Source: Steroidobacter sp.
Lineage (GTDB): Bacteria > Pseudomonadota > Gammaproteobacteria > Steroidobacterales > Steroidobacteraceae
Direction: 5' to 3'
Length of the DNA: 64,000 nucleotides
Assembly (NCBI GenBank): GCA_025929585.1
Contig: JAICPY010000011.1
Coordinates: forward strand, 1 to 64,000
Shown: in pieces, positions 1 through 64,000 of the stretch
Numbering within the stretch: the first letter of the stretch is position 1
Layout: every line of letters begins with the position of its first letter
The notes under the pieces: model-generated
Told to the model about the DNA's origin: nothing
Seen by the model: the letters and a program-made list of their open reading frames with translations, nothing else
The model's database searches: none
Position numbers and translations under genes: made by a program

Positions 1-758
1 ATCATGTCGATGCCCATGTTGTCGAGATACGGGCCGGTCACTTTCTTCGAGCGACCCATTCGGATGTTGTACGTAGAGTTGGCGCCGGCACAGCAAGAAC
101 CGTGCGTGACGAGCAAGTAATACCAGCCGTCACGATAAATAACGATCGAGGCTTCCGAATTGATCGCGACGTTGACGGGCGCGCGCCGCGGATGCAAACG
201 CTGTCCCGTCTTAGGGTCGAGCTCGACGAGGCGGATGTAACCGAAGTAAGAGCCGTACGTTAACCACAACCGTCCATCCGTAGGATCGAGGAACACACCG
301 GGATCGATGGCGTTGCAGTCCTCTATGCCATCGGACCAGACGACAGGTCCACCATCTTCCCATTGGTAGTCCGGAGACTGCGGGTCGAGGGTGCGCCCCA
401 CGAGCAGACCAATGGCCGACTTCGGCTGCGTCCCAGGCGCGGAATAGTAGACGAAGAACTTCTCACCGATCTTGATCACATCCGGTGCCCAGGTGTTATC
501 GCCGCCTCGGGCGAGCACTTCTGGGCCTGGCTTACCTCCGGGCAGCGCCGACATCAACGATCCTTCTCGTCGCCACGTCCAGCCATCATCTGATACCGAA
601 ATCGGTAAGCCGTTACCGGTGCCGTACGAATAGAAGCGACCATTGTGCTGAATGACCGTGGAGGGATCATGCATGCCAGCCTGCCCGTCGACAGCGAGCG
701 CCGGCGTGGACAGCCCTATCAATGCTGCCACAGCGAACTTTGTAAATCGGTGGGACAT
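1..758 (-). CDS. GH43 arabinan endo-1,5-alpha-L-arabinosidase-like glycosidase (3' part beyond window)
   Basis: This is a secreted glycoside hydrolase of the five-bladed beta-propeller GH43 type, probably cutting arabinan or arabinoxylan side chains in the periplasm or outside the cell. The 252 residues visible begin with a signal peptide (about residues 1-22, ending near TPALA). The propeller opening HDPS follows, then NTWAPDVI, NAIDPGVF and a HGSCCAG segment. Paired Asp residues in such blades are the catalytic acids of GH43, and the HGSCC stretch is typical of arabinanases. I chose the ATG at 758 because it directly precedes the signal peptide. The reading frame is open to base 1, so the C-terminus is missing. 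Upstream on the same strand lies the O-demethylation operon, separated by about 290 bp. Exact substrate is inference. Confidence 0.85.
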   Translation of the reverse strand, partial: MSHRFTKFAVAALIGLSTPALAVDGQAGMHDPSTVIQHNGRFYSYGTGNGLPISVSDDGWTWRREGSLMSALPGGKPGPEVLARGGDNTWAPDVIKIGEKFFVYYSAPGTQPKSAIGLLVGRTLDPQSPDYQWEDGGPVVWSDGIEDCNAIDPGVFLDPTDGRLWLTYGSYFGYIRLVELDPKTGQRLHPRRAPVNVAINSEASIVIYRDGWYYLLVTHGSCCAGANSTYNIRMGRSKKVTGPYLDNMGIDM

Positions 759-1047
759 CAGCGCAGCCTGCTCTTCAAGTTCAACGCGAGCGCGAGACCA
801 TAGCACGGCCCCGCAAGTCAGTTTCAGTAAGCGAGTAAACGTTCATCAATTCGCGCGGCTAGCTTGATGAGATCAAACGTCGATTGCGCAATTCCGTAAG
901 GCGCGATATGTGGCGACGCGAACCGCGCATTGCATACGCCACGTGCAAGTGCCCGGATCGAAACAAACGCATCACGCGACGTCATCGATCTCGCGCAGCG
1001 AGCCATGTATCAACGAGAAGCGAAACTGACAGCTCGCACGGTTAATG
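759..1047. other. Intergenic region between metF-like gene and GH43 gene
   Basis: This 289 bp stretch separates two minus-strand genes. Short open frames cross it on both strands but none has a recognisable domain or a convincing ribosome site. The GH43 promoter should lie here, but I cannot point to a clear -35/-10 pair. No repeat of the heptamer class is present. Confidence 0.4.
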
Positions 1048-1965
1048 CTACTCGACCGCGAAGCCGTGCTCGCTCAGGAGGATTCGACCCGCTGCCACTT
1101 TGTTGAGCCATTCACACGTGCGCAGATAACCACCGAAGCAGAAGAAGTGAAGACCGCTGAACGTGCTCGCGTCTGCCGCGTAAGCACTAGCAAGGTCGCG
1201 CACCACTTCCTCTGGCCCATGTTCGCCGATCAACTTCGCGAAGGCGCTTGGGCGGGCAACGAGTGCGCGAATCGAAGGGCCCACTCCACAGCGTCGCGCG
1301 AACTTGAGTAGCGTGGCTACTCCAGCAGGTCCAGAGATCCCCGCCACGAGTCGAGCTCGTTCTATTTCCTGAACCCGCAGGTCGGAAGCCCAGCGCAAGA
1401 ATGGCGCCGCTTCAAAAAAGAACTGAGTCACGAACGTCGTTTCGATACCAACCTGCTCCGCCAAGGCGGCCTTCTCCAGTTCCGATCGCCGAATCTCCTC
1501 GAGTGGCACGGTGGGATGCCCTTCGGGATGCCCAGCGAATGACACTCTCTTCAATCCATGTTGATGCAGCTTGCCGGCTCGCAGCACGTCCGCGACGGTT
1601 GAATAAGGACCCGCAGGATTCGGATAGTCGCCCGAAATCAAGAGAAGCTCCTTCACTTGCGCGCTGACGGTGTGCTCGAGCATCCGATCGAGTGCCGCTT
1701 CGCTTTCGATCAGTCGCACTGGAATGTGCGGGATCGGATCGAAGCCAGCGGCGTGGACCTTCTGGCACGCCACCCACGTATCATCCCAGCGCTGCTTCGG
1801 CAGGTGACTGATGTAAACGCGCTTGCCGTGCGACAAAAAGGCTCGGCTTGCATCCAGATCCTTCAAATCCTGGACGTTGAGCTCGATCGAAGCATCCCGG
1901 GCGAGTTGCACGATCGTCTGCAACTGCCGGGATGCCCCGCGCGATTCGGGTTGGCGCAATTGCAT
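1048..1965 (-). CDS. metF: Methylenetetrahydrofolate reductase-like protein (MetF family)
   Basis: This 305-residue TIM-barrel flavoprotein belongs to the MetF family, which interconverts 5,10-methylene-THF and 5-methyl-THF. Family features include an SHLPK-type strand near the N-terminus, LLISGDYPNP in the middle and FAGHPEGHP, the region that contacts folate and FAD in MetF. A longer frame reaches 2124, but it would overlap the ligM coding end by over 140 bp. The ATG at 1965 begins 14 nt after the ligM stop and is preferred. Its place after purU and ligM argues that it oxidises the 5-methyl-THF formed by O-demethylation, as metF does next to ligM in Sphingobium SYK-6 (established knowledge). 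It may be a catabolic paralogue rather than the methionine-pathway enzyme. Confidence 0.85.
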   Translation of the reverse strand: MQLRQPESRGASRQLQTIVQLARDASIELNVQDLKDLDASRAFLSHGKRVYISHLPKQRWDDTWVACQKVHAAGFDPIPHIPVRLIESEAALDRMLEHTVSAQVKELLLISGDYPNPAGPYSTVADVLRAGKLHQHGLKRVSFAGHPEGHPTVPLEEIRRSELEKAALAEQVGIETTFVTQFFFEAAPFLRWASDLRVQEIERARLVAGISGPAGVATLLKFARRCGVGPSIRALVARPSAFAKLIGEHGPEEVVRDLASAYAADASTFSGLHFFCFGGYLRTCEWLNKVAAGRILLSEHGFAVE

Positions 1966-1979
1966 AGATGCCTCGGCGT

Positions 1980-4288
<2,309 letters not shown>

Positions 4289-4412
4289 TTGCCGCTGAAC
4301 GTGAACACAAGGTTGATAGGAAATCGGATCTTCCGGATCTTCGTGTAGGACCCTGTATTAGGCAACGCGATCCGCTATATTGGCTGTATCAGAGAAACTG
4401 ATAACCTCGAAA
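4289..4412. promoter_or_regulatory. Divergent regulatory region purU / LysR gene
   Basis: These 124 bp separate two divergent genes and should hold both promoters and the LysR-type binding site. A near direct repeat, CGGATCTT followed by CCGGATCTT, lies at about 4325-4341, with the dyad ATC-N5-GAT inside it. A TATATT box lies close to 4376 on the plus strand. I cannot identify a clear T-N11-A LysR box, so the operator assignment stays tentative. Confidence 0.35.
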
Positions 4413-5321
4413 ATGCTGCAACTCGATCTAAACCTTCTCTATGTCTTGGTTGCTTTGGAGAAACAGCGCAGTGTGAGCGGTGCGGCGTTGACCCTTCAGA
4501 AGAGTCAGCCGGCGATCAGCGGCGCGCTCTCCAAGTTGCGCGGCTTCTTCGACGATCCGCTGTTCGTCCGCTCTGGCAATAGCATGCAGCCCACTCCAAG
4601 AGCCGTGACGCTCATCGAAGCTGCGCGCCAGGTGCTCGATAAAGTAGGGACTGACATTGTCTCAACGCCTACGTTCGATCCCAAGACCACGCAGCAGACC
4701 ATCAGCATCGCCTTGTCCGACGTTGGCGAAGTCGTCTTTTTACCGGCCATTCTCAAAGACCTGCGACGTCACGCTCCCAATGCGCTCGTTCGCTCTGTCA
4801 GCTTGCCTGCCGCGCTCGTGGGCGAAGGGCTCGAGAGCGGCAGTATCGATTTGGCGGTGGGATATTTCCCTGATCTGAAGAAAAGCAATTTCTTCCAACA
4901 GGTACTCTTCTCAGACACGTTTGCAAGTTTGGTGCGGCTGGATCATCCGGTCACAGCCCGTAAGCTCACTCTCAAGCAGTATCTCCAACTCGAACATGCC
5001 GTCGTTCACGCCGAGAGTCGCACAGAAGAGGTGATTGAACGCTACTTGGCTCGCAAGAAGCTGCGGCGCCAAGTCGTGCTCTCGACACCTCACTTCGCGA
5101 GCGCTCCGATTATCGTGGCGCAGTCGGATTTGATCGTGACTGTTCCCGAACCACTGGCGCGCTACTTCGCAGATCTTTCAGCCAACGTTCGCACGATTGG
5201 CTTGCCTTTCGCCCCACCACGAATTCAGTTGAAGCAATTCTGGCATCGAAAGTTTCATCACGATCAGCGCAATAGCTGGCTTCGATCGCGAGTGTGTGCT
5301 CTGTTCCAGAAAAGGGAGTGA
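4413..5321 (+). CDS. LysR-family transcriptional regulator
   Basis: This 302-residue protein has the N-terminal winged helix-turn-helix of LysR regulators (about residues 4-63, with the QPAISGALSKLR recognition helix) and a periplasmic-binding-protein-like effector domain behind it. The DLNLL opening and the SGALSKLR helix resemble the NodD/NahR/LinR branch, which often senses aromatic compounds. A TTG at 4380 opens the frame earlier, but the ATG at 4413 places DLNLL at the family's usual position. It is transcribed divergently from purU-ligM-metF, so the natural inference is that it controls that operon in response to a methoxylated aromatic. The effector is unknown. Confidence 0.9.
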   Translation: MLQLDLNLLYVLVALEKQRSVSGAALTLQKSQPAISGALSKLRGFFDDPLFVRSGNSMQPTPRAVTLIEAARQVLDKVGTDIVSTPTFDPKTTQQTISIALSDVGEVVFLPAILKDLRRHAPNALVRSVSLPAALVGEGLESGSIDLAVGYFPDLKKSNFFQQVLFSDTFASLVRLDHPVTARKLTLKQYLQLEHAVVHAESRTEEVIERYLARKKLRRQVVLSTPHFASAPIIVAQSDLIVTVPEPLARYFADLSANVRTIGLPFAPPRIQLKQFWHRKFHHDQRNSWLRSRVCALFQKRE

Positions 5322-5385
5322 TGCGGCATCATCCCGCGTCATGGCATGATCTGATCTCAACCACAGCAATAATAGGGAGAATGCA

Positions 5386-6306
5386 TTGACAGCTTTCATC
5401 AGAGGCACGATGACTTGCGGCCTGCTTGCTGCAACGCTTGCCATCTCCATAACGGCGATCGCGCAAGACGCACCGAAGACGCAGATCGAGGCACCGGGCG
5501 AGCCGAACGCGATTCCTCTCAACACCGGCGGTGTCGCGGGTCAGACAGCACAAGAGAGTTGGTACAAACAGTGGGGCGATCCGTTCGTACGCAATGTCTC
5601 GCGTGCGACGCTCACGCCATTCCTGCCAGATCGCGACAAAGCAAACGGCGCAGCCGTGATCATCGCACCGGGCGGAGCATTTCGAATCCTCTCGATGGGC
5701 AACGAAGGATGGGAGGTCGCACAGGCACTCAATGAGAAAGGCGTTGCGGCATTCGTATTGAAGTACCGGCTGCTGCCGACTGCGCCTAAATGGGCGGATT
5801 TCGACCAAGGCGATGCGCTCAGAGCGCCACCACCACCCGGAACCGCGGCGTCGACACGCTCGCCTGTAGCCTTACCGTTGGAAGACGCAACGGCGGCATT
5901 CAAACTCGTGCGTGCGCGTGCCAAAGAATGGAATATCGATCCCGACCGAATCGGCATGATGGGATTTTCGGCGGGAGCCGGCACCACCATGGCGGCGACG
6001 CTGCAGTCAAAGGAAAACAAACCCGCCTTCATCGCGCCAATCTATGGCTCGCAGAAGGCAGTCGATGTGCCGGCCGATGCGCCACCAATGTTCGTCGCGC
6101 TCGCGGCGGATGACCCTTTATTCGCCAACAACGAGTACGGCCTTATTTCGGCTTGGAAGAACGCTGGCCGGCCAGTCGAGTTTCATCTCTACCAAAACGG
6201 CGGCCACGGCTTCGGCCTCGGCAACCCAGGCAAAACCAGCACTGGCTGGTTCCCGCAGTTCATGCTGTGGTTAGAAATGAATGGGATGCTGAAAGCAACG
6301 GAGTAA
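5386..6306 (+). CDS. Secreted alpha/beta-hydrolase esterase (BD-FAE / acetyl-xylan esterase-like)
   Basis: This 306-residue esterase has a signal peptide (about residues 1-27, ending ITAIAQ) and an alpha/beta-hydrolase fold. It shows the oxyanion strand IIAPGGAF, the nucleophile elbow GFSAGAG with Ser, and a catalytic His in GGHGFG near the C-terminus. The start codon is TTG at 5386: GGGAG lies about 7 nt upstream, whereas the nearer ATG at 5381 is followed by a stop and the ATG at 5410 is too far from any Shine-Dalgarno. The family includes bifunctional acetyl-xylan/feruloyl esterases. With a GH43 enzyme and a vanillate-type demethylase nearby, hemicellulose deacylation is a reasonable guess, not a proof. 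Confidence 0.75.
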   Translation: MTAFIRGTMTCGLLAATLAISITAIAQDAPKTQIEAPGEPNAIPLNTGGVAGQTAQESWYKQWGDPFVRNVSRATLTPFLPDRDKANGAAVIIAPGGAFRILSMGNEGWEVAQALNEKGVAAFVLKYRLLPTAPKWADFDQGDALRAPPPPGTAASTRSPVALPLEDATAAFKLVRARAKEWNIDPDRIGMMGFSAGAGTTMAATLQSKENKPAFIAPIYGSQKAVDVPADAPPMFVALAADDPLFANNEYGLISAWKNAGRPVEFHLYQNGGHGFGLGNPGKTSTGWFPQFMLWLEMNGMLKATE

Positions 6307-6329
6307 TCGGCTGTTCGAAACCTTCATCG

Positions 6330-6356
6330 CGACCTATGCCTGCATGGCATAGGTCG
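6330..6356. terminator. Perfect 11-bp hairpin between convergent genes
   Basis: CGACCTATGCC and its exact reverse complement are separated by the 5-nt loop TGCAT. The hairpin lies 24 nt after the esterase stop and 22 nt before the end of the convergent isochorismatase-fold gene. No U-run follows on either strand, so it may be a bidirectional barrier or 3'-end processing structure rather than a strong intrinsic terminator. Confidence 0.6.
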
Positions 6357-6377
6357 TGAGGGCAAATTTGGCGCACG

Positions 6378-6989
6378 TCAGTGCCCTTCGACCCCGAACA
6401 GTATTTCTGCGAATCCGGGCGTGGTCTTCTCACGGTTCCAGTCGCGTTGCAATTCACAGATGACTTGCACCCAGCCCACTGGTTTCCCGCCCGCTTGAAC
6501 GAGACGCTGCACGCCAAACTCATGTGCTTCGGGCGAAGTGCCGCCAACGCAATCGATAGCCGGATAAACCTCGAAGCCTTCTTTGATTGCATCCAGCGCG
6601 GGATGAACCAGGCAAACCTCGGTCCAAAGCGCCGCCATGATGAGTTTTCTCCGGCCAGTTTCCTTCACAGCGCGGACGAAATCTTCGTCTTCCCAGGCAT
6701 TGATTGAAGTGCGATCGATGGCTTCGGTGCCGCTCAACACTTCTGTGATCTGGCGAATCGTGGGTTGATTGCGCCCCGTCTTCACATTCACAGTGGAAAG
6801 CACGATGGGCAACTCGTAGAGTTTTCCGATTCGGGCGAGCGCGGTGATATTCGTGACCAGTTCGCGCTTGGAGCGGGACTGGATCGAACTCACCTGCAAT
6901 GGCTGAAAGTCGATGATCACCAGCGCGGCGTTTTGCGGTGTCAGCAAGTGATCGATTACTGGATCGCGAATGGCCTTGTACGACGCCAT
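6378..6989 (-). CDS. Isochorismatase-family cysteine hydrolase (YcaC-like)
   Basis: This 203-residue protein has the isochorismatase/nicotinamidase fold. VIIDFQPLQ carries the catalytic Asp, a Lys lies in the LSTVNVKTG region, and the Cys is in ALWTEVCLVHPAL. The arrangement matches the YcaC-type subgroup of uncertain substrate rather than true isochorismatases. It follows the hydrolase-cupin fusion gene after 9 nt and is probably co-transcribed with it. No specific reaction can be assigned. Confidence 0.8.
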   Translation of the reverse strand: MASYKAIRDPVIDHLLTPQNAALVIIDFQPLQVSSIQSRSKRELVTNITALARIGKLYELPIVLSTVNVKTGRNQPTIRQITEVLSGTEAIDRTSINAWEDEDFVRAVKETGRRKLIMAALWTEVCLVHPALDAIKEGFEVYPAIDCVGGTSPEAHEFGVQRLVQAGGKPVGWVQVICELQRDWNREKTTPGFAEILFGVEGH

Positions 6990-6998
6990 GACTCTCTC

Positions 6999-8348
6999 CT
7001 ATTTGTTTGCTTGAGCGTCGGCGGCAACGACATAGGCGGTATCCGTCGGGCCCTGACCGGTGATGTACACGACTGCCGGAAGATCGCGTGTGAAAGCGAA
7101 ATGCGGTTGATCCGCGGGTTCGGTGTAGAAGCCGCCCGGCCCGAGCGTGCGTGTCGCTGCCTCATCAGCCTCTGCACCGTATCCAAAGTGCCATTCGCCA
7201 GAGACCACGAGTGCCGTTCGGTTGTCGCCATGCGTGTGTGCGGCAATGCGCGTATGGGCGGGAACCCGGATCTCGAACGCGTACGGTCCGGGCATGTTTG
7301 GATTTCCCGAAAGAACCGTCGTCTGCACGCCGCTCAGCCCGGAAGTGCCTGCACGGGCGCCCTCGCGCGCTAGCGCATCTACCTCCGCTGATGTGAGCCG
7401 GGCCTGCGCCAGCGCACCGTCGCTATCCAGGAAAGCGCGAATAGCTGCGACGGTTGCTTGAGGTTGTTCCTCCATCAGCCAATGACCCGAATTGGCAATC
7501 ACCACCTCGCGAACGTCATCGGCGGCGAAACGCATGACGAAGGCCATAGTCGACCCAAACGAGTGATCGCCGCCGATGGCGAGCACGGGCATCTTCAGGC
7601 GCCCGAGTGCCGCCGACGCGCGGTTATCTATTGCGTCCTGATCGAAAGCCGCGAACTGCAGGAATCCTGCATGCATACGTCCCGGCTGCGCATACAGTGC
7701 CGCGTAGTGACGGCGAGCGGCTTCGGGGAACTGCGTCGGATCAGCGGAGAACTCGTTCCAGAATCGATCGAGATAGATACGCTCGCGCCCCGCGACCAGA
7801 CGCTCCATGTCCGGTCCGCCGAAACGGAAATGCCAAAGCAATGGGTTCTTGAGAACTTCTTCCCACGGGCCGATTCCAGGCACCGGCGCGTCCATGATTA
7901 CGAGCCGCGAGGTGCGGTCTTGGTGAGCCTGCGCGAACGCGTAAGCAACCATGTTGCCAATGTCATGGCCGACGACATCAGCGCGCTTGATATTCAGCGC
8001 GTTCAACACACCGGCGATGTCTTCCGCCTGGTTCTTCTTCGTGAAGCCGCTGGTAGCAAGCGCGGAAAGTCCCATCCCGCGCAGGTCCGGGACAATCACG
8101 GTGTGGTCACGCGCGAGAGCCGTGGCCAGCGGCACCCACATGTCCCCGGTATCGCCATAGCCGTGGATGAGCACGACTGCCGAGCCTGTTCCGCCAACGC
8201 GAACATGCAGCGTCGTTCCGTTGGTTTGGATTTGCTGTGTGCGAAAGCCGGCAGGAAAGTCGAAGGTCTGGGCCTGCGTCGGCGCGGCGAATGTCAACAA
8301 GCTTGCACACGTCCACGCAAGAGCGCGGACGACAATTTGTGTTTCCAC
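6999..8348 (-). CDS. Exported alpha/beta-hydrolase fused to a C-terminal cupin domain
   Basis: The 449-residue protein begins with a signal peptide (to about residue 26, PTQAQ). An epoxide-hydrolase-like alpha/beta-hydrolase domain follows (about 30-320), with HGYGDTGDMW for the oxyanion hole, an Asp nucleophile in GHDIGN and a catalytic His in NSGHWLMEEQP. A cupin domain (about 340-440) then shows the HTHGDN and PADQPHF metal-binding motifs. Asp in place of Ser at the nucleophile elbow points to an epoxide hydrolase or haloalkane dehalogenase mechanism. The fusion of two enzymatic folds in one exported chain is unusual. It lies between the AraC regulator and the isochorismatase-fold gene on the same strand. 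Substrate unknown. Confidence 0.82.
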   Translation of the reverse strand: METQIVVRALAWTCASLLTFAAPTQAQTFDFPAGFRTQQIQTNGTTLHVRVGGTGSAVVLIHGYGDTGDMWVPLATALARDHTVIVPDLRGMGLSALATSGFTKKNQAEDIAGVLNALNIKRADVVGHDIGNMVAYAFAQAHQDRTSRLVIMDAPVPGIGPWEEVLKNPLLWHFRFGGPDMERLVAGRERIYLDRFWNEFSADPTQFPEAARRHYAALYAQPGRMHAGFLQFAAFDQDAIDNRASAALGRLKMPVLAIGGDHSFGSTMAFVMRFAADDVREVVIANSGHWLMEEQPQATVAAIRAFLDSDGALAQARLTSAEVDALAREGARAGTSGLSGVQTTVLSGNPNMPGPYAFEIRVPAHTRIAAHTHGDNRTALVVSGEWHFGYGAEADEAATRTLGPGGFYTEPADQPHFAFTRDLPAVVYITGQGPTDTAYVVAADAQANK

Positions 8349-8451
8349 CGAAGTTACTCCCTTGAGGACTGAAGTGCCGAGCGAGTTTGGCCGCAGGCAC
8401 TAGGGAGTTATTGCAGGTTACCGCCGACTCTTCGCGAAATCCGCCGCGCGA

Positions 8452-9357
8452 TCATTGAACTTGTTTGCGCCAGGCGCCGGGGCTCGCGCCGACGATGCTC
8501 GTGAATACGCGCGTGAAATGGCTCTGGTCCGCAAAGCCGCAAGCAGCGGCGACGTCTGTCAGCGAAAAATCCGCATCGCGCAGCAACAATTTGGCGCGCA
8601 GCACCCGTTGCAGCAACAACCAGCGATGCGGCGGCGTCCCCACGCTCTGTTTGAACGCACGAGCGAAATAGTTCGGCGAAAGGCCGCATGCGTTCGCGGG
8701 TTCGGACAGCGGAATGTCCTCGCACAGCCGTGCGATCATGAGCTCGGTGGCGCAGCGGACCTGCCATGGCGCCAATCCGCCGCGCCTGCTGTATGAGGGC
8801 AGCCGCATGCGGCCGAAGGCGACAGCGAAGTAGGTGTGCGTCGCCATCAGCAGGTGATCCGCATACATCGCACCCATCTCGTGCGGATGCTCGAGTGCAG
8901 GCAACAGCGCTTGTCCCAAATGCCAGACCGTAGGATCGAACACGCCGCGTTCGCAAGTGAGCGTATCGATGCGCGGCGCGCCCTGCTCGTCGGTGATTTC
9001 GTTGAGCGCGGCGCGCGACACGTAGAAGTGCATCACGTCGAACGGACTTTGAAGATTGGCGGTCGGCTCCTGCTCGAGATCAACAATGCTGGTTGTTCTG
9101 GCGCCATAACCGCCGCGATAGACGGAACGCCCGGCAATGAACAGCTCGCGCTTGGGCGAGTCTCTCAGTTGCAGTAGAACTGAGAACGCCCGTTCGGGCG
9201 GTAGCGGAGACGTCAGACCATGTCCGGGCGTGTCACGCCGAATGCGAGTCACCGCGAGCTTGGACTTGCGCACAGCGGTGGTGACTAGATGCGAGCTCGC
9301 GTCGGACCGGAAGTACTTCGCGAGGCCATCGCCGTAGGCACCGGACGCCCGCTGCAT
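8452..9357 (-). CDS. AraC-family transcriptional regulator
   Basis: This 301-residue regulator has an N-terminal ligand-sensing region of about 190 residues and a C-terminal pair of helix-turn-helix motifs. The first is around the LSEPANACGLSPNYFARAFK segment, and the second ends CGFADQSHFTRVF, the AraC hallmark. It lies 103 nt upstream of the hydrolase-cupin gene on the same strand and is the obvious candidate to regulate it. The effector cannot be inferred. Confidence 0.9.
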   Translation of the reverse strand: MQRASGAYGDGLAKYFRSDASSHLVTTAVRKSKLAVTRIRRDTPGHGLTSPLPPERAFSVLLQLRDSPKRELFIAGRSVYRGGYGARTTSIVDLEQEPTANLQSPFDVMHFYVSRAALNEITDEQGAPRIDTLTCERGVFDPTVWHLGQALLPALEHPHEMGAMYADHLLMATHTYFAVAFGRMRLPSYSRRGGLAPWQVRCATELMIARLCEDIPLSEPANACGLSPNYFARAFKQSVGTPPHRWLLLQRVLRAKLLLRDADFSLTDVAAACGFADQSHFTRVFTSIVGASPGAWRKQVQ

Positions 9358-9942
9358 GTGAACTCACTAGGCGGCCGACCACGGCTCGCGACGTGAAGGG
9401 ATAGGTGTTTCCGAGAATACCTGAGAAATCGGACGCTAACCAATTGTCATCAGTTCCGGTGGAAAAACTGCAAATACGCGGACTTCGGGGAGTGACAATG
9501 GATGCCGGTTCGCTTTTCGTTCTGTAGCTTTGCTTATAGTCAAAGTTACTTGCCTGTTTTCAAATCCTTTCTCTCCGCCACGATTACGCACGCACTGGGA
9601 ACAGATGCTGCTGCAGGTAATCCTCGGCCGGACGGCACCGCAAGGATTCAAGCAGGGAATGAAGGCACGAGTTCGACGCCTGTGTGGAGCAATCTCGGAT
9701 AGCATCTGCTGGCGCAATACGCGTCGAGGAGGACGGACAGGCGCATCTCTAGCTGGCCGCGATAAACAGAGAAGGTCCCACTCAAGTTTTTTGTCTATGG
9801 ACCAACGGCAAAGCGGGAGAGAAAAGGTGCGACGCACAGGCCGTCGCACCCTCCCCCTGCTTCACTCACTCAATAACACACACTCGCTCCAACACTTCGT
9901 CAATCGGAGCGTGCGACAGGCACGCTCGCCTTGGAAACGCAA
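9358..9942. other. 585-bp intergenic region without a supported gene
   Basis: This stretch lies between the 3' end of the TonB-dependent receptor and the start of the AraC gene. Open frames on both strands (up to about 150 codons) have low-complexity, Arg/Ser-rich translations with no domain and no ribosome site, so I reject them. The only structure I can support is the receptor terminator at 9821-9850. The AraC promoter should lie near 9360-9430. Confidence 0.5.
9821..9850 (-). terminator. Rho-independent terminator of the TonB-dependent receptor gene
   Basis: On the minus strand GGTGCGACG pairs perfectly with CGTCGCACC (9 bp, 7-nt loop) and is followed by TTTTC. It lies about 93 nt after the receptor stop codon. 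GC-rich stem plus T-run in the right orientation makes this the best intrinsic terminator in the window. Confidence 0.75.
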
Positions 9943-12900
9943 TCAGAACGTATTGACCTTGACGCCCATGAAGAACGTCACGCCCGCGTAGTCGTAGGTT
10001 GCGGGGAACGTATTACCGTAGCCACCGAAGCCAGCAACGATCGGAGGATCGGTGTCCAAGATGTTATTGGCACCGGCGTAGAGCTCCGCCGTGTCGCCGA
10101 GGTCGTACGTCAGCGAGAGATCGAGATAGTTCTTCACATCGAACTTCGCATTCGTCATCGAGTCTGCAGGCGGCGGAGTGCGACCAGAGGTCCGCGGAAG
10201 CACGATACGGTCGGTCGTCACGCTGTCGATGAACCGATGTCTGAGGCTCACGCCCAGCGCTCCGGTCGTCCAAGTCAAACGCGTAACGCCCTTGTATTCC
10301 GGAATCGGCTCACCGCAGATGGTGCCATAAGCTCCCACACAACGATTCTTGTTCTGCGGCTGGGCTTGCATCGGCGTCTCCGTGAACTCATCGGTGTAGG
10401 TCCACGCCGTGCTGACGTCGAAGCGGCTGCCGCCCGCACCCCCAATGCCACCCCAATCCACATCCCATCCATAACGCACCTGCAAATCGATGCCTGAGGT
10501 CTCCAACGCGCCGATGTTCGCCTGCAATACATCCAGCGAATAGGGGACCGTGATCGAACCGGTTGCCGGATTGCGCCGGATAGCGCGGCAGAAATCGCTG
10601 GTCGCATCTTGGATCGTGAAGTAACACAGGTTAAGGGTGCTCTCTGCACCGCCACCGAGCTGGTCGATCGCGCCATCCAGGGTGATGTCGAAATAATCTA
10701 GGGTTACCGCTAGGTGCGGAATGAATCCCGGCGTGAGCACCACACCGAAGGTGCGTGTATCCGAACGCTCTTCCTCGAGGTTCGGATTACCACCAGAGCG
10801 GTTTGGAATGATGGCATCCGGCTGTACACCATCAGTAAACACTGACGTTGCCGGCACCCCGGTAGCGATACACAGCTGCCGCACAGCATCTGACTGGTTC
10901 GTCGTATTGCGGCTGGAGCAAGGATCGGTGAGCCCGGAGAAGTTCAGCTGCAAACCGCCGTACAGATCACCGATGTTGGGCGCGCGGATCGCGCGTTGGA
11001 ACTGCCCACGGAACGCGACAGACTCGTTGAGCCGCCAGTCGAGACCGTATAGATAAGTCGACACTCTGCCGACGCCTTCGAGGTCGTAGTCGGAACTACG
11101 GAAAGCACCGTTGGCAGTCAGGTTCTGCACGAAGGGCAGACCGGTGAGCAAGGGCACGCGCACTTCGCTGAAGATCTCCTTCACCGTGACGTCACCGGCA
11201 GTCGGCAGACCAGGGTTGAATCCAACCACATCACCCGAACGCAGGTATTCATCCGGAATGTATTCCGCCTCGGCAGTGCGCCACTCGACGCCCACCGAGA
11301 AGCCCACTGCCCCAGCCGGCAAATCGAAAGCTTCGCCGCCTAATGTAGCGGAGGCGACCTGCTGCTCCGCATTCGTCACGTTGGTTGCATTGATCTTGAT
11401 GCCATTCACGGCTGCTTCGGAAAGGTTCTGCCCGAAGACATTTGCCAGTGGTGCGTTACCTCCGCTGGAGAGCAACGCTGCCGCATAGCGACTGCGCGAA
11501 GCGGCGCCTTCCTGACGGCTGGAGTCTTCGGAGCGAGCGAAGGAGTAGTAGACGTCATACGACAAGTTACGCAGGAACTTGTCCGAAACATCGCCAAGAT
11601 CACCCTTCACACCCAACGCGGTTCGCCAAACGTTGTGGTCATCGATGTTGTGCCGGAAAGGCAGTTCCACCAAGCGTCGCCCTGCGGTGAGAATTGCCAA
11701 CCCATCGTTTGGAGTGGTTGAGTAGGTGAGCTGCCCCTGCTGTATGGTCCTAGGTCCGGTTTCAGCGGCATCGAGCGCGACCAATAACGCCTGCATCTGC
11801 TCGTCGAGATACGGGTTGTCTACGTTGAACAGGAAGTCCCCGCCGATGTTCGCCTGCGTGAGCTGCTGATCGACTCGGTTATTGCTGAAGTGAAACTCCA
11901 TATAACCAGTGGCCTGGGGCGCAAAGTCGTAGTGCGTGAATGCGTTGAGCATCCAGCGTTCTTGCGGCACTTGCAGGTAGTTGTGTTGCGTTAGGTTGAA
12001 GTCATCCGCTGGGCGTTGCGCCAACCGTTGCGTCGTGCCGGCATCATCGAACGTGAAACCGGTATCGCCCATTCCGTCGAGCCCGGCAGCCTCAAGCTGA
12101 GCCTGTGTCGCGGCCCGCTGATCGGGTGTCAGGGCGAAGCGGCCATTGGGAATATCACCACTGCCAGAGAAGACGAAGCCCATCCTGCCGCCCGACGCTG
12201 CGCAATCGGCGGCACTCGATCCATTGGCGATGCCGATCATGCTGTCGCTCCACGATTCCGGCGTAACGCAGCCCTCGCCGTATGGTAGTTCTGCCCAATC
12301 GCCGCGCTCCGCACGCGTGAATCCTTCGCGCTTGTAATAGTTCAGGGATACGACGGCGTTGCCGCGGCCGTCTCCGAAGTTACCGCCCACGGTGAGGTCA
12401 GCGCTGTAGGTTGGCGTGCTGGTGGCGCTGTCAAACCCATACTGCCCGCCGACTTCGACGCCTTCGAAGTCGTCTTTCATGATGAAGTTGACGACGCCGG
12501 TGATGGCATCGGAGCCGTACACTGCAGATGAGCCGCCCGTCACTACTTCGGTGCGTTCAATCAACGCCGTTGGGATGGTGTTGAGGTCGGTCACCTGTTC
12601 CGGGCCGAAGATGGCGAAACGTCGCCCGTTCACCAGCGTCAAGCTGCGGGTCGGACCGAATCCACGGAGGTTGACATAGGACGCGCCGGCCGCAGAGCCG
12701 GCGGGAACCGTGTTCGCAGTCGCACCACCATTGGTTGCAGAGACGAACTGCGGTTGCTCGTTCAGCACCTCGTCGATACTCAACGCGCCCGACAGTGTTA
12801 TTTCCTCAGAACTGATGACAGCGAGCGGCGTCGACGCATCCGTGATGTCTCGTTGGATGCGCGAACCTGTGACGACGACCGTCTCGACCTCGGTACTTTG

Positions 12901-13002
12901 CGGGACTGCTTGCGCTTGGGCCTGCGCGCTAAAGGCCGACACGAGCGCCGAACCAGCCACCATCCCCATAGTGCTCAAACGATGAACACGAATCTTCTTC
13001 AT
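9943..13002 (-). CDS. TonB-dependent outer-membrane receptor
   Basis: This 1019-residue outer-membrane receptor takes up an unidentified substrate using TonB energy. A signal peptide (about 1-32, ending AQAQA) is followed by the TonB-box-like ETVVVTGSRI, a plug domain (about 50-175, with LRGFGPTRSLTLVNGRR and ending in SDAITGVVNFIMK), and a 22-strand barrel ending in the terminal Phe typical of outer-membrane proteins. There is no N-terminal STN signalling domain. The family branch is common in Sphingomonads, Xanthomonads and relatives and often imports carbohydrates or plant-derived compounds. No substrate enzyme is adjacent. AGAGGA lies 7 nt before the ATG. It is a single-gene unit with its own promoter and terminator. 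Confidence 0.93.
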   Translation of the reverse strand: MKKIRVHRLSTMGMVAGSALVSAFSAQAQAQAVPQSTEVETVVVTGSRIQRDITDASTPLAVISSEEITLSGALSIDEVLNEQPQFVSATNGGATANTVPAGSAAGASYVNLRGFGPTRSLTLVNGRRFAIFGPEQVTDLNTIPTALIERTEVVTGGSSAVYGSDAITGVVNFIMKDDFEGVEVGGQYGFDSATSTPTYSADLTVGGNFGDGRGNAVVSLNYYKREGFTRAERGDWAELPYGEGCVTPESWSDSMIGIANGSSAADCAASGGRMGFVFSGSGDIPNGRFALTPDQRAATQAQLEAAGLDGMGDTGFTFDDAGTTQRLAQRPADDFNLTQHNYLQVPQERWMLNAFTHYDFAPQATGYMEFHFSNNRVDQQLTQANIGGDFLFNVDNPYLDEQMQALLVALDAAETGPRTIQQGQLTYSTTPNDGLAILTAGRRLVELPFRHNIDDHNVWRTALGVKGDLGDVSDKFLRNLSYDVYYSFARSEDSSRQEGAASRSRYAAALLSSGGNAPLANVFGQNLSEAAVNGIKINATNVTNAEQQVASATLGGEAFDLPAGAVGFSVGVEWRTAEAEYIPDEYLRSGDVVGFNPGLPTAGDVTVKEIFSEVRVPLLTGLPFVQNLTANGAFRSSDYDLEGVGRVSTYLYGLDWRLNESVAFRGQFQRAIRAPNIGDLYGGLQLNFSGLTDPCSSRNTTNQSDAVRQLCIATGVPATSVFTDGVQPDAIIPNRSGGNPNLEEERSDTRTFGVVLTPGFIPHLAVTLDYFDITLDGAIDQLGGGAESTLNLCYFTIQDATSDFCRAIRRNPATGSITVPYSLDVLQANIGALETSGIDLQVRYGWDVDWGGIGGAGGSRFDVSTAWTYTDEFTETPMQAQPQNKNRCVGAYGTICGEPIPEYKGVTRLTWTTGALGVSLRHRFIDSVTTDRIVLPRTSGRTPPPADSMTNAKFDVKNYLDLSLTYDLGDTAELYAGANNILDTDPPIVAGFGGYGNTFPATYDYAGVTFFMGVKVNTF

Positions 13003-13169
13003 TATTCGGTCCTCTGCATGTTTCTACGAACTCGCGATTAACCTCTGGCCGGAAGTCTTTCTGCTTCCGAGACCAAATCCCCGGGGGGTGCTGCGAGCGA
13101 GCCCCTCTTCAATCACAAAGCCGCACTAACGATCATGGAGGGCACTGCCTCGACGCTAGTTGAGCAATA

Positions 13170-13199
13170 ATTATCATAGTTGACTGTTCAAATGAACAA
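13170..13199 (-). promoter_or_regulatory. Sigma-70-like promoter of the TonB-dependent receptor with overlapping dyad
   Basis: On the minus strand TTGTTC is separated from GATAAT by 18 nt, a good sigma-70 match, about 165 nt before the receptor ATG. The dyad GTTCA-N2-TGAAC at 13186-13197 overlaps the -35 box and could be a repressor site. It is the only AT-rich island in this GC-rich intergenic region. Confidence 0.55.
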
Positions 13200-13333
13200 G
13201 AATCTTCATGGGTGATTGAAATTGATTGGAATGGGCCGGCGGGCGGGTAACCGCCGTGGTCGATGCAGGTGAGGAAACGGGATGTGTTGTGCGATTCCGG
13301 CGTGCACAACTAGCCATTAGTCGAATGGACTTA

Positions 13334-13360
13334 AAGCATTGCCCCGGACAGGGAATGCTT
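13334..13360 (-). terminator. Hairpin downstream of tadA
   Basis: AAGCATT and AATGCTT pair, extended by CCC/GGG with one unpaired base, around a short loop. It lies 24 nt after the tadA stop on the minus strand and is followed by only a short TTTAA. It may end the guaB-guaA-tadA transcript. Confidence 0.5.
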
Positions 13361-13383
13361 AGCGAAACGTCAGGTGGAGCGTC

Positions 13384-13815
13384 TTAAGCGCGGCGGGCCA
13401 GAAAAAACGCACGCAGCAGGCTGCTGCACTCATCGGCTAGCAGGCCGCTTTCGCAGTGAATCCGATGATTCAACGCGTCATTGCGGACCACGTTGAATAC
13501 GCTTCCAGCCGCACCTGCTCGCGGATCCGTGGCGGCGAACACCATGCGTTTCACACGCGCGTGAACCATTGCTCCGGCGCACATCGCGCAAGGCTCCAGC
13601 GTGACATACAAGGTGGTATCGAGCAGGCGATAGCTTCCCAGCTTTTGCGCTGCCGCTCGCAACGCGACGATTTCCGCGTGAGCTGTGGGGTCCTGAGTGC
13701 TGATTGGACGATTCCATCCCTCTCCCACGATCTCGCCATCCTTGACGATGACCGCCCCCACCGGCACTTCCCCCGCGCGCTCCGCTTCGCGCGCGAGGGA
13801 GAGAGCGTGGGACAT
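13384..13815 (-). CDS. tadA: tRNA-specific adenosine-34 deaminase
   Basis: TadA deaminates A34 of tRNA-Arg(ACG) to inosine. The 143 residues contain the zinc-binding and catalytic motifs AHAEI (His and proton-shuttle Glu) and PCAMC (two Cys). The flanking VPVGAVIV, EGWNRPI and TLYVTLEP follow E. coli TadA closely. The frame stays open to a GTG at 13920, but the extra 35 residues are translated from a heptamer array and its spacer. I therefore take the ATG at 13815. E. coli TadA has about ten residues before the equivalent position, so a start inside the repeat cannot be excluded. The gene lies downstream of guaA. Confidence 0.9.
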   Translation of the reverse strand: MSHALSLAREAERAGEVPVGAVIVKDGEIVGEGWNRPISTQDPTAHAEIVALRAAAQKLGSYRLLDTTLYVTLEPCAMCAGAMVHARVKRMVFAATDPRAGAAGSVFNVVRNDALNHRIHCESGLLADECSSLLRAFFLARRA

Positions 13816-13832
13816 GAAGACAAGGTCAGATG

Positions 13833-13934
13833 GTGACGAGTGACGGGTGAGGGGTGACGGGTCGATCCGAAGAGAATCTACCCCCGCTAGCGCAGACTTA
13901 TCTTCCTCGTCACTCGTCACACGTCACCCGTCAC
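13833..13934. repeat. Inverted heptamer array A1 (GTGACGR)
   Basis: The left arm (13833-13862) is four units, GTGACGA GTGACGG GTGAGGG GTGACGG. The right arm (13907-13934) is the reverse complement type (CGTCACT CGTCACA CGTCACC CGTCAC). The 44-bp centre is unique. It lies between guaA and tadA and provides an in-frame GTG and an N-terminal extension to the tadA frame. Sister copies are at 19599, 35033, 62715 and 63634. Confidence 0.9.
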
Positions 13935-13948
13935 TAAGTGAGCTGCGC

Positions 13949-15574
13949 TCACTCCCACTCAATCGTCGCCGGCGGCTTGCCTGAGATGTCATAGACAACT
14001 CTAGAGATGCCGTGGACTTCGTTGGTGATGCGGCGGCCGACGAGGTCGAGGAATTCGTAAGGTAGACGCGACCAATGAGCAGTCATGAAGTCGATCGTTT
14101 CGACGGCACGCAGTGCGATGACATAGTCATATCGCCGTCCATCGCCCATTACCGCAACGGAGCGCACCGGGAGGAAGACAGCGAATGCCTGGCTGGTGCG
14201 ATCGTATAAATCGTGCTTGCGCAGTTCCTCGATGAAGATTGCATCGGCTTGCCGAAGCAGATCCGCATACTGCTTGGTGACTTCGCCGAGGATGCGGACG
14301 CTGAGGCCGGGACCTGGAAAAGGATGCCGATAGACCATCTCGCGAGGCAATCCCAGCTCGACCCCTAACCTTCGCACTTCGTCTTTGAACAACTCGCGCA
14401 ACGGCTCGAGCAACTTCAGATTCATCTTCTCGGGCAAGCCGCCGACGTTGTGATGACTCTTGATCACATGCGCCTTGCCGGTCTTCGCACCGGCGCTCTC
14501 GATCACATCGGGATAGATCGTGCCCTGAGCAAGCCACCGGATGCCTTCCAGCTTCGACGATTCTTCTTCGAAGACTTCCACGAACAGCCGGCCGATGATC
14601 TTGCGTTTGCGCTCCGGATCCGTCTCACCCTTGAGCGCCGAGAGGAAGCGTTCTTCGGCATTCACGCGAATGACGCGCACACCCATATGTCTGGCGAAGG
14701 TCTCCATCACCTGGTCGCCTTCACGCAAACGTAGCAAGCCATGATCGACGAACACGCAGGTCAGTTGCTCGCCGATCGCCCTGTGTAACAGAGCGCCCAG
14801 GACCGAGGAATCGACGCCGCCGGAAAGTCCGAGCAGAACTCGGTCGTGGCCCACTTGCTCGCGTATGCGAGCGATGGAGTCGGCAATGATGTTGCCTGCG
14901 TCCCAGCGTGCCTCACAACCACAGATCTCGCGCACGAACCTCTCGAGCATCTGCACGCCTTTGAGTGTATGCGTCACTTCGGGATGGAACTGCACCGCGT
15001 AGAAATGCCTGGACTCATCCGCCATTGCAGCCAACGGTACCGAAGTCGTGAAGGCCACTGCGACGAAACCCGGCGGAAGCTGATCCACGCGATCGCCATG
15101 ACTCATCCAAACATCGAACGATGCTCGGCCTTGCTCATCGGTATGGTCCGCTAGGCCTTCGAATAGTCGACAGGGAGCCGATTCGGTGACACGGGCATAA
15201 CCGAACTCGCGATGCATACCGGAGGTCACACGGCCGCCCAACTGTTGGGCCATAGTTTGCATGCCATAGCAAATACCCAACACAGGCACTCCGAGCTCAT
15301 AGACACACGCAGGTGCGACCGGCGGCGTCTCATCGGTGACCGATTCCGGACCGCCGGACAGAATGATGCCCTTCGCGCCGAATGCGCGAACGGCCTCCTC
15401 GCTCATGTCCCAGGGATGAATCTCGCAGTACACACCGCTCTCGCGTACGCGGCGTGCAATCAATTGTGTGTACTGAGCACCGAAGTCGAGGATCAGGATT
15501 CGATGCGCATGAATGTCGGGCGGGTGCAGGAGCGTGGCAGAAGCGGACGGGTGAACAGCGGACTGAGCGTTCAA
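13949..15574 (-). CDS. guaA: GMP synthase (glutamine-hydrolysing)
   Basis: GuaA converts XMP to GMP with glutamine and ATP. The 541-residue protein has an N-terminal class-I glutamine amidotransferase domain. Its Cys nucleophile is in GICYGMQ and the His/Glu pair in QFHPEVTHT. An ATP-pyrophosphatase domain follows with the [10 protein letters not shown]-loop near residue 240, and then the C-terminal dimerisation domain ending in the conserved TIEWE. It follows guaB on the same strand, as in E. coli, but heptamer element C1 lies between them. Confidence 0.97.
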
Positions 15575-15594
15575 GCAAAAACCTCTCGAGGTTT

Positions 15595-15693
15595 AGTTGT
15601 CAGTTGACAGTTGACGGTTGACAGTTGGCACCAGGATGAGCAGCCATGGAAAGCCGTTCCTGCCCTCAACTGTCAACCGTCAACCCTCAACCC
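15595..15693. repeat. Inverted heptamer array C1 (AGTTGAC)
   Basis: The left arm (15595-15628) reads AGTTGTC AGTTGAC AGTTGAC GGTTGAC AGTTGG. The right arm (15666-15693) is CTCAACTGTCAACCGTCAACCCTCAACCC. The 37-bp centre is unrelated to other elements. It fills the gap between guaB (stop 4 nt away) and guaA. A one-armed relative is at 52160-52187 and a degraded relative at 31963-32037. Confidence 0.9.
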
Positions 15694-15696
15694 ATT

Positions 15697-17163
15697 TCAT
15701 CCCACTCGATAATTCGGCGCTTCTTTGGTAATCGTGACGTCGTGGACGTGACTTTCACGCACGCCGGCATTGGTGATGCGAACGAACGACGGACGTGTGC
15801 GCATCTCATCGATCGTGCGGCTCCCGGTATAGCCCATCGCCGCTCTCAATCCGCCCGCGAGCTGATGCAGGATGGCAACGACGGATCCTTTATAGGGAAC
15901 ACGTCCTTCTACGCCCTCGGGCACCAGCTTCTCGAGCTCCTCGGTGGCATCTTGGAAATAGCGGTCTTTCGATCCGTGGGCTTGAGCCATCGCACCGAGC
16001 GAGCCCATACCACGATACGACTTGTATGAAGCGCCCTGATAAAGCTCCACCTCGCCGGGCGACTCTTCGGTGCCTGCAAACACTCCGCCCATCATCACGC
16101 AATTCGCGCCGGCAACGATGGCCTTAGCAATGTCTCCAGAGAAACGAATGCCGCCATCGGCAATCAGCGGAATGCCGGTCCCCTTGAGTGCCGCCGATAC
16201 ATTGGCAACTGCGGTGATCTGCGGCACGCCTACGCCTGCAACCACTCGCGTCGTGCAGATCGATCCAGGACCAATGCCGACTTTCACTCCATCGGCTCCC
16301 GCTTCGACCATTGCGCGCGCGGCTTCGGCAGTGACGAGATTGCCGCCGATGACCTGCTGCTCCGGCCAGGTCGATTTGATCTTGCGAATCATCTGCAAGA
16401 CATTGATCGAATGTCCGTGCGCCGTGTCCACCACGATGACGTCGACGCGTGCATCGCGCAGTGCTTCGACACGCTTCAATGTGTCTGCACCGGTACCGAC
16501 GGCAGCACCGACTCGCAGAGCGCCACGTTCGTCCTTCGCTGCGCGGGGAAACTCGGTGGCTTTCTGGAAGTCCTTGACCGTGATCATGCCTTTGAGATTG
16601 AAGTTATCATCGACAACGAGCACTTTTTCGATGCGATGCTTGTGCAGCAGCGCGAGCACTTCGTCCTTGGGTGCGTTTTCGCGAACGGTGATCAACTGAT
16701 CTTGCGGCGTCATGACGGTGGATACCGGTGCATCCAACTTCGTTTCAAAACGCAGATCACGATGGGTAACGATGCCGACTGCTTTGGAGCCAACGACGAC
16801 CGGTACACCGGAGATGTTCTTCGCACGGGTCAGCTCGAGAACTTCGCGAATCGTCTTCTCGGGGGCGATCGTGATGGGATCGTGGATCACGCCGCTTTCG
16901 AATTTTTTCACGCGATGAACTTCGCGTGCCTGAGCTTCGATGCTCATGTTCTTGTGGATGATGCCGATGCCGCCTTCTTGTGCCATCGTGATCGCGAGGC
17001 GTGCTTCCGTGACAGTGTCCATAGCCGCGGAGATGACGGGCAGATTCAGTCGAATCGTACGCGTAAGCTGAGTGCTCAAATCCGCATCGCGCGGAAGAAA
17101 GTCCGAATACGCCGGGACTAGGAGCACATCGTCGAAGGTGAGTGCTTCCTCGAGAATACGCAT
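15697..17163 (-). CDS. guaB: Inosine-5'-monophosphate dehydrogenase
   Basis: GuaB oxidises IMP to XMP with NAD+, the committed step to guanine nucleotides. The 488-residue TIM barrel carries two inserted CBS domains (about residues 93-205). The catalytic Cys is in GPGSICTTR near residue 305, and the flap Arg lies in the GMGSLGAM...SKDRY region. Length and motifs match bacterial IMPDH. It is the first gene of guaB-guaA-tadA; xseA is divergent 172 bp upstream. Confidence 0.97.
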
Positions 17164-17335
17164 GATAGAGCCACGTTTATCGATGAAAGCGCGCCATTGT
17201 ACGCGGCGCAGCGCTCAGAGGCCAGCAGCGATCGTCGCGCTGGAGGGTGCAGGCCAGCCATTTGCACGGCCAGTCCATCATCCGGCCCTGCCGATTTCGC
17301 CCCACTGAGCGCCCGCTAGGCGGTAGCCTATCTTC
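17164..17335. promoter_or_regulatory. Divergent guaB / xseA promoter region
   Basis: This 172-bp GC-rich gap must hold both promoters. I cannot mark a convincing -35/-10 pair or a PurR-like palindrome by eye. Confidence 0.3.
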
Positions 17336-18781
17336 ATGACCGATCTATTTTCCGGCCTGTCGCCCCTACCACCACCCGCGCCAGCCGTTCCCGAACGCGA
17401 GGTGTACACGCCTTCGCGGCTGAACCGTGAAGCCCGCATCCTGCTCGAAAGAGGCTTGCCGGCGCTGTGGATCGAGGGCGAGCTGTCGAATCTCTCGCGC
17501 CCTTCCTCAGGCCATTGGTACTTCTCGCTCAAGGACGAGAGCGCCCAACTGCGCTGCGCAATGTTTCGACAGCGCAATATCCTGGCGAAATTCACCCCGA
17601 AGGACGGCATGCACGTCTTGGCCAGGGGCCGCGTGAGCCTTTACGAAGCTCGAGGCGATTATCAGTTCATCCTGGATCACATCGAGGAAGCGGGCGAAGG
17701 AGCACTGCGCCGCCGTTTCGAGGTTCTCAAGGCCAAGCTAGCGGCAGAGGGCCTATTTGCCCCCGAACGCAAACGCCCCCTACCCCGCTTGCCTCGCCGC
17801 ATCGGTGTGATCACTTCACCGACCGGCGCCGCGATCCGAGACGTGCTGCAGATCCTGAAACGGCGTTTTTGCACGATTCCCATCCTGATCTACCCCGTAC
17901 AAGTGCAAGGAGCCGCGGCAGCGCCTCAAATCGCAGCCGCGATCCGGCTGGCGTCGGCTCGAGCCGAATGCGACGTTCTGATCGTGGCGCGCGGGGGAGG
18001 ATCGTTGGAGGATCTATGGGCCTTCAATGAAGAGATCGTCGCAAGAGCCATATTCGAGTGCTCGATTCCGATCGTAAGCGGCGTCGGGCATGAGGTCGAT
18101 TTCACGATCGCAGATTTCGTCGCCGATCAGCGAGCCCCTACTCCGTCCGGCGCAGCGGAGCTCGTCGCCCCGGATTGTGGCGAATGGTCGCGCAATCTCG
18201 CGCACGTTACGAGACGATTGATGAGCGTCGTAGAACGCTCGCTCCGGCGTCGAATCGAACGCTTCGGGTGGTTGGAGCGCCGGCTTGCCCAGCGGCATCC
18301 TGGAATCGAGCTGCGTCAACGTGCGCAGCGCCTCGATGATGTCGAACAGCGGATGCTTCGCATCGTTAGGCACACCATTTCATCGCACCGAAGCGAAGTT
18401 CGCAGACTCGCCGCGCATTTGCGTCAGCACTCACCCGCATTGCGAGTTGCCGCCGCGCAAGGCCGGCTCGCGGTCGCACGCGGGGCATTGAGGCGCTCGG
18501 CGACCGCAAATGTGGAACGTCTGCGTGGCCGACTGGCCGTCGTCGCCGGAATGCTCGATACCATCAGTCCGCTCGCAACTCTGCAACGAGGTTACGCGAT
18601 TGTGTCCGATGAACGCGGGCGCGTGCTTACCGCCAGCGAGAAAGTAAAGCCCGGTCAACGCATTCGTGCGCGGCTTGCAAAGGGTGAGATCCAAGCACGT
18701 GTCGAATCCGTTCAAGATTCAGATAATCCCAATCTAGAGCTGCCCATAAACGATCCGTCCGATCCTCGAGGTCAGAATTGA
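17336..18781 (+). CDS. xseA: Exodeoxyribonuclease VII large subunit
   Basis: XseA is the large subunit of the single-strand-specific nuclease ExoVII. The 481-residue protein has an N-terminal OB fold (LWIEGELSNLSRPSSGHWYF, about residues 40-65), a catalytic core with GVITSPTGAAIRD and ARGGGSLEDLWAFNEE, and a long coiled-coil C-terminal part. It is slightly longer than the 456-residue E. coli enzyme. The ATG at 17336 opens the family-like N-terminus. Its TGA overlaps the TTG start of the next gene. No xseB is visible in the window. Confidence 0.95.
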   Translation: MTDLFSGLSPLPPPAPAVPEREVYTPSRLNREARILLERGLPALWIEGELSNLSRPSSGHWYFSLKDESAQLRCAMFRQRNILAKFTPKDGMHVLARGRVSLYEARGDYQFILDHIEEAGEGALRRRFEVLKAKLAAEGLFAPERKRPLPRLPRRIGVITSPTGAAIRDVLQILKRRFCTIPILIYPVQVQGAAAAPQIAAAIRLASARAECDVLIVARGGGSLEDLWAFNEEIVARAIFECSIPIVSGVGHEVDFTIADFVADQRAPTPSGAAELVAPDCGEWSRNLAHVTRRLMSVVERSLRRRIERFGWLERRLAQRHPGIELRQRAQRLDDVEQRMLRIVRHTISSHRSEVRRLAAHLRQHSPALRVAAAQGRLAVARGALRRSATANVERLRGRLAVVAGMLDTISPLATLQRGYAIVSDERGRVLTASEKVKPGQRIRARLAKGEIQARVESVQDSDNPNLELPINDPSDPRGQN

Positions 18782-19602
18782 ATTCAATGAGACTGCGCCA
18801 AGTTCTGTTAGCGGCTCTGTTCGCACTGTGGTCCATCGCAAGCTTGGCGCTCCCACGCGAAAGCCGAGTACCTGGCGGCATCGCGATCATCTCTATTCCT
18901 GGCGGCGTGCAGGCGCCCACTGCGATGTTGAACGATCGACGAGCGGCAGTGATCAAGTCGGAAAAAGGTTGGGTCGCGATCGTCGGCATACCGCTCGGTA
19001 TGGAGCCTGGCGAACACCAGGTGAAAGTGAATACTGGCACTAAGATCGTAGAGGTTCCTTTTCGAGTGACCGAAAAGAACTATCGAACGCAGCATCTCAC
19101 GATCAAGAATCAACGCCAGGTCAGCCCCAACCCTGAAGACCTGAAGAGAATAGCGAGCGAACGCGAGCGCTCCGATGCCGCGTTAGCATTGTTTACCGAG
19201 CTCAGCACGCCAGCACTCACGCTTTCCACACCGGTTCCCGGACCGAAGTCCGATTCGTTCGGTTCGCGCCGCTTCTTCAACGGACAACCGCGCAAACCTC
19301 ATTCGGGAATGGACATCGCTGCGCCGAAAGGCACGCCGATTCGCTCGCCCGCTTCCGGCACCGTGGTGGAAGCCGACAACTTTTTCTTCAACGGCAATAC
19401 CGTCTTCATCGACCACGGTTTTGGACTCGTGACGATGTACTGTCACCTCGATCGCATCGACGTGAAAATCGGCGACCAACTCGCCGCCAACCAAACCATC
19501 GGCACAGTCGGTGCCACCGGGCGCGTCACCGGCCCGCATCTGCACTGGGGGGTATCGTTGAATGGGGCGATGGTGGATCCGGCGCTCATGCTGAGCGAGT
19601 GA
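18778..19602 (+). CDS. M23-family zinc metallopeptidase, exported (murein endopeptidase-like)
   Basis: This 274-residue protein has a signal peptide (about 1-26), an uncharacterised beta-rich N-terminal domain and a C-terminal LytM/M23 peptidase domain. The zinc ligands are in HSGMD and HLHWG, and the catalytic His in MYCHLD. All metal and catalytic residues are present, so it should cleave peptidoglycan cross-links, unlike the inactive EnvC/NlpD activators. TTG at 18778 is preferred: GAGG lies 6 nt upstream and the codon overlaps the xseA TGA, a translational coupling. The ATG at 18787 is 15 nt from that site. The stop TGA at 19600 lies inside the first unit of heptamer element A2. Confidence 0.88.
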   Translation: MNSMRLRQVLLAALFALWSIASLALPRESRVPGGIAIISIPGGVQAPTAMLNDRRAAVIKSEKGWVAIVGIPLGMEPGEHQVKVNTGTKIVEVPFRVTEKNYRTQHLTIKNQRQVSPNPEDLKRIASERERSDAALALFTELSTPALTLSTPVPGPKSDSFGSRRFFNGQPRKPHSGMDIAAPKGTPIRSPASGTVVEADNFFFNGNTVFIDHGFGLVTMYCHLDRIDVKIGDQLAANQTIGTVGATGRVTGPHLHWGVSLNGAMVDPALMLSE

Positions 19603-19688
19603 CGGGTAAGGGGTGACGGGTGACGGGTGACGGGCAAGATTGGAACGATCCGTCTCTTGCTCGTCACCCGTCACTCGTCACTCGTCAC
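19599..19688. repeat. Inverted heptamer array A2 (GTGACGR)
   Basis: The left arm (19599-19635) is five units and overlaps the stop codon of the M23 peptidase. The right arm (19661-19688) runs into bioD. The hairpin continues past the arrays, CAAGA pairing with TCTTG around a 13-nt loop. The convergent junction therefore forms one long stem. bioD takes its last residues (VTSDE) and stop from the right arm. Confidence 0.92.
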
Positions 19689-20294
19689 TTCCTCAACGCG
19701 TACGATTACCTGCACACCTTCGCGCTCGAGCCAAAGCCGATTTCGCCTGTGTAGCTCGTGATTCGCCTCAAACCGATTCAGGAACACCACAGTCGGCATT
19801 GGCGTTAGCGCGCGTAGACATAGACGTACTGAATTCAATGTGCCGAGTCCGGCGTCGGCAACCAAGATGACTTGGGTGGGTTTGAGTCGTGCGATCAGCT
19901 CGAGATTGTCGGCATCGTGAGCGATTGGTGAGCACAGACCGCCGGCCGTTTCGATCAAGGTGAGATCGGCATCGCTCGGCCATTGAGTTTCAGCCAAAAG
20001 ATCCTCTAGCTTGATTGCTGGTCGCCCTAGAACGTCGGCTGCCATCGGCGGCGCCATGGGAATTGCGTACCAGCGATGCGACGGGCACACCGTGTGCACA
20101 GGCTCGCCGGATGCCGCTGCTAATAGTTCCGCATCGGTAAGGCCTTCGCCTTCCGTATACGATTGCGCTGGCTTGCGCGCCGCAACTCGCCACCCGCGGC
20201 TTCGTGCATGCTCGATCAAACGCACGGCCGTCCATGTTTTGCCTATCTCTGTGCCGGTGCCGGCGATAGCGATGCGCCGAGAGCTCTCTCTCAT
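19671..20294 (-). CDS. bioD: Dethiobiotin synthetase
   Basis: BioD closes the ureido ring of dethiobiotin from diaminopelargonate, CO2 and ATP. The 207-residue protein has the P-loop GTGTEIGKTW at residues 11-20, the ARKPAQS segment, and ETAGGLCSPI for switch and substrate contacts. Family members usually show GTDTxVGKT, so Gly at the third position is a small deviation. The final residues come from heptamer element A2 and should not matter functionally. It is the last gene of bioA-bioF-bioD, 3 nt after bioF. Confidence 0.93.
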   Translation of the reverse strand: MRESSRRIAIAGTGTEIGKTWTAVRLIEHARSRGWRVAARKPAQSYTEGEGLTDAELLAAASGEPVHTVCPSHRWYAIPMAPPMAADVLGRPAIKLEDLLAETQWPSDADLTLIETAGGLCSPIAHDADNLELIARLKPTQVILVADAGLGTLNSVRLCLRALTPMPTVVFLNRFEANHELHRRNRLWLEREGVQVIVRVEEVTSDE

Positions 20295-20297
20295 GGC

Positions 20298-21422
20298 TCA
20301 CTCCGTGTTGACCGACACGTCTACAAGCGCATCACGCAACTTCGCGACCATCTCTGGCGTGTGCGCGGCCGAAAGCACGACTCGCAATCGCGATGTGCCA
20401 GGAGGAACCGTCGGAGGACGAATCGCCGGAACATACAAACCGCGCGCGAGCAACCCTGCCGATGCTCGTATCGCGGCGGACTCGCTTCCCAGAATGACAG
20501 GCACGATCGGGGAGTCGTGACCGGGGCGAATCTCATTCACGTAGCCACGCAATCGCGCGCGCAGTGCATCGCCTTCAGTACTGCAATACACACCCACTGC
20601 CGCCAGCGCCGCGCCGGCATCGGCTGGACTCAAGGCAGTCGTGAAGATGAACGTTCTGGCGCGATTCACCAGCAAGTCGATCAGCGATCGAGTACCGGCC
20701 ACCCAGCCTCCGAGCGCGCCGAGCGTCTTCGACAGTGTTCCAATACGCACATAGCCCGAATAGCTCGAATGCGGCATCGAGCTCAGCACCGCATGCGCTT
20801 CATCGACGATGAGTAATGCATCTTGCTCGATGCACAACTTCTGCAATTCGAGAACAGGTGCTGCATCGCCATCCATGGAAAAGACGGCTTCGGTGACGAC
20901 GATTTTCGGTCCTTGTATCGCATCCACGAGAGAAGCCAAATGCTCGACATCGTTGTGCCGAAATACCACCTTGCGTGCCTTGGCTAGCCGACATCCGTCG
21001 ATCAGCGAGGCGTGATTCAACTCGTCGCTGAAGATCGTCGCGTTCTCGTGACCGAGCACTTGCAAGACACCGAGGTTCGCGGCGTACCCTGTCGGAAAGA
21101 CGAGCGCGCACTCGGTGCCCTTCCATCGAGCGATTGCGTGCTCCAATTCGTGATGCAGCGTACGCGTGCCAGTGACCAATCTCGAAGCACTCGAGCCGCC
21201 ACCCCATCGCTCGACGGCATCAATCGCAGCGCTGCGAACTGCAGGGTGGCCGGCAAGACCTAGATAATCATTGGACGCGAAGTTCAACAACTCGCGATCT
21301 GCGACTCGACCTGAAGCTCCCTCGCCATCGAATGCAACGGTTTGACGCCAGCGATTCGACTCGCGCACGGCGTTGAGCTGTGCGTCGATCCATTCTTCCC
21401 AATTATCCACAGACCACTTCAT
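20298..21422 (-). CDS. bioF: 8-amino-7-oxononanoate synthase
   Basis: BioF is a PLP enzyme that condenses pimeloyl-ACP/CoA with alanine. The 374 residues contain the fold-type-I motifs FASNDYLGL near residue 47, the DELNHAS region, DEAHAVL with the PLP-nitrogen Asp, and the Schiff-base Lys in GTLSKTLGALGG. Its start overlaps bioA by 20 bp, indicating coupling. No bioC, bioH or bioB lies in the window. Confidence 0.94.
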   Translation of the reverse strand: MKWSVDNWEEWIDAQLNAVRESNRWRQTVAFDGEGASGRVADRELLNFASNDYLGLAGHPAVRSAAIDAVERWGGGSSASRLVTGTRTLHHELEHAIARWKGTECALVFPTGYAANLGVLQVLGHENATIFSDELNHASLIDGCRLAKARKVVFRHNDVEHLASLVDAIQGPKIVVTEAVFSMDGDAAPVLELQKLCIEQDALLIVDEAHAVLSSMPHSSYSGYVRIGTLSKTLGALGGWVAGTRSLIDLLVNRARTFIFTTALSPADAGAALAAVGVYCSTEGDALRARLRGYVNEIRPGHDSPIVPVILGSESAAIRASAGLLARGLYVPAIRPPTVPPGTSRLRVVLSAAHTPEMVAKLRDALVDVSVNTE

Positions 21423-22707
21423 CCAAGGACGCGCTCAACGCAGCGACGATGCGCTCGATCTCATCCGCGGTGGTCGTCAACGGGGGCACAAGAATGATGT
21501 TAGCGCCGAGCGAGCGTGCAAGCACACCGCGCCGAACCATCGCTGCGCAGGTTCGGCGTGCAAGGCGACGCTCACTGGAATCCTCCGCAAGCTCGATCGC
21601 TGCCATCAAACCGAAGCCTCTGACATCGTGCACGCCGGCTCTGCTACGCACGCGTTCATCCAGTAAGCGCTTGAGCTGATCCGCTCTTGCTCGCACGTTG
21701 TCGAGCACGTTCCACCGCTCGAACAACTCCAAATGACGTAAGGCAACGGCCGCCGCCAACGCGTTACCGCCATAGGAATGGCCGTGATAGAACGTGCGCT
21801 CGCCGAGATCCGGCCCAAGAAAAGCTTCATACACGCGCTGATTTGCGACGGTCGCCGACATGGGCAGATAGCCACCGGTGATGCCCTTTCCCAGACACAG
21901 CAGATCCGGCCGCAGTGCGCACTGTTCGGATGCGAACAATGTTCCGGTGCGACCGAAGCCCGTCGCGACCTCATCGCAAATCAACAGAACGCCGCTTTCG
22001 CGACAAGCATCCTGTAGCTGTGCGAATTTCGTGGGATCGGCGATGAGCATTCCGGCCGCTCCCTGCACGAGCGGTTCCACAACTACCGCAGCGAGATGCT
22101 GAGCATGCTCTTGAACCATCTCGGAAGCGACACGCAATGCATCGGGATTGCTGAACGACGGTGCTCGCAACACACTGAAACGCAGCGGATCGAAAATCTC
22201 CGTGCCGAATCCTCCGCCTCCCAACGATAAACCGCCGATGGTATCCCCGTGATAGGCATCGCCAAAGGCCAAATACGTCTTGCGATCACGTTGACCTGAA
22301 TTCGTCCAATACTGGAAGGCTATCTTGAGCGCTTGTTCGACGGCCGCCGCGCCATCGGAGGCAAACACGAAATGCGGATTGTCCACCGGGACCTTCTTGG
22401 CGAGCGCTTCGGCAAGTTCGATGACGATGCTGTTGCCGTTGCCCAACAGTGTGGAATGCGCAATGCGATCCAGTTGCTCGCGTACGGCATCGTCAAGCTC
22501 GGGAATGTGATGGCCCAGCGTGCACAGCCATAACGATGAAATCGCATCCAGATACCGACGGCCGTCTACATCGATCAGCTCACGGCCTTCGGCGCGCTCG
22601 ACGATGACGGGTGCATTGTCGACATAGCAGGACATCTGCGTGAAGCCGTGCCACACAACCGCGGCGTCGCGCTGCGGCCAGGATTTACGATCAGCGACAT
22701 TGGACAT
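21403..22707 (-). CDS. bioA: Adenosylmethionine-8-amino-7-oxononanoate aminotransferase
   Basis: BioA transfers an amino group from S-adenosylmethionine to KAPA to give DAPA. The 434-residue class-III aminotransferase shows VWHGFTQM near the start, the SSLWLCTLGHH region, DGAAAVEQALK, the DEVATGFGRTG motif and the PLP Lys in CLGKGITGGYLP. I take the ATG at 22707. A GTG at 22722 would add five residues. A GC-rich inverted repeat lies just upstream, between metX and bioA. I looked for a BirA-type operator and did not find one. Confidence 0.93.
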   Translation of the reverse strand: MSNVADRKSWPQRDAAVVWHGFTQMSCYVDNAPVIVERAEGRELIDVDGRRYLDAISSLWLCTLGHHIPELDDAVREQLDRIAHSTLLGNGNSIVIELAEALAKKVPVDNPHFVFASDGAAAVEQALKIAFQYWTNSGQRDRKTYLAFGDAYHGDTIGGLSLGGGGFGTEIFDPLRFSVLRAPSFSNPDALRVASEMVQEHAQHLAAVVVEPLVQGAAGMLIADPTKFAQLQDACRESGVLLICDEVATGFGRTGTLFASEQCALRPDLLCLGKGITGGYLPMSATVANQRVYEAFLGPDLGERTFYHGHSYGGNALAAAVALRHLELFERWNVLDNVRARADQLKRLLDERVRSRAGVHDVRGFGLMAAIELAEDSSERRLARRTCAAMVRRGVLARSLGANIILVPPLTTTADEIERIVAALSASLDEVVCG

Positions 22708-22754
22708 AGGCGGGATCTTCACTTGCGGCGACCCGGTTGCCGCCGAGAGGAATC

Positions 22755-23846
22755 TTATTTCAAGAAGTCGGAGAGGATCGGTCGAAAGCGATCCATATCG
22801 ACTAGGAACGAATCGTGACCTTGAAGTGAATCGAGCCTCGCCAAAGTAACGTCGCGGCCATCGGCTTTCAGCCCCTCGGCCAGCTCCACTTGCTGCTCAA
22901 TCGGAAACAACAGGTCGGTTTCCACGCCGATCACCAATGCCCGCTTCACCGTAAAGCGACGCAGCGCTTCAGCAACTGAGCCGCCGTGATCGGCAAGATC
23001 GAACAGATCCATTGCGCGTGAAAGATAAAGGTAACAGTTTGGATCGAACTGTCCGGTGAATTTCGCCGCATGATTCTCGAGGTAGGATTCGACCTCGAAG
23101 TCGATGCCGAAGGGGTCGCCCGGTTTGCGTTCGGCATCCGCTCTTTCTCTGCCGAAGCGAAGCGCCCACTCTTTGGCAGAACGATAGGTAATCATTCCGA
23201 GCTTACGTGCCAGGCGCATCCCCGACACTGGGATGGAATCCTCCTCGTAGTTGCCCTCCTGCCATTGAGGATCGCGACGAATGATTTCCCGCTGGAGCGA
23301 GCGCAGCGCTATCGCAAATGGCGAGGAACGTGCGGAGGCGGAGATCGAGATCAAATTGCGCGCGGCATTCGGGAACAGCGCGCTGAAAGCCAGCACTGTC
23401 ATACCGCCGAGCGAAGGCCCCACGACGGCAGCAAGCTCGCGAACGCCTAAAGACTGCGTAACCTCATAGCCAGCGCGCGCAATGTCCTCGACCGTCAGAA
23501 CAGGAAAGGTGAGGCGATAGGGTTTGCCGGTGCCGGGATTGATCGAGGCGGGCGAAGTCGAGCCGAATGGACTGCCGAGAGAATTCACGCAGATCACAAA
23601 GTAGCGGCGAGTGTCGATCGGCCGACCTGGACCGATCATGTCTTCCCACCAGCCTGGCGAAGGATCTTCGGTGGATGAGGCTGCGTGCGCAGAGGGCGAC
23701 AAGCCGGTGAAGATCAGAATCGCATTGTCGTAACAGAACGCCAGATCACCCCAGGTCTCATAGGCGATCTCCACTCCATGCAAAGCACCGCCTCGCCGCA
23801 TCTCGAAGGGCCGGTCGAGCTTCAGGGTTTTGCGGGCGGAAGGCAT
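22755..23846 (-). CDS. metX: Homoserine (or serine) O-acyltransferase, MetX family
   Basis: This is a 363-residue alpha/beta-hydrolase-fold acyltransferase. The nucleophile elbow is GPSLGGM (Ser), the Asp is in VETDLLFP and the His in QGHDSFLVD. ASINPGTGKPY and FPVLTVEDI match the MetX family. In many gammaproteobacteria MetX-type enzymes use succinyl-CoA and some xanthomonad-group members acylate serine rather than homoserine (established knowledge from family studies). Which applies here is undetermined. It sits between der and bioA on the same strand, 48 nt from bioA. Confidence 0.88.
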   Translation of the reverse strand: MPSARKTLKLDRPFEMRRGGALHGVEIAYETWGDLAFCYDNAILIFTGLSPSAHAASSTEDPSPGWWEDMIGPGRPIDTRRYFVICVNSLGSPFGSTSPASINPGTGKPYRLTFPVLTVEDIARAGYEVTQSLGVRELAAVVGPSLGGMTVLAFSALFPNAARNLISISASARSSPFAIALRSLQREIIRRDPQWQEGNYEEDSIPVSGMRLARKLGMITYRSAKEWALRFGRERADAERKPGDPFGIDFEVESYLENHAAKFTGQFDPNCYLYLSRAMDLFDLADHGGSVAEALRRFTVKRALVIGVETDLLFPIEQQVELAEGLKADGRDVTLARLDSLQGHDSFLVDMDRFRPILSDFLK

Positions 23847-23852
23847 TGGAAA

Positions 23853-24017
23853 GCGGGTCGTGATTCGCGGGTCGCGGGTAGTCAGATCAGATTCGATTGT
23901 ACGGTTTATTCGAAACCAACGAGAGAACTAGGTGTTTCCTTGAAAGAACGCTTCGTTCTGGTGCCATTGCGCAAATTCGCTTCTTGCTACCCGCGAGTCA
24001 CGAATCACGAATCACTA
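23853..24017. repeat. Inverted heptamer array I (GCGGGTC / GATTCGC)
   Basis: The left arm (23853-23887) reads GCGGGTC GTGATTC GCGGGTC GCGGGTA GTCAGAT. The right arm (23987-24015) reads CTACCCG CGAGTCA CGAATCA CGAATCA C. The centre of about 100 bp is unique. It fills the der-metX gap and its last bases form the der stop codon. Confidence 0.85.
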
Positions 24018-25406
24018 ATGTCCCTTCTTCACCCTCTTCAGCATTCGCCGGCGGCTGCGCACTTGCCTGGGTGTTAGGGGATTTCGCTTGTCCTTGAAGG
24101 GATTTTCATCGGATCGAAACTCGACGCGAACGGGGGTGCCTTCGAGCTTGAAGTTCTTGCGGAATACGTTCGATAGATAACGTCTGTAGGCATCCGGAAC
24201 GTGCTGCACTTGGTTGCCATGTACGACGATGATCGGCGGGTTGCGGCCGCCTTGATGCGCATAGCGCAGTTTGATCCGCCGGCCGCGCACCAGGGGCGGT
24301 TGATGTTGCTGGATCGCCGTCTCGAGCACACGAGTGAGCTCGGGTGTCGGCATCTCGCACATCGATGCGTCATAGGCATTGCCGACGGCTCTGATGAGCT
24401 CGCCGACGCCGGTGCCATGCAAAGCCGAGATGAAGTGGATGGGCGCGAAATCCAGGAATGGCAAGCGCAAGTCCAAGCCGGTCCGGATTTCATTGCGCTT
24501 GTCGGTTGGAATGCCATCCCATTTGTTCACCGCGATCAGTAACGCACGGCCACGTTCGGCAACCAGGCCGAATAGGCTCGCATCTTGTTCGGCGACGGTG
24601 TCGTGCGCATCGATCACGCCAATCACCACGTTTGCAGAATCGATCGCCTGCAGTGCTTTGATGACACTGAACTTCTCGATCGTCTCTTCGACGCGCGCCC
24701 TGCGACGTACACCCGCCGTATCGATTAGCGTGTAGTGCCGACCTTCGCGCTCGAAGGGTACGAATACCGCATCGCGCGTCGTGCCTGGCTGATCGAACGC
24801 GATCAATCTTTCCTCGCCGAGCAGCCGATTGATTAGCGTGGACTTGCCGACGTTCGGTCTGCCGATCACCGCCACACGAATGTTCTCCTCACCTGATGAG
24901 GAGGGCTCAGGGGTGACTTCGATACCCGCGAGCGCAAGCTCCATCAGCGGGCGAATGCCATCACCGTGCGCCGATGAGATTGCTTGCGGCTCACCCAGGC
25001 CTAATCGATAGAAGTCGGCGGTTGCAGTCGACTCATCCAGCCCTTCAGCTTTGTTTGCAACCAGAACGACGCTTTTGCCCAGCTTGCGCAGTGTCTGCGC
25101 AACGAAATGATCGGAAGGTGTCAATCCTTCGCGAGTGTCGACCATGAATAGCACGCGATCCGCTTCCTCGATCGCACGCAGTGTCTGCTGCGCCATCAAG
25201 ACTTCGATGGCGTCGGCTTCGGCGACCAGACCGCCCGTGTCGACGACGAGATACGGAATCGGGCCGATTTTCCCGAATCCGTACTTACGATCGCGCGTCA
25301 GTCCAGGAAGATCGGCGACGAGCGCATCGCGCGTCCCTGTCAAAACGTTGAACAGAGTCGATTTGCCAACGTTTGGGCGCCCTACGAGGGCAATGACAGG
25401 CAGCAT
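24015..25406 (-). CDS. der: GTPase Der (EngA), ribosome assembly
   Basis: Der is a double-GTPase needed for maturation of the 50S subunit. The 463-residue protein has two G domains, each with a [10 protein letters not shown]-loop (near residues 8 and 185), the DTGG and DTAG switch-II motifs, the NKAE and NKWD guanine-specificity motifs, and a C-terminal KH-like domain rich in Arg/Lys. The stop codon TAG lies at the edge of heptamer element I. It is co-directional with bamB, 24 nt downstream of it. Confidence 0.97.
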
Positions 25407-25430
25407 GCGGCAATGGAGTCCTCAGTAAGC

Positions 25431-26648
25431 TCAGGGCTGTTCGGACTGGCTGGCTTCTGCGACCTGCGGCTCAGCGATGCGGCTCTTGAAAGCGACTAGC
25501 GCGCCGGAATCGGTCTGCAGAAACACGCCCGCATCGGATGTAACAGGAGCATTCGTGACTCGATCGCCATCGGTTTTGTGGCGCGCAACGATCTCGCCCG
25601 AGCTCTTGTCGAGCCAATGCACGAAGCCTTCGAAATCTGCAACCACGAGCGCATCCCCATCAACCGCAGGAGCCGTCAGACCGCGGTACTTCAACGCATC
25701 CTGTTCCCATTGAACGGCGCCGTCGACTCGACGCATCGACATGACCACGCCATCGGAGGTCGTCAGATAGATGTTGGCATCATCTAGCGCAAAGCCTCGA
25801 TAGCTCGATGCGTCTCGAGCCCACCAGATTTGGCCGGAATCCAGCGCGAGCATGGCGATGCGCCCCTGGAATCCAACGACGAATACATCGCTTCCGGAAA
25901 CGCGGGCGGGTGCATCGATGTCGGCCAAGCGCTCTAGCTCGGTTCGTCCACTCGGTGCGTTCACGACCGTATCCCACAGCACCTCGCCACTGCGTGGATC
26001 GAGCGCTAACACCCTGCCATTATCGAATCCCGCAACGATGCGATCGCCGGCGTGAACCGGCGGCGCAGTGCCACGAAGAGTCAATCTCGGCACCGATTCA
26101 TCGACGTTCCATCGATTTGCGCCATCGGTCAGGGACAGGGCTTCGAGGTGTCCATCCACAGTTCGTATGATGACGAGATCACCGACGATCAGAGGCCGGG
26201 CGAGAATCTCGCTGCCGATCGAACGGCGCCATAACTCCGTTCCCTTGGCTGAGTCCAACGCGACTACATCGCCGTCGCTGGAACCGACAACGAGTATCGA
26301 TCCGCTGACTTCGGGACCGGCCGACAGCGGCAGCTTAGTCTTGACTGTCCAGCGTCTTTTCCCGTTTGCCGCGGACAATGCAGTGATCTCGCCTTGATGA
26401 GAGGCCGCGTAGAGAACATCGTCGACAACGATCGGGCGAAGTGCGAGCCGCAAGTGCTGAGCATCGCCGCCTAAACCCGTGGACCACAGCCGCGCGACCT
26501 TCCGCGTGGGTTTGATATCGACCAGCTCCGCGGGTTTCTCCTGGATCTCATCTTTACTGCAACCGGTGACGAGCGCAAACACGCCCAAGAGCGCGCTAAC
26601 CAATGCGAGCCGTATTGTTCGTGCAGCGGTGCCGATCGGTCCGGTCAT
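25431..26648 (-). CDS. bamB: Outer-membrane assembly lipoprotein BamB
   Basis: BamB is a lipoprotein of the beta-barrel assembly machine. The 405 residues begin with a lipoprotein signal (lipobox LVTGC, Cys30), followed by an eight-bladed PQQ-like propeller with repeated WSAD/WNVD/WDT-type blade ends and VLALDPRSGE. Its ATG overlaps the yfgM stop (ATGA), and the order yfgM-bamB-der is conserved across gammaproteobacteria. Confidence 0.95.
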   Translation of the reverse strand: MTGPIGTAARTIRLALVSALLGVFALVTGCSKDEIQEKPAELVDIKPTRKVARLWSTGLGGDAQHLRLALRPIVVDDVLYAASHQGEITALSAANGKRRWTVKTKLPLSAGPEVSGSILVVGSSDGDVVALDSAKGTELWRRSIGSEILARPLIVGDLVIIRTVDGHLEALSLTDGANRWNVDESVPRLTLRGTAPPVHAGDRIVAGFDNGRVLALDPRSGEVLWDTVVNAPSGRTELERLADIDAPARVSGSDVFVVGFQGRIAMLALDSGQIWWARDASSYRGFALDDANIYLTTSDGVVMSMRRVDGAVQWEQDALKYRGLTAPAVDGDALVVADFEGFVHWLDKSSGEIVARHKTDGDRVTNAPVTSDAGVFLQTDSGALVAFKSRIAEPQVAEASQSEQP

Positions 26649-27316
26649 GGTTGCCCCTGCGTTGCCGAATCGGGTGTCTTGGCGGTGTCGCCGCCGCCAA
26701 CCTGCTGCAACTTCATCTCCAGCATCGAACGATCGATCTGCGCATCGGCGTCCGCAGTGAGCGCAGCGGCATATTCAGCACGCGCGGCCTCACTATCGCC
26801 CTTCGCGAGCAGCGCATCGCCGCGAATCTCGCGGACTTGCGGAGCAAATGCCCCCGCTTCTTCCGGATCGAGCAATGCGATCGCTTCATCATGCTTGCCC
26901 TGCTGGATCAACACGCGGGCGAGGCGCTGACGCGCGATCTGAGCGAGCTCCTCATCGTCAGCCGAATCGATCACAGCACGCAACTGTGTAGCCGCCTCCT
27001 CGTACCGATTCGCTTCGACGTGGTTTTTCGCTTGCAGCAAGCGAGCCTGCAACGTGTAGGGCGATGAAGGGAACTCGGCACTTAGACGATCGAATGCCGA
27101 GGTCGCCTTCTGCGCATCCGCAGCCGAAGTCTGGTATTCCTCATACAACGCCGATGCCTGCTCGGCTTGACGGGTCGTATGCGACTGCCAGAAGCGCCAG
27201 CCCACCAACAAAACGACACCGAGCACGATGCCGCCGATGATCCAGCGCCAGTTTTCGCGCCACCAGTTACGCAGCGCCTCTTCTTGTTCGCGATCCGATG
27301 AGTAGTCGTCGACCAT
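26645..27316 (-). CDS. yfgM: Inner-membrane TPR protein YfgM (SecYEG/periplasmic chaperone ancillary factor)
   Basis: This 223-residue bitopic protein has a short cytoplasmic N-terminus with several acidic residues, one membrane segment (about residues 24-43, IIGGIVLGVVLLVGW) and a periplasmic TPR domain. E. coli YfgM associates with SecYEG and PpiD (family knowledge). The position between hisS and bamB matches E. coli. Confidence 0.9.
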   Translation of the reverse strand: MVDDYSSDREQEEALRNWWRENWRWIIGGIVLGVVLLVGWRFWQSHTTRQAEQASALYEEYQTSAADAQKATSAFDRLSAEFPSSPYTLQARLLQAKNHVEANRYEEAATQLRAVIDSADDEELAQIARQRLARVLIQQGKHDEAIALLDPEEAGAFAPQVREIRGDALLAKGDSEAARAEYAAALTADADAQIDRSMLEMKLQQVGGGDTAKTPDSATQGQP

Positions 27317-27322
27317 GGCTCA

Positions 27323-27360
27323 GTGATGTAAGTATGAAGGTGATAAAAGTAATGTGTCAG
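27323..27360. repeat. One-armed short-unit array G2 (GTGATGTAA-like)
   Basis: GTGATGTAA GTATGAAG GTGATAAAA GTAATG is followed by TGTCAGAAG, the inner-edge motif seen in other elements. No reverse-complement arm is present in the 50-bp hisS-yfgM gap. It is probably a decayed or half-formed relative of element G1 at 58914. Confidence 0.6.
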
Positions 27361-27365
27361 AAGCG

Positions 27366-28703
27366 CTAGGCTTGGTTGAGCTTCGACTTGAGAATTCTGG
27401 CGATGTCGCTCCATGGAACTTCCGATTGCGGCGCCTCGACTCGCAGCGACTTCAGACCGATGACTTGCTTGTCGGTTTCAGAGTCGCCGAGCACTAGCGC
27501 AAATTGCGCACCGCTGTTGTCCGCGCGCTTTAATTGCGATTTGAAACTGCCTGCTCCGCAATTCGTTTCGATGTGCATTCGAGGTAGCTCATCCCGCAGT
27601 CTCTCCGCCAACATCAAACCAGCGGCTTCGGCCCGCTCGCCTGCAATCACGAGATAGACATCCGGCACGGCATCCGGGGTTTGCCCTTTCTGCACCTTGA
27701 GCAGCTCAACGAGCCGCTCCTGCCCTAAAGCCCAACCCACGGCCGGCGTGCTCTTACCGCCCAATTGGGCCACCAGTCCATCGTAGCGTCCCCCAGAACA
27801 GACAGCGCCCTGGGAGCCAAGTTCGCTCGTGACCCATTCGAAAACGGTGTGCGTGTAGTAGTCCAAGCCCCGAACCAGGCGAGGATTGACCACGTAGCGA
27901 ATTCCGACGGCATCCAAATGCTTGCACAAGCCGTCGAAATGCCGGCGCGAAGGAACGTCGAGATACTCGGTGAGCACCGGTGCTGCGGCGATCAGGCCTT
28001 GCAGATCCGGGTTTTTGCTATCCAGGATGCGCAGCGGATTACCTTCCAAGCGCTTCAAGCTATCCGGGTCCAATCGCGATTTATGCGCCGAGAAATAATT
28101 GACCAGTTGTTCGCGATACGCGCGGCGGGATTCCGGGGTCCCCAAGGAATTCAGATTCAATTCCACTCGCTCGACGCCGAGGCGATTCAGTAACCGCGCG
28201 CTCAGCATGATCAATTCCGCGTCGATGTCGGGCCCAGCGAAGCCGAACGCTTCGACGTCGATCTGGTAGAACTGACGAAAGCGGCCGCGTTGCGGTTTCT
28301 CGTGGCGAAACATCGGGCCCGAGCACCAGACACGCTGACGTTGATTGTGTAGCAATCCATTCGAGATCATCGCTCGCACGATTCCGGCTGTGGCTTCTGG
28401 CCGCAGCGTCAGCGAATCGCCGCCCGGATCTTCGAACGTGAACATCTCTTTCTGCACGATGTCGGTGAACTCACCGATCGAGCGCTTGAACAAGGCCGTG
28501 TGCTCCACGATCGGAACACGAATCTCGCGGTAAGCGTACGCAGCGAACAACTCACGAGCGATGCCCTCCAGCCGATGCCAAGCGGCAATCTCACTCGGCA
28601 GCACGTCGTTCATGCCGCGGGGAGGCTGGATTTGTAGGGGTGCCGGCGTGTCCAAGTCGTCGCTCTTCAAAGTCGCTTCACAGTACTGGGCGGGGGTGAT
28701 CAA
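27366..28703 (-). CDS. hisS: Histidyl-tRNA synthetase
   Basis: HisS charges tRNA-His. The 445-residue class-II synthetase shows RGMNDVLP near the start, motif 2 with RHEKPQRGRFRQFYQID, the histidine-specific RGLDYYTHTVFEW and motif 3 in GWALGQERL, followed by the anticodon-binding domain. No ATG occurs before the Met of RGMNDV, so translation must start at TTG 28703 or a later in-frame TTG. I keep 28703. In E. coli ispG lies between rodZ and hisS; here rodZ ends 10 nt upstream. Confidence 0.95.
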   Translation of the reverse strand: MITPAQYCEATLKSDDLDTPAPLQIQPPRGMNDVLPSEIAAWHRLEGIARELFAAYAYREIRVPIVEHTALFKRSIGEFTDIVQKEMFTFEDPGGDSLTLRPEATAGIVRAMISNGLLHNQRQRVWCSGPMFRHEKPQRGRFRQFYQIDVEAFGFAGPDIDAELIMLSARLLNRLGVERVELNLNSLGTPESRRAYREQLVNYFSAHKSRLDPDSLKRLEGNPLRILDSKNPDLQGLIAAAPVLTEYLDVPSRRHFDGLCKHLDAVGIRYVVNPRLVRGLDYYTHTVFEWVTSELGSQGAVCSGGRYDGLVAQLGGKSTPAVGWALGQERLVELLKVQKGQTPDAVPDVYLVIAGERAEAAGLMLAERLRDELPRMHIETNCGAGSFKSQLKRADNSGAQFALVLGDSETDKQVIGLKSLRVEAPQSEVPWSDIARILKSKLNQA

Positions 28704-28712
28704 GGGTCCGCA

Positions 28713-29603
28713 TCATCGCAGATTCCCGTTCGGCTCGATGACGAATCGCACCGACTCGCGTCCTTCGCGGCGCGGAATCGCAACAGGTTCTCCGTTCACT
28801 TCCAAGCTCACCGCGGAGACCGATCCCAAGTTGACTTGCAACGGCGGAATTCCAGTGAGCGTGCGGGTACGCCCTTCGCTACCCATCGCGAACATCAGTC
28901 GTGTGCCCTGTGCGTCATAAACCTCGGTCCACGAATCTCCGGCGAACGACAAGCGCACTTGAATCGGTTCTGCCGTCGCGCCTGAGGATTGCGCTGGTAA
29001 ATCGACGGGTGGAGTCTCGATAGCTGGGCTCTGCGCAGATTCCACGGGCGCAGGATTTGGGCGGGGTGTCTCGGGCGTTGTTTGCTCGGACGAGGGCGCC
29101 GCCACAGGAACCGTTGGAGCGACACTGCTCGTCACCGGCAGCCGAGTTGCCGATGTGAGTTGCGGCGTTGCAGATGCAATGCGGCGGTACGCGAAGAACT
29201 CGATCGCAGCCCAAGCGAGGAGTCCCGCGACAATCATCGACAGGACGATCCAGATTGGACCTTTCAAAGAGCGTCGTGGCGGCGGGAGCGGCGCTGCGAT
29301 AGCGGTTGGAATGGGATCCGCCGCAATGGGACGATCCTGAAGTGCCTCGTATTTCTCGATGATGGGTTCTACGGCAAGCTCGAGCAGCGTCGCGTATTTT
29401 CGCAGATGGCCTTTGGCGTACACGGGTGCGCCGAGAGCCTGAAAACGATTTGCTTCGATCGCCTCGATAACCCAAGGATCGAGGTGCAGATCCTCGGCCG
29501 CTTGTTGCACGCTGAGCGCACGACGCTCGCGTTCGCGCTTAAGCAGCGCACCCGGCGTTGATTCCGACTCGGGCTGCGCAGGAAGGCCCGGCGCCTGGCT
29601 CAT
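28713..29603 (-). CDS. rodZ: Cytoskeletal protein RodZ-like (HTH-TM-DUF4115)
   Basis: This 296-residue protein has a cytoplasmic helix-turn-helix of the RodZ type (about residues 18-85), a basic stretch RRSLK, one membrane segment (about 115-137), a Pro/Thr/Ala-rich periplasmic linker and a C-terminal DUF4115 beta domain (SFAGDSWTEVYDA). RodZ links MreB to the cell-wall elongation machinery. The ATG at 29603 overlaps the pilW stop as ATGA. The frame extends to 29735, but that would lie inside pilW. Confidence 0.92.
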   Translation of the reverse strand: MSQAPGLPAQPESESTPGALLKRERERRALSVQQAAEDLHLDPWVIEAIEANRFQALGAPVYAKGHLRKYATLLELAVEPIIEKYEALQDRPIAADPIPTAIAAPLPPPRRSLKGPIWIVLSMIVAGLLAWAAIEFFAYRRIASATPQLTSATRLPVTSSVAPTVPVAAPSSEQTTPETPRPNPAPVESAQSPAIETPPVDLPAQSSGATAEPIQVRLSFAGDSWTEVYDAQGTRLMFAMGSEGRTRTLTGIPPLQVNLGSVSAVSLEVNGEPVAIPRREGRESVRFVIEPNGNLR

Positions 29604-30367
29604 CCTGGATTGCGCTCCGATTCGACCAGCGCTCTGGTCTGATTCGCATTCGGATATTCGCGCTTCAAACGCTGCGCGTAATGTTGAGCGACCGCTGTGT
29701 TGCCCAGACCACGCTCGATGCGAACTCCGAGCCAAAGACTTGCCGGCGTCGTGCGGCCGACTTCCATGTAGCGCTCCAAGAAGGCGCGAGCAGACATATA
29801 GTTCTTCTGTTCATGCTCGATGTCTGCAAGTTGAAACAATGCCTCGGCAAAACGCGGGCTCACAGCCAATGCCTGACGAAAATGCTTCTCGGCCGCTGCC
29901 AGGTTCCCGCCATTGCGCGCGCACATCCCGGCGTTCACATAGGCCATTTCCGGCGTCTTGTACAAACGATTTTGAGCCGCTTGCAAGGCAAGCTTTTCGC
30001 CGCGCTCGAAACGGTTCTTCTGGCATAAGAACACGGCGTAGTTATTCTTGTATTCGGAGTTATCGCCATCCAACGATACGGCTCGCTGATAATGCGAATC
30101 GGCCTTATCGCTCTCCCCTAAGCGTTCGTACAATAGACCGGCAACGGAATGCGCCGCCGCATTTCGCGAATCTTGATCGAGCGCTCGATCCAGCTTCTCT
30201 TTGGCTTGTGCAAGATTGCCCCTGCGCAAATAGTCGACCGCGAGATCCAAATTGATCTGCGATGCCCGCTCAGGATCCGCAGGTGACTCCGCCGTCGAGC
30301 CGGTACTCACGCATCCAGAAACTGCAAACGCCAATGCCCCGATCACACCGGCTGTTATCCACTTCAC
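29600..30367 (-). CDS. pilW: Type IV pilus biogenesis/stability lipoprotein PilW (PilF)
   Basis: This 255-residue TPR lipoprotein has the lipobox AVSGC (Cys19) after a short hydrophobic signal, then about six TPR motifs from residue 35 on (LAVDYLRRGNLAQAKEKLDRAL is the first). PilW/PilF is the pilotin for the PilQ secretin in type IV pili. The start is GTG at 30367, which shares bases with the rlmN TGA (GTGA). The longer frame to 30448 would spoil the lipoprotein signal. Confidence 0.9.
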   Translation of the reverse strand: MKWITAGVIGALAFAVSGCVSTGSTAESPADPERASQINLDLAVDYLRRGNLAQAKEKLDRALDQDSRNAAAHSVAGLLYERLGESDKADSHYQRAVSLDGDNSEYKNNYAVFLCQKNRFERGEKLALQAAQNRLYKTPEMAYVNAGMCARNGGNLAAAEKHFRQALAVSPRFAEALFQLADIEHEQKNYMSARAFLERYMEVGRTTPASLWLGVRIERGLGNTAVAQHYAQRLKREYPNANQTRALVESERNPG

Positions 30368-31473
30368 GATTGCACCGCCACGGAGATGAGCTTGGAACCA
30401 AGACGCACTGTTGTTCTGTCGTTTACGCGTCCAACCAACTGACCGCACGCGGCGTCGATGTCATCGCCGCGCGTACGACGTGTCGTAGCAATCACGCCAT
30501 GACGATTCAGAATGTCGCGGAATCGCTCGATTGCCGCCGCACTCGAACGTCGATACTTCGTTTGCGGAAACGGATTGAATGGAATCAGGTTCAATTTCGC
30601 GGGTCGCCCTCGCAGCAACTCGACCAACTCGTACGCATGCTCGGGTTTATCGTTGATGCCATCCAGCATCACATACTCGAAGGTAATACTGCGCGCGTTC
30701 TGCTTCTCCACATACCGCCAGCACGCCTCGAGCAACTCCGCAATCTTGTGTTTGCGATTGATCGGCACGAGCTCATCTCTCAATCGATCGTTCGGCGCAT
30801 GGAGCGACACCGCAAGGGCACAGTTCGTCTCTTCGGCTAACCGCAGCATCTGTGGCACGAGCCCCGAGGTGCTCACGGTGACGCGGCGGCGTGAAATATC
30901 GAAGCCCAAGTCGTCCATCAGGATTTCGGTCGCGGGCACCACATTCCGATAGTTCGCAAGCGGCTCACCCATGCCCATGAACACGACATTCGTAATCACG
31001 CGGTCGCCGCCCGGCTGGAATCCCAGCTCGCGATTCGCGAGCCACACCTGCCCTACGATCTCCGCCGCGGTGAGATTGCGGTTGAATCCTTGTTGAGCCG
31101 TCGAGCAGAACGAGCAATCCATCGCGCAGCCGACTTGGCTCGAGATACACAAAGTGCCGCGATCGGGTTCCGGAATAAACACCATCTCGATACCTTGCGT
31201 GCCATCCATCGCAAGCAGCCACTTGCGGGTGCCGTCGGAGGAAACTTGCGTCAGGGTGATGGCAGGCGTGCGCACCTCGGCGACTTCCTTCAATCGCTCG
31301 CGGAAGCGTTTCGCCAGGTCGGTCATCTCATCGATCTGGCTCACGTTGCGCTTGTACAGCCATTTCATCAGCTGGCGCGCGCGAAACGGCTTCTCGCCCA
31401 TTCCTTCGACGAACGACTCGAGCTCGGCCCGAGTCAGGCCGAGCAGGTTTGTCTTGGATTCGGCGAGCGACAT
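30364..31473 (-). CDS. rlmN: 23S rRNA A2503 / tRNA A37 C2-methyltransferase
   Basis: RlmN is a radical-SAM enzyme methylating C2 of A2503 in 23S rRNA and A37 in some tRNAs. The 369 residues contain the cluster motif CAMDCSFC (C-x3-C-x2-C), FMGMGEPL for SAM binding and the C-terminal catalytic Cys in DIDAACGQL. The order ndk-rlmN-pilW-rodZ matches Pseudomonas and E. coli. Confidence 0.96.
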   Translation of the reverse strand: MSLAESKTNLLGLTRAELESFVEGMGEKPFRARQLMKWLYKRNVSQIDEMTDLAKRFRERLKEVAEVRTPAITLTQVSSDGTRKWLLAMDGTQGIEMVFIPEPDRGTLCISSQVGCAMDCSFCSTAQQGFNRNLTAAEIVGQVWLANRELGFQPGGDRVITNVVFMGMGEPLANYRNVVPATEILMDDLGFDISRRRVTVSTSGLVPQMLRLAEETNCALAVSLHAPNDRLRDELVPINRKHKIAELLEACWRYVEKQNARSITFEYVMLDGINDKPEHAYELVELLRGRPAKLNLIPFNPFPQTKYRRSSAAAIERFRDILNRHGVIATTRRTRGDDIDAACGQLVGRVNDRTTVRLGSKLISVAVQS

Positions 31474-31482
31474 GATGGGAGA

Positions 31483-31914
31483 TTAGCGCGTCCGCGGACA
31501 CAGATCCGCAGCGGCGAAGAAGTAAGCGATTTCGTTCTTCGCGTTCTCCACGCTATCGGAACCGTGGACGACATTCTCTTCGATGCTTGCCGCGAGATCG
31601 GCACGGATCGTTCCCTTGTCCGCCTTCTTCGGATCGGTCGCACCCATGAGCTCGCGATTCTTGCTCACCGCATTCTCGCCCTCGAGCACCTGAACCATTA
31701 CCGGGCCGGACACCATGTACTTAACAAGGTCTTTGAAAAATGGCCGTTCACGATGAACTGCATAGAAGCCCTCAGCTTGTGCTTGGCTCAGCTGCATCAT
31801 GCGAGCCGCGACCACACGCAAGCCAGCCTGTTCGAAGCGGCGATACACCTCGCCGATCAGGTTCTTCTGTACGCCATCGGGCTTTACGATAGAAAGAGTG
31901 CGTTCGAGCGCCAT
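31483..31914 (-). CDS. ndk: Nucleoside diphosphate kinase
   Basis: Ndk balances nucleoside triphosphate pools by phosphotransfer through a His. The 143-residue protein has [12 protein letters not shown] at the start and the active-site His in NVVHGSDS. Length is exactly typical. It leads the ndk-rlmN-pilW-rodZ run on the minus strand, with rlmN beginning 9 nt downstream. Confidence 0.97.
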
Positions 31915-31962
31915 GGAATCGTCATCCTCAAGAAAGAAGCGGTTAGCCCCGCGGGGTTCCTT

Positions 31963-32037
31963 AACAGTCGCGGTTGGCGGTTAGCGGTTAGTCAGAGGGC
32001 GCTTCCAGCGCCGTCGATTCGAATTCGCTAATCAGCC
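31963..32037. repeat. Degraded inverted heptamer element C3 (GCGGTTA)
   Basis: The left arm is GCGGTTG GCGGTTA GCGGTTA followed by GTCAGAG, the shared inner-edge motif. The right side keeps only a partial complement, CGCTAATCAGCC at 32026-32037. It lies upstream of ndk. Reduced right arm suggests decay. Confidence 0.65.
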
Positions 32038-32285
32038 AGTAGTCCGAAACGAATAATCCAATCTTTTCAATGGATTGAGGCCATTGCCTCGAGCCCTTTG
32101 CACGGTTGGCAAACGGCCTTGTTTGCGGGCGCGCAGTCTACCCGCCGAGCCTGCCGGCAGCAAGAAAACCAAGAAAGACGCGGAGTTAGAACGTGAGGCG
32201 CGTGTAGATGCGGCCTGCGTGCGGGAACAAGAAAGTACCCTGTACCGCTGCCGAAGGATCAAGATGTGGAAGATGCTCTGCTCTG

Positions 32286-32312
32286 ACTATCCCCTATCCC
32301 CCTATCCCCTTC
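32286..32312. repeat. One-armed array F2 (CTATCCC)
   Basis: CTATCCC CTATCCCC CTATCCCC reads outward on the plus strand. On the minus strand it is followed by GTCAGAGCAG, the inner-edge motif. It matches the right arm of element F1 at 52348. No left arm is visible. It lies 9 nt beyond the iscA stop codon. Confidence 0.6.
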
Positions 32313-32320
32313 TCTCCCTA

Positions 32321-32644
32321 CTACACCGTGAAGCTCTCTCCGCAGCCGCACTCGCCTTTGATATTCGGGTTGCGAAACCGGAATGCCTCGTTGAGGCCTT
32401 GCTTCACGAAGTCGACTTCCGTGCCGTCGATAAACCCAAGGCTTTCACGGTCGACGATCACTTTTACGCCTTGATCTTCGAAGACGAGATCCTCCGAGCT
32501 GATCTCATCGGCGTAATTCACGACGTACGCGAAACCCGAGCAACCGGTCTTTTTTACGCCCAAACGCAGGCCTAAGCCATGGCCTCGACGGCCAAGAAAG
32601 GTTCGAACTCGGTCTGCCGCGGCGGGTGTGAGCGAAATCGACAT
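32321..32644 (-). CDS. iscA: Iron-sulfur cluster assembly protein IscA (A-type carrier)
   Basis: This 107-residue A-type carrier has all three conserved cysteines, one in TGCSGFAY and two in the C-terminal GECGCGESF. Similarity to E. coli IscA runs the whole length ([13 protein letters not shown] start, [17 protein letters not shown]). The ATG at 32644 matches the family start; an ATG 15 nt upstream would add MTQGD. It follows the IscU-like gene after 91 bp. Confidence 0.93.
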
Positions 32645-32735
32645 GTCACCTTGGGTCAAGAATGAGCCTGGTACAGAGAATTGCGGCCTTGATCCCTACA
32701 GTCAAGGGCGCGCGTCATGCACTTTCGGTATGACT

Positions 32736-33125
32736 TCATGGGGCTGCCCGCCAAACTTTGGCAAGTGCTCGAATTGCATCCTCCAGTATCAGTAATCTGC
32801 CGCGCTTTTCCGGCGGGACACTCAAGTGATCGGCGAGCGCACGCCAGCTCCAATCACTCAGCTGCTCGACGGTGGCACCGATCAACTGCTCGCTTACCAA
32901 GGACGAAGCGGCTATGCAGTGAGGACATCCGAAGACACGGTATCGCACACTTTCGATCCGATCGTCCCTGATTCGTGCGCTCAACCAGAACTTTGCACCC
33001 TGCTCTGCGCTCCCGGCGGTGGCCGAGATCACGTCCCTTTGGTCCTCGAAGCGCCCGACATTCCGCGGGTTCGCGAAATGCTCTCGGACATCCGGGGAGT
33101 ATTGCGTTGCTGACTCTGGCAGCAC
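32736..33125 (-). CDS. IscU/NifU-N-like scaffold protein with missing cluster ligands
   Basis: This 129-residue protein aligns with IscU throughout: YSPDVREHFANPRNVGRF at the N-terminus, FGCPHCIAASSLVSEQ in the middle and ILEDAIRAL near the end. IscU binds its Fe-S cluster with Cys37, Cys63, Cys106 and Asp39 (E. coli numbering). Here only the second Cys is kept (Cys67, with an extra Cys70). The first site PACGD reads AEQGA and the third KIHCSIL reads KRGRLLI. The HscA-recognition LPPVK is VPPEK. The start is GTG at 33125, 7 nt after the iscS stop. The longer frame to 33374 lies inside iscS. Classical scaffold function is doubtful; it may be an IscS partner of another kind. Confidence 0.85.
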   Translation of the reverse strand: MLPESATQYSPDVREHFANPRNVGRFEDQRDVISATAGSAEQGAKFWLSARIRDDRIESVRYRVFGCPHCIAASSLVSEQLIGATVEQLSDWSWRALADHLSVPPEKRGRLLILEDAIRALAKVWRAAP

Positions 33126-33132
33126 GGCGAGA

Positions 33133-34296
33133 TTATCCAGCGAGACTTCGCAGGCGTGCGACCTCGCGATTGATCGCAGCGACGGCCGCATCGATCTCCG
33201 CTTGGTTCGTATAACGCCCCAGACTGAACCGCAGAGAGCTTTGCGCCAATTGATCCGAGCGGCCCAGCGCGCGCAGTACGTACGAAGGGGATTCTGAAGC
33301 GGACGCGCAAGCCGAACCTGTCGAGACAGCCAACTCGGACAAAGCGAACTGCAAGCTCTCGCCTTCGATGCCATGGAAACTGACGTTTAGAACACTACAG
33401 ACGCGCTGCTCTGGATCGCCGTTGAGCTCGACATCTCCACATTTACTGATGCCATCCCACAATCGTTGACGAAGAGCTTTGATGCGTGCGACATCAGATG
33501 TCAGCTCGCGCTGGGCGAGCTCGAACGCTAATCCCATGCCGACGATTTGGTGCGTTGGCAGGGTGCCGGAGCGAAGGCCGAGCTCTTGACCGCCGCCGAA
33601 CATCAACGGACGTAGACCCAGTGGCGGTGTTCTGCGCACATACAACGCACCGATTCCTTTCGGTCCATACACTTTGTGGGCGGTCATCGACATGAGATCG
33701 ACGTTCATCGCTTGCACGTCGAGCGGGATCTTGCCGACGCTCTGAGCTGCATCGACATGCAACAAAACACCACGCTCGCGACACAGCCGGCCGAATGCTG
33801 CGATATCTTGCACGACGCCGATCTCATTATTGACGTGCATCAGTGAGACCAGCTGTGTATCGGATCGCAACGCTTCACTCACTTGCTCGACGTGTACGAT
33901 TCCATCGCAGGCCGGCTTGAGATAGGTGACCTCGAACCCTTCCGCTTCGAGTTGCTTGAGCGTATCGAGCACCGCTTTGTGCTCAGTGCGCGCTGAAACG
34001 ATATGCCTGCCTCGGTCGCGATTGAACCGCGCCGCACCGAATATCGCGAGATTGTTCGACTCCGTCGCACCGGAAGTCCAAATGATGGAATCCGCGCGCG
34101 CGCCAATCGCGCTTGCGACTTGCGCCCGTGCCTTCTCGACCACGGCTCGCGCACGCCGGCCAAACTCATGTGTCATCGATGAGGGATTGCCTTGCAGCTG
34201 CACATCCCGCAAGCACTCGATCATCGCTTCAGCGACCCGAGGATCGACCGGTGTCGTAGCGGCATAATCCAAGTAAATGGGCAGTGTGCGATTCAT
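33133..34296 (-). CDS. iscS: Cysteine desulfurase IscS
   Basis: IscS is a PLP enzyme removing sulfur from cysteine for Fe-S clusters and thiolated tRNA. The 387-residue protein shows YLDYAATTP at the start, TSGATESNN, the Schiff-base Lys in AHKVYGPKG and the persulfide Cys330 in TGSACASAS. After that Cys only 57 residues remain against 76 in E. coli IscS, so the C-terminal tail that contacts IscU is missing. Its ATG overlaps the trmJ stop (ATGA). No iscR lies between trmJ and iscS. Confidence 0.95.
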   Translation of the reverse strand: MNRTLPIYLDYAATTPVDPRVAEAMIECLRDVQLQGNPSSMTHEFGRRARAVVEKARAQVASAIGARADSIIWTSGATESNNLAIFGAARFNRDRGRHIVSARTEHKAVLDTLKQLEAEGFEVTYLKPACDGIVHVEQVSEALRSDTQLVSLMHVNNEIGVVQDIAAFGRLCRERGVLLHVDAAQSVGKIPLDVQAMNVDLMSMTAHKVYGPKGIGALYVRRTPPLGLRPLMFGGGQELGLRSGTLPTHQIVGMGLAFELAQRELTSDVARIKALRQRLWDGISKCGDVELNGDPEQRVCSVLNVSFHGIEGESLQFALSELAVSTGSACASASESPSYVLRALGRSDQLAQSSLRFSLGRYTNQAEIDAAVAAINREVARLRSLAG

Positions 34297-35027
34297 GATG
34301 TAGCGGACTTACCAGCAGGTCTGCGACGCGCTTGCACCGCGGTTAGAATGCCGCGCAAGATGTTCATCTCGTTCTGATCGAGCTGCGCTCGATTGAACAG
34401 CCGACGAATGCGCGCCATCAAATGTCCGCCTCCCGTGCGGTCGCGGAAATCGATGTATTCGAGCACTTGCTCGATGTGTTCATACAGACGCGCCATCTCC
34501 TCGGCGCTTGCGAGCGGAACTTCCCGTGGCGCAGGCTCGGGCGCGCCCGGACGAACTGCTAGCCAAATCTCGTAGGCAAGCACTTGCACCGCCATGGCGA
34601 TGTTCAAGGAACTGTATTCGCCCTGCGTCGGGATCGTCACTAAGAGATTGCAACGAGCCAGCTCCTCGTTCGTCAAGCCGTAGCGCTCGGAGCCGAATAC
34701 GACCGCGACATGCCCTGAACGACTGTCTTGCGCGACCCGCGCCGCACACTCTCGAGGCTCGATCAAATCCCAGGGCAAATGTCGCTGGCGAGCACTGGTG
34801 CCGACGACGAGCCCGCAGTCGGCGATCGCCGCTTCGAGCGTCTCGAAGGTCTTCGCTCGCTCCAACAGGTCATCGGCACCTGAAGCACGCGCGGTAGCCT
34901 CGGCATGCGGGAAGCATTTCGGCCTGACTAAATGCAACTCGCTCAATCCCATGTTCTTCATCGCACGCGCACTGGCGCCGATGTTGCCGGGATGATTGGT
35001 GTCGACTAGAACGATGCGGATGGACAT
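34293..35027 (-). CDS. trmJ: tRNA (cytidine/uridine-32-2'-O)-methyltransferase TrmJ
   Basis: TrmJ is a SPOUT-fold methyltransferase acting on position 32 of tRNA. The 244 residues show IVLVDTNHPGNIGASARAMK for the first strand and helix, VFGSERYGLTNEEL and IPTQGEYSSLNIAMAVQ, forming the knotted SAM site. I take the ATG at 35027; the frame continues to 35105 through heptamer element A3. trmJ-isc and divergent suhB are conserved as in E. coli. Confidence 0.94.
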   Translation of the reverse strand: MSIRIVLVDTNHPGNIGASARAMKNMGLSELHLVRPKCFPHAEATARASGADDLLERAKTFETLEAAIADCGLVVGTSARQRHLPWDLIEPRECAARVAQDSRSGHVAVVFGSERYGLTNEELARCNLLVTIPTQGEYSSLNIAMAVQVLAYEIWLAVRPGAPEPAPREVPLASAEEMARLYEHIEQVLEYIDFRDRTGGGHLMARIRRLFNRAQLDQNEMNILRGILTAVQARRRPAGKSATS

Positions 35028-35032
35028 TGATA

Positions 35033-35174
35033 GTGACGAGTGACCGGTGACCGGTGACGAGTGACGGGCAGGCGCACTCACCGCAGGACGAGCCACAAGT
35101 AACACTTCGAAACAGCGGAACCTAAGCGGCTCCGATGTCTTTCATTCGTCACCTGTCACTCGTCACTCGTCACC
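35033..35174. repeat. Inverted heptamer array A3 (GTGACGR), in a divergent junction
   Basis: The left arm (35033-35068) is GTGACGA GTGACCG GTGACCG GTGACGA GTGACGG G. The right arm (35146-35174) is TCGTCAC CTGTCAC TCGTCAC TCGTCAC C. The centre of 77 bp is unique. It lies 5 nt upstream of the trmJ ATG, between divergent trmJ and suhB, so here the element sits in promoter or leader space rather than after stop codons. Confidence 0.9.
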
Positions 35175-35271
35175 CCAACAGCTGCTATTCTACCCCTCTC
35201 CCCGCCGCCGCGCGGGCCGCTCTTTAACCGCTCCGCCGCTGGACTATCCTTAGGTTCGAGGTCTTTTACGC

Positions 35272-36069
35272 ATGCAGCCTTTATTGAACATCGCGATCCG
35301 CGCCGCTCGCCGCGCGGGAGAAGTCATCACCCGGGGAATGAACCGAGTGCATCGCCTGGATGTGCGTGCGAAAGGCCAGAACGATTTCGTGACTGAAATC
35401 GACATGCAAGCGGAGCGGGAAATCATCGAGATCGTGCGCAAGCACTATCCGGATCACGCGTTCCTCGCGGAAGAAAGCGGTGCAAGCGGCGAGGACGAAT
35501 TCGTGTGGGTGATCGATCCTCTCGATGGCACGACGAACTTCATGCATGGCTTTCCGCAGTTCGCCGTCTCCATCGGCGTACAACGCCGCGGAAGGATGGA
35601 ACATGGGGTCGTTTACGATCCTCTGCGGCAGGAGCTCTTCACGACATCTCGAGGCGAAGGCGCACAACTCGACGGTAAACGTATTCGCGTCAGCGGGCAC
35701 ACGGGACTCGAGCGTGCGCTCATCGGTACAGGATTTCCCTATCGCTCCAATCTGCATTGGCTCGATAACTACATGGACATGTTCAAAGCCGTCACGATGC
35801 AGACTTCCGGGATTCGGCGCCCAGGCGCCGCGGCTCTCGACCTGGCGTACGTCGCAGCCGGCCGCCTAGATGCATTTTGGGAGCTCGGACTGTCGCCGTG
35901 GGATACCGCGGCTGGCACGCTGTTGATCACGGAAGCCGGCGGAATGGTCGGCACTCTGAGCGGTGGCGAATACAAGCAGCAGGGCCACATCCTGGCAGGT
36001 AGCCCGAAAGTGTATGCAGCGCTGCTCGAAACCATTGGACCGTTCATTCCAGCGGAGCTCAAGGAATAG
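35272..36069 (+). CDS. suhB: Inositol-1-monophosphatase family protein SuhB
   Basis: SuhB is a Mg-dependent phosphatase of the IMPase family that in E. coli also acts with NusA in rRNA antitermination complexes. The 265 residues contain the metal motif WVIDPLDGTTNF, EESG for the second metal ligand, and the C-terminal LSPWDTAAG motif. Divergent placement from trmJ is conserved. Confidence 0.94.
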   Translation: MQPLLNIAIRAARRAGEVITRGMNRVHRLDVRAKGQNDFVTEIDMQAEREIIEIVRKHYPDHAFLAEESGASGEDEFVWVIDPLDGTTNFMHGFPQFAVSIGVQRRGRMEHGVVYDPLRQELFTTSRGEGAQLDGKRIRVSGHTGLERALIGTGFPYRSNLHWLDNYMDMFKAVTMQTSGIRRPGAAALDLAYVAAGRLDAFWELGLSPWDTAAGTLLITEAGGMVGTLSGGEYKQQGHILAGSPKVYAALLETIGPFIPAELKE

Positions 36070-36170
36070 ATCTACTGTATTGCCTCGATTTTCAAGGTTC
36101 TGTTCTGTAGAGTCGCGGCCACCAAGAACGACTGGCAGCTCAGCCGGCAGATTGCGGGAGGAGTGATCGC

Positions 36171-37649
36171 GTGGATCTGTTTAGAACGAAACCTGTAGCA
36201 CCTGCGCCCCATGTCGATGCAGGCGAGCCGATCGAAGGCAGTCTCGAAGGCGAAGTGACGCTGAAGCGGGTCCTCACCGCACGTCATCTGGTGTTGCTCG
36301 GTGTGGGCGCAATCATCGGCGCCGGTATTTTCGTGATGACAGGGCAGGCAGCCGCCAACCATGCTGGACCCGCGGTCATCGTCAGCTTCCTGCTCGCGGG
36401 AACTGCGTGCGCCTTTGCCGGGCTGTGCTACGCCGAATTCGCTGCGATGATTCCCGTCTCCGGAAGCGCATACAGCTATACCTACGCCACGCTCGGCGAG
36501 GCCGTGGCTTGGTTCGTCGGATGGAGCTTGGTGCTCGAATATCTGTTCGCCGCCTCAGCCGTGGCAGTGGGCTGGTCGGCGTACACCATCAGCCTGTTGG
36601 AGTCGATCGCGCAAATGTTGGGAGCCGAGTGGAGGTTTCCGGACGCGCTCGCTTCTGCGCCGGTGACGTATGCGAACGGAGTGTTCGCACCCACGGGCTC
36701 GATATTCAACTTGCCGGCCGTGCTGATCGTGTGTGCGGTGGGCATGCTCTGCTATATCGGAATACGACAGTCCGCAACGGTGAACGCGGTTATCGTCGCG
36801 ATCAAAGTCACCGTGATCCTTGCGCTGATCGGTTTCGCATCTCAGTACGTGGACGCGGCGAACTGGCAGCCTTTCATCCCCGAAAACGAAGGCGGCGATC
36901 GATTCGGCTGGCCGGGCGTGCTGCGTGCAGCCTCCATCGTGTTCTTCGCCTATATCGGCTTCGATGCGATCTCTACGGCCGCGCAGGAAGCGAAGAATCC
37001 ACAACGCGACATGCCAATCGGCATCCTAGGCTCATTGGTGATCTGCACGATCCTGTACGTCATTGTCGCCGCGGTGATTACCGGCATCATGCCGTACGAC
37101 ATGCTGGGCACTGCCAAACCGGTCGCGACCGCGCTCGAGCCCTATCCCGAGCTCGGCTGGCTGAAGTTTGCCGTTGAGATCGGCGCGGTCGCTGGATTGA
37201 CCTCCGTGATTCTCGTGATGATGATGGGACAGCCGCGAATCTTCTTCGCTATGTCGCACGACGGCTTGCTGCCTCCTTTCTTCGGCAAGGTTCATCCTCG
37301 CTTCCGCACGCCGCACAAGGCGACGATCGTCGTCGCAGTCGTGGCGGCATTCTTGGCCGCGTTTTTTCCGCTGGGGATGCTCGGTGACCTGGTGTCGATG
37401 GGTACGCTGCTGGCCTTCGCGACTGTGTGCGCCGGAATCTTCATCTTGCGCCGTACACGGCCGGATCTGCCGCGCTCGTTCCGCGTTCCTGCCGTGTCGT
37501 TTGTCAGCCCGCTCGGCGTCGTGTGCTGCCTGGCCCTCATCGGCTTCATGGGCTGGTACAACTGGGCATTACTTGGCGCGTGGACGCTGATCGGATTCGC
37601 CATCTACTTCAGCTACGGCGCACGACACAGCGCACTGAACAAGACTTGA
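36171..37649 (+). CDS. APC-family amino-acid permease (cationic amino-acid transporter-like)
   Basis: This 492-residue inner-membrane permease has about 12 membrane segments beginning with GVGAIIGAGIFVMTG, the APC substrate-site signature. The CYAEFAAMIPVSGSAYSY segment, FFAYIGFDAISTAAQE and the C-terminal WYNW resemble the YfnA/CAT group carrying neutral or basic amino acids. The start is GTG at 36171 with GGGAGGAG about 8 nt upstream. It follows suhB after 101 bp. Substrate is not determinable. Confidence 0.9.
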   Translation: MDLFRTKPVAPAPHVDAGEPIEGSLEGEVTLKRVLTARHLVLLGVGAIIGAGIFVMTGQAAANHAGPAVIVSFLLAGTACAFAGLCYAEFAAMIPVSGSAYSYTYATLGEAVAWFVGWSLVLEYLFAASAVAVGWSAYTISLLESIAQMLGAEWRFPDALASAPVTYANGVFAPTGSIFNLPAVLIVCAVGMLCYIGIRQSATVNAVIVAIKVTVILALIGFASQYVDAANWQPFIPENEGGDRFGWPGVLRAASIVFFAYIGFDAISTAAQEAKNPQRDMPIGILGSLVICTILYVIVAAVITGIMPYDMLGTAKPVATALEPYPELGWLKFAVEIGAVAGLTSVILVMMMGQPRIFFAMSHDGLLPPFFGKVHPRFRTPHKATIVVAVVAAFLAAFFPLGMLGDLVSMGTLLAFATVCAGIFILRRTRPDLPRSFRVPAVSFVSPLGVVCCLALIGFMGWYNWALLGAWTLIGFAIYFSYGARHSALNKT

Positions 37650-37714
37650 GCTAGCAGCGCCGGGACGATATCGGCCCGCGCAGCTCGAACGTCGATCACG
37701 GGGACATGCGTCAA

Positions 37715-37759
37715 GGGCGATCGGCTGCCAATGCCTTCATTCCGGCGCCGCGATCGCCC
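37715..37759. terminator. Hairpin between convergent permease and TerC genes
   Basis: GGGCGATCG pairs with CGATCGCCC (9 bp) around a 27-nt loop containing further GC-rich partial complementarity. It lies 66 nt after the permease stop and 8 nt beyond the terC stop. There is no T-run on either strand. Confidence 0.45.
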
Positions 37760-37766
37760 GCCGCGT

Positions 37767-38522
37767 CTATTGCCGCTCCTCGTCCAGCAACTTTCGCAAC
37801 TTCACGGGTGCCGGTGCTGTCGTCTTCTTTCGCAGGCGCATATTGAGGATCTCGACCAGCACCGAGAAGGCCATCGCGAAGTAGATGTAGCCTTTCGGAA
37901 TGTGGAAGCCGAAGCCCTCTCCGATCAGAGCCACTCCGATCAGAATGAGGAACGACAAGGCCAGCATCTTGATCGTCGGATGCCGGTCGACGAAATTGCT
38001 GATCGGTCCCGCCATGAACATCATCACGAGCACGGCCACGATGACTGCTGCGATCATGACTTCGACGTGATCCGCCATGCCTACCGCCGTAATCACCGAA
38101 TCCAGCGAGAACACGATATCGATGATCGCGATCTGAGTGATCACGCTCAGGAACGTCGCCTTGGCAGCGATGTGCTGGTCCTGCTCTACCCCTTCCAAGC
38201 TGTGATGGATCTCCATCGTGCTCTTCGCGAGGAGGAACAAACCGCCGCCGATCAGAATGAGGTCGCGCCCGGATACTCCGCGACCGAGGACCGAGAACAG
38301 GTCGGCGGAGAGCCCCATCACCCAAGTGATCGATAACAACAACAGGATCCGCGTGACCATCGCGAGCGCCAAGCCGATTGTGCGTCCGCGCGCGCGCTGG
38401 CTCTCGGGCAGCCGGCCAACGAGGATGGAGATAAAAATGATGTTGTCGATGCCGAGAACGATCTCAAGCGCCGTCAGCGTACCGAACGCTAGCCATACTT
38501 GAGGATCAGACAGGAATTCCAT
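37767..38522 (-). CDS. TerC-family integral membrane protein (short type)
   Basis: This 251-residue membrane protein has about seven membrane segments and two acidic membrane motifs, LEIVLGIDNIIFISIL near residue 20 and DIVFSLDSVITAVG in the middle, the paired TerC features thought to bind a metal ion. It lacks the CBS/CorC tail of YoaE-type relatives. Members are linked to tellurite resistance or Mn export, but the substrate here is unknown. Its start lies 101 bp downstream of a second TerC gene. Confidence 0.88.
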   Translation of the reverse strand: MEFLSDPQVWLAFGTLTALEIVLGIDNIIFISILVGRLPESQRARGRTIGLALAMVTRILLLLSITWVMGLSADLFSVLGRGVSGRDLILIGGGLFLLAKSTMEIHHSLEGVEQDQHIAAKATFLSVITQIAIIDIVFSLDSVITAVGMADHVEVMIAAVIVAVLVMMFMAGPISNFVDRHPTIKMLALSFLILIGVALIGEGFGFHIPKGYIYFAMAFSVLVEILNMRLRKKTTAPAPVKLRKLLDEERQ

Positions 38523-38623
38523 CCGTTACTCTCCGCCCGCCAACGAGCATTGGCCGCGCAAATTTATACGTTTTGAGATCAGGGAAATGACGAGACTCAA
38601 CGACGCAGCGAGGTTTGCAGTTC

Positions 38624-39604
38624 CTATCCGTCTACGTCGACTGGCGCTTTCTGCGAGCGACGCGCAGACATCACTGAGGCCAGGATTCCGATCGCTAAGA
38701 ACCCGACGATCGCGCCCAGAGAAACGGCGTGCGGAATTTCCATATGATGATGCAGCATCATTTTCACGCCCACGAAGGCGAGAATGAAGATCAGACTGAT
38801 CTTGATGTATTTGAACATGATCATCAGTCCGGCGATCGCGAAGTACAGGGCGCGCAATCCCAATATTGCAAATGCATTGGAAGTAAAGACGAGAAACGGG
38901 TCTTGAGTGACCGCAAAGATCGCCGGTATCGAATCCACCGCGAACACGACGTCCGCAAAGTCCACCAACAACAGCGTCACGAATAGTGGCGTAGCTGCCC
39001 TTGCGCCATCGACGATCGTAAAGAACCGCTCGCCATCGAGGCGATCCGTCACCGGGTAAACGCGGCGAGCCAGCCGCACCAATACGCTCTTACTCGGATC
39101 GAATTGCTCCTCTTCGCTCTTGAGCATGCGTGCGGCGGAAAGCAGCAAGATCGCGCCGAACACGTAAAACATCCAATCGAACGCATGAATTAGCGCCGCG
39201 CCCATCGCAATCATCGCGCCTCGCAAAACAATGGCGCCGACGATGCCCCAAAACAGCACGCGATATTGAAACTGAGGAGGGATCTTCATGAATGTGAAGA
39301 TCACCGCGATCACGAAGATGTTATCTACGGAGAGCGACCACTCTAGAAGGTAGCCGGTGATGTACTGAATCATGGCCTCCGAGCCGCTCAGCGAATCCGC
39401 GCCCGAACGCCACCCGAGCCAATGATGTTCGTACACCCCGTATACCAGCCCGCTGAAAGAAAGCGCGGTCAGCACCCAAACCAGCGTCCATCCGAGCGCT
39501 TGAGGAACCTTCATCTCCTTGGATTCTCGATGCAGAACGCCAAGGTCCAGCACAAGCACGCTGATGAAAATGACGAAGAATGCGATCCAGATGAGGAGAT
39601 TCAT
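38624..39604 (-). CDS. TerC-family protein, Alx-like
   Basis: This 326-residue protein has about nine membrane segments. LEWSLSVDNIFVIAVIF near residue 90 and DFADVVFAVDSIPAIFAVT near residue 215 carry the acidic TerC pairs. Length and the loop KSVLVRLARRVYP match the Alx subgroup, implicated in Mn export and alkaline response. E. coli alx is controlled by a yybP-ykoY Mn riboswitch. I searched 39605-39747 for that structure and saw only heptamer element E. Confidence 0.88.
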   Translation of the reverse strand: MNLLIWIAFFVIFISVLVLDLGVLHRESKEMKVPQALGWTLVWVLTALSFSGLVYGVYEHHWLGWRSGADSLSGSEAMIQYITGYLLEWSLSVDNIFVIAVIFTFMKIPPQFQYRVLFWGIVGAIVLRGAMIAMGAALIHAFDWMFYVFGAILLLSAARMLKSEEEQFDPSKSVLVRLARRVYPVTDRLDGERFFTIVDGARAATPLFVTLLLVDFADVVFAVDSIPAIFAVTQDPFLVFTSNAFAILGLRALYFAIAGLMIMFKYIKISLIFILAFVGVKMMLHHHMEIPHAVSLGAIVGFLAIGILASVMSARRSQKAPVDVDG

Positions 39605-39612
39605 TTAGGAAC

Positions 39613-39748
39613 GGTGAGTGGCGGACGGCGGACGGCGGACGGTGCAGATCGGATGATCCGGAACAATGCGAAAGAAAGCGGCTCAACTGGACGTGGCAAC
39701 GGTGTACGTGTATCTCTTTTCACCGTCCCCCGTCCGCCACTCACCGCC
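39613..39748. repeat. Inverted heptamer array E (GGCGGAC)
   Basis: The left arm (39613-39644) contains GTGAGT GGCGGAC GGCGGAC GGCGGAC GGTG. The right arm (39721-39748) is CACCGTCCCCCGTCCGCCACTCACCGCC. The centre is about 76 bp and its right edge reads GGTGAAAAGAGA on the minus strand. It separates secF from the Alx-like gene and touches the secF stop codon. Confidence 0.88.
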
Positions 39749-40683
39749 TAGGGCAGCGCGTCGAGCTCAGGATCGCTTTTCTTGATGTCCATTAGATCCT
39801 GCGGCTTCAACTTCATATCGTAAGCCAAGGACGCCGCGACGAAGATCGAAGAATACGTACCGATCAGGACACCGACGATGATCGCGATTGAGAACCCTTG
39901 CAGCGCTTCGCCACCGAACAGGTAAAGAGAGACGACGACGAACAGCACTGAGAAGCTCGTCATCAAGGTTCTCGACAAGGTCTCATTGACCGCCAAGTTG
40001 AGCATTTGGAAGGGCGAGCCCTTGCGAGTGCCGAGGAACACTTCACGCACGCGATCGAACACCACCACGGTATCGTTGATCGAATAGCCGATGACGGCGA
40101 GTACAGCCGCCAATACAGACAAATCGAACGTAAGTTGAGTAGCCGCGAAGAATCCGAGAATGACAATTGGATCATGGGTCGCGGCTAGGACAGTGCCGGC
40201 AGCCATCTTCTTCTCGAAACGGAAGCCCACGTACATCAAGATGCCGATGAACGTGAATAGCAAAGCCAGACCGCCCTGCTCGGTCAAATCCTTGCCGACC
40301 TGCGGACCGACGACATCGGTCCTTCGCACCTGCACGTCTGGGTCCAACCCGCGCAACGCCTCCTGAACGCGCGTGCCGATCTCATTGACGTTCTGCCCTT
40401 CCGGAGCCATGACTCGCACCATCAGATCGCGCGAGCTGCCAATCGCTTGCACCTGAGCTTCAGGATAGCCTGCCGCTTGGAGCGCCTCGCGAGCGCGATC
40501 ATGATCGGCCACTTCCGGATAGCTCACTTCAACGACGACACCGCCGGTGAAGTCGATGCCGAGATTCAAACCTCGCAACGCTACGAGCAGTATCGATCCA
40601 ACCATCAGCGCAGCGGAGATAACGTACGTGTAGCGCCGCTTACCGAGAAAATCGATCGTTGGAGTTCGCTTGAAAAATTCCAT
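39748..40683 (-). CDS. secF: Protein-export membrane protein SecF
   Basis: SecF with SecD uses proton flow to help pull secreted proteins into the periplasm. The 311 residues show LGIDFTGGVVVEV for the first periplasmic domain and the RND-like membrane block GYSINDTVVVFDRVRE, with Asp and Arg. Six membrane segments are expected. It follows secD after 35 nt. Confidence 0.96.
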   Translation of the reverse strand: MEFFKRTPTIDFLGKRRYTYVISAALMVGSILLVALRGLNLGIDFTGGVVVEVSYPEVADHDRAREALQAAGYPEAQVQAIGSSRDLMVRVMAPEGQNVNEIGTRVQEALRGLDPDVQVRRTDVVGPQVGKDLTEQGGLALLFTFIGILMYVGFRFEKKMAAGTVLAATHDPIVILGFFAATQLTFDLSVLAAVLAVIGYSINDTVVVFDRVREVFLGTRKGSPFQMLNLAVNETLSRTLMTSFSVLFVVVSLYLFGGEALQGFSIAIIVGVLIGTYSSIFVAASLAYDMKLKPQDLMDIKKSDPELDALP

Positions 40684-40718
40684 GTGCGTAGCTCTGTCGT
40701 AACTTTAAGTAACGCGTT

Positions 40719-42575
40719 TCAAACCGGCAGGGTCGTCAGACGCTTACGTCGACCCCAGATCAGGTCGATGAAAACGCGGCTGCACAGGATCGCCGAGAAC
40801 AGCGAAGTAAAGATGCCGAGCACGAGAGTGACCGCGAAACCTTTGATCGGTCCGGTGCCGAACACGAACAAAACCGCACCTGCAATCAGAGTGGTGATAT
40901 TCGAGTCTGCGATCGCTGAAAACGCTTTGTCGAAGCCGGCGTGAATGGCGGCTTGAGGGGAGTTGCCATTGCGCAGCTCCTCGCGGATACGTTCGTAGAT
41001 TAGAACGTTGGCATCTGCGGCCATACCGATCGTCAACACGATTCCGGCGATGCCCGGCAACGACAACGAGGCTTGCAGAAGCGACATCACCGCGACTAGG
41101 AGGATGACGTTACAGATCAGCACGACGTTCGCCACCACACCGAAGACGCGGTAGTACAGCGCAAGGAAGATAAACGTCAGCACAGCACCGATTGCGAGCG
41201 CCATCTGACCGGCTTCGATATTGTCCTGACCTAAGCTCGGTCCAACGGTGCGTTGCTCCACGAGATCGATTGGGGTCGCGAGCGAGCCGGCACGCAACAG
41301 CAGCGCGAGCTCTTGAGCCTCCGTCGCCATCAAGCCTGTGATCTGGAATCTGGAGGAGAACACGCCTTGAATGGTTGCGACGCTGATCGCCTCCTCCTCC
41401 GTGCAGCTTTGACCGGAGCGAATCCCGTTGCAGACCTCGCCCTCTTCCAAGCGTTTACGCTCGATGTACACCACCGCCATTCGGCGCCCAAGATTTTCCT
41501 GGGTTGCCTTGAGCATCGACGCACCCGCGCGTGCATCGAGCGTCACGTGAACTGCCGGGGTACCTTCTGCGTAGCCGGACGTTGCATCCGTGAGCTGATC
41601 ACCCGAGGCAATCAGATCGCGCTTGAGCAGTACAGGCTGCCCCTCGCGAGTGGTGTAAAGCTTGGATCCTATAGGTACGCGCTTGGTCGATTCCGCTTCG
41701 TACGGGTTGTTCGCCTCATCGACAAGACGAAATTCGACGGTGGCCGTTGCACCCAACACGCGAATGGCCTGGTTCGGATCTTGAACGCCGGGTAATTGGA
41801 CCACGATGCGATCGAGTCCCTGCCGAGCGACGATTGGTTCGGAAACACCGAGCTCATTGACCCGATTGCGCAGGGTCGTCACGTTCTGCTCGATCGCGAG
41901 ATCTTGGCGCTGCTTGATACGCTCGGGCGTGAAAGCGACGACGAACTCTGTCGCGCCATCCGATTGTTCTTCCGTCAAAGTGAGACCCGGATCGTCGGAC
42001 TGAATGATCTTGCGCGCCGCGCTCACATCAGCTTCAGCTCGCAATACGACCAACACTGTTTGATCGCGAACCGCGACTGATTGATAAGGAATACGCTCTT
42101 CGCGAAGGCGCGCGCGGATGTCTTGCGCCAACCGCTGCAAAGCCTGATCGAGCGCAGCGCCGACATCCACTTCGTACATGAAGTGCACGCCGCCTCTCAG
42201 ATCGAGCCCCAAGCTCATCGGCTTCAAGCCCAAGGCTCGCAGCCAATTCGGACTTCTCGATGCGCTCGTGAGCGCGACGATGTACTCGCCCGGTGCGGCG
42301 TCCGCGATCGCATCGCGCGCCTTGATTTGACTATCGACGGCGCTAAAGCGCACAACGAGCCGATCTTCCTCGAGGTACGCGGTGTTGTGCGCGACCTTCG
42401 CGGCATCGAGGATGCCTAGGATGCGCTGTTGACCGCCTGTATCCATCGCTGCGCGATCATCACGCGCGACTTCGATCGCGGGCTCATCCCCGAATAGGTT
42501 GGGTAGCGCCAGCAGTAATCCGACTGCCAGCACGATTCCTACGAGCCAATATCGCCAACTTGGAACTTGGTACAT
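40719..42575 (-). CDS. secD: Protein-export membrane protein SecD
   Basis: This 618-residue SecD has an N-terminal membrane segment (YWLVGIVLAVGLLLALP), the LGLDLRGGVHF motif opening the periplasmic P1 domain, and a C-terminal six-helix RND domain with GMAADANVLIYERIREE. The true start is the ATG at 42575 just after yajC. The frame is open to 42740 but that part overlaps yajC. It forms yajC-secD-secF. Confidence 0.96.
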   Translation of the reverse strand: MYQVPSWRYWLVGIVLAVGLLLALPNLFGDEPAIEVARDDRAAMDTGGQQRILGILDAAKVAHNTAYLEEDRLVVRFSAVDSQIKARDAIADAAPGEYIVALTSASRSPNWLRALGLKPMSLGLDLRGGVHFMYEVDVGAALDQALQRLAQDIRARLREERIPYQSVAVRDQTVLVVLRAEADVSAARKIIQSDDPGLTLTEEQSDGATEFVVAFTPERIKQRQDLAIEQNVTTLRNRVNELGVSEPIVARQGLDRIVVQLPGVQDPNQAIRVLGATATVEFRLVDEANNPYEAESTKRVPIGSKLYTTREGQPVLLKRDLIASGDQLTDATSGYAEGTPAVHVTLDARAGASMLKATQENLGRRMAVVYIERKRLEEGEVCNGIRSGQSCTEEEAISVATIQGVFSSRFQITGLMATEAQELALLLRAGSLATPIDLVEQRTVGPSLGQDNIEAGQMALAIGAVLTFIFLALYYRVFGVVANVVLICNVILLVAVMSLLQASLSLPGIAGIVLTIGMAADANVLIYERIREELRNGNSPQAAIHAGFDKAFSAIADSNITTLIAGAVLFVFGTGPIKGFAVTLVLGIFTSLFSAILCSRVFIDLIWGRRKRLTTLPV

Positions 42576-42582
42576 GCGGGCG

Positions 42583-42915
42583 TCAGGCGCTCTTGAGGGT
42601 GCCTTTAGGAAGAACTTGCGAAACCGTGTGGCGCTGCGCTTTGACCTGCACGCCGGGGGCGATTTCGATGGTGATGATTTGATCACCCAGCTCAGTGACT
42701 TTGCCGAGAATTCCTCCGCTGGTGACCACCTCAGCGCCAACCTCGAGAGACGAGATCATGGCCTTGTGCTCTTTCGCGCGCTTGGTCTGCGGGCGAATCA
42801 GCAAGAAATAGAACACGACGAAAATCAGGATGAGCGGCAAAAAGCTCGTCAGCGCGCTCGGCTGGCCCGGTGCGCTTTGTGCCTGTGCCGCCGCAGTCGA
42901 TATCAACCAGTCCAT
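42583..42915 (-). CDS. yajC: Preprotein translocase subunit YajC
   Basis: This 110-residue protein has one membrane segment (about residues 23-42, SFLPLILIFVVFYFLLIRPQ) and a small beta-rich cytoplasmic domain with GGILGKV. It associates with SecDF. In E. coli queA-tgt-yajC-secD-secF are contiguous. Here tgt is 2.8 kb away with two unrelated genes between. Confidence 0.95.
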   Translation of the reverse strand: MDWLISTAAAQAQSAPGQPSALTSFLPLILIFVVFYFLLIRPQTKRAKEHKAMISSLEVGAEVVTSGGILGKVTELGDQIITIEIAPGVQVKAQRHTVSQVLPKGTLKSA

Positions 42916-43030
42916 CTTGGGTGGCCCTTAACTTCAAACCTCGAAGAGGTGTTGGGGAAACGCCGGAACGTCGCCGGCCCGGAAAACGAGCGGCGCATTA
43001 TACACAGGCGGACGGAAGCAACCTGGAGAG

Positions 43031-43117
43031 AGTCCTTAGACCGTAGTCTGCAGTCTATAGCCAGAGGTCCGACAGATCCCTGCCGGCCTGCAGACTGCGG
43101 ACCACGGACTGCGGACT
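43031..43117. repeat. Inverted heptamer array B1 (AGTCYGY), divergent junction
   Basis: The left arm reads AGTCCTT AGACCGT AGTCTGC AGTCTAT AG and is followed by CCAGAGG. The right arm (43087-43117) is CCTGCAGACTGCGGACCACGGACTGCGGACT. It lies between divergent yajC and the CNNM gene, in promoter space. Sister copies at 53034 and 53580 share inner edges (TAGCCAGA / GCAGGYCAGAGA) as well as units. Confidence 0.85.
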
Positions 43118-43186
43118 TGACGGGCACGAGCCGGAGCCTCTTGCCTTACACTGAATCCCCCTTAGCCATAAGAGCCCTCCGCTGAC

Positions 43187-44485
43187 ATGCCTACCGGTGA
43201 GATCGCCGTAATCCTTCTGTTGATCTTGCTCAATGGCTTTTTCGCGTTGTCCGAGATGGCGTTGGTTGCGTCCAAGCGGGCTCGCATTCAGGCGGCGGTG
43301 GAGCAAGGCAAGACGGGAGCGAAGTCCGCTCTAGCCCTGATAGAGGATCCCTCGACACTGCTCTCCTCGATCCAGATCGGGATCACGCTGATCAGCATTG
43401 TGACCGGCGTTTACAGCGGCGCGACCCTGGCCGAACCGCTCGGTGTCATTTTGGCTGAAAGCGGTGTGTCCGTTGCATACGCAGACAAACTCGCGTTCGG
43501 CGCCGTGGCTCTGCTGGTCACGCTCGTTTCTTTGATCATCGGTGAGCTCGTACCCAAGCGTGTTGCCCTGTTGCACGCAGAAGCCCTGGCCATTCGCGTC
43601 GCGCCGATCATGCGTTGGTTCGCTAAGGCGATGGCCCCGCTGGTTTGGTTGTTGCGAGTCTCCGTCGATGCTGTGTTGAAACTTCTACCGATGTCATCCG
43701 CACCACAAGCGGCCGTGACGGAAGACGATGTCCGGGCGCTGGTCGCTGAAGGCACGCGCGCAGGAGTCTTCTTAGCCTCAGAGCGCCGCTTATTGGAAGG
43801 CGTGCTGGCGCTTGCCGACCGCAAGGTAGGCTCGATCATGATTCCTCGGCAGGATGTGGTTTGGCTCGATATCGACGACCCGATCGATGCGCTCTGGCAG
43901 CAAGCCAAAGAAAGCGGCCATGCGCGGTTTCTGATCGCCCGGGAGAAACTCGACAATTTGCTGGGGGTAATTACGTTGGCGGATCTAAGCGAAGCGGTCC
44001 ATCGCGGGCGCATCGATGCGGAGAAAGACATTCTCCCGCCGTTACACATCCCCGATTCGATTACTGCGCTGCAACTGCTCGATCAATTTCAACGCTCGAG
44101 CACCCACCTTGCGGTCGTGACCGACGAATATGGCGAAATCGAAGGCGTCACGACGCCGATCGACATCCTAAAAGCAATCGCCGGTGAGCTGCCCGAGCTC
44201 GGAAGCCGAGAGCGCCCCGAAGCCCTGTCGCGTTCGGATGGATCTTGGCTGATCGACGGACATCTACCGATCGAGGAGTTGCAGCGTCGTCTGAATCGTC
44301 GAGATCTAGCCGGCCGTGATTACCACACCGTCGCCGGTTTCGTACTCGCGCGACTCGGGCGCATTCCAAAGGCCGGCGACACACTCACTTGGCGTGATCT
44401 GCGTGTGGAGATCATGGACATGGACGGCGTGCGAATAGACAAAATTCTTCTGACGAAAATTGAGCCGAGCAGGAAGAAGGGATGA
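43187..44485 (+). CDS. CNNM/CorC (HlyC) family transporter with CBS domains
   Basis: This 432-residue protein has an N-terminal DUF21 membrane domain (about residues 1-190, beginning ILLLILLNGFFALSEMALV), a CBS pair (about 210-330, with IMIPRQDVVWLD and VVTDEYGEIEGVTTPIDIL) and a C-terminal CorC_HlyC domain. This family handles Mg2+ or Co2+ export. The old 'hemolysin' label is historical. It is a single transcription unit between elements B1 and D. Confidence 0.9.
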   Translation: MPTGEIAVILLLILLNGFFALSEMALVASKRARIQAAVEQGKTGAKSALALIEDPSTLLSSIQIGITLISIVTGVYSGATLAEPLGVILAESGVSVAYADKLAFGAVALLVTLVSLIIGELVPKRVALLHAEALAIRVAPIMRWFAKAMAPLVWLLRVSVDAVLKLLPMSSAPQAAVTEDDVRALVAEGTRAGVFLASERRLLEGVLALADRKVGSIMIPRQDVVWLDIDDPIDALWQQAKESGHARFLIAREKLDNLLGVITLADLSEAVHRGRIDAEKDILPPLHIPDSITALQLLDQFQRSSTHLAVVTDEYGEIEGVTTPIDILKAIAGELPELGSRERPEALSRSDGSWLIDGHLPIEELQRRLNRRDLAGRDYHTVAGFVLARLGRIPKAGDTLTWRDLRVEIMDMDGVRIDKILLTKIEPSRKKG

Positions 44486-44490
44486 GCTGT

Positions 44491-44600
44491 GAGGGACTGG
44501 GGATTGGGGATTGGGGACTTCGGATAGCAACGATTTCGCCAAGCTTTGCATATGCCGCAGTCCCTGGTCCCTAGTCCCTCATTCCCTCATTCCCCTATTC
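44491..44600. repeat. Inverted heptamer array D (GGGAYTG)
   Basis: The left arm (44491-44520) reads GAGGGACTG GGGATTG GGGATTG GGGACTT. The right arm (44559-44600) reads AGTCCCTGGTCCCTAGTCCCTCATTCCCTCATTCCCC, about six units. It occupies the convergent gap between the CNNM gene and the AI-2E-family gene. The latter's TAG stop (44595-44597) is inside the right arm. GGGATTC-type heptamers are familiar from xanthomonad intergenic regions (from memory). Confidence 0.9.
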
Positions 44601-45677
44601 GCTCCCAACTGCCCCCGTCTCGCGCGGCCTGTGCTCTTCCAGCCATTCGCGCCAGATGGCGAGTGTGACCGCAAGCAAGACCGGGCCGATGAATAGTCCG
44701 ACGAGCCCGAATGCAAGCACCCCGCCCAGCACGCCGAATACTACGAGCAGGAACGGCATACGAGTGGCGTTGGAGATCACGAGCGGACGCACGATATTGT
44801 CCATCCAGCTCACGAGCAACAGTCCCCACAACAGCAAACCTATTCCGGCCCCGACGTTGCCCGTCACCAGCATCCAGATAGATAAGCTTCCCCACACCAG
44901 CGGCGCGCCGAAGGGAATCAACGCGATCAGCACGGTCACGGCGCCGAGCAGAACCGGCGCCTGCAAGCCAAAAATCCAGTAACCGAGCCCGGCGACTGCA
45001 CCTTGGGCAATCGCGCCCAGGATGAGCGCGTACACGACAGCTTGAGTCGTGGCTCCGACGGCATCCAAGTAGTCGCTGACGCGCGGCCCCAAAATGCCTT
45101 CGAGAATCGCTCGAACCTCTCGCAAGACGCGAGGTCCGTCACGGAGCAGGAAGAACATCGAAAGCACGGCGAAGAACAACTTGGCGACATTGCGGCCGAC
45201 GCCGCCAATCAACCTGGATACTTCGAGCGACGATTCTTCCATCAAAAAGACGAATTGCTCGCGCAGCGCCGCTGGATTCGCTGCCAGCTCGTTGATGAGT
45301 TGTTGAGCAGATGCGCCGATCCAGGGTATGTCACGAATCGCGGATGGCAGAGCGGGGTTCGATGACAAAAATGCCTGCACTTCCGTATACGCCGCCAATG
45401 CCTCGACGCGCAGCAAGAGCACCAGCCACGTCAAAGGCACCACCAATGCCAGCGTCACCAGAACAGTCGTCAGCAACGCTGCCAGCGCCACCCGGCCCCG
45501 CACGAGCTTCAGTACACGCTGATTCAACGGCCAACTGACGTACGCGAGGATCGCACCCCAAATGAGCGGCACCAGGAAGGGCTGCAACACACTGAACGTG
45601 AGCAGTACGATGCCGAGCAGGAGCCCGGCGACCAGCAAACGGCGGAACCAAGGCGAAGTGGGTAGATCGGCGAGCAT
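44595..45677 (-). CDS. AI-2E transporter family membrane protein
   Basis: This 360-residue polytopic protein belongs to the UPF0118/AI-2E exporter family. It has about eight membrane segments, a conserved LLRDGPRVL segment after the central soluble region and IGPVLLAVTLAIWREWLEEHRP at the end. The family contains E. coli TqsA and PerM and also sodium/proton antiporters, so autoinducer transport is only one possibility. The C-terminal GSE and stop codon are contributed by heptamer element D. Confidence 0.85.
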   Translation of the reverse strand: MLADLPTSPWFRRLLVAGLLLGIVLLTFSVLQPFLVPLIWGAILAYVSWPLNQRVLKLVRGRVALAALLTTVLVTLALVVPLTWLVLLLRVEALAAYTEVQAFLSSNPALPSAIRDIPWIGASAQQLINELAANPAALREQFVFLMEESSLEVSRLIGGVGRNVAKLFFAVLSMFFLLRDGPRVLREVRAILEGILGPRVSDYLDAVGATTQAVVYALILGAIAQGAVAGLGYWIFGLQAPVLLGAVTVLIALIPFGAPLVWGSLSIWMLVTGNVGAGIGLLLWGLLLVSWMDNIVRPLVISNATRMPFLLVVFGVLGGVLAFGLVGLFIGPVLLAVTLAIWREWLEEHRPRETGAVGSE

Positions 45678-45750
45678 GGATCAATCGACTCATGTCCCGC
45701 GATCCTGCCTCTCAACATTTCTGCCGGGACGAGGCAGAAACGCAGCCACG

Positions 45751-46863
<1,113 letters not shown>

Positions 46864-46926
46864 TCACCACACACAGTTTTTGATCCCCCGTTCGTCGAAC
46901 GTGCTCGAGCGCCAATGGCAAAGCCC

Positions 46927-47952
46927 TCAGGTATCGGGCCGGCGCTCCAGAAACATTGCATCACCGTAGCTAAAGAACCGGTAACGTTCCTGCACGGCAT
47001 GCCGATACGCTCGCATGATGGTCTCGTAGCCACCGAAAGCACAAACGAGCATCAGCAACGTCGATTCAGGCAAATGAAAATTCGTGAGTAACGCGTCCAC
47101 GGCCGAGAACCGATAGCCAGGGCGAATGAACAACCGCGTCTCGCCCGAGAACGGCAGTACGCGACCGTCGCGCACTGCTGACTCAAGACTGCGAACCACG
47201 GTCGTTCCAACCGCAACGACTCTCCCACCTTTCGAGCGAGTCTCTTCGATTGCTTCGCACACTTCCGCGTTCACAGTCACGCGCTCGGAATGCATACGAT
47301 GCTGATCGAGATCCTCGACGCGAACGTTCTGAAAAGTCCCGGCGCCGACATGCAGCGTGACGTAGGATTTCCGTACACCCAGATCAGCAAGCCTTGCCAA
47401 CATTTCCTCATCGAAGTGAAGCCCGGCCGTTGGCGCCGCGACCGCGCCTGGCTCTCGCGCGTAGACCGTTTGATAGCGAGCATCATCGTCGCATTCGGCG
47501 GCTCGCTCGATGTAAGGCGGCAGTGGCATCGAGCCGTGTAGCTGAAAGTACTCCAGCGCATCGACGCTCAGTTCGAGCTCGAACAAGTCATCGCGTCGCG
47601 CGACGAAGCTCGCGCTGGCGCCGCCCGGCAAAGAGATTGCAACCTCAGGGCGCAACGCCTTGCTCGCGTGCACGTGAGCGAGAATGCGTCGTGCATCGAG
47701 GATTCTCTCGAGCAGGATTTCGACTTGACCGCCCGTCGGCTTCGCACCGATGACCCGCGCCGGAATGACTCGACTATCGTTGAATACGAGCAAATCGCCC
47801 GCTCGAAGCAAGTTGAGCAGATCGACGAATTGCCGGTCGAGCAGCTCATACGACGACGCAACGTGCAGCAGCCTACTGCCAGATCGAATGGGTGCCGGTC
47901 GCTGCGCGATCAGCTCATCGGGAAGTTCGTAGTGAAAGTCGGCGCGCCGCAT
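46927..47952 (-). CDS. queA: S-adenosylmethionine:tRNA ribosyltransferase-isomerase
   Basis: QueA adds the epoxycyclopentane moiety from SAM to preQ1-tRNA. The 341-residue protein shows FHYELPDELIAQ at the start, FNDSRVIPAR, GPVAAPTAGLHFDEE-type PTAGLHFDEEML and NFHLPESTLLMLVCAFGG, all family hallmarks. It is the first gene of queA-tgt. Confidence 0.96.
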   Translation of the reverse strand: MRRADFHYELPDELIAQRPAPIRSGSRLLHVASSYELLDRQFVDLLNLLRAGDLLVFNDSRVIPARVIGAKPTGGQVEILLERILDARRILAHVHASKALRPEVAISLPGGASASFVARRDDLFELELSVDALEYFQLHGSMPLPPYIERAAECDDDARYQTVYAREPGAVAAPTAGLHFDEEMLARLADLGVRKSYVTLHVGAGTFQNVRVEDLDQHRMHSERVTVNAEVCEAIEETRSKGGRVVAVGTTVVRSLESAVRDGRVLPFSGETRLFIRPGYRFSAVDALLTNFHLPESTLLMLVCAFGGYETIMRAYRHAVQERYRFFSYGDAMFLERRPDT

Positions 47953-48314
47953 AGGGCGCGCAAGGCTAGCAGGCGGCGCTTCACACCGCCATCTTCAGGT
48001 ACACAGCGCTAGTTGGCACGTGCTTGAGCGGACGACCTATAAGGAAAAACTATCGCAAGGCGCAGAGTACATGGAGGAAGAATGGGAAAGGGAAAGTTAG
48101 GATGCGACACAGTCCGCCGCAGGTAATTTCGATCTTCCCAAGAGATTCTCGCAGCGGCGCAGCGGGATAAAAGCCTATCGTGGATTCGGTCTTCTGCCGT
48201 CTGCAATTAGCGAGATGTGCTTTTAACCCTGCGCTTCTTCGCCGCGCCGCTGCGAGAATCTCTTAGCGGCGCTTCATTACTTACCGCGTTGAATCGTGCC
48301 CACCGCTGGGAGGT
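47953..48314. other. 362-bp intergenic region with a long inverted repeat
   Basis: This region lies between queA start and the 3' end of the PDZ protein gene. It holds the 21-bp inverted repeat described separately (48140-48264). The rest has no supported ORF. The queA promoter should be close to 47960-48060. Confidence 0.5.
48140..48264. repeat. Perfect 21-bp inverted repeat, MITE-like
   Basis: AAGAGATTCTCGCAGCGGCG (plus C) at 48140-48160 recurs exactly inverted at 48244-48264, leaving an 83-bp interior. Inside, both arms continue with related sequence ending in A/TTAAAAGC, offset by an 11-bp insertion on the right. The pattern is terminal-inverted-repeat-like and differs from the heptamer elements. 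I see no transposase and no obvious target duplication. Confidence 0.8.
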
Positions 48315-49337
48315 TCAAATCGCATCATCTTTGCGTTTCATCATCACAGCAGGTTCTCCAGGCACAGGAGGAGTCATCGGCACTGGTGCTCCCGGTCCGA
48401 ATCCGATCGCTGCGCCGGGGCGCATGTGATGTTCGAAGTGATCTTCGGAGGCGCCTTCAGGCACAGTAATATCGAAACTCAACTTCTTCTTCGCGCGCAT
48501 CACGTTGAGACGCAGCTTCTCACCGCCCTGGTATGAGCTGAGGATACGTAACGCGTGTGAAGGGCTCGAAGGCGTGCGTCCGTCGATATCCAAGATCACG
48601 TCGCCCTCTTCCAGCTTCAAGCGCGTATCGTCTGGCGCGCGAACGACGAGTAGCCCTTTATCGGTACCGAAGTACTCACCGAGCTTCGGCGTGAGCGCCA
48701 CGAGTTCTGCGCTCCCGAATACGCCGGCGGCGCGGAAAAATGCAACGTGCGGCAATGGGCCTGGGATCGGGTGAGCGGCCATCGATGGCATGCTCATCGT
48801 GAACCCGCGTTGCAGCAGCGGACGCGCCTCCACTTGTGTCTCGTGAACTTTTCCGTCGCGGCGGTAACGCAGCTGCACTGTCTCTTGCGGCTTCACTGAA
48901 CGCATCAGCGACAGCAACTTGTCACGTGAGCTGCGCTCACCTTCGCGCGTCAATGGCTTGCCGTTCATCTCGATTAGAACATCGCCAGGTTTCAATCCAG
49001 CTCGTGCAGCGCCGCCGCCTGGGCTAACACCCTCGATCTCGACCCCATCGTCTCGCCCTTCGCGCCGCGGAGCCAGTCCGATTCCAAGCACCGCGCGATG
49101 CGGATTCATAGTGTGAAAAAGATCATGCGAGGTGAGGCCGTCGGATAGCGACATGCTCAACTCGGCAACCTCGCGAGCTGCCAGATCGAGCCGCTGCTGC
49201 GCATCTTCGAGTTTTTTCTCGAGCTGCGCTCGCGATGGTTCGCTCTTTTGCTTCGGCTCAGCACCCACAGCCGATGAGCTGGCGCAAAAGGACGCCAGCA
49301 GAATAGCTACGACCAGATTCGAAGTACGTCCGATCAT
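48315..49337 (-). CDS. Exported protein with two PDZ domains
   Basis: This 340-residue protein has a signal peptide (about 1-27), a coiled-coil segment (about 35-65), a first PDZ domain (about 78-165, GIGLAPRRE...GAARAGLKPGDVLIEMNGKPL) and a second (about 210-290, LKLEEGDVILDIDGRTP). A Pro/Met-rich tail follows. There is no protease domain, so it is not a DegP/RseP homologue. The ATG at 49337 has GGAG 7 nt upstream; the longer frame to 49502 lies in the anti-sigma gene. It is third in a sigma/anti-sigma/PDZ operon and may sense or scaffold envelope proteins. Confidence 0.85.
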   Translation of the reverse strand: MIGRTSNLVVAILLASFCASSSAVGAEPKQKSEPSRAQLEKKLEDAQQRLDLAAREVAELSMSLSDGLTSHDLFHTMNPHRAVLGIGLAPRREGRDDGVEIEGVSPGGGAARAGLKPGDVLIEMNGKPLTREGERSSRDKLLSLMRSVKPQETVQLRYRRDGKVHETQVEARPLLQRGFTMSMPSMAAHPIPGPLPHVAFFRAAGVFGSAELVALTPKLGEYFGTDKGLLVVRAPDDTRLKLEEGDVILDIDGRTPSSPSHALRILSSYQGGEKLRLNVMRAKKKLSFDITVPEGASEDHFEHHMRPGAAIGFGPGAPVPMTPPVPGEPAVMMKRKDDAI

Positions 49338-49360
49338 CAATGTCTCCTGCCTATTGAGCT

Positions 49361-49978
49361 TCAGAACGACGCCCGGCCGCTCTGCGCATATCGAACCGTG
49401 ACGAGCGAATTCATCAACTCGACTCGCTCGCGCCACAATGTCTGGCTTTGTGTTTCGCTCAACTCCTCCGCTGCTGTGTACGAGAGTTGAAAATCGAGCC
49501 ACTGAATGCGCTCCTCGATCGTATCCAGCGTCGCAGCCATGGCGACCCGCTCGACGCGCGGGCGGCTCGGGAGATCCTGCAGCAACATGTCCAACTCGCG
49601 CGATTGCTTCATCAGGTCCGCGAGGCTGGGCTCATCCTGTGGGCTTGTAGCAATAAGCGCGGGAGGGCTCTCGGGAGGCGATTCAATTCCCATTTGCATG
49701 ACCAGGAAAATCGCCAGTGCGGCAGCACTGGCTGCAACGGCTACCATCGATGCTGAACGCCAACGCGGCGATCGCTCCACCGGCGCATCGAGCGCCGTTC
49801 GGATTCTCGACCAAGCCGTCTCCGGAGCATCGAGTTGCGGCAAAGCGCGCAGTCCTTCACGAGTACGCGAAACGGCATCGAGTGCAGCCCGGCACTGCAT
49901 GCAGTGATGCAAGTGATCGCTCACGCGCAGATCTGCCCCATCGGCATGCGCAAGTAATTGTTCGGTAGAAGGATGCAT
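49361..49978 (-). CDS. Putative anti-sigma factor with zinc-finger HC2 motif
   Basis: This 205-residue protein starts with a short zf-HC2 region containing His22 and HCMQC (Cys26, Cys29), the zinc anti-sigma pattern. One membrane segment lies at about residues 73-95, and a periplasmic region has helical, acidic character. It is encoded 16 nt after the ECF sigma gene on the same strand and probably holds that sigma factor at the membrane. The ATG at 49978 follows the sigma stop; the frame to 50083 overlaps sigma coding sequence. Confidence 0.8.
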   Translation of the reverse strand: MHPSTEQLLAHADGADLRVSDHLHHCMQCRAALDAVSRTREGLRALPQLDAPETAWSRIRTALDAPVERSPRWRSASMVAVAASAAALAIFLVMQMGIESPPESPPALIATSPQDEPSLADLMKQSRELDMLLQDLPSRPRVERVAMAATLDTIEERIQWLDFQLSYTAAEELSETQSQTLWRERVELMNSLVTVRYAQSGRASF

Positions 49979-49994
49979 ACGAATAACCCGGCCT

Positions 49995-50660
49995 TTACTC
50001 TCTGACAGGTGCGAACGCAGCTGAGACCATGGGCTTCGATTCGCTCGACGCGCAAGGTGTGTTCGAGCTTCGAAGCTGCTCACTATCCATTGCTGACGGT
50101 GCTGGAAACTTTTCTGCTTGCAGACAATCGCGCAACTTCACATGCGCTCGTGCGAGCTGCGATTTCGAGAAACTCGTCGAGCGTCCCAATAACTCTGCGA
50201 TCTCGCCATGTGTATAGCCCTCCACGTCGTGCAACCACACGACGGTGCGGGTCAACGCGGGAAGCGTCGACAGCGCCTTGAGCAGATCGGCTTGCGTCTC
50301 CATCTGCAAGTCCGGACCGGCGCGCTGCTCGATCACTTCGGCTTGGTCATCGTGATCCAGAGAGAGAAAACTGCGATGCCACGGCGAGCGCAGGTACATC
50401 AAGCATTTACTCACCGCGATGCTGCGCACCCAGCCACCGAACGAGCCTTCTCCCGAGTACGAGCGAATGTTGCGCAGCAACTCCACAAAAGTGTCCTGCA
50501 GCAAGTCATCGGCCACCGCCGCCCTGGGAATGAGCCGGCGTATCAGCGTGTAAACCGGCTGCTGGCACGCGCGAAAGATCTCCTCGTGCGCCCACGCATT
50601 TCCATCGCAAGCGGCGCGAATCGTGTCGGCAGACACAGAGAGGGAGAAAAAATGCGACAT
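49995..50660 (-). CDS. ECF-type RNA polymerase sigma factor
   Basis: This 221-residue protein has sigma region 2 (about residues 25-95, ADDLLQDTFVELLRNIRSY then GGWVRSIAVSKCLMYLR) and region 4 (about 130-180, LPALTRTVVWLHDVEGYTHGEIAELLG). There is no region 3, which defines the ECF group. The C-terminal extension of about 35 Ser/Ala-rich residues is longer than usual. The following anti-sigma gene supports the assignment. Target promoters are unknown. Confidence 0.9.
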   Translation of the reverse strand: MSHFFSLSVSADTIRAACDGNAWAHEEIFRACQQPVYTLIRRLIPRAAVADDLLQDTFVELLRNIRSYSGEGSFGGWVRSIAVSKCLMYLRSPWHRSFLSLDHDDQAEVIEQRAGPDLQMETQADLLKALSTLPALTRTVVWLHDVEGYTHGEIAELLGRSTSFSKSQLARAHVKLRDCLQAEKFPAPSAMDSEQLRSSNTPCASSESKPMVSAAFAPVRE

Positions 50661-50713
50661 TGCCTGCTTAGATGCGCCAGCGGGGAGAAAGGTCGCGGGG
50701 CATAGCCCGTGCA

Positions 50714-50825
50714 GGTGTTAAGGGTGCAGACGTGTAACGTGTAAAGGTATGAACCGGAGCTGCAGCCGCGCGGCGAGCCAACCGCTTCTGACCTCTACAC
50801 GCCTAGACCTCTACACGTTTACACG
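50714..50825. repeat. Inverted short-unit array H (ACGTGTA / TCTACAC)
   Basis: The left arm (50714-50748) has GGTGTTA AGGGTGC AGACGTGTA ACGTGTA AAGG. The right arm (50791-50825) reads ACCTCTACACGCCTAG ACCTCTACACG TTTACACG, with mixed spacing of 8 and 16. On the minus strand the right arm ends GGTCAGAAG, the shared inner edge. It lies between the acyl-CoA dehydrogenase and sigma genes. Unit regularity is weaker than in the other elements. Confidence 0.7.
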
Positions 50826-50835
50826 ACTGCGCGTT

Positions 50836-51999
50836 CTAGCGCAGGCCCGTCTCCTGCCGCGCAATAACCATGCGTTGGATCTCGCTGGTGCCTTCGTAGA
50901 TTTCGGTGATCTTGGCATCGCGGAAATAGCGTTCGATGGGCAATTCCTTCGAATAGCCCATGCCCGCGTGTATTTGGACAGCGGCATGCGCGCAGAACAT
51001 CGCAGTTTCGGAAGCCACCAACTTTGCGATGGAGCCCTCCAGCGTAAAGCGGCGTCCGTCGGTCTTTGATTGCTCTTTTGTCCAGGCCGCGCGCAGTGTC
51101 AGCAGATGGGCCGCGTCCAATCTGCATTTCATATCGGCGAGCTTTTGCTGAATCATCTGAAAACTGCCGATGGGTGTGCCGAAGGCTTTGCGCTCTTTGG
51201 CATAGCCCACGGAAGCCTCGTAGGCCGCTCTCGCGATACCGACGGCTTGGGCTGCGATACCAATCCGGCCGGAGTCCAGCACGCGCATTGCTATGCCAAA
51301 CCCTTCACCTTCAGCGCCGAGGCGATTCTCAACGGGGCATCGATAATCTACGAACTCGACTTCGCAGGTCGCCGATGCACGTATCCCAAGCTTCGGCTCG
51401 CTCTTACCACGCACGAATCCTTTAGCGTTGCAGTCGATTAGGAATGCAGAAATACCGCGTGACTTTTTCTCAGGGTCAGTGACCGCAAACAGGAGCATGT
51501 ATTGCGCGACTGGGCCCGACGTGATCCACGATTTTTTCCCATTGATCAAGTAATGCGACGAATCGGCAGAAAGAACTGCGCGCGTACGCATGTTTGCCGA
51601 ATCCGATCCGGATTGCGGCTCGGTGAGTCCATAACAGCCGATCGCTTTGCCCGTAGCGATCGGGCGTAAGAACTGTTCCTTTTGCTCATGTGTGCCGAAT
51701 TGCAGTAGAGCCCCGCAGTAGAGAGAGTTGTTCACCGAGACGATGGTCGAATGCGCGGCATCGGCAGCGGCGATTTCCTCCATCATCAACACGTAGCTAA
51801 CGGTGTCCATGCCGGCTCCGCCATATTCGGCAGGTACTTCCACGCCCATGAAACCGAGCTCGCCTGCTTTGCGAATAGTGTCGAATGGGAACTCGCCAGA
51901 CGCGTCGAACTGCGCGGCAATCGGTGCGACCTCTTGCTGCGCGAAATCTCGCGCTGCCGCCTGCAACATTTGCTGCTCTTCGCTCAACTGAAAATCCAT
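50836..51999 (-). CDS. Acyl-CoA dehydrogenase (short/branched-chain type)
   Basis: This 387-residue FAD enzyme introduces the alpha-beta double bond into short or branched acyl-CoAs. It has CYGLTEPQSGSDSANMRTRA and KSWITSG for the FAD site. The catalytic Glu at about residue 369 is in the YEGTSEIQR motif, the position used by short-chain and 2-methyl-branched dehydrogenases but not by isovaleryl-CoA dehydrogenase. Isobutyryl- or 2-methylbutyryl-CoA is a plausible substrate, given the leucine pathway genes further on. It is a single gene flanked by repeats H and the 52-kb mosaic. Confidence 0.9.
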   Translation of the reverse strand: MDFQLSEEQQMLQAAARDFAQQEVAPIAAQFDASGEFPFDTIRKAGELGFMGVEVPAEYGGAGMDTVSYVLMMEEIAAADAAHSTIVSVNNSLYCGALLQFGTHEQKEQFLRPIATGKAIGCYGLTEPQSGSDSANMRTRAVLSADSSHYLINGKKSWITSGPVAQYMLLFAVTDPEKKSRGISAFLIDCNAKGFVRGKSEPKLGIRASATCEVEFVDYRCPVENRLGAEGEGFGIAMRVLDSGRIGIAAQAVGIARAAYEASVGYAKERKAFGTPIGSFQMIQQKLADMKCRLDAAHLLTLRAAWTKEQSKTDGRRFTLEGSIAKLVASETAMFCAHAAVQIHAGMGYSKELPIERYFRDAKITEIYEGTSEIQRMVIARQETGLR

Positions 52000-52036
52000 C
52001 TCGAACTCCTTGGCTACCGAGTACAGACGATACTGC

Positions 52037-52187
52037 GGGAATGAAGAATCGGGAATCGGGAATGTAGCGGTTGGGTAGCCGGCCGCCCCGAGAACCTGAA
52101 CTCAACTTGCATTCTTCTGACCTACACACCTGCGCACCTCTACACCCCCAATCCTGCAGCCAACTGTCAACTGTCAACCGCCAACCC
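52037..52187. repeat. Mosaic heptamer element (three unit types)
   Basis: The left arm is GGGAATG AAGAATC GGGAATC GGGAATG followed by TAGCGGTTGGGTAG. The right side has CTTCTGACCTACACACCTGC..CTCTACACCCC (H-like units, 52114-52148) and then CCAACTGTCAACTGTCAACC (C-like units, 52160-52187). Its two sides do not match each other along the whole length, only in parts (GGTTGGG / CCAACCC). It precedes the tRNA-Leu promoter. Confidence 0.7.
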
Positions 52188-52203
52188 TATGCCATGAAAA
52201 CGC

Positions 52204-52232
52204 TTCCGAGATTCCAATTCCGACTCTATACT
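52204..52232 (+). promoter_or_regulatory. Probable promoter of tRNA-Leu
   Basis: TTCCGA and TATACT are 17 nt apart, and TATACT ends 11 nt before the mature tRNA. The sequence just after the -10 box is GC-rich (TGCGCCCCC), typical of stable-RNA promoters under stringent control. The -35 box is a poor match. Confidence 0.5.
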
Positions 52233-52243
52233 TGCGCCCCCTC

Positions 52244-52330
52244 GCCGGTGTGGCGGAACTGGTAGACGCGCCGGACTCAAAATCCGGTTCTGGCAACAGA
52301 GTGTGGGTTCGATTCCCTCCACCGGCACCA
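52244..52330 (+). tRNA. tRNA-Leu (anticodon CAA)
   Basis: The acceptor stem GCCGGTG pairs with CACCGGC, with A as discriminator and encoded CCA. The anticodon stem CCGGA/TCCGG holds the loop CTCAAAA with anticodon CAA at 52278-52280, reading UUG. A long variable arm (TTCTGGCAACAGAG region) and a GTTCGATTC T-loop confirm a class-II leucine tRNA of 87 nt. Confidence 0.97.
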
Positions 52331-52347
52331 ATCAGATGAGATGAGAA

Positions 52348-52466
52348 GGCGATAGGGGATAGCGGATAGGCGATAGTCAGACGAGTGCACGCACTCGAAT
52401 GAGCTCCGCCATCTCATTCCGCCCCTATCCCTATCCGCTATCGCCTATCCGCTATCGCCTATCGCC
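52348..52466. repeat. Inverted heptamer array F1 (GCGATAG)
   Basis: The left arm reads GCGATAG GGGATAG CGGATAG GCGATAG then TCAG. The right arm (52422-52466) has six units of the CTATCCG/CTATCGC type, longer than the left. The centre is about 42 bp. It begins 18 nt after the tRNA-Leu CCA and ends 13 nt before the Nudix gene. It might end the tRNA transcript, but no T-run follows. Confidence 0.9.
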
Positions 52467-52479
52467 TTCTATCTGACAC

Positions 52480-53043
52480 ATGAACTTCTGCTCCCACTGC
52501 GGTCAGCCTGTCATTGTCAAAATTCCCGAAGGCGATCATTTGCCTCGGTACGTTTGTACCGCGTGCGGCACGATTCACTATCAGAATCCTCGGATCATCG
52601 CCGGATGCGTCATTGAAACCGAAGGCAAGATCCTTCTGTGCAAGCGCGCCATCGAGCCGCGACTGGGTTTCTGGACCATACCCGCGGGCTTTATGGAAAA
52701 TGGCGAGTCCGTGCAGAACGCAGCGGCACGCGAAGCAGTCGAAGAAGCGCTGGCGCATGTACAGATCGGATCTCTGTTAGCCATCGTCAATGTGCTGCAC
52801 GCTCATCAGGTGCACATCATGTTTCGCGCTCAACTCATCGAGCCGACGTTTGGTGTCGGCCCGGAGAGTCTGGAGACCGAGCTATATGACGAGGCAGACA
52901 TTCCCTGGCCGAATATCGCCTTCCGCAGCGTCGAATTTGCCTTGCGACGCTATTTGCAAGATCGTCGCGACGGCGTCGAACGAATGCATTTCGAGGACCT
53001 CGATCTACGGACTAGCAGCGAGTCTGCAGCGCGCAGTCCGTAG
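52480..53043 (+). CDS. Nudix hydrolase with N-terminal zinc ribbon
   Basis: This 187-residue protein has a zinc ribbon (CSHCGQ and CTACGT, residues 4-30) and a Nudix domain with the box GFMENGESVQNAAAREAVEEA (G-x5-E-x7-RE-x2-EE), all catalytic residues present. It resembles COG1051 ADP-ribose or ADP-sugar pyrophosphatases. Substrate is not evident. The last residues (ARSP) and the TAG stop come from heptamer element B2. Confidence 0.88.
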   Translation: MNFCSHCGQPVIVKIPEGDHLPRYVCTACGTIHYQNPRIIAGCVIETEGKILLCKRAIEPRLGFWTIPAGFMENGESVQNAAAREAVEEALAHVQIGSLLAIVNVLHAHQVHIMFRAQLIEPTFGVGPESLETELYDEADIPWPNIAFRSVEFALRRYLQDRRDGVERMHFEDLDLRTSSESAARSP

Positions 53044-53128
53044 TCCGCAGGTCAGAGACACGTCGCGGCGCTCGCGTGGACTCACCGCTCTTTTCTGGCT
53101 ATGGACTACGGACTGCAGACCACGGACT
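53034..53128. repeat. Inverted heptamer array B2 (AGTCYGY)
   Basis: The left arm CAGTCCGTAGTCCGCAGGTC (53034-53053) contains the Nudix TAG stop and is followed by AGAGA. The right arm (53101-53128) is ATGGACTACGGACTGCAGACC plus ACGGACT, preceded by TTTTCTGGCT. It lies between co-directional Nudix and ferredoxin genes, upstream of the latter. Confidence 0.88.
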
Positions 53129-53245
53129 CCCTGTTCTCTTCATATCCCCATAACCCTTCCGCCTCGATTATCGACACGCCGTTTGGCACAATCGCGGGCC
53201 CCAGCGACATCTCTACCGTGATCTAAGCGTCCACCGGAGCTCCCG

Positions 53246-53569
53246 ATGACTTTTGTCGTCACCGAAAACTGTATCAAGTGTAAATACACCGACTGTGTCG
53301 AGGTTTGTCCGGTCGATTGCTTCCATGAAGGCCCGAACTTTCTCGTCATCGATCCCGACGAGTGCATCGACTGCACTCTGTGCGAGCCAGAATGCCCGGT
53401 TGAAGCGATTTTTTCGGAGGAAGAGTTGCCGAACGGTCAGGAGCAGTTCAAGCAGATCAATGCCGAGCTCGCGAAGTCCTGGCCAGTGATTACGGAAAAG
53501 AAACCGGCGCCCCCCGACGCTAAAGAATGGGAAGGCAAGCCGGATAAGGCGAAGCTGCTGGAGAAATAG
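53246..53569 (+). CDS. fdxA: 7Fe-8S ferredoxin FdxA
   Basis: This 107-residue ferredoxin has two cluster motifs, [18 protein letters not shown] and [16 protein letters not shown]. The first has the irregular spacing that gives one [3Fe-4S] and one [4Fe-4S] cluster as in Azotobacter FdI-type proteins. A Lys/Pro-rich C-terminal tail follows. It is not an ISC-type [2Fe-2S] ferredoxin. It is a single gene between repeats B2 and B3. Confidence 0.95.
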
Positions 53570-53579
53570 GCAGAGCGAG

Positions 53580-53681
53580 AGTCCGTAGTCTGCAGTCTGA
53601 AGTCCGCAGGCAGAGAACGGCGAAGCAGCGGCGGCGCGATGAGTTTCTGGGCTACGGACTGCAGACTACGGACTGTAGACT
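53580..53681. repeat. Inverted heptamer array B3 (AGTCYGY)
   Basis: The left arm (53580-53609) is AGTCCGT AGTCTGC AGTCTGA AGTCCGC AG, perfect period 7, followed by GCAGAGAA. The right arm (53652-53681) is CTACGGACTGCAGACTACGG plus ACTGTAGACT, preceded by TTTCTGGG. It separates convergent fdxA and dsbC. Confidence 0.92.
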
Positions 53682-53688
53682 GCGAGCA

Positions 53689-54423
53689 TCAGTCCGCCTT
53701 CAATTCATCGAGTCGCTTCTTCATCTCCTGCGGCGGTAGATAACCGCCAATGTAGTCGCCGTTCATGGTGAAGATTGCAGGCGTACCACGCACGCCTAGA
53801 GTTTCGCCGAGCTCGAACTGCTTCGCGACAGGAGTCTTGCCGCAATCGGCAGCTTTCACGTCCTCACCTCGCTTGGCTTGGGTGATGGCTGCCTTGCGAT
53901 CCTTCGCGCACCATACCGCTTCCATTTTGCGCCAGTCCGCGGAGCCGGGCCCCGAGCGCGGGTAGGCAAGATACCGAACACGAACGCCCAGCTTCGTGAG
54001 CTGCTCTATTTCGCTGTGTAGCTTGCGGCAATAACCGCAATCGACATCGGTGAACACGGTAACGGTGTGTTGTGTCGATGCTGGAGAGAAGACGATCATG
54101 TCGCGCTCATCCAGTTTCGCCAAGACATTGCGGCGTTCGGCTGCGCGGCCTTCCTCGGTCAGATTCGCTCGAGTGTCCAGATCGTAAAGATCGCCGCTAA
54201 TCACGTAGCGCCCGTCCGCAGTCACGTAGGCGGTGTCTGCGCCCATGCGTACTTCGTAAAGCCCTTTGATGGGCGATGGACGAATGTCCTCGATGGTGGT
54301 GCCCGGGATCTTGTCAGCGATGGTGGCGCGTGCATCGCCCTTCTTGCCGTTCGCCTCGGGCTCCGCCGCGTAGGCCGCGATGCTCACCGAAGCCAGCAAC
54401 GCAATCATCCAAAACTGTCTCAT
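53689..54423 (-). CDS. dsbC: Thiol:disulfide interchange protein DsbC
   Basis: DsbC is a periplasmic disulfide isomerase. The 244-residue protein has a signal peptide (1-20, AAYAA), an N-terminal dimerisation domain and a thioredoxin domain with the active site CGYC (Cys129, Cys132) and the conserved cis-Pro in RGTPAIF. ATG at 54423 has GGGAG 7 nt upstream. A second Cys pair (VWCAKD, DCGKT) matches the structural disulfide. xerD lies upstream on the same strand, the usual neighbour order reversed in spacing only. Confidence 0.94.
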   Translation of the reverse strand: MRQFWMIALLASVSIAAYAAEPEANGKKGDARATIADKIPGTTIEDIRPSPIKGLYEVRMGADTAYVTADGRYVISGDLYDLDTRANLTEEGRAAERRNVLAKLDERDMIVFSPASTQHTVTVFTDVDCGYCRKLHSEIEQLTKLGVRVRYLAYPRSGPGSADWRKMEAVWCAKDRKAAITQAKRGEDVKAADCGKTPVAKQFELGETLGVRGTPAIFTMNGDYIGGYLPPQEMKKRLDELKAD

Positions 54424-54584
54424 GAAATCTCCCGCCACAAAGCCATGCGAAGGACGCGCCATCCATTGGACGCAAAACTCCTCCGACGGTTCAATACAGA
54501 CAGTCTACGAGAGGAAGGTCCAAGTGACTACCTGGACGGGGTGGACTCTAAAGAAGAATCGACAAGATTTACGCAGCGAAGAGA

Positions 54585-55532
54585 TCAGCCGCGGGGATGG
54601 TGCTGCGCGTGCAGTTCCTTCATACGCTCACGTGCAACATGAGTGTAGATCTGAGTGGTGGAAAGATCGCTGTGGCCCAACAGCATCTGCACGACCCTAA
54701 GGTCCGCCCCATGGTTGAGCAAGTGAGTTGCGAATGCATGACGCAGCGTGTGCGGCGAGAGTGCCTTTGCCACGCCGGCCTTGTGCGCATACCGTTTGAT
54801 GATGTGCCAGAACGCCTGGCGAGTCATTCGATCGCCGCGCCGCGTAGGAAACAGATAGTCGGTTTGGCGTTCGAGCAGGATTTCCAATCGAGGACCGTCG
54901 ATGAACTTGATCAGCCAGCCCACGGCTTCTTCGCCTAGTGGAATCAAACGTTCGCGATCGCCTTTGCCGACGATGCGCAGCACGCCCTGGTTCATGTTGA
55001 CCTGGGTCGACTTCAAGTTCACGAGCTCAGATACACGCAACCCGGTGGCATAAAGTACTTCGAGCATCGTACGGTCGCGATGCCCCAACGGATCTTCGAT
55101 CTCAGGCGCATTCAGCAACGCCTCGACTTCTTCCTCCGTCAAGGATTTCGGCAAGGAACGGCCAATCTTCGGCATTGCGATCTGTGCCGTCGGATCTTCT
55201 TTGATGCGTCCATCCCGAACTAGATAGCGATAGAAGCGGCGGAAACTGGAAAGCTGACGCGCGGTGGAGCGAGGCCGCGCTCCAGCTTCGACACGCCAAG
55301 CGATGAACGCGAGCAGATCCGCGCGCTTGGCCTGAAGGCTCGAGCCGCCACGCGCCTGCAACCAGCGGTCGAGCGCAGTGAGGTCGGCGCGGTATGCTGA
55401 CAAGGTGTTGGGTGAAAGACCGCGTTCCATCCACACGGCGTCGAGAAACTTATCGATGGCAGCTAGAGACGGAGTCTCCGGCGTTTCATCGGTGGTCCTC
55501 GAGTAAACTGTCGCTTTGGTAACGGTGCTCAT
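54585..55532 (-). CDS. xerD: Site-specific tyrosine recombinase XerD
   Basis: XerD with XerC resolves chromosome dimers at dif. The 315 residues have the N-terminal SAM-like core-binding domain (about 25-110) and the catalytic domain with Arg in ATGLRVSEL, Lys in VGKGDRERLIP, HTLRHAFATHLL (His/Arg), LLGHSDLSTTQIYTH (His and nucleophile Tyr). It is about 17 residues longer at the N-terminus than E. coli XerD. The ATG at 55532 removes an implausible 27-residue leader. The gene is a housekeeping recombinase, not an integrase of a nearby island. Confidence 0.94.
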   Translation of the reverse strand: MSTVTKATVYSRTTDETPETPSLAAIDKFLDAVWMERGLSPNTLSAYRADLTALDRWLQARGGSSLQAKRADLLAFIAWRVEAGARPRSTARQLSSFRRFYRYLVRDGRIKEDPTAQIAMPKIGRSLPKSLTEEEVEALLNAPEIEDPLGHRDRTMLEVLYATGLRVSELVNLKSTQVNMNQGVLRIVGKGDRERLIPLGEEAVGWLIKFIDGPRLEILLERQTDYLFPTRRGDRMTRQAFWHIIKRYAHKAGVAKALSPHTLRHAFATHLLNHGADLRVVQMLLGHSDLSTTQIYTHVARERMKELHAQHHPRG

Positions 55533-55731
55533 CTGTATCAGTTGTGCTGGGCGATTCGGGTTAGGCGAACCGATCCCATGCGGGAGTGTCGGGAGTATGC
55601 GGAGGGGGTCCAAAAGTGGGCGTGACAGTAATCACAGAACCCCGCCGGGCATTACATAAAGAGAACCAGTTCACAGAAAACAGCCCTATTCACTTTTGCA
55701 CCGACTCGATTTAGCTCTTCACCCTCATTCC

Positions 55732-56496
55732 ATGTCCTTTTCTTTAAAACGCGCGCTCCGCGAATTGCTGCATACGCTCTACGGAATTTACGCCGTTCTC
55801 GCCTTTTTGGTTCTGGGCTCGATCGCATTCCTACTCGTCCTGCTGCCGCTAGGCATCTCTGCTCGACGGCAAATCGCACACCTGGCCGCGCGATGTTTTT
55901 TCATCGCCGCGGGAATCCGCGTGCGTTTGTTGAATCCGGAGCTGTTACCGGAAGGTCCGTGCGTCGTCGTAGCCAATCACGCCAGCTATTTGGATGGAGT
56001 CGTGTTGAAAGCGATGCTTCCGGCGCGCTTCTGTTTCGTCATCAAGAAGGAAGTCAGTCGCGTCCCATTAGCGGGGCTCCTGCTTAGGCGCATTGGCTCT
56101 GAATTCGTCGATCGCTTCAATCGCCACGCAGGCGGCATGGATGCGCGCCGGCTGCTCAAAGCCGCCGACTCCGGCCAAGCGCTCGCGTTTTTTCCCGAAG
56201 GGACATTTCTGAAGCGCCCTGGCGTAGGCAAATTCCATACAGGGGCCTTTGCCATTGCCGCGCGAGCGAAGCTACCGGTGGTGCCTGTATGTATTCGCGG
56301 CACTCGACAGATTCTGCCGGGCGAACGCTTTATTCCGAGGCCGGGCCGCATCGAGATTCAGGTGTTGACAGCCATCCCGCCGCATGAAATCGGCAGCGCC
56401 GAAGCGGTCGCGAGCACACGCGATACGGCGCGAGAGCGGATCCTGGAAGTTTCGGGCGAACCGGATCTTTGCGCAGAGACGAGCATCGCCGCTTAA
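55732..56496 (+). CDS. 1-acyl-sn-glycerol-3-phosphate acyltransferase-like protein (PlsC family)
   Basis: This 254-residue inner-membrane acyltransferase has an N-terminal membrane segment (about 15-45, VLAFLVLGSIAFLLVLLPLG) and the acyltransferase motifs NHASYLDG (HX4D) and FPEGTF. It transfers an acyl chain to lysophosphatidic acid or a related acceptor. The ATG at 55732 precedes the family-like start; a TTG at 55696 would add 12 residues. It is divergent from xerD. Confidence 0.85.
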   Translation: MSFSLKRALRELLHTLYGIYAVLAFLVLGSIAFLLVLLPLGISARRQIAHLAARCFFIAAGIRVRLLNPELLPEGPCVVVANHASYLDGVVLKAMLPARFCFVIKKEVSRVPLAGLLLRRIGSEFVDRFNRHAGGMDARRLLKAADSGQALAFFPEGTFLKRPGVGKFHTGAFAIAARAKLPVVPVCIRGTRQILPGERFIPRPGRIEIQVLTAIPPHEIGSAEAVASTRDTARERILEVSGEPDLCAETSIAA

Positions 56497-56599
56497 ACCG
56501 TGATTGCATACCGTGCAAGCTCGAGATGTGCACGAGTGGCACCTTCTCGCACCGCTTCCCTATACTCCTCGCGGGCGCTGGTTGCTGTTGGTGAATCCG

Positions 56600-57691
56600 A
56601 TGAATTTGTTCGAGACCGTGAGCCGACTCGGACACGAGCAAGTCGTGTTCTTCCAGCATCGCGAGTCGGCACTGCGATGCGTGATCGCCATCCACAGCAC
56701 GGTGCTCGGCCCTGCGCTCGGTGGTCTGCGCATGTGGCCGTATGCGAACGAAGCGGATGCGGTTCGCGACGTGCTACGGCACTCCAAGGACATGACATAT
56801 AAAGCGGCGATCGCCGGACTGGATGTCGGCGGCGCGAAAGGCATTTTGATCGGTAATCCGGAGACCGACAAAAACGAAGCGCTATTTCGCTCTCTAGGCC
56901 GCTTCATTCACTCTCTAGGAGGGCGATACATCGCGAGTGAAGATGTGGGCACGAGTTCCGATGACATGGAACTCATCCGGTTGGAAACTCCGCACGTCGT
57001 CGGTGTCCCGGAAGCGAATGGCGGCAGTGGCGATCCCTCGCGTGCCACGGCTTTGGGTACGTTGCACGGAATCCGCGCTTGCCTGGAATTCAAATACGGA
57101 CATGCGGATCTGCGGCGAGTGAGCTTCGCAGTGCAAGGCGCCGGCCAAGTGGGCTACCACCTAGTCAAGTTATTGCGTGCTGCCGGCTCGAAGGTGTTCG
57201 TCACCGACATCGCGGAAGACCGGATCGAACACTTGGTGGATGAGTGCGGCGCCGAAGCAGTTCCGATGTCACAGATCTACGATGTCGAAGCAACCGTGTT
57301 CTCGCCTTGCGCATTGAGCGCGATCATCAACGAAGACACGGTGCCGAGGCTTCGGTGCGAGATCGTTGCTGGCGGGGCAAACAATCAACTCGAGTCTGAG
57401 GAGTTGGGAACCGAGTTGGAGCGTCGCGGCATTCTGTATGCACCGGACTACGCGATCAACGCAGGCGGTCTGATGAACAGCACGCTGGAACTACACGGGT
57501 ACACGGAAGCCCGTGCGGATCGTCGCGTCGCTCGGATACACGACATCATCACTCGCATTTTGCGCCTGGGCGCGCAGGAGAAAATCCCGACATGGCAAGC
57601 TGCCAAACAGCTGGCTGAATTGCGCCTCACAGCGATCAGCCAAACTAAGCTCCCTTACCTTGCAAGCGCGAGTCCGCCTCGAACTTTCTAG
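56600..57691 (+). CDS. Leucine dehydrogenase (Glu/Leu/Phe/Val dehydrogenase family)
   Basis: This 363-residue NAD-dependent amino-acid dehydrogenase deaminates leucine and related branched-chain amino acids. Similarity to Bacillus leucine dehydrogenase covers the entire length: GPALGGLRMWPY, MTYKAAIAGLDVGGAKG with catalytic Lys, EDVGTSSDDM, AVQGAGQVGYHL for NAD and APDYAINAGGL. The ATG at 56600 matches the family; the frame upstream to 56504 has no counterpart. With the following thiolase and leucine-degradation genes it provides the first catabolic step. No branched-chain 2-oxoacid dehydrogenase is in view. Confidence 0.93.
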   Translation: MNLFETVSRLGHEQVVFFQHRESALRCVIAIHSTVLGPALGGLRMWPYANEADAVRDVLRHSKDMTYKAAIAGLDVGGAKGILIGNPETDKNEALFRSLGRFIHSLGGRYIASEDVGTSSDDMELIRLETPHVVGVPEANGGSGDPSRATALGTLHGIRACLEFKYGHADLRRVSFAVQGAGQVGYHLVKLLRAAGSKVFVTDIAEDRIEHLVDECGAEAVPMSQIYDVEATVFSPCALSAIINEDTVPRLRCEIVAGGANNQLESEELGTELERRGILYAPDYAINAGGLMNSTLELHGYTEARADRRVARIHDIITRILRLGAQEKIPTWQAAKQLAELRLTAISQTKLPYLASASPPRTF

Positions 57692-57734
57692 GTTTCGGCG
57701 ATTCCAATCGATATCGAGATTTGGAAACAAGATC

Positions 57735-58913
57735 ATGAGCGAAGATGTATTTATCGTCGCGGCCAAGCGAACTCCGATCGGTGCCTTTCAAGGCGGCCTG
57801 AGCGCCCTCTCCGCGCCACAACTCGGCGCTGCGGCCGCCGCCGCTGCAATCGATGCCAGCGGCATCGCGGCAGAGCGGATCGAGGAAGCCATTCTGGGTT
57901 GCGTCTTGATGGCCGGTATCGGACAAGCCCCCGCAAGGCAAGCTGCATTGGCTGCCGGCGTGCCGCGGAACGTTCCCGCGACCACTGTAAATAAGATGTG
58001 CGGATCGGCAATGAAGGCACTCATGATCGCGAGCGATCAGATTCGAGCTCAGAGCGCCAACATCATCCTCGCTGGCGGGATCGAGTCGATGTCGAATGCG
58101 CCGTATCTATTGCCGAAGGCCCGCTCGGGCCTGCGCATGGGCCATGCGCAACTAATCGATCACATGTTCTTCGATGGGCTGCAAAGTCCTTTCGACGGAC
58201 AACTGATGGGATATTTCGCCGATGCAACCGCGAAAAAATACGGCTTCACTCGACAGCAACAAGATGAATACGCCGCCGAATCCGTGCGGCGAGCGCTGAG
58301 CGCAGTGGAATCCGGACACTTCGATGCGGAAGTGGCGCCAGTGACGGTCAAGGACCGCAAAGGCGAGCGTGTCGTGGCGAAGGATGAAACGCCATACACC
58401 TGCGACATCGCGAAGATTCCGAGCTTGAAGCCTGCGTTCAACAAAGATGGAACGGTTACGGCGGCTAGCTCGTCCTCCATCTCCGATGGCGCTGCTGTCG
58501 CTGTGTTGGCAGGCGGTCGAACCGTGAAGGATTTAGGTCTGCGCCCGCTCGCACGAATCGTCGCTTATGCAAGTCATGCGCAGGAGCCTGAGTGGTTTAC
58601 GACAGCGCCCGTCGGGGCCGTTCGTACCGCCTTGGATCGTGCAGGTTGGAGCGCGGACAGAGTGGATTTGTACGAGATCAATGAGGCGTTTGCCTGCGTG
58701 AGCATGGCCGCCATCCACGATTTGAAGCTCGATCCCGCAAAAGTCAATGTGAACGGTGGTGCGTGCGCGATGGGACACCCGATTGGGGCAACCGGCGCGC
58801 GAATCATGACCACCCTACTCTACGCGTTGAAGCATCGCGGTCTAAAACGCGGCATCGCATCGCTTTGCATCGGCGGTGGAGAAGCGACGGCGATGGCGGT
58901 GGAAATTGTTTGA
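57735..58913 (+). CDS. Acetyl-CoA acetyltransferase (thiolase)
   Basis: This 392-residue thiolase has the acylated Cys89 in NKMCGSAMK, the second Cys in SLCIGGGEA and the His in GGACAMGHPIGATGAR. Length and motifs fit a biosynthetic-type thiolase II (AtoB/PhaA) acting on acetoacetyl-CoA. It lies 43 nt after leucine dehydrogenase. In leucine catabolism it would cleave acetoacetyl-CoA from the acetoacetate end product. The ATG at 57735 is clear; a GTG at 57513 lies inside the dehydrogenase gene. Confidence 0.92.
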   Translation: MSEDVFIVAAKRTPIGAFQGGLSALSAPQLGAAAAAAAIDASGIAAERIEEAILGCVLMAGIGQAPARQAALAAGVPRNVPATTVNKMCGSAMKALMIASDQIRAQSANIILAGGIESMSNAPYLLPKARSGLRMGHAQLIDHMFFDGLQSPFDGQLMGYFADATAKKYGFTRQQQDEYAAESVRRALSAVESGHFDAEVAPVTVKDRKGERVVAKDETPYTCDIAKIPSLKPAFNKDGTVTAASSSSISDGAAVAVLAGGRTVKDLGLRPLARIVAYASHAQEPEWFTTAPVGAVRTALDRAGWSADRVDLYEINEAFACVSMAAIHDLKLDPAKVNVNGGACAMGHPIGATGARIMTTLLYALKHRGLKRGIASLCIGGGEATAMAVEIV

Positions 58914-59024
58914 GTGATGAAGATGATGGGGTGATGTAAGTGATGCAGGTGATGTAAGTGATGTAGGTTCGAACAGCTAGATTGCTCTTTGCCTACATCA
59001 CCTCACCTTCATCACCTTCATCAC
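58914..59024. repeat. Inverted short-unit array G1 (GTGATGTAA, period 9)
   Basis: The left arm (58914-58967) contains GTGATGAAGATGATGGG then GTGATGTAA GTGATGCAG GTGATGTAA GTGATGTAG G. The right arm (58992-59024) is CCTACATCACCTCACCTTCATCACC plus TTCATCAC. The unit is 9 bp, with the right arm mixing 9 and shorter spacings, which makes it an outlier among the heptamer elements. The thiolase TGA lies next to the left arm and the GntR TGA (59021-59023) is inside the right arm. Confidence 0.88.
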
Positions 59025-59842
59025 GCCGATATCGGCGTATCCGGCGAGATTCCCGCCACCTCGTAGCCGCGCTTGAAATCTCGTACATGTTTTGACATCC
59101 ACCGCCGGGCCTCTTCGACGTTCTTCTCCTTCAAAGACACGATGATGCGGCGTTGTGCGTCCGCAATGCGCGAGCGCGCTTGGGGCACCGTATCGATCAT
59201 CTTGAGGAGCGAGGGGGCCAATGCCCGCGTCAACGATTGTTTCGCCAGTACGAGGACTTGATTGCGTGAGGCGGCACCGAGGATCTCGAAGAACTGTGCG
59301 ACGATCTCGACCGCATGCGGGTCTCCCTTCGGGGATGCCTTGAACGCCTCATGCGCTGCAATCAACATCGCGAGATCTGCTTGCGTGCGGCGCTGCGCAG
59401 CCAAAGCGGCGACCTCGGGCTCGATAACCATCATTGCCTCCCAAACGGCCACGAAAGTCGCATCGTGCAATACGAGTGCGTGACGCATTCCCGAGGCTAG
59501 CTGAGCAGCCGCCGGACGGCTCACGACCATACGTTTGGCTCCGGGGGGTCGAGTGATCAGCCCGGCGCTCTCCAGCCGTCGCAGTGCCTCACGCACTGTC
59601 GAGCGGTGAACACGAAATTGCTGCGCAAGCTCCGTTTCCGTCGGCAAGGGATCTCCCTCACGCAACTCGCGCGCCAGAATCTTCGTTTCGATCGCGCCTG
59701 CTACACGTGTATACGCGGGCTCTCGCTCCACAGGCTCGAACAGCCGCGGTTCGGCGACGCTCTGCTGCACTGCCGCGCCTGCGGACTTCGCCGCAGGTCG
59801 GAGCGAACGCGAGTTGGATGCAGTTTTTTCTCTCGTTGACAC
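59021..59842 (-). CDS. GntR-family (FadR/FCD-type) transcriptional regulator
   Basis: This 273-residue protein has a winged helix-turn-helix (about residues 38-105, [22 protein letters not shown]) and an all-helical FCD effector domain. It begins with a basic, Ala/Arg-rich extension of about 35 residues. The start is GTG at 59842. The frame continues to 60109, but that part runs through the divergent dehydrogenase gene. A TTGTC-G-GACAA palindrome lies 10 bp upstream. It is divergent from the leucine-degradation genes and probably regulates them. The ligand may be a branched-chain acyl-CoA or acid (inference). Confidence 0.88.
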
Positions 59843-59851
59843 TGCGTCGGA

Positions 59852-59862
59852 TTGTCGGACAA
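59852..59862. promoter_or_regulatory. GntR/FCD-type operator palindrome
   Basis: TTGTCGGACAA is a perfect 5-bp inverted repeat around one base and fits the FadR-subfamily consensus TNGTNNNACNA. A further GGACAA half-site follows at 59865-59870. It lies between the divergent GntR regulator and the isovaleryl-CoA dehydrogenase gene, where one dimer could control both. Confidence 0.7.
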
Positions 59863-59939
59863 TAGGACAACTTTCACAAGCGGTCCTCGAAGCGCGCTCG
59901 ATCGCAGCCGCGCTCACCGCCCCTGCCCTGGAGCTCGGC

Positions 59940-61097
59940 ATGGAAGACTTCGATTTCGGACTCGGCGAAGACATCGACACGCTACGCACAACGGTCGCCG
60001 CTTTCGCAGCGGATCGTATCGCTCCACTTGCATCGAGTATCGATCGCGACAATCGGTTCCCGCGCGAGCTGTGGCCGCCAATGGGCGAGCTGGGCTTGTT
60101 AGGCATCACCGTCGAGGAGGATCTCGGCGGTGCAGGTCTGGGTTATCTCGCACACGTAGTCGCCATGGAAGAGATCAGTCGCGCTTCGGCCGCCGTTGGC
60201 CTTTCGTACGGCGCGCATTCCAATCTGTGCGTCAATCAGATTCGCCGCTGGGGCACGGACGCGCAAAAATCCAAATACTTGCCGAAGCTGCTCTCCGGGG
60301 AGCATGTCGGTGCGCTCGCGATGAGTGAACCGGGTGCCGGCTCCGATGTGGTTGGAATGAAAACGCGGGCGGTGCGCGAGGGATCGAAATACATTCTCAA
60401 CGGCAGCAAGATGTGGATCACTAATGGTCCGGCTGCGGAAGTATTGGTCGTCTATGCGACGGTCGATCCCGAGCTCAGTGCGCGAGGTATCACTGCATTC
60501 ATCATCGAACGCGGCATGCCCGGGTTCAGCACGGCGCAGAAGCTAGACAAACTCGGTATGCGTGGATCGGATACTTGCGAGTTGGTCTTCGAGAACTGCG
60601 AGGTGCCGGCAGAGAACGTCTTGCATAAAGAGGGCCTCGGCGCCGAAGTGCTGATGAGTGGACTGGATTACGAGCGCGTGGTGCTCGCGGGTGGTCCTCT
60701 AGGAATCATGCGTTCGTGCCTCGACAATGTGTTGCCGTACGTTCACGAGCGCAAGCAATTCAATCGTCCCATCGGAACGTTCCAGCTCATGCAGGCCAAG
60801 ATCGCAGATATGTATACGACGATGAATGCCTGTCGTGCGTATGTCTACTCGGTTGCGAAAGCGTGCGATCGCGGGCGCGTTACGCGCTTCGATGCGGCGG
60901 GATGTATCTTGCAGGCCTCGGAACGCGCGACATGGATGGCTCTGGAAGCGATCCAAGCATTGGGCGGCAATGGCTACATCAACGAGTACCCCACGGGCCG
61001 GTTGCTTCGCGATGCGAAGCTGTATGAGATCGGAGCGGGGACGAGCGAGATTCGGCGCATGTTGATCGGCCGAGAGATCTTCGAGGCTACGGCATGA
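59940..61097 (+). CDS. liuA: Isovaleryl-CoA dehydrogenase
   Basis: This 385-residue acyl-CoA dehydrogenase oxidises isovaleryl-CoA to 3-methylcrotonyl-CoA. The diagnostic catalytic Glu is Glu245 in [14 protein letters not shown], as in human IVD. The C-terminal position that is Glu in other acyl-CoA dehydrogenases is replaced in [15 protein letters not shown]-site motifs [13 protein letters not shown] and MWITNG are present. The ATG at 59940 has GGAG 7 nt upstream. Its stop overlaps the next ATG (ATGA), so it is coupled to the carboxylase gene. Confidence 0.95.
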
Positions 61098-62698
61098 TTC
61101 AATCACGCGTCGATCCGAGTTCGGAGGCATTTCATTTCAATGCCTCATACATGCGCGCCGTGGCCGAGGAGTTGAAGCAACGAATCGACCTTGTGTCGCA
61201 GGGCGGAGGGGACGAGCCGCGACGCAAACACCTCGAGCGCGACAAGTTGCTACCTCGCGACCGAATCGCAGCGCTTTTGGATCCCGGATCTGATTTTCTC
61301 GAATTCTCAGCGCTAGCCGCAGAAGGAATGTATGACGGCAGCGCACCTTCGGCCGGCATCGTGACCGGTATCGGACGCGTTCATGGCCATGAAGTCGTAG
61401 TGGTAGCCAACGATGCAACGGTCAAGGGAGGCACTTACTTTCCGATGACGGTGAAGAAGCATTTGCGAGCGCAGGAGATTGCCGCTGAGAATCATTTGCC
61501 CTGCATCTACTTAGTCGATTCGGGCGGAGCTTTCCTGCCGATGCAAGACGAGGTGTTTCCCGATCGCGATCACTTCGGGCGAATCTTCTTCAACCAGGCA
61601 CGCTTGTCCGCAGCGGGAATTCCTCAAGTGGCCGTCGTCATGGGCTCGTGCACGGCAGGCGGAGCGTATGTTCCTGCGATGTGCGATGAAGCCATCATCG
61701 TGAAACGGCAAGGGACGATTTTTCTCGGTGGCCCGCCGTTAGTCAAAGCGGCGACCGGTGAAGTCGTCGATGCGGAGAGCTTGGGCGGCGGCGATGTGCA
61801 CACTCGGATCTCGGGCGTTGCGGATCAGTTGGCTGAAGACGATGCACATGCCCTAAAGCTAGCCCGCGATACCGTCAAATACCTCGCACGACGCACGCAA
61901 CCTTGGCTGCCTCGCATCGAGAGTCGCCCGCCGACTTACGATCCACAGGAGCTCTACGGCATCGTGCCGCGTGACACACGATATCCATACGATGTTCGTG
62001 AAATCATCGCACGCATCGTCGATGCGTCCGAGTTTCACGAATTCAAACCTCTGTACGGCAAGACATTGGTCTGCGGCTTCGCGCACCTGGATGGCTATCC
62101 GATCGCGATCGTGGCGAATAACGGCATCTTGTTCTCGGAATCCGCACTCAAGGGTGCGCATTTCATTCAGCTCGCGAATCGGCGCGGCGTGCCATTGATC
62201 TTCTTGCAAAACATCAATGGATTCATGGTCGGAAAAAAATTCGAGCATGGCGGAATCGCAAAGGATGGCGCGAAGATGGTTACCGCCGTAGCGTGCTCGC
62301 GCGTGCCTAAGTATACGGTCATCATCGGCGGCTCCTTTGGCGCTGGGAATTACGCGATGTGTGGCCGCGCGTATAGTCCGCGCATGATGTGGATGTGGCC
62401 CAATGCACGCATCTCGGTCATGGGCGGCGAACAAGCCGCTCAGGTTCTCGCGACCGTGCGTGCAGACGGCCTGAAAGCGCGCGGAAGCGAGTGGGCGGAA
62501 GCGGATCGTCAGAAGTTCATGGACGACATACGCTCGCAGTACGAAGCTCAAGGCAATCCCTACTACGCGACCGCCCGGCTCTGGGACGACGGTGTCATCG
62601 ATCCAATCGACACGCGCCGCGTTCTCTCCCTCGCTCTATCGGCCGCCATGCACGGACCGAAACCGGGTAAGGAGAGGTATGGAGTGTTTAGGATGTAA
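61094..62698 (+). CDS. liuB: 3-methylcrotonyl-CoA carboxylase, beta (carboxyltransferase) subunit
   Basis: This 534-residue biotin-dependent carboxyltransferase subunit moves CO2 from biotin to 3-methylcrotonyl-CoA. Motifs of the MCC-beta group are [50 protein letters not shown] and the C-terminal [12 protein letters not shown]. Its ATG overlaps the stop of isovaleryl-CoA dehydrogenase. The biotin-carrying alpha subunit is not in the window and presumably lies downstream. Confidence 0.95.
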
Positions 62699-62714
62699 GC
62701 GCTAGAGGCGCGCT

Positions 62715-62848
62715 GTGACGGGTGACGGGTGACGGGGAAGAGTTTGAGGCCTCATGACCAGCGATCAAGCGCGATGCCAATAGAAGTAAGGTGAAGAACG
62801 TATGAACGCATTTCCCACTCGTCACCCATCACCCGTCACCTGTCACCC
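62715..62848. repeat. Inverted heptamer array A4 (GTGACGG)
   Basis: The left arm (62715-62737) is GTGACGG GTGACGG GTGACGG GG, followed by AAGAG. The right arm (62816-62848) is CACTCGTCACCCATCACC plus CGTCACCTGTCACCC. The centre of 78 bp is unique. It lies between co-directional carboxylase and hydratase genes and its right arm ends 6 nt before the hydratase start, leaving no room for a normal ribosome site. Confidence 0.9.
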
Positions 62849-62854
62849 ATTCTT

Positions 62855-63637
62855 ATGATCCTCACCTCCCTCTCCCCTCGCGGCGTCCTGACGATCACTT
62901 TGAATCGTCCGGAGAAGCACAACGCATTGGATGCCCGCACGTTAGATGCTCTGCATGCCGCGCTTTTGGATGTGCAAAGCAACGAGAACGTGAGAGCCAT
63001 TGTTCTCACCGGCGCCGGAGCGAGTTTTTGTGCTGGTGCGGATATCGCGCACATGAGATCGATGCTCGATGCGAGCGAAGAGGCCAATCTGGAGGATGCA
63101 CGATTGGTGGCTCAGTGCATGCGTGCCTTGGATGAAGTCGATAGGCCAGTCATTGCTCGAGTGAATGGCAATGTCTTCGGCGGAGGTGTCGGGCTCGTTG
63201 CGTGCGCGGACATCGCTATCGGCGTTGACTCGGCGAAGTTTGCCCTCACCGAAACCCGCCTCGGCCTCGTGCCAGCCACGATCTCCCCCTATGTAATTGC
63301 AGCGATCGGCCCTCGGCATGCACGCCGATTGTTCATTACCGCATCGCCGTTCAGCGCGAATGAAGCACATGACATCGGACTACTACACGCAGTAGTCGCT
63401 TCGGAGAAGCTCGATGAAATGGTCGAGCAGACCGTGAATTCGGTCCTACAAGCCGGTCCTCTCGCGACCCGAGCGGCAAAGCGACTGGTCCGCTCGGTCA
63501 TGGGCGCGCAGGATCGAGATCTACTTCAGGAAGAAACTTCGCAATTACTCGCGGACCTCAGAGCGAGCGCCGAGGGCAAGGAAGGCCTCTCCGCGTTTTT
63601 GGAAAAGAGGAAGGCGGGTTGGATTAAGGGGAAGTGA
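62855..63637 (+). CDS. liuC: Methylglutaconyl-CoA hydratase (enoyl-CoA hydratase family)
   Basis: This 260-residue crotonase-fold enzyme hydrates 3-methylglutaconyl-CoA to HMG-CoA. ASFCAGADIAHM forms the oxyanion hole and AD loop, and NVFGGGVGL the second oxyanion strand. The catalytic Glu lies in ALTETRLGLVPATISPYV, whose PATISPYV ending is characteristic of the leucine-pathway hydratase. The third gene of the leucine operon; its TGA is in the first unit of element A5. Confidence 0.9.
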   Translation: MILTSLSPRGVLTITLNRPEKHNALDARTLDALHAALLDVQSNENVRAIVLTGAGASFCAGADIAHMRSMLDASEEANLEDARLVAQCMRALDEVDRPVIARVNGNVFGGGVGLVACADIAIGVDSAKFALTETRLGLVPATISPYVIAAIGPRHARRLFITASPFSANEAHDIGLLHAVVASEKLDEMVEQTVNSVLQAGPLATRAAKRLVRSVMGAQDRDLLQEETSQLLADLRASAEGKEGLSAFLEKRKAGWIKGK

Positions 63638-63760
63638 CGGGTGACGGGTGACGGGTGACGGCAAAGAATCGAGTAGGCATGTCTCAATATCAAGCGGGCA
63701 TTGTCTGGATGAGCGTCACCATGAAGACCATTTCTTTCCCGTCACTCGTCACCCGTCACC
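63634..63760. repeat. Inverted heptamer array A5 (GTGACGG)
   Basis: The left arm (63634-63661) is four perfect GTGACGG units beginning at the hydratase stop codon, followed by CAAAGAA. The right arm (63740-63760) is CGTCACTCGTCACCCGTCACC, preceded by TTTCTTTCC, so the stem extends beyond the arrays (AAAGAA/TTCTTT). The centre is about 78 bp. The next gene begins 40 nt further on. Confidence 0.92.
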
Positions 63761-63799
63761 TCCTCTTTGACTACGAACGAAACACGTAAGAGAGACCTC

Positions 63800-64000
63800 A
63801 TGCAGCTCAAAGACATTCGTGCAGTCATCACCGGTGGCGCATCGGGGCTTGGACTTGCGGTTGCGCAAAGGTTGGTCGCATCGAATGCACGCGTCGTGTT
63901 GTTTGATGTCAATCGTGAGGCTGGTGAGGCAGCAGTAACATCGCTGGGTCCGAGCGCCCGTTTTCAGTTGGTCGACGTGACTAAGGAAGGTGATGTCGAT
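63800..64000 (+). CDS. Short-chain dehydrogenase/reductase, 3-hydroxyacyl-CoA dehydrogenase type II-like (cut by window end)
   Basis: Only the first 67 residues are visible. They form the Rossmann opening with the SDR glycine motif TGGASGLG at residues 11-18, an NAD-selecting Asp in VVLFDVNRE and [10 protein letters not shown]. This resembles the HSD17B10/3-hydroxy-2-methylbutyryl-CoA dehydrogenase group, which acts in isoleucine breakdown. The start ATG at 63800 follows AGAGAGA. The reading frame runs off the window. Confidence 0.8.

Follow-up and report, generated by a model that had tools for sequence, protein, structure and literature searches.

What does a protein do that has the fold and the place of the cluster scaffold IscU, and that has lost most of the residues with which IscU holds a cluster? 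The question is raised by a gene in the stretch of 64,000 nucleotides analysed here (the window; Steroidobacter sp., assembly GCA_025929585.1, contig JAICPY010000011.1), which encodes at 32736..33125 (-) an IscU-fold protein whose cluster site is gone, hereafter IscU*. The protein comprises 129 amino acids from a putative GTG start at 33123-33125, placed there from where its relatives begin; in the list of open reading frames, the same frame is also open upstream to an ATG at 33374, which would give 212 amino acids and overlap iscS.

IscU* descends from IscU, and the original prediction of an IscU over its full length holds. The Pfam domain NifU_N spans residues 8-121 (70.4 bits) and is the only domain returned by a Pfam scan at E 1e-3, the SufE domain PF02657 being absent from that result. 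The predicted structure (mean pLDDT 94.7, from 31 aligned sequences) matches E. coli IscU in the IscS-IscU crystal (3lvl_A) with a Z-score of 19.5, 122 aligned residues and an rmsd of 1.6, and human ISCU1 (5wlw_D) with a Z-score of 20.0. Scores against the family models are 72.5 bits for IscU (TIGR01999, cut-off 192.4) and 29 bits for SufU (TIGR01994, cut-off 92.5), both below cut-off. A profile search against solved structures also gave weak matches of positions 53-81 to DsbA-type proteins (E 0.06-1.5), taken as reflecting the short CPHC motif and no more.

The motif changes announced by the original prediction are found in the sequence and in the alignment: ACGD of IscU is replaced by EQGA, LPPVK by VPPEK and IHCS by RGRL, and the central site reads GCPH (CPHC) and carries the sole ligand cysteine left. 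In E. coli numbering, Cys37, Asp39, His105 and Cys106 are missing and Cys63 and Lys103 are retained; the loss of Asp39 and His105 and the retention of Lys103, the lysine of LPPVK, had not been part of the prediction. Gln and Ala occupy positions 37 and 39, and the zinc-ligand Cys/Asp set of SufU is thus gone. From the sequence and the alignment counts, Cys63 corresponds to Cys67 of IscU* (codon 32925..32927 (-)), followed by Cys70, the second cysteine of CPHC (32916..32918 (-)), a genus-level feature. Lys103 aligns with Lys107 (32805..32807 (-)) and is an IscS contact according to the accessible text of PMC2854127.

The gene lies between iscS and iscA. The cysteine desulfurase gene iscS (33133..34296 (-)), assigned from domain and model matches, ends four residues past RLR and contains the active-site Cys loop GSACASA. 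The A-type carrier gene iscA (32321..32659 (-)) has an uncertain start; the scanned part, 32324-32650, lies above one IscA cut-off (160 vs 150.6 bits), and the three cysteines of the IscA motif stand in its sequence. Directly upstream of iscS stands trmJ, encoding a tRNA 2'-O-methyltransferase (34293..35018 (-), the frame being open to 35105), and divergent from it, as in E. coli, a suhB-like inositol monophosphatase gene (35272..36069 (+)). On the other side follow ndk (31483..31914 (-), from domain and model matches), about 400 bases past iscA, and rlmN (30364..31473 (-)), which served as a synteny marker in the gene-order comparison. The gene order is suhB / trmJ-iscS-iscU*-iscA-ndk-rlmN-(TPR)-rodZ-hisS-(TPR_21, yfgM-like), as against suhB / trmJ-iscR-iscS-iscU-iscA-hscB-hscA-fdx-iscX-...-ndk-rlmN-rodZ-ispG-hisS-yfgM in E. 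coli K-12. Missing from the window locus are iscR and hscBA-fdx-iscX, and the gap between trmJ and iscS has no room for a gene. The locus is the ancestral isc locus, reduced in place. Two further observations concern its surroundings: rodZ is directly followed by hisS (27366-29735), without the ispG that separates the two in E. coli, and two adjoining frames (37767-38522 and 38624-39604 (-)) presumably encode TerC-type membrane proteins.

A SUF system is present elsewhere in the genome, as an operon of the order regulator-sufB-C-D-S-U-T. The one further NifU_N protein of the genome is its SufU, which passes the SufU model (157 bits; contig C222). The SufS of this operon (7238-8515 (-) of locus L328, contig C222) reaches its top score, 680 bits against a cut-off of 800, with the model for an encapsulin cargo cysteine desulfurase, exceeding its scores with the SufS models. 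Nothing over cut-off was found for HscA or HscB in this genome, which is 97.6% complete, and neither SufE nor TusA gave a match; MnmA is present.

The same context extends over the order, soil and water bacteria represented here by 60 genomes (the window's own and 59 relatives) from 41 genera in 16 families. HscA exceeds its cut-off in 0/60, HscB in 1/60, SufB in 56/60, SufE in 8/60 (in none of the 37 genomes of the own family), TusA in 8/60 and MnmA in 54/60. In the sole HscB-positive genome, G004, HscB lies on a 4-kb contig that also carries an intact IscU; this contig is likely a contaminant, since its IscS groups with HscB-positive lineages in the IscS tree. The contig (L032, G004:C364:1-3965) bears an intact IscS-IscU-IscA-HscB set, and G004, listed with 5% contamination, has an IscU* too (L033).

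Of the 60 genomes, 59, the own one among them, yielded a readable decayed IscU*, which disposes of the objection that a sequencing error had removed the cysteines. In ten genomes Pfam detected at most one NifU_N protein and no IscU*; the family profile recovered the protein in nine of them, and in G005 it was not found even by that profile. A contig scan with the single IscU* protein as query returned no matches. IscS accompanies IscU* on 57 of the 59 loci.

Cys37 and Asp39 are retained in 0/58 readable proteins of the order, His105 in 1/59 (G049) and Cys106 in 2/59 (G043 and G051). These counts give good support to the original claim that no cluster can be held in the classical way, and IscU* is very unlikely to be a cluster scaffold, as far as its residues tell. 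Columns of a 29-sequence alignment are on average 38% identical, and against this background position 63 is Cys in 57/59; position 62 is Gly in 57/59, and position 103 is Lys in 55/59 and Arg in two. Cys63 ranks fifth and Lys103 eighth among 123 columns. For 75 loci gathered with a pattern that contains GCPH, the Cys63 count is true by construction and was not used. Two members of the order, in G047 and G049 (L236 and L234), have lost both Cys63 and Lys103 and retain the protein, which is fused to IscS in G047.

The decay of IscU is real; it spans the order and reaches beyond it. In a draw of 229 gammaproteobacterial genomes, the IscU* profile matched 146 at 1e-9, three from the own order and 143 outside it, and the IscU site could be classified in 127 of the latter; of the 16 others one is a SufU (G131) and 15, which are NifU-type, weak or unlisted matches, were left out. 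The counts thus cover matched genomes, and the 83 of the 229 without a match may hold further decayed copies. HscB matched 97/229 genomes of this draw and SufB 134/229 at E 1e-60 or better (131 over cut-off). Sites with C37, D39, C63, H105 and C106 were taken as intact, the frame-shortened G091 being counted among them. Intact sites occur in 99 genomes, 93 with and six without HscB; decayed sites occur in 28, all of them without HscB and 25 of them with SufB. Among the 127 classified genomes none combines SufB, absence of HscB and an intact site (Fisher p 1e-22, kinship ignored).

In these 28 decayed proteins, Cys37 is lost throughout, and Cys63 is kept in 9, Cys106 in 8, His105 in 11 and Gly62 in 27. 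IscS is found at 24 of these 28 loci; at the other four none lies on the fetched stretch. In two proteins (L245 and L322, from G126 and G256) Cys37 is the sole ligand lost (S D C K H C), and their fetched stretches show no IscS; they could serve experiments as a half-way form, or may be a different paralogue. Over the 86 decayed proteins readable at both positions, each one with Cys63 also has Lys or Arg at position 103 (66/66), compared with 9/20 where Cys63 is missing. Outside the order alone the figures are 9/9 and 9/18 (p 0.01, kinship ignored).

The partner protein has changed as well. Past the RLR motif, IscS extends by 22-24 residues in all 82 loci of HscB-positive genomes, by a median of 8 (4-28) in 25 loci of HscB-negative, SufB-positive genomes, and by a median of 10 (0-28) in 85 unfused loci from the order and the GCPH pattern, a set that includes the intact one of G004; these are counts of loci, with some genomes entering twice, and a very short tail may be a contig end. 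The window IscS has four such residues. Three decayed genomes with neither HscB nor SufB (G082, G096 and G158) have short tails of 4-10, and among the six intact genomes of that kind the five with a readable IscS (G089, G137, G233, G273 and G278) have tails of 21-27. From these counts, cluster site, chaperones and IscS tail travel together. In 53 fused loci, IscU* stands where the IscS tail was; one open frame joins it to IscS in 15/59 genomes of the order and in 33/75 GCPH-pattern loci. The predicted structure of such a fusion contains both domains (pLDDT 81.1, pTM 0.70).

We take Cys95 of human ISCU to be the counterpart of Cys63 in E. coli IscU. Cys95 bridges to a lysine, given as 131 and 135, and to the catalytic cysteine of the desulfurase (accessible text of PMC8964421). 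For the E. coli proteins, the accessible sections of PMC2854127 describe that IscS touches IscU partly through its C-terminal helix (379-391) and that IscS without residues 376-404 fails to bind IscU; the IscU residues in contact are Tyr3, Tyr11, Gly38, Val40, Lys42, Lys59-Gly64 and Lys103. The same sections report that the IscU change K103E breaks the complex, that HscA also reads Lys103, and, as cited there, a disulfide between IscS Cys328 and IscU Cys63. The order keeps Lys103 despite HscA being gone. At the other contact positions, 41 of the 59 proteins have Tyr in place 3 (nine gaps), 47 have Phe in place 11 and 48 have Gly in place 38; the contacts Val40 and Lys42 are not preserved (Val in one; Lys in four and Arg in 19). 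The shortened IscS tail, belonging to the part that E. coli IscU needs, could mean weaker binding.

We slightly favour the reading that IscU* is a scaffold-incompetent IscU kept as a partner of IscS, probably taking persulfide on Cys67 as SufE does for SufS. In a genome that relies on SUF and has neither HscA nor HscB, IscU* would be kept as a dedicated partner of IscS and would occupy the old IscU site on it. The active-site loop of IscS would then pass a persulfide to Cys67 (E. coli Cys63), aided by Lys107 (Lys103), and IscU* would pass the sulfur on, tRNA thiolation (MnmA) and IscA being the candidate receivers. Binding to IscS can be inferred with good support; for the relay through Cys67 the chances are about even. 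Naming tRNA thiolation as the receiver is a guess, made because MnmA is present and TusA mostly not found. Persulfide chemistry on Cys67 is suggested by the pairing of Cys63 with Lys103 together with the survival of Cys63 in the order and its drift elsewhere. Against the relay stand the proteins of G047 and G049 without Cys63, and the contacts Val40 and Lys42 that are not kept; since cysteine-free members exist, Cys63 must moreover be dispensable for any role common to all. A more specific form, which we hold as a tentative possibility, is that of a Cys63-Lys103 sulfur-relay subunit made from the scaffold and in part fused to IscS; a fused polypeptide would then both release sulfur and carry it.

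Persulfide acceptor and regulator of IscS had both been proposed in the original prediction; they stand as the two best readings, between which sequence cannot separate. A regulator would be a non-catalytic subunit that fills the IscU site and stabilises IscS or gates its sulfur acceptors with no cysteine chemistry, and we consider this rather unlikely. It would fit the 15 of the 28 decayed IscUs outside the order that have no cysteine at positions 37, 63 and 106, most of them beside IscS, the dominance there of Gly62 (27/28) over Cys63 (9/28), and the two members of the order without Cys63; according to the accessible text of PMC11302665, moreover, binding of E. coli IscU and of TusA affects IscS activity, and the two compete. 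A mere spacer, however, would have no need of a cysteine that the order conserves far above the average column and always together with Lys or Arg at position 103.

It had further been suggested that CPHC might form a different metal site, and IscU* could in that case still use CPHC or the histidine to bind iron or zinc or to hold a bridged cluster. The motif is shared within the window's genus, and CP and CPH occur in 57/59 and 48/59 proteins of the order. The search for homologues with the same Cys pattern, however, found the second cysteine in 11/59 only, every one from the own genus, and apart from Cys63 no Cys column exceeds 16/59; HscA and HscB were not found either. As a general function of the family the CPHC site therefore falls, and metal binding of any kind is improbable.

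Fifteen pairs of related loci were compared. In 14 of them IscU* has a dN/dS of 0.10-0.31, and the remaining pair, with few changes, gives 0.49; the ratio lies above that of IscS in 14/15 pairs and above that of IscA in 14/15. These values disfavour a pseudogene, and IscU* looks like a functional protein that is constrained less than its neighbours. Least probable of all, and very improbable, is thus a relic on its way out, retained by chance or because it is translationally coupled within the iscS operon. The faster evolution and the drifting ligand positions outside the order would speak for this reading; against it stand the low dN/dS, the presence in 59/60 genomes and 16 families, the frames fused with IscS and the confidently predicted IscU fold.

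The differing sets of lost residues led us to expect many independent decays, an expectation given up on the IscS tree (165 rows, FastTree, long branches flagged), where the intact set needs one change, with a low support of 6. The varied decay patterns may therefore reflect drift after one event. On the same tree the fusion label needs at least six changes, of which the starred branches force one, and independent-pairs tests find one pair each on the starred branches, so that significance is out of reach.

In the PMC literature, which mostly leaves out subscription journals, we found no report of a cysteine-poor IscU family or of IscS-IscU fusions. The family shows what may become of the ISC scaffold where SUF remains: the loss of the intact cluster site coincides with that of the chaperones and of a full-length IscS C-terminus. 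The residues on the IscS-binding side partly stay, which amounts to a natural separation of two IscU functions, cluster holding and IscS handling, in proteins with one ligand cysteine as well as in proteins with none. NifU_N matches in such Gammaproteobacteria need not be scaffolds, and the natural IscS-IscU* fusions are ready material for tests of persulfide transfer.

Four known systems invite comparison. With E. coli IscU, IscU* has in common the fold, the full length, the place between iscS and iscA, several IscS contacts and Cys63; it differs in the lost C37, D39, H105 and C106, in the missing Val40 and Lys42 contacts, in a genome without HscA and HscB, in the shortened IscS and in a score far under the IscU cut-off. 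SufU, a zinc-dependent sulfurtransferase, is according to the accessible text of PMC8593673 a member of the IscU superfamily thought to move sulfur and not to build clusters; unlike IscU*, which fails its model, SufU keeps the Cys/Asp ligands, and it is a separate gene in the same genome. In tRNA thiolation, TusA receives its sulfur from IscS (accessible text of PMC11302665); it is of a different family and binds another site on IscS than IscU does (accessible text of PMC2854127). Its niche may be open in the window's genome, where it was not found, and yet IscU* is not simply its replacement, because the genomes of the order with TusA keep IscU* too. The fourth comparison is with SufE and CsdE, the persulfide acceptors of SufS and CsdA, which have an IscU-like fold. 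IscU* resembles them in having, throughout most of the order, one conserved cysteine beside a cysteine desulfurase. Structural comparison of its model gives Z 8.4 and an rmsd of 3.9 for CsdE (5nq6_B) and Z 7.9 and an rmsd of 4.4 for SufE (1mzg_B). IscU* differs in that no sequence relation was found, NifU_N alone being returned, and in that its partner is IscS and not SufS. If the tentative form with a Cys63-Lys103 relay subunit is true, a large lineage of Gammaproteobacteria would have remodelled its scaffold into an IscS-side counterpart of the SufS-SufE pair.
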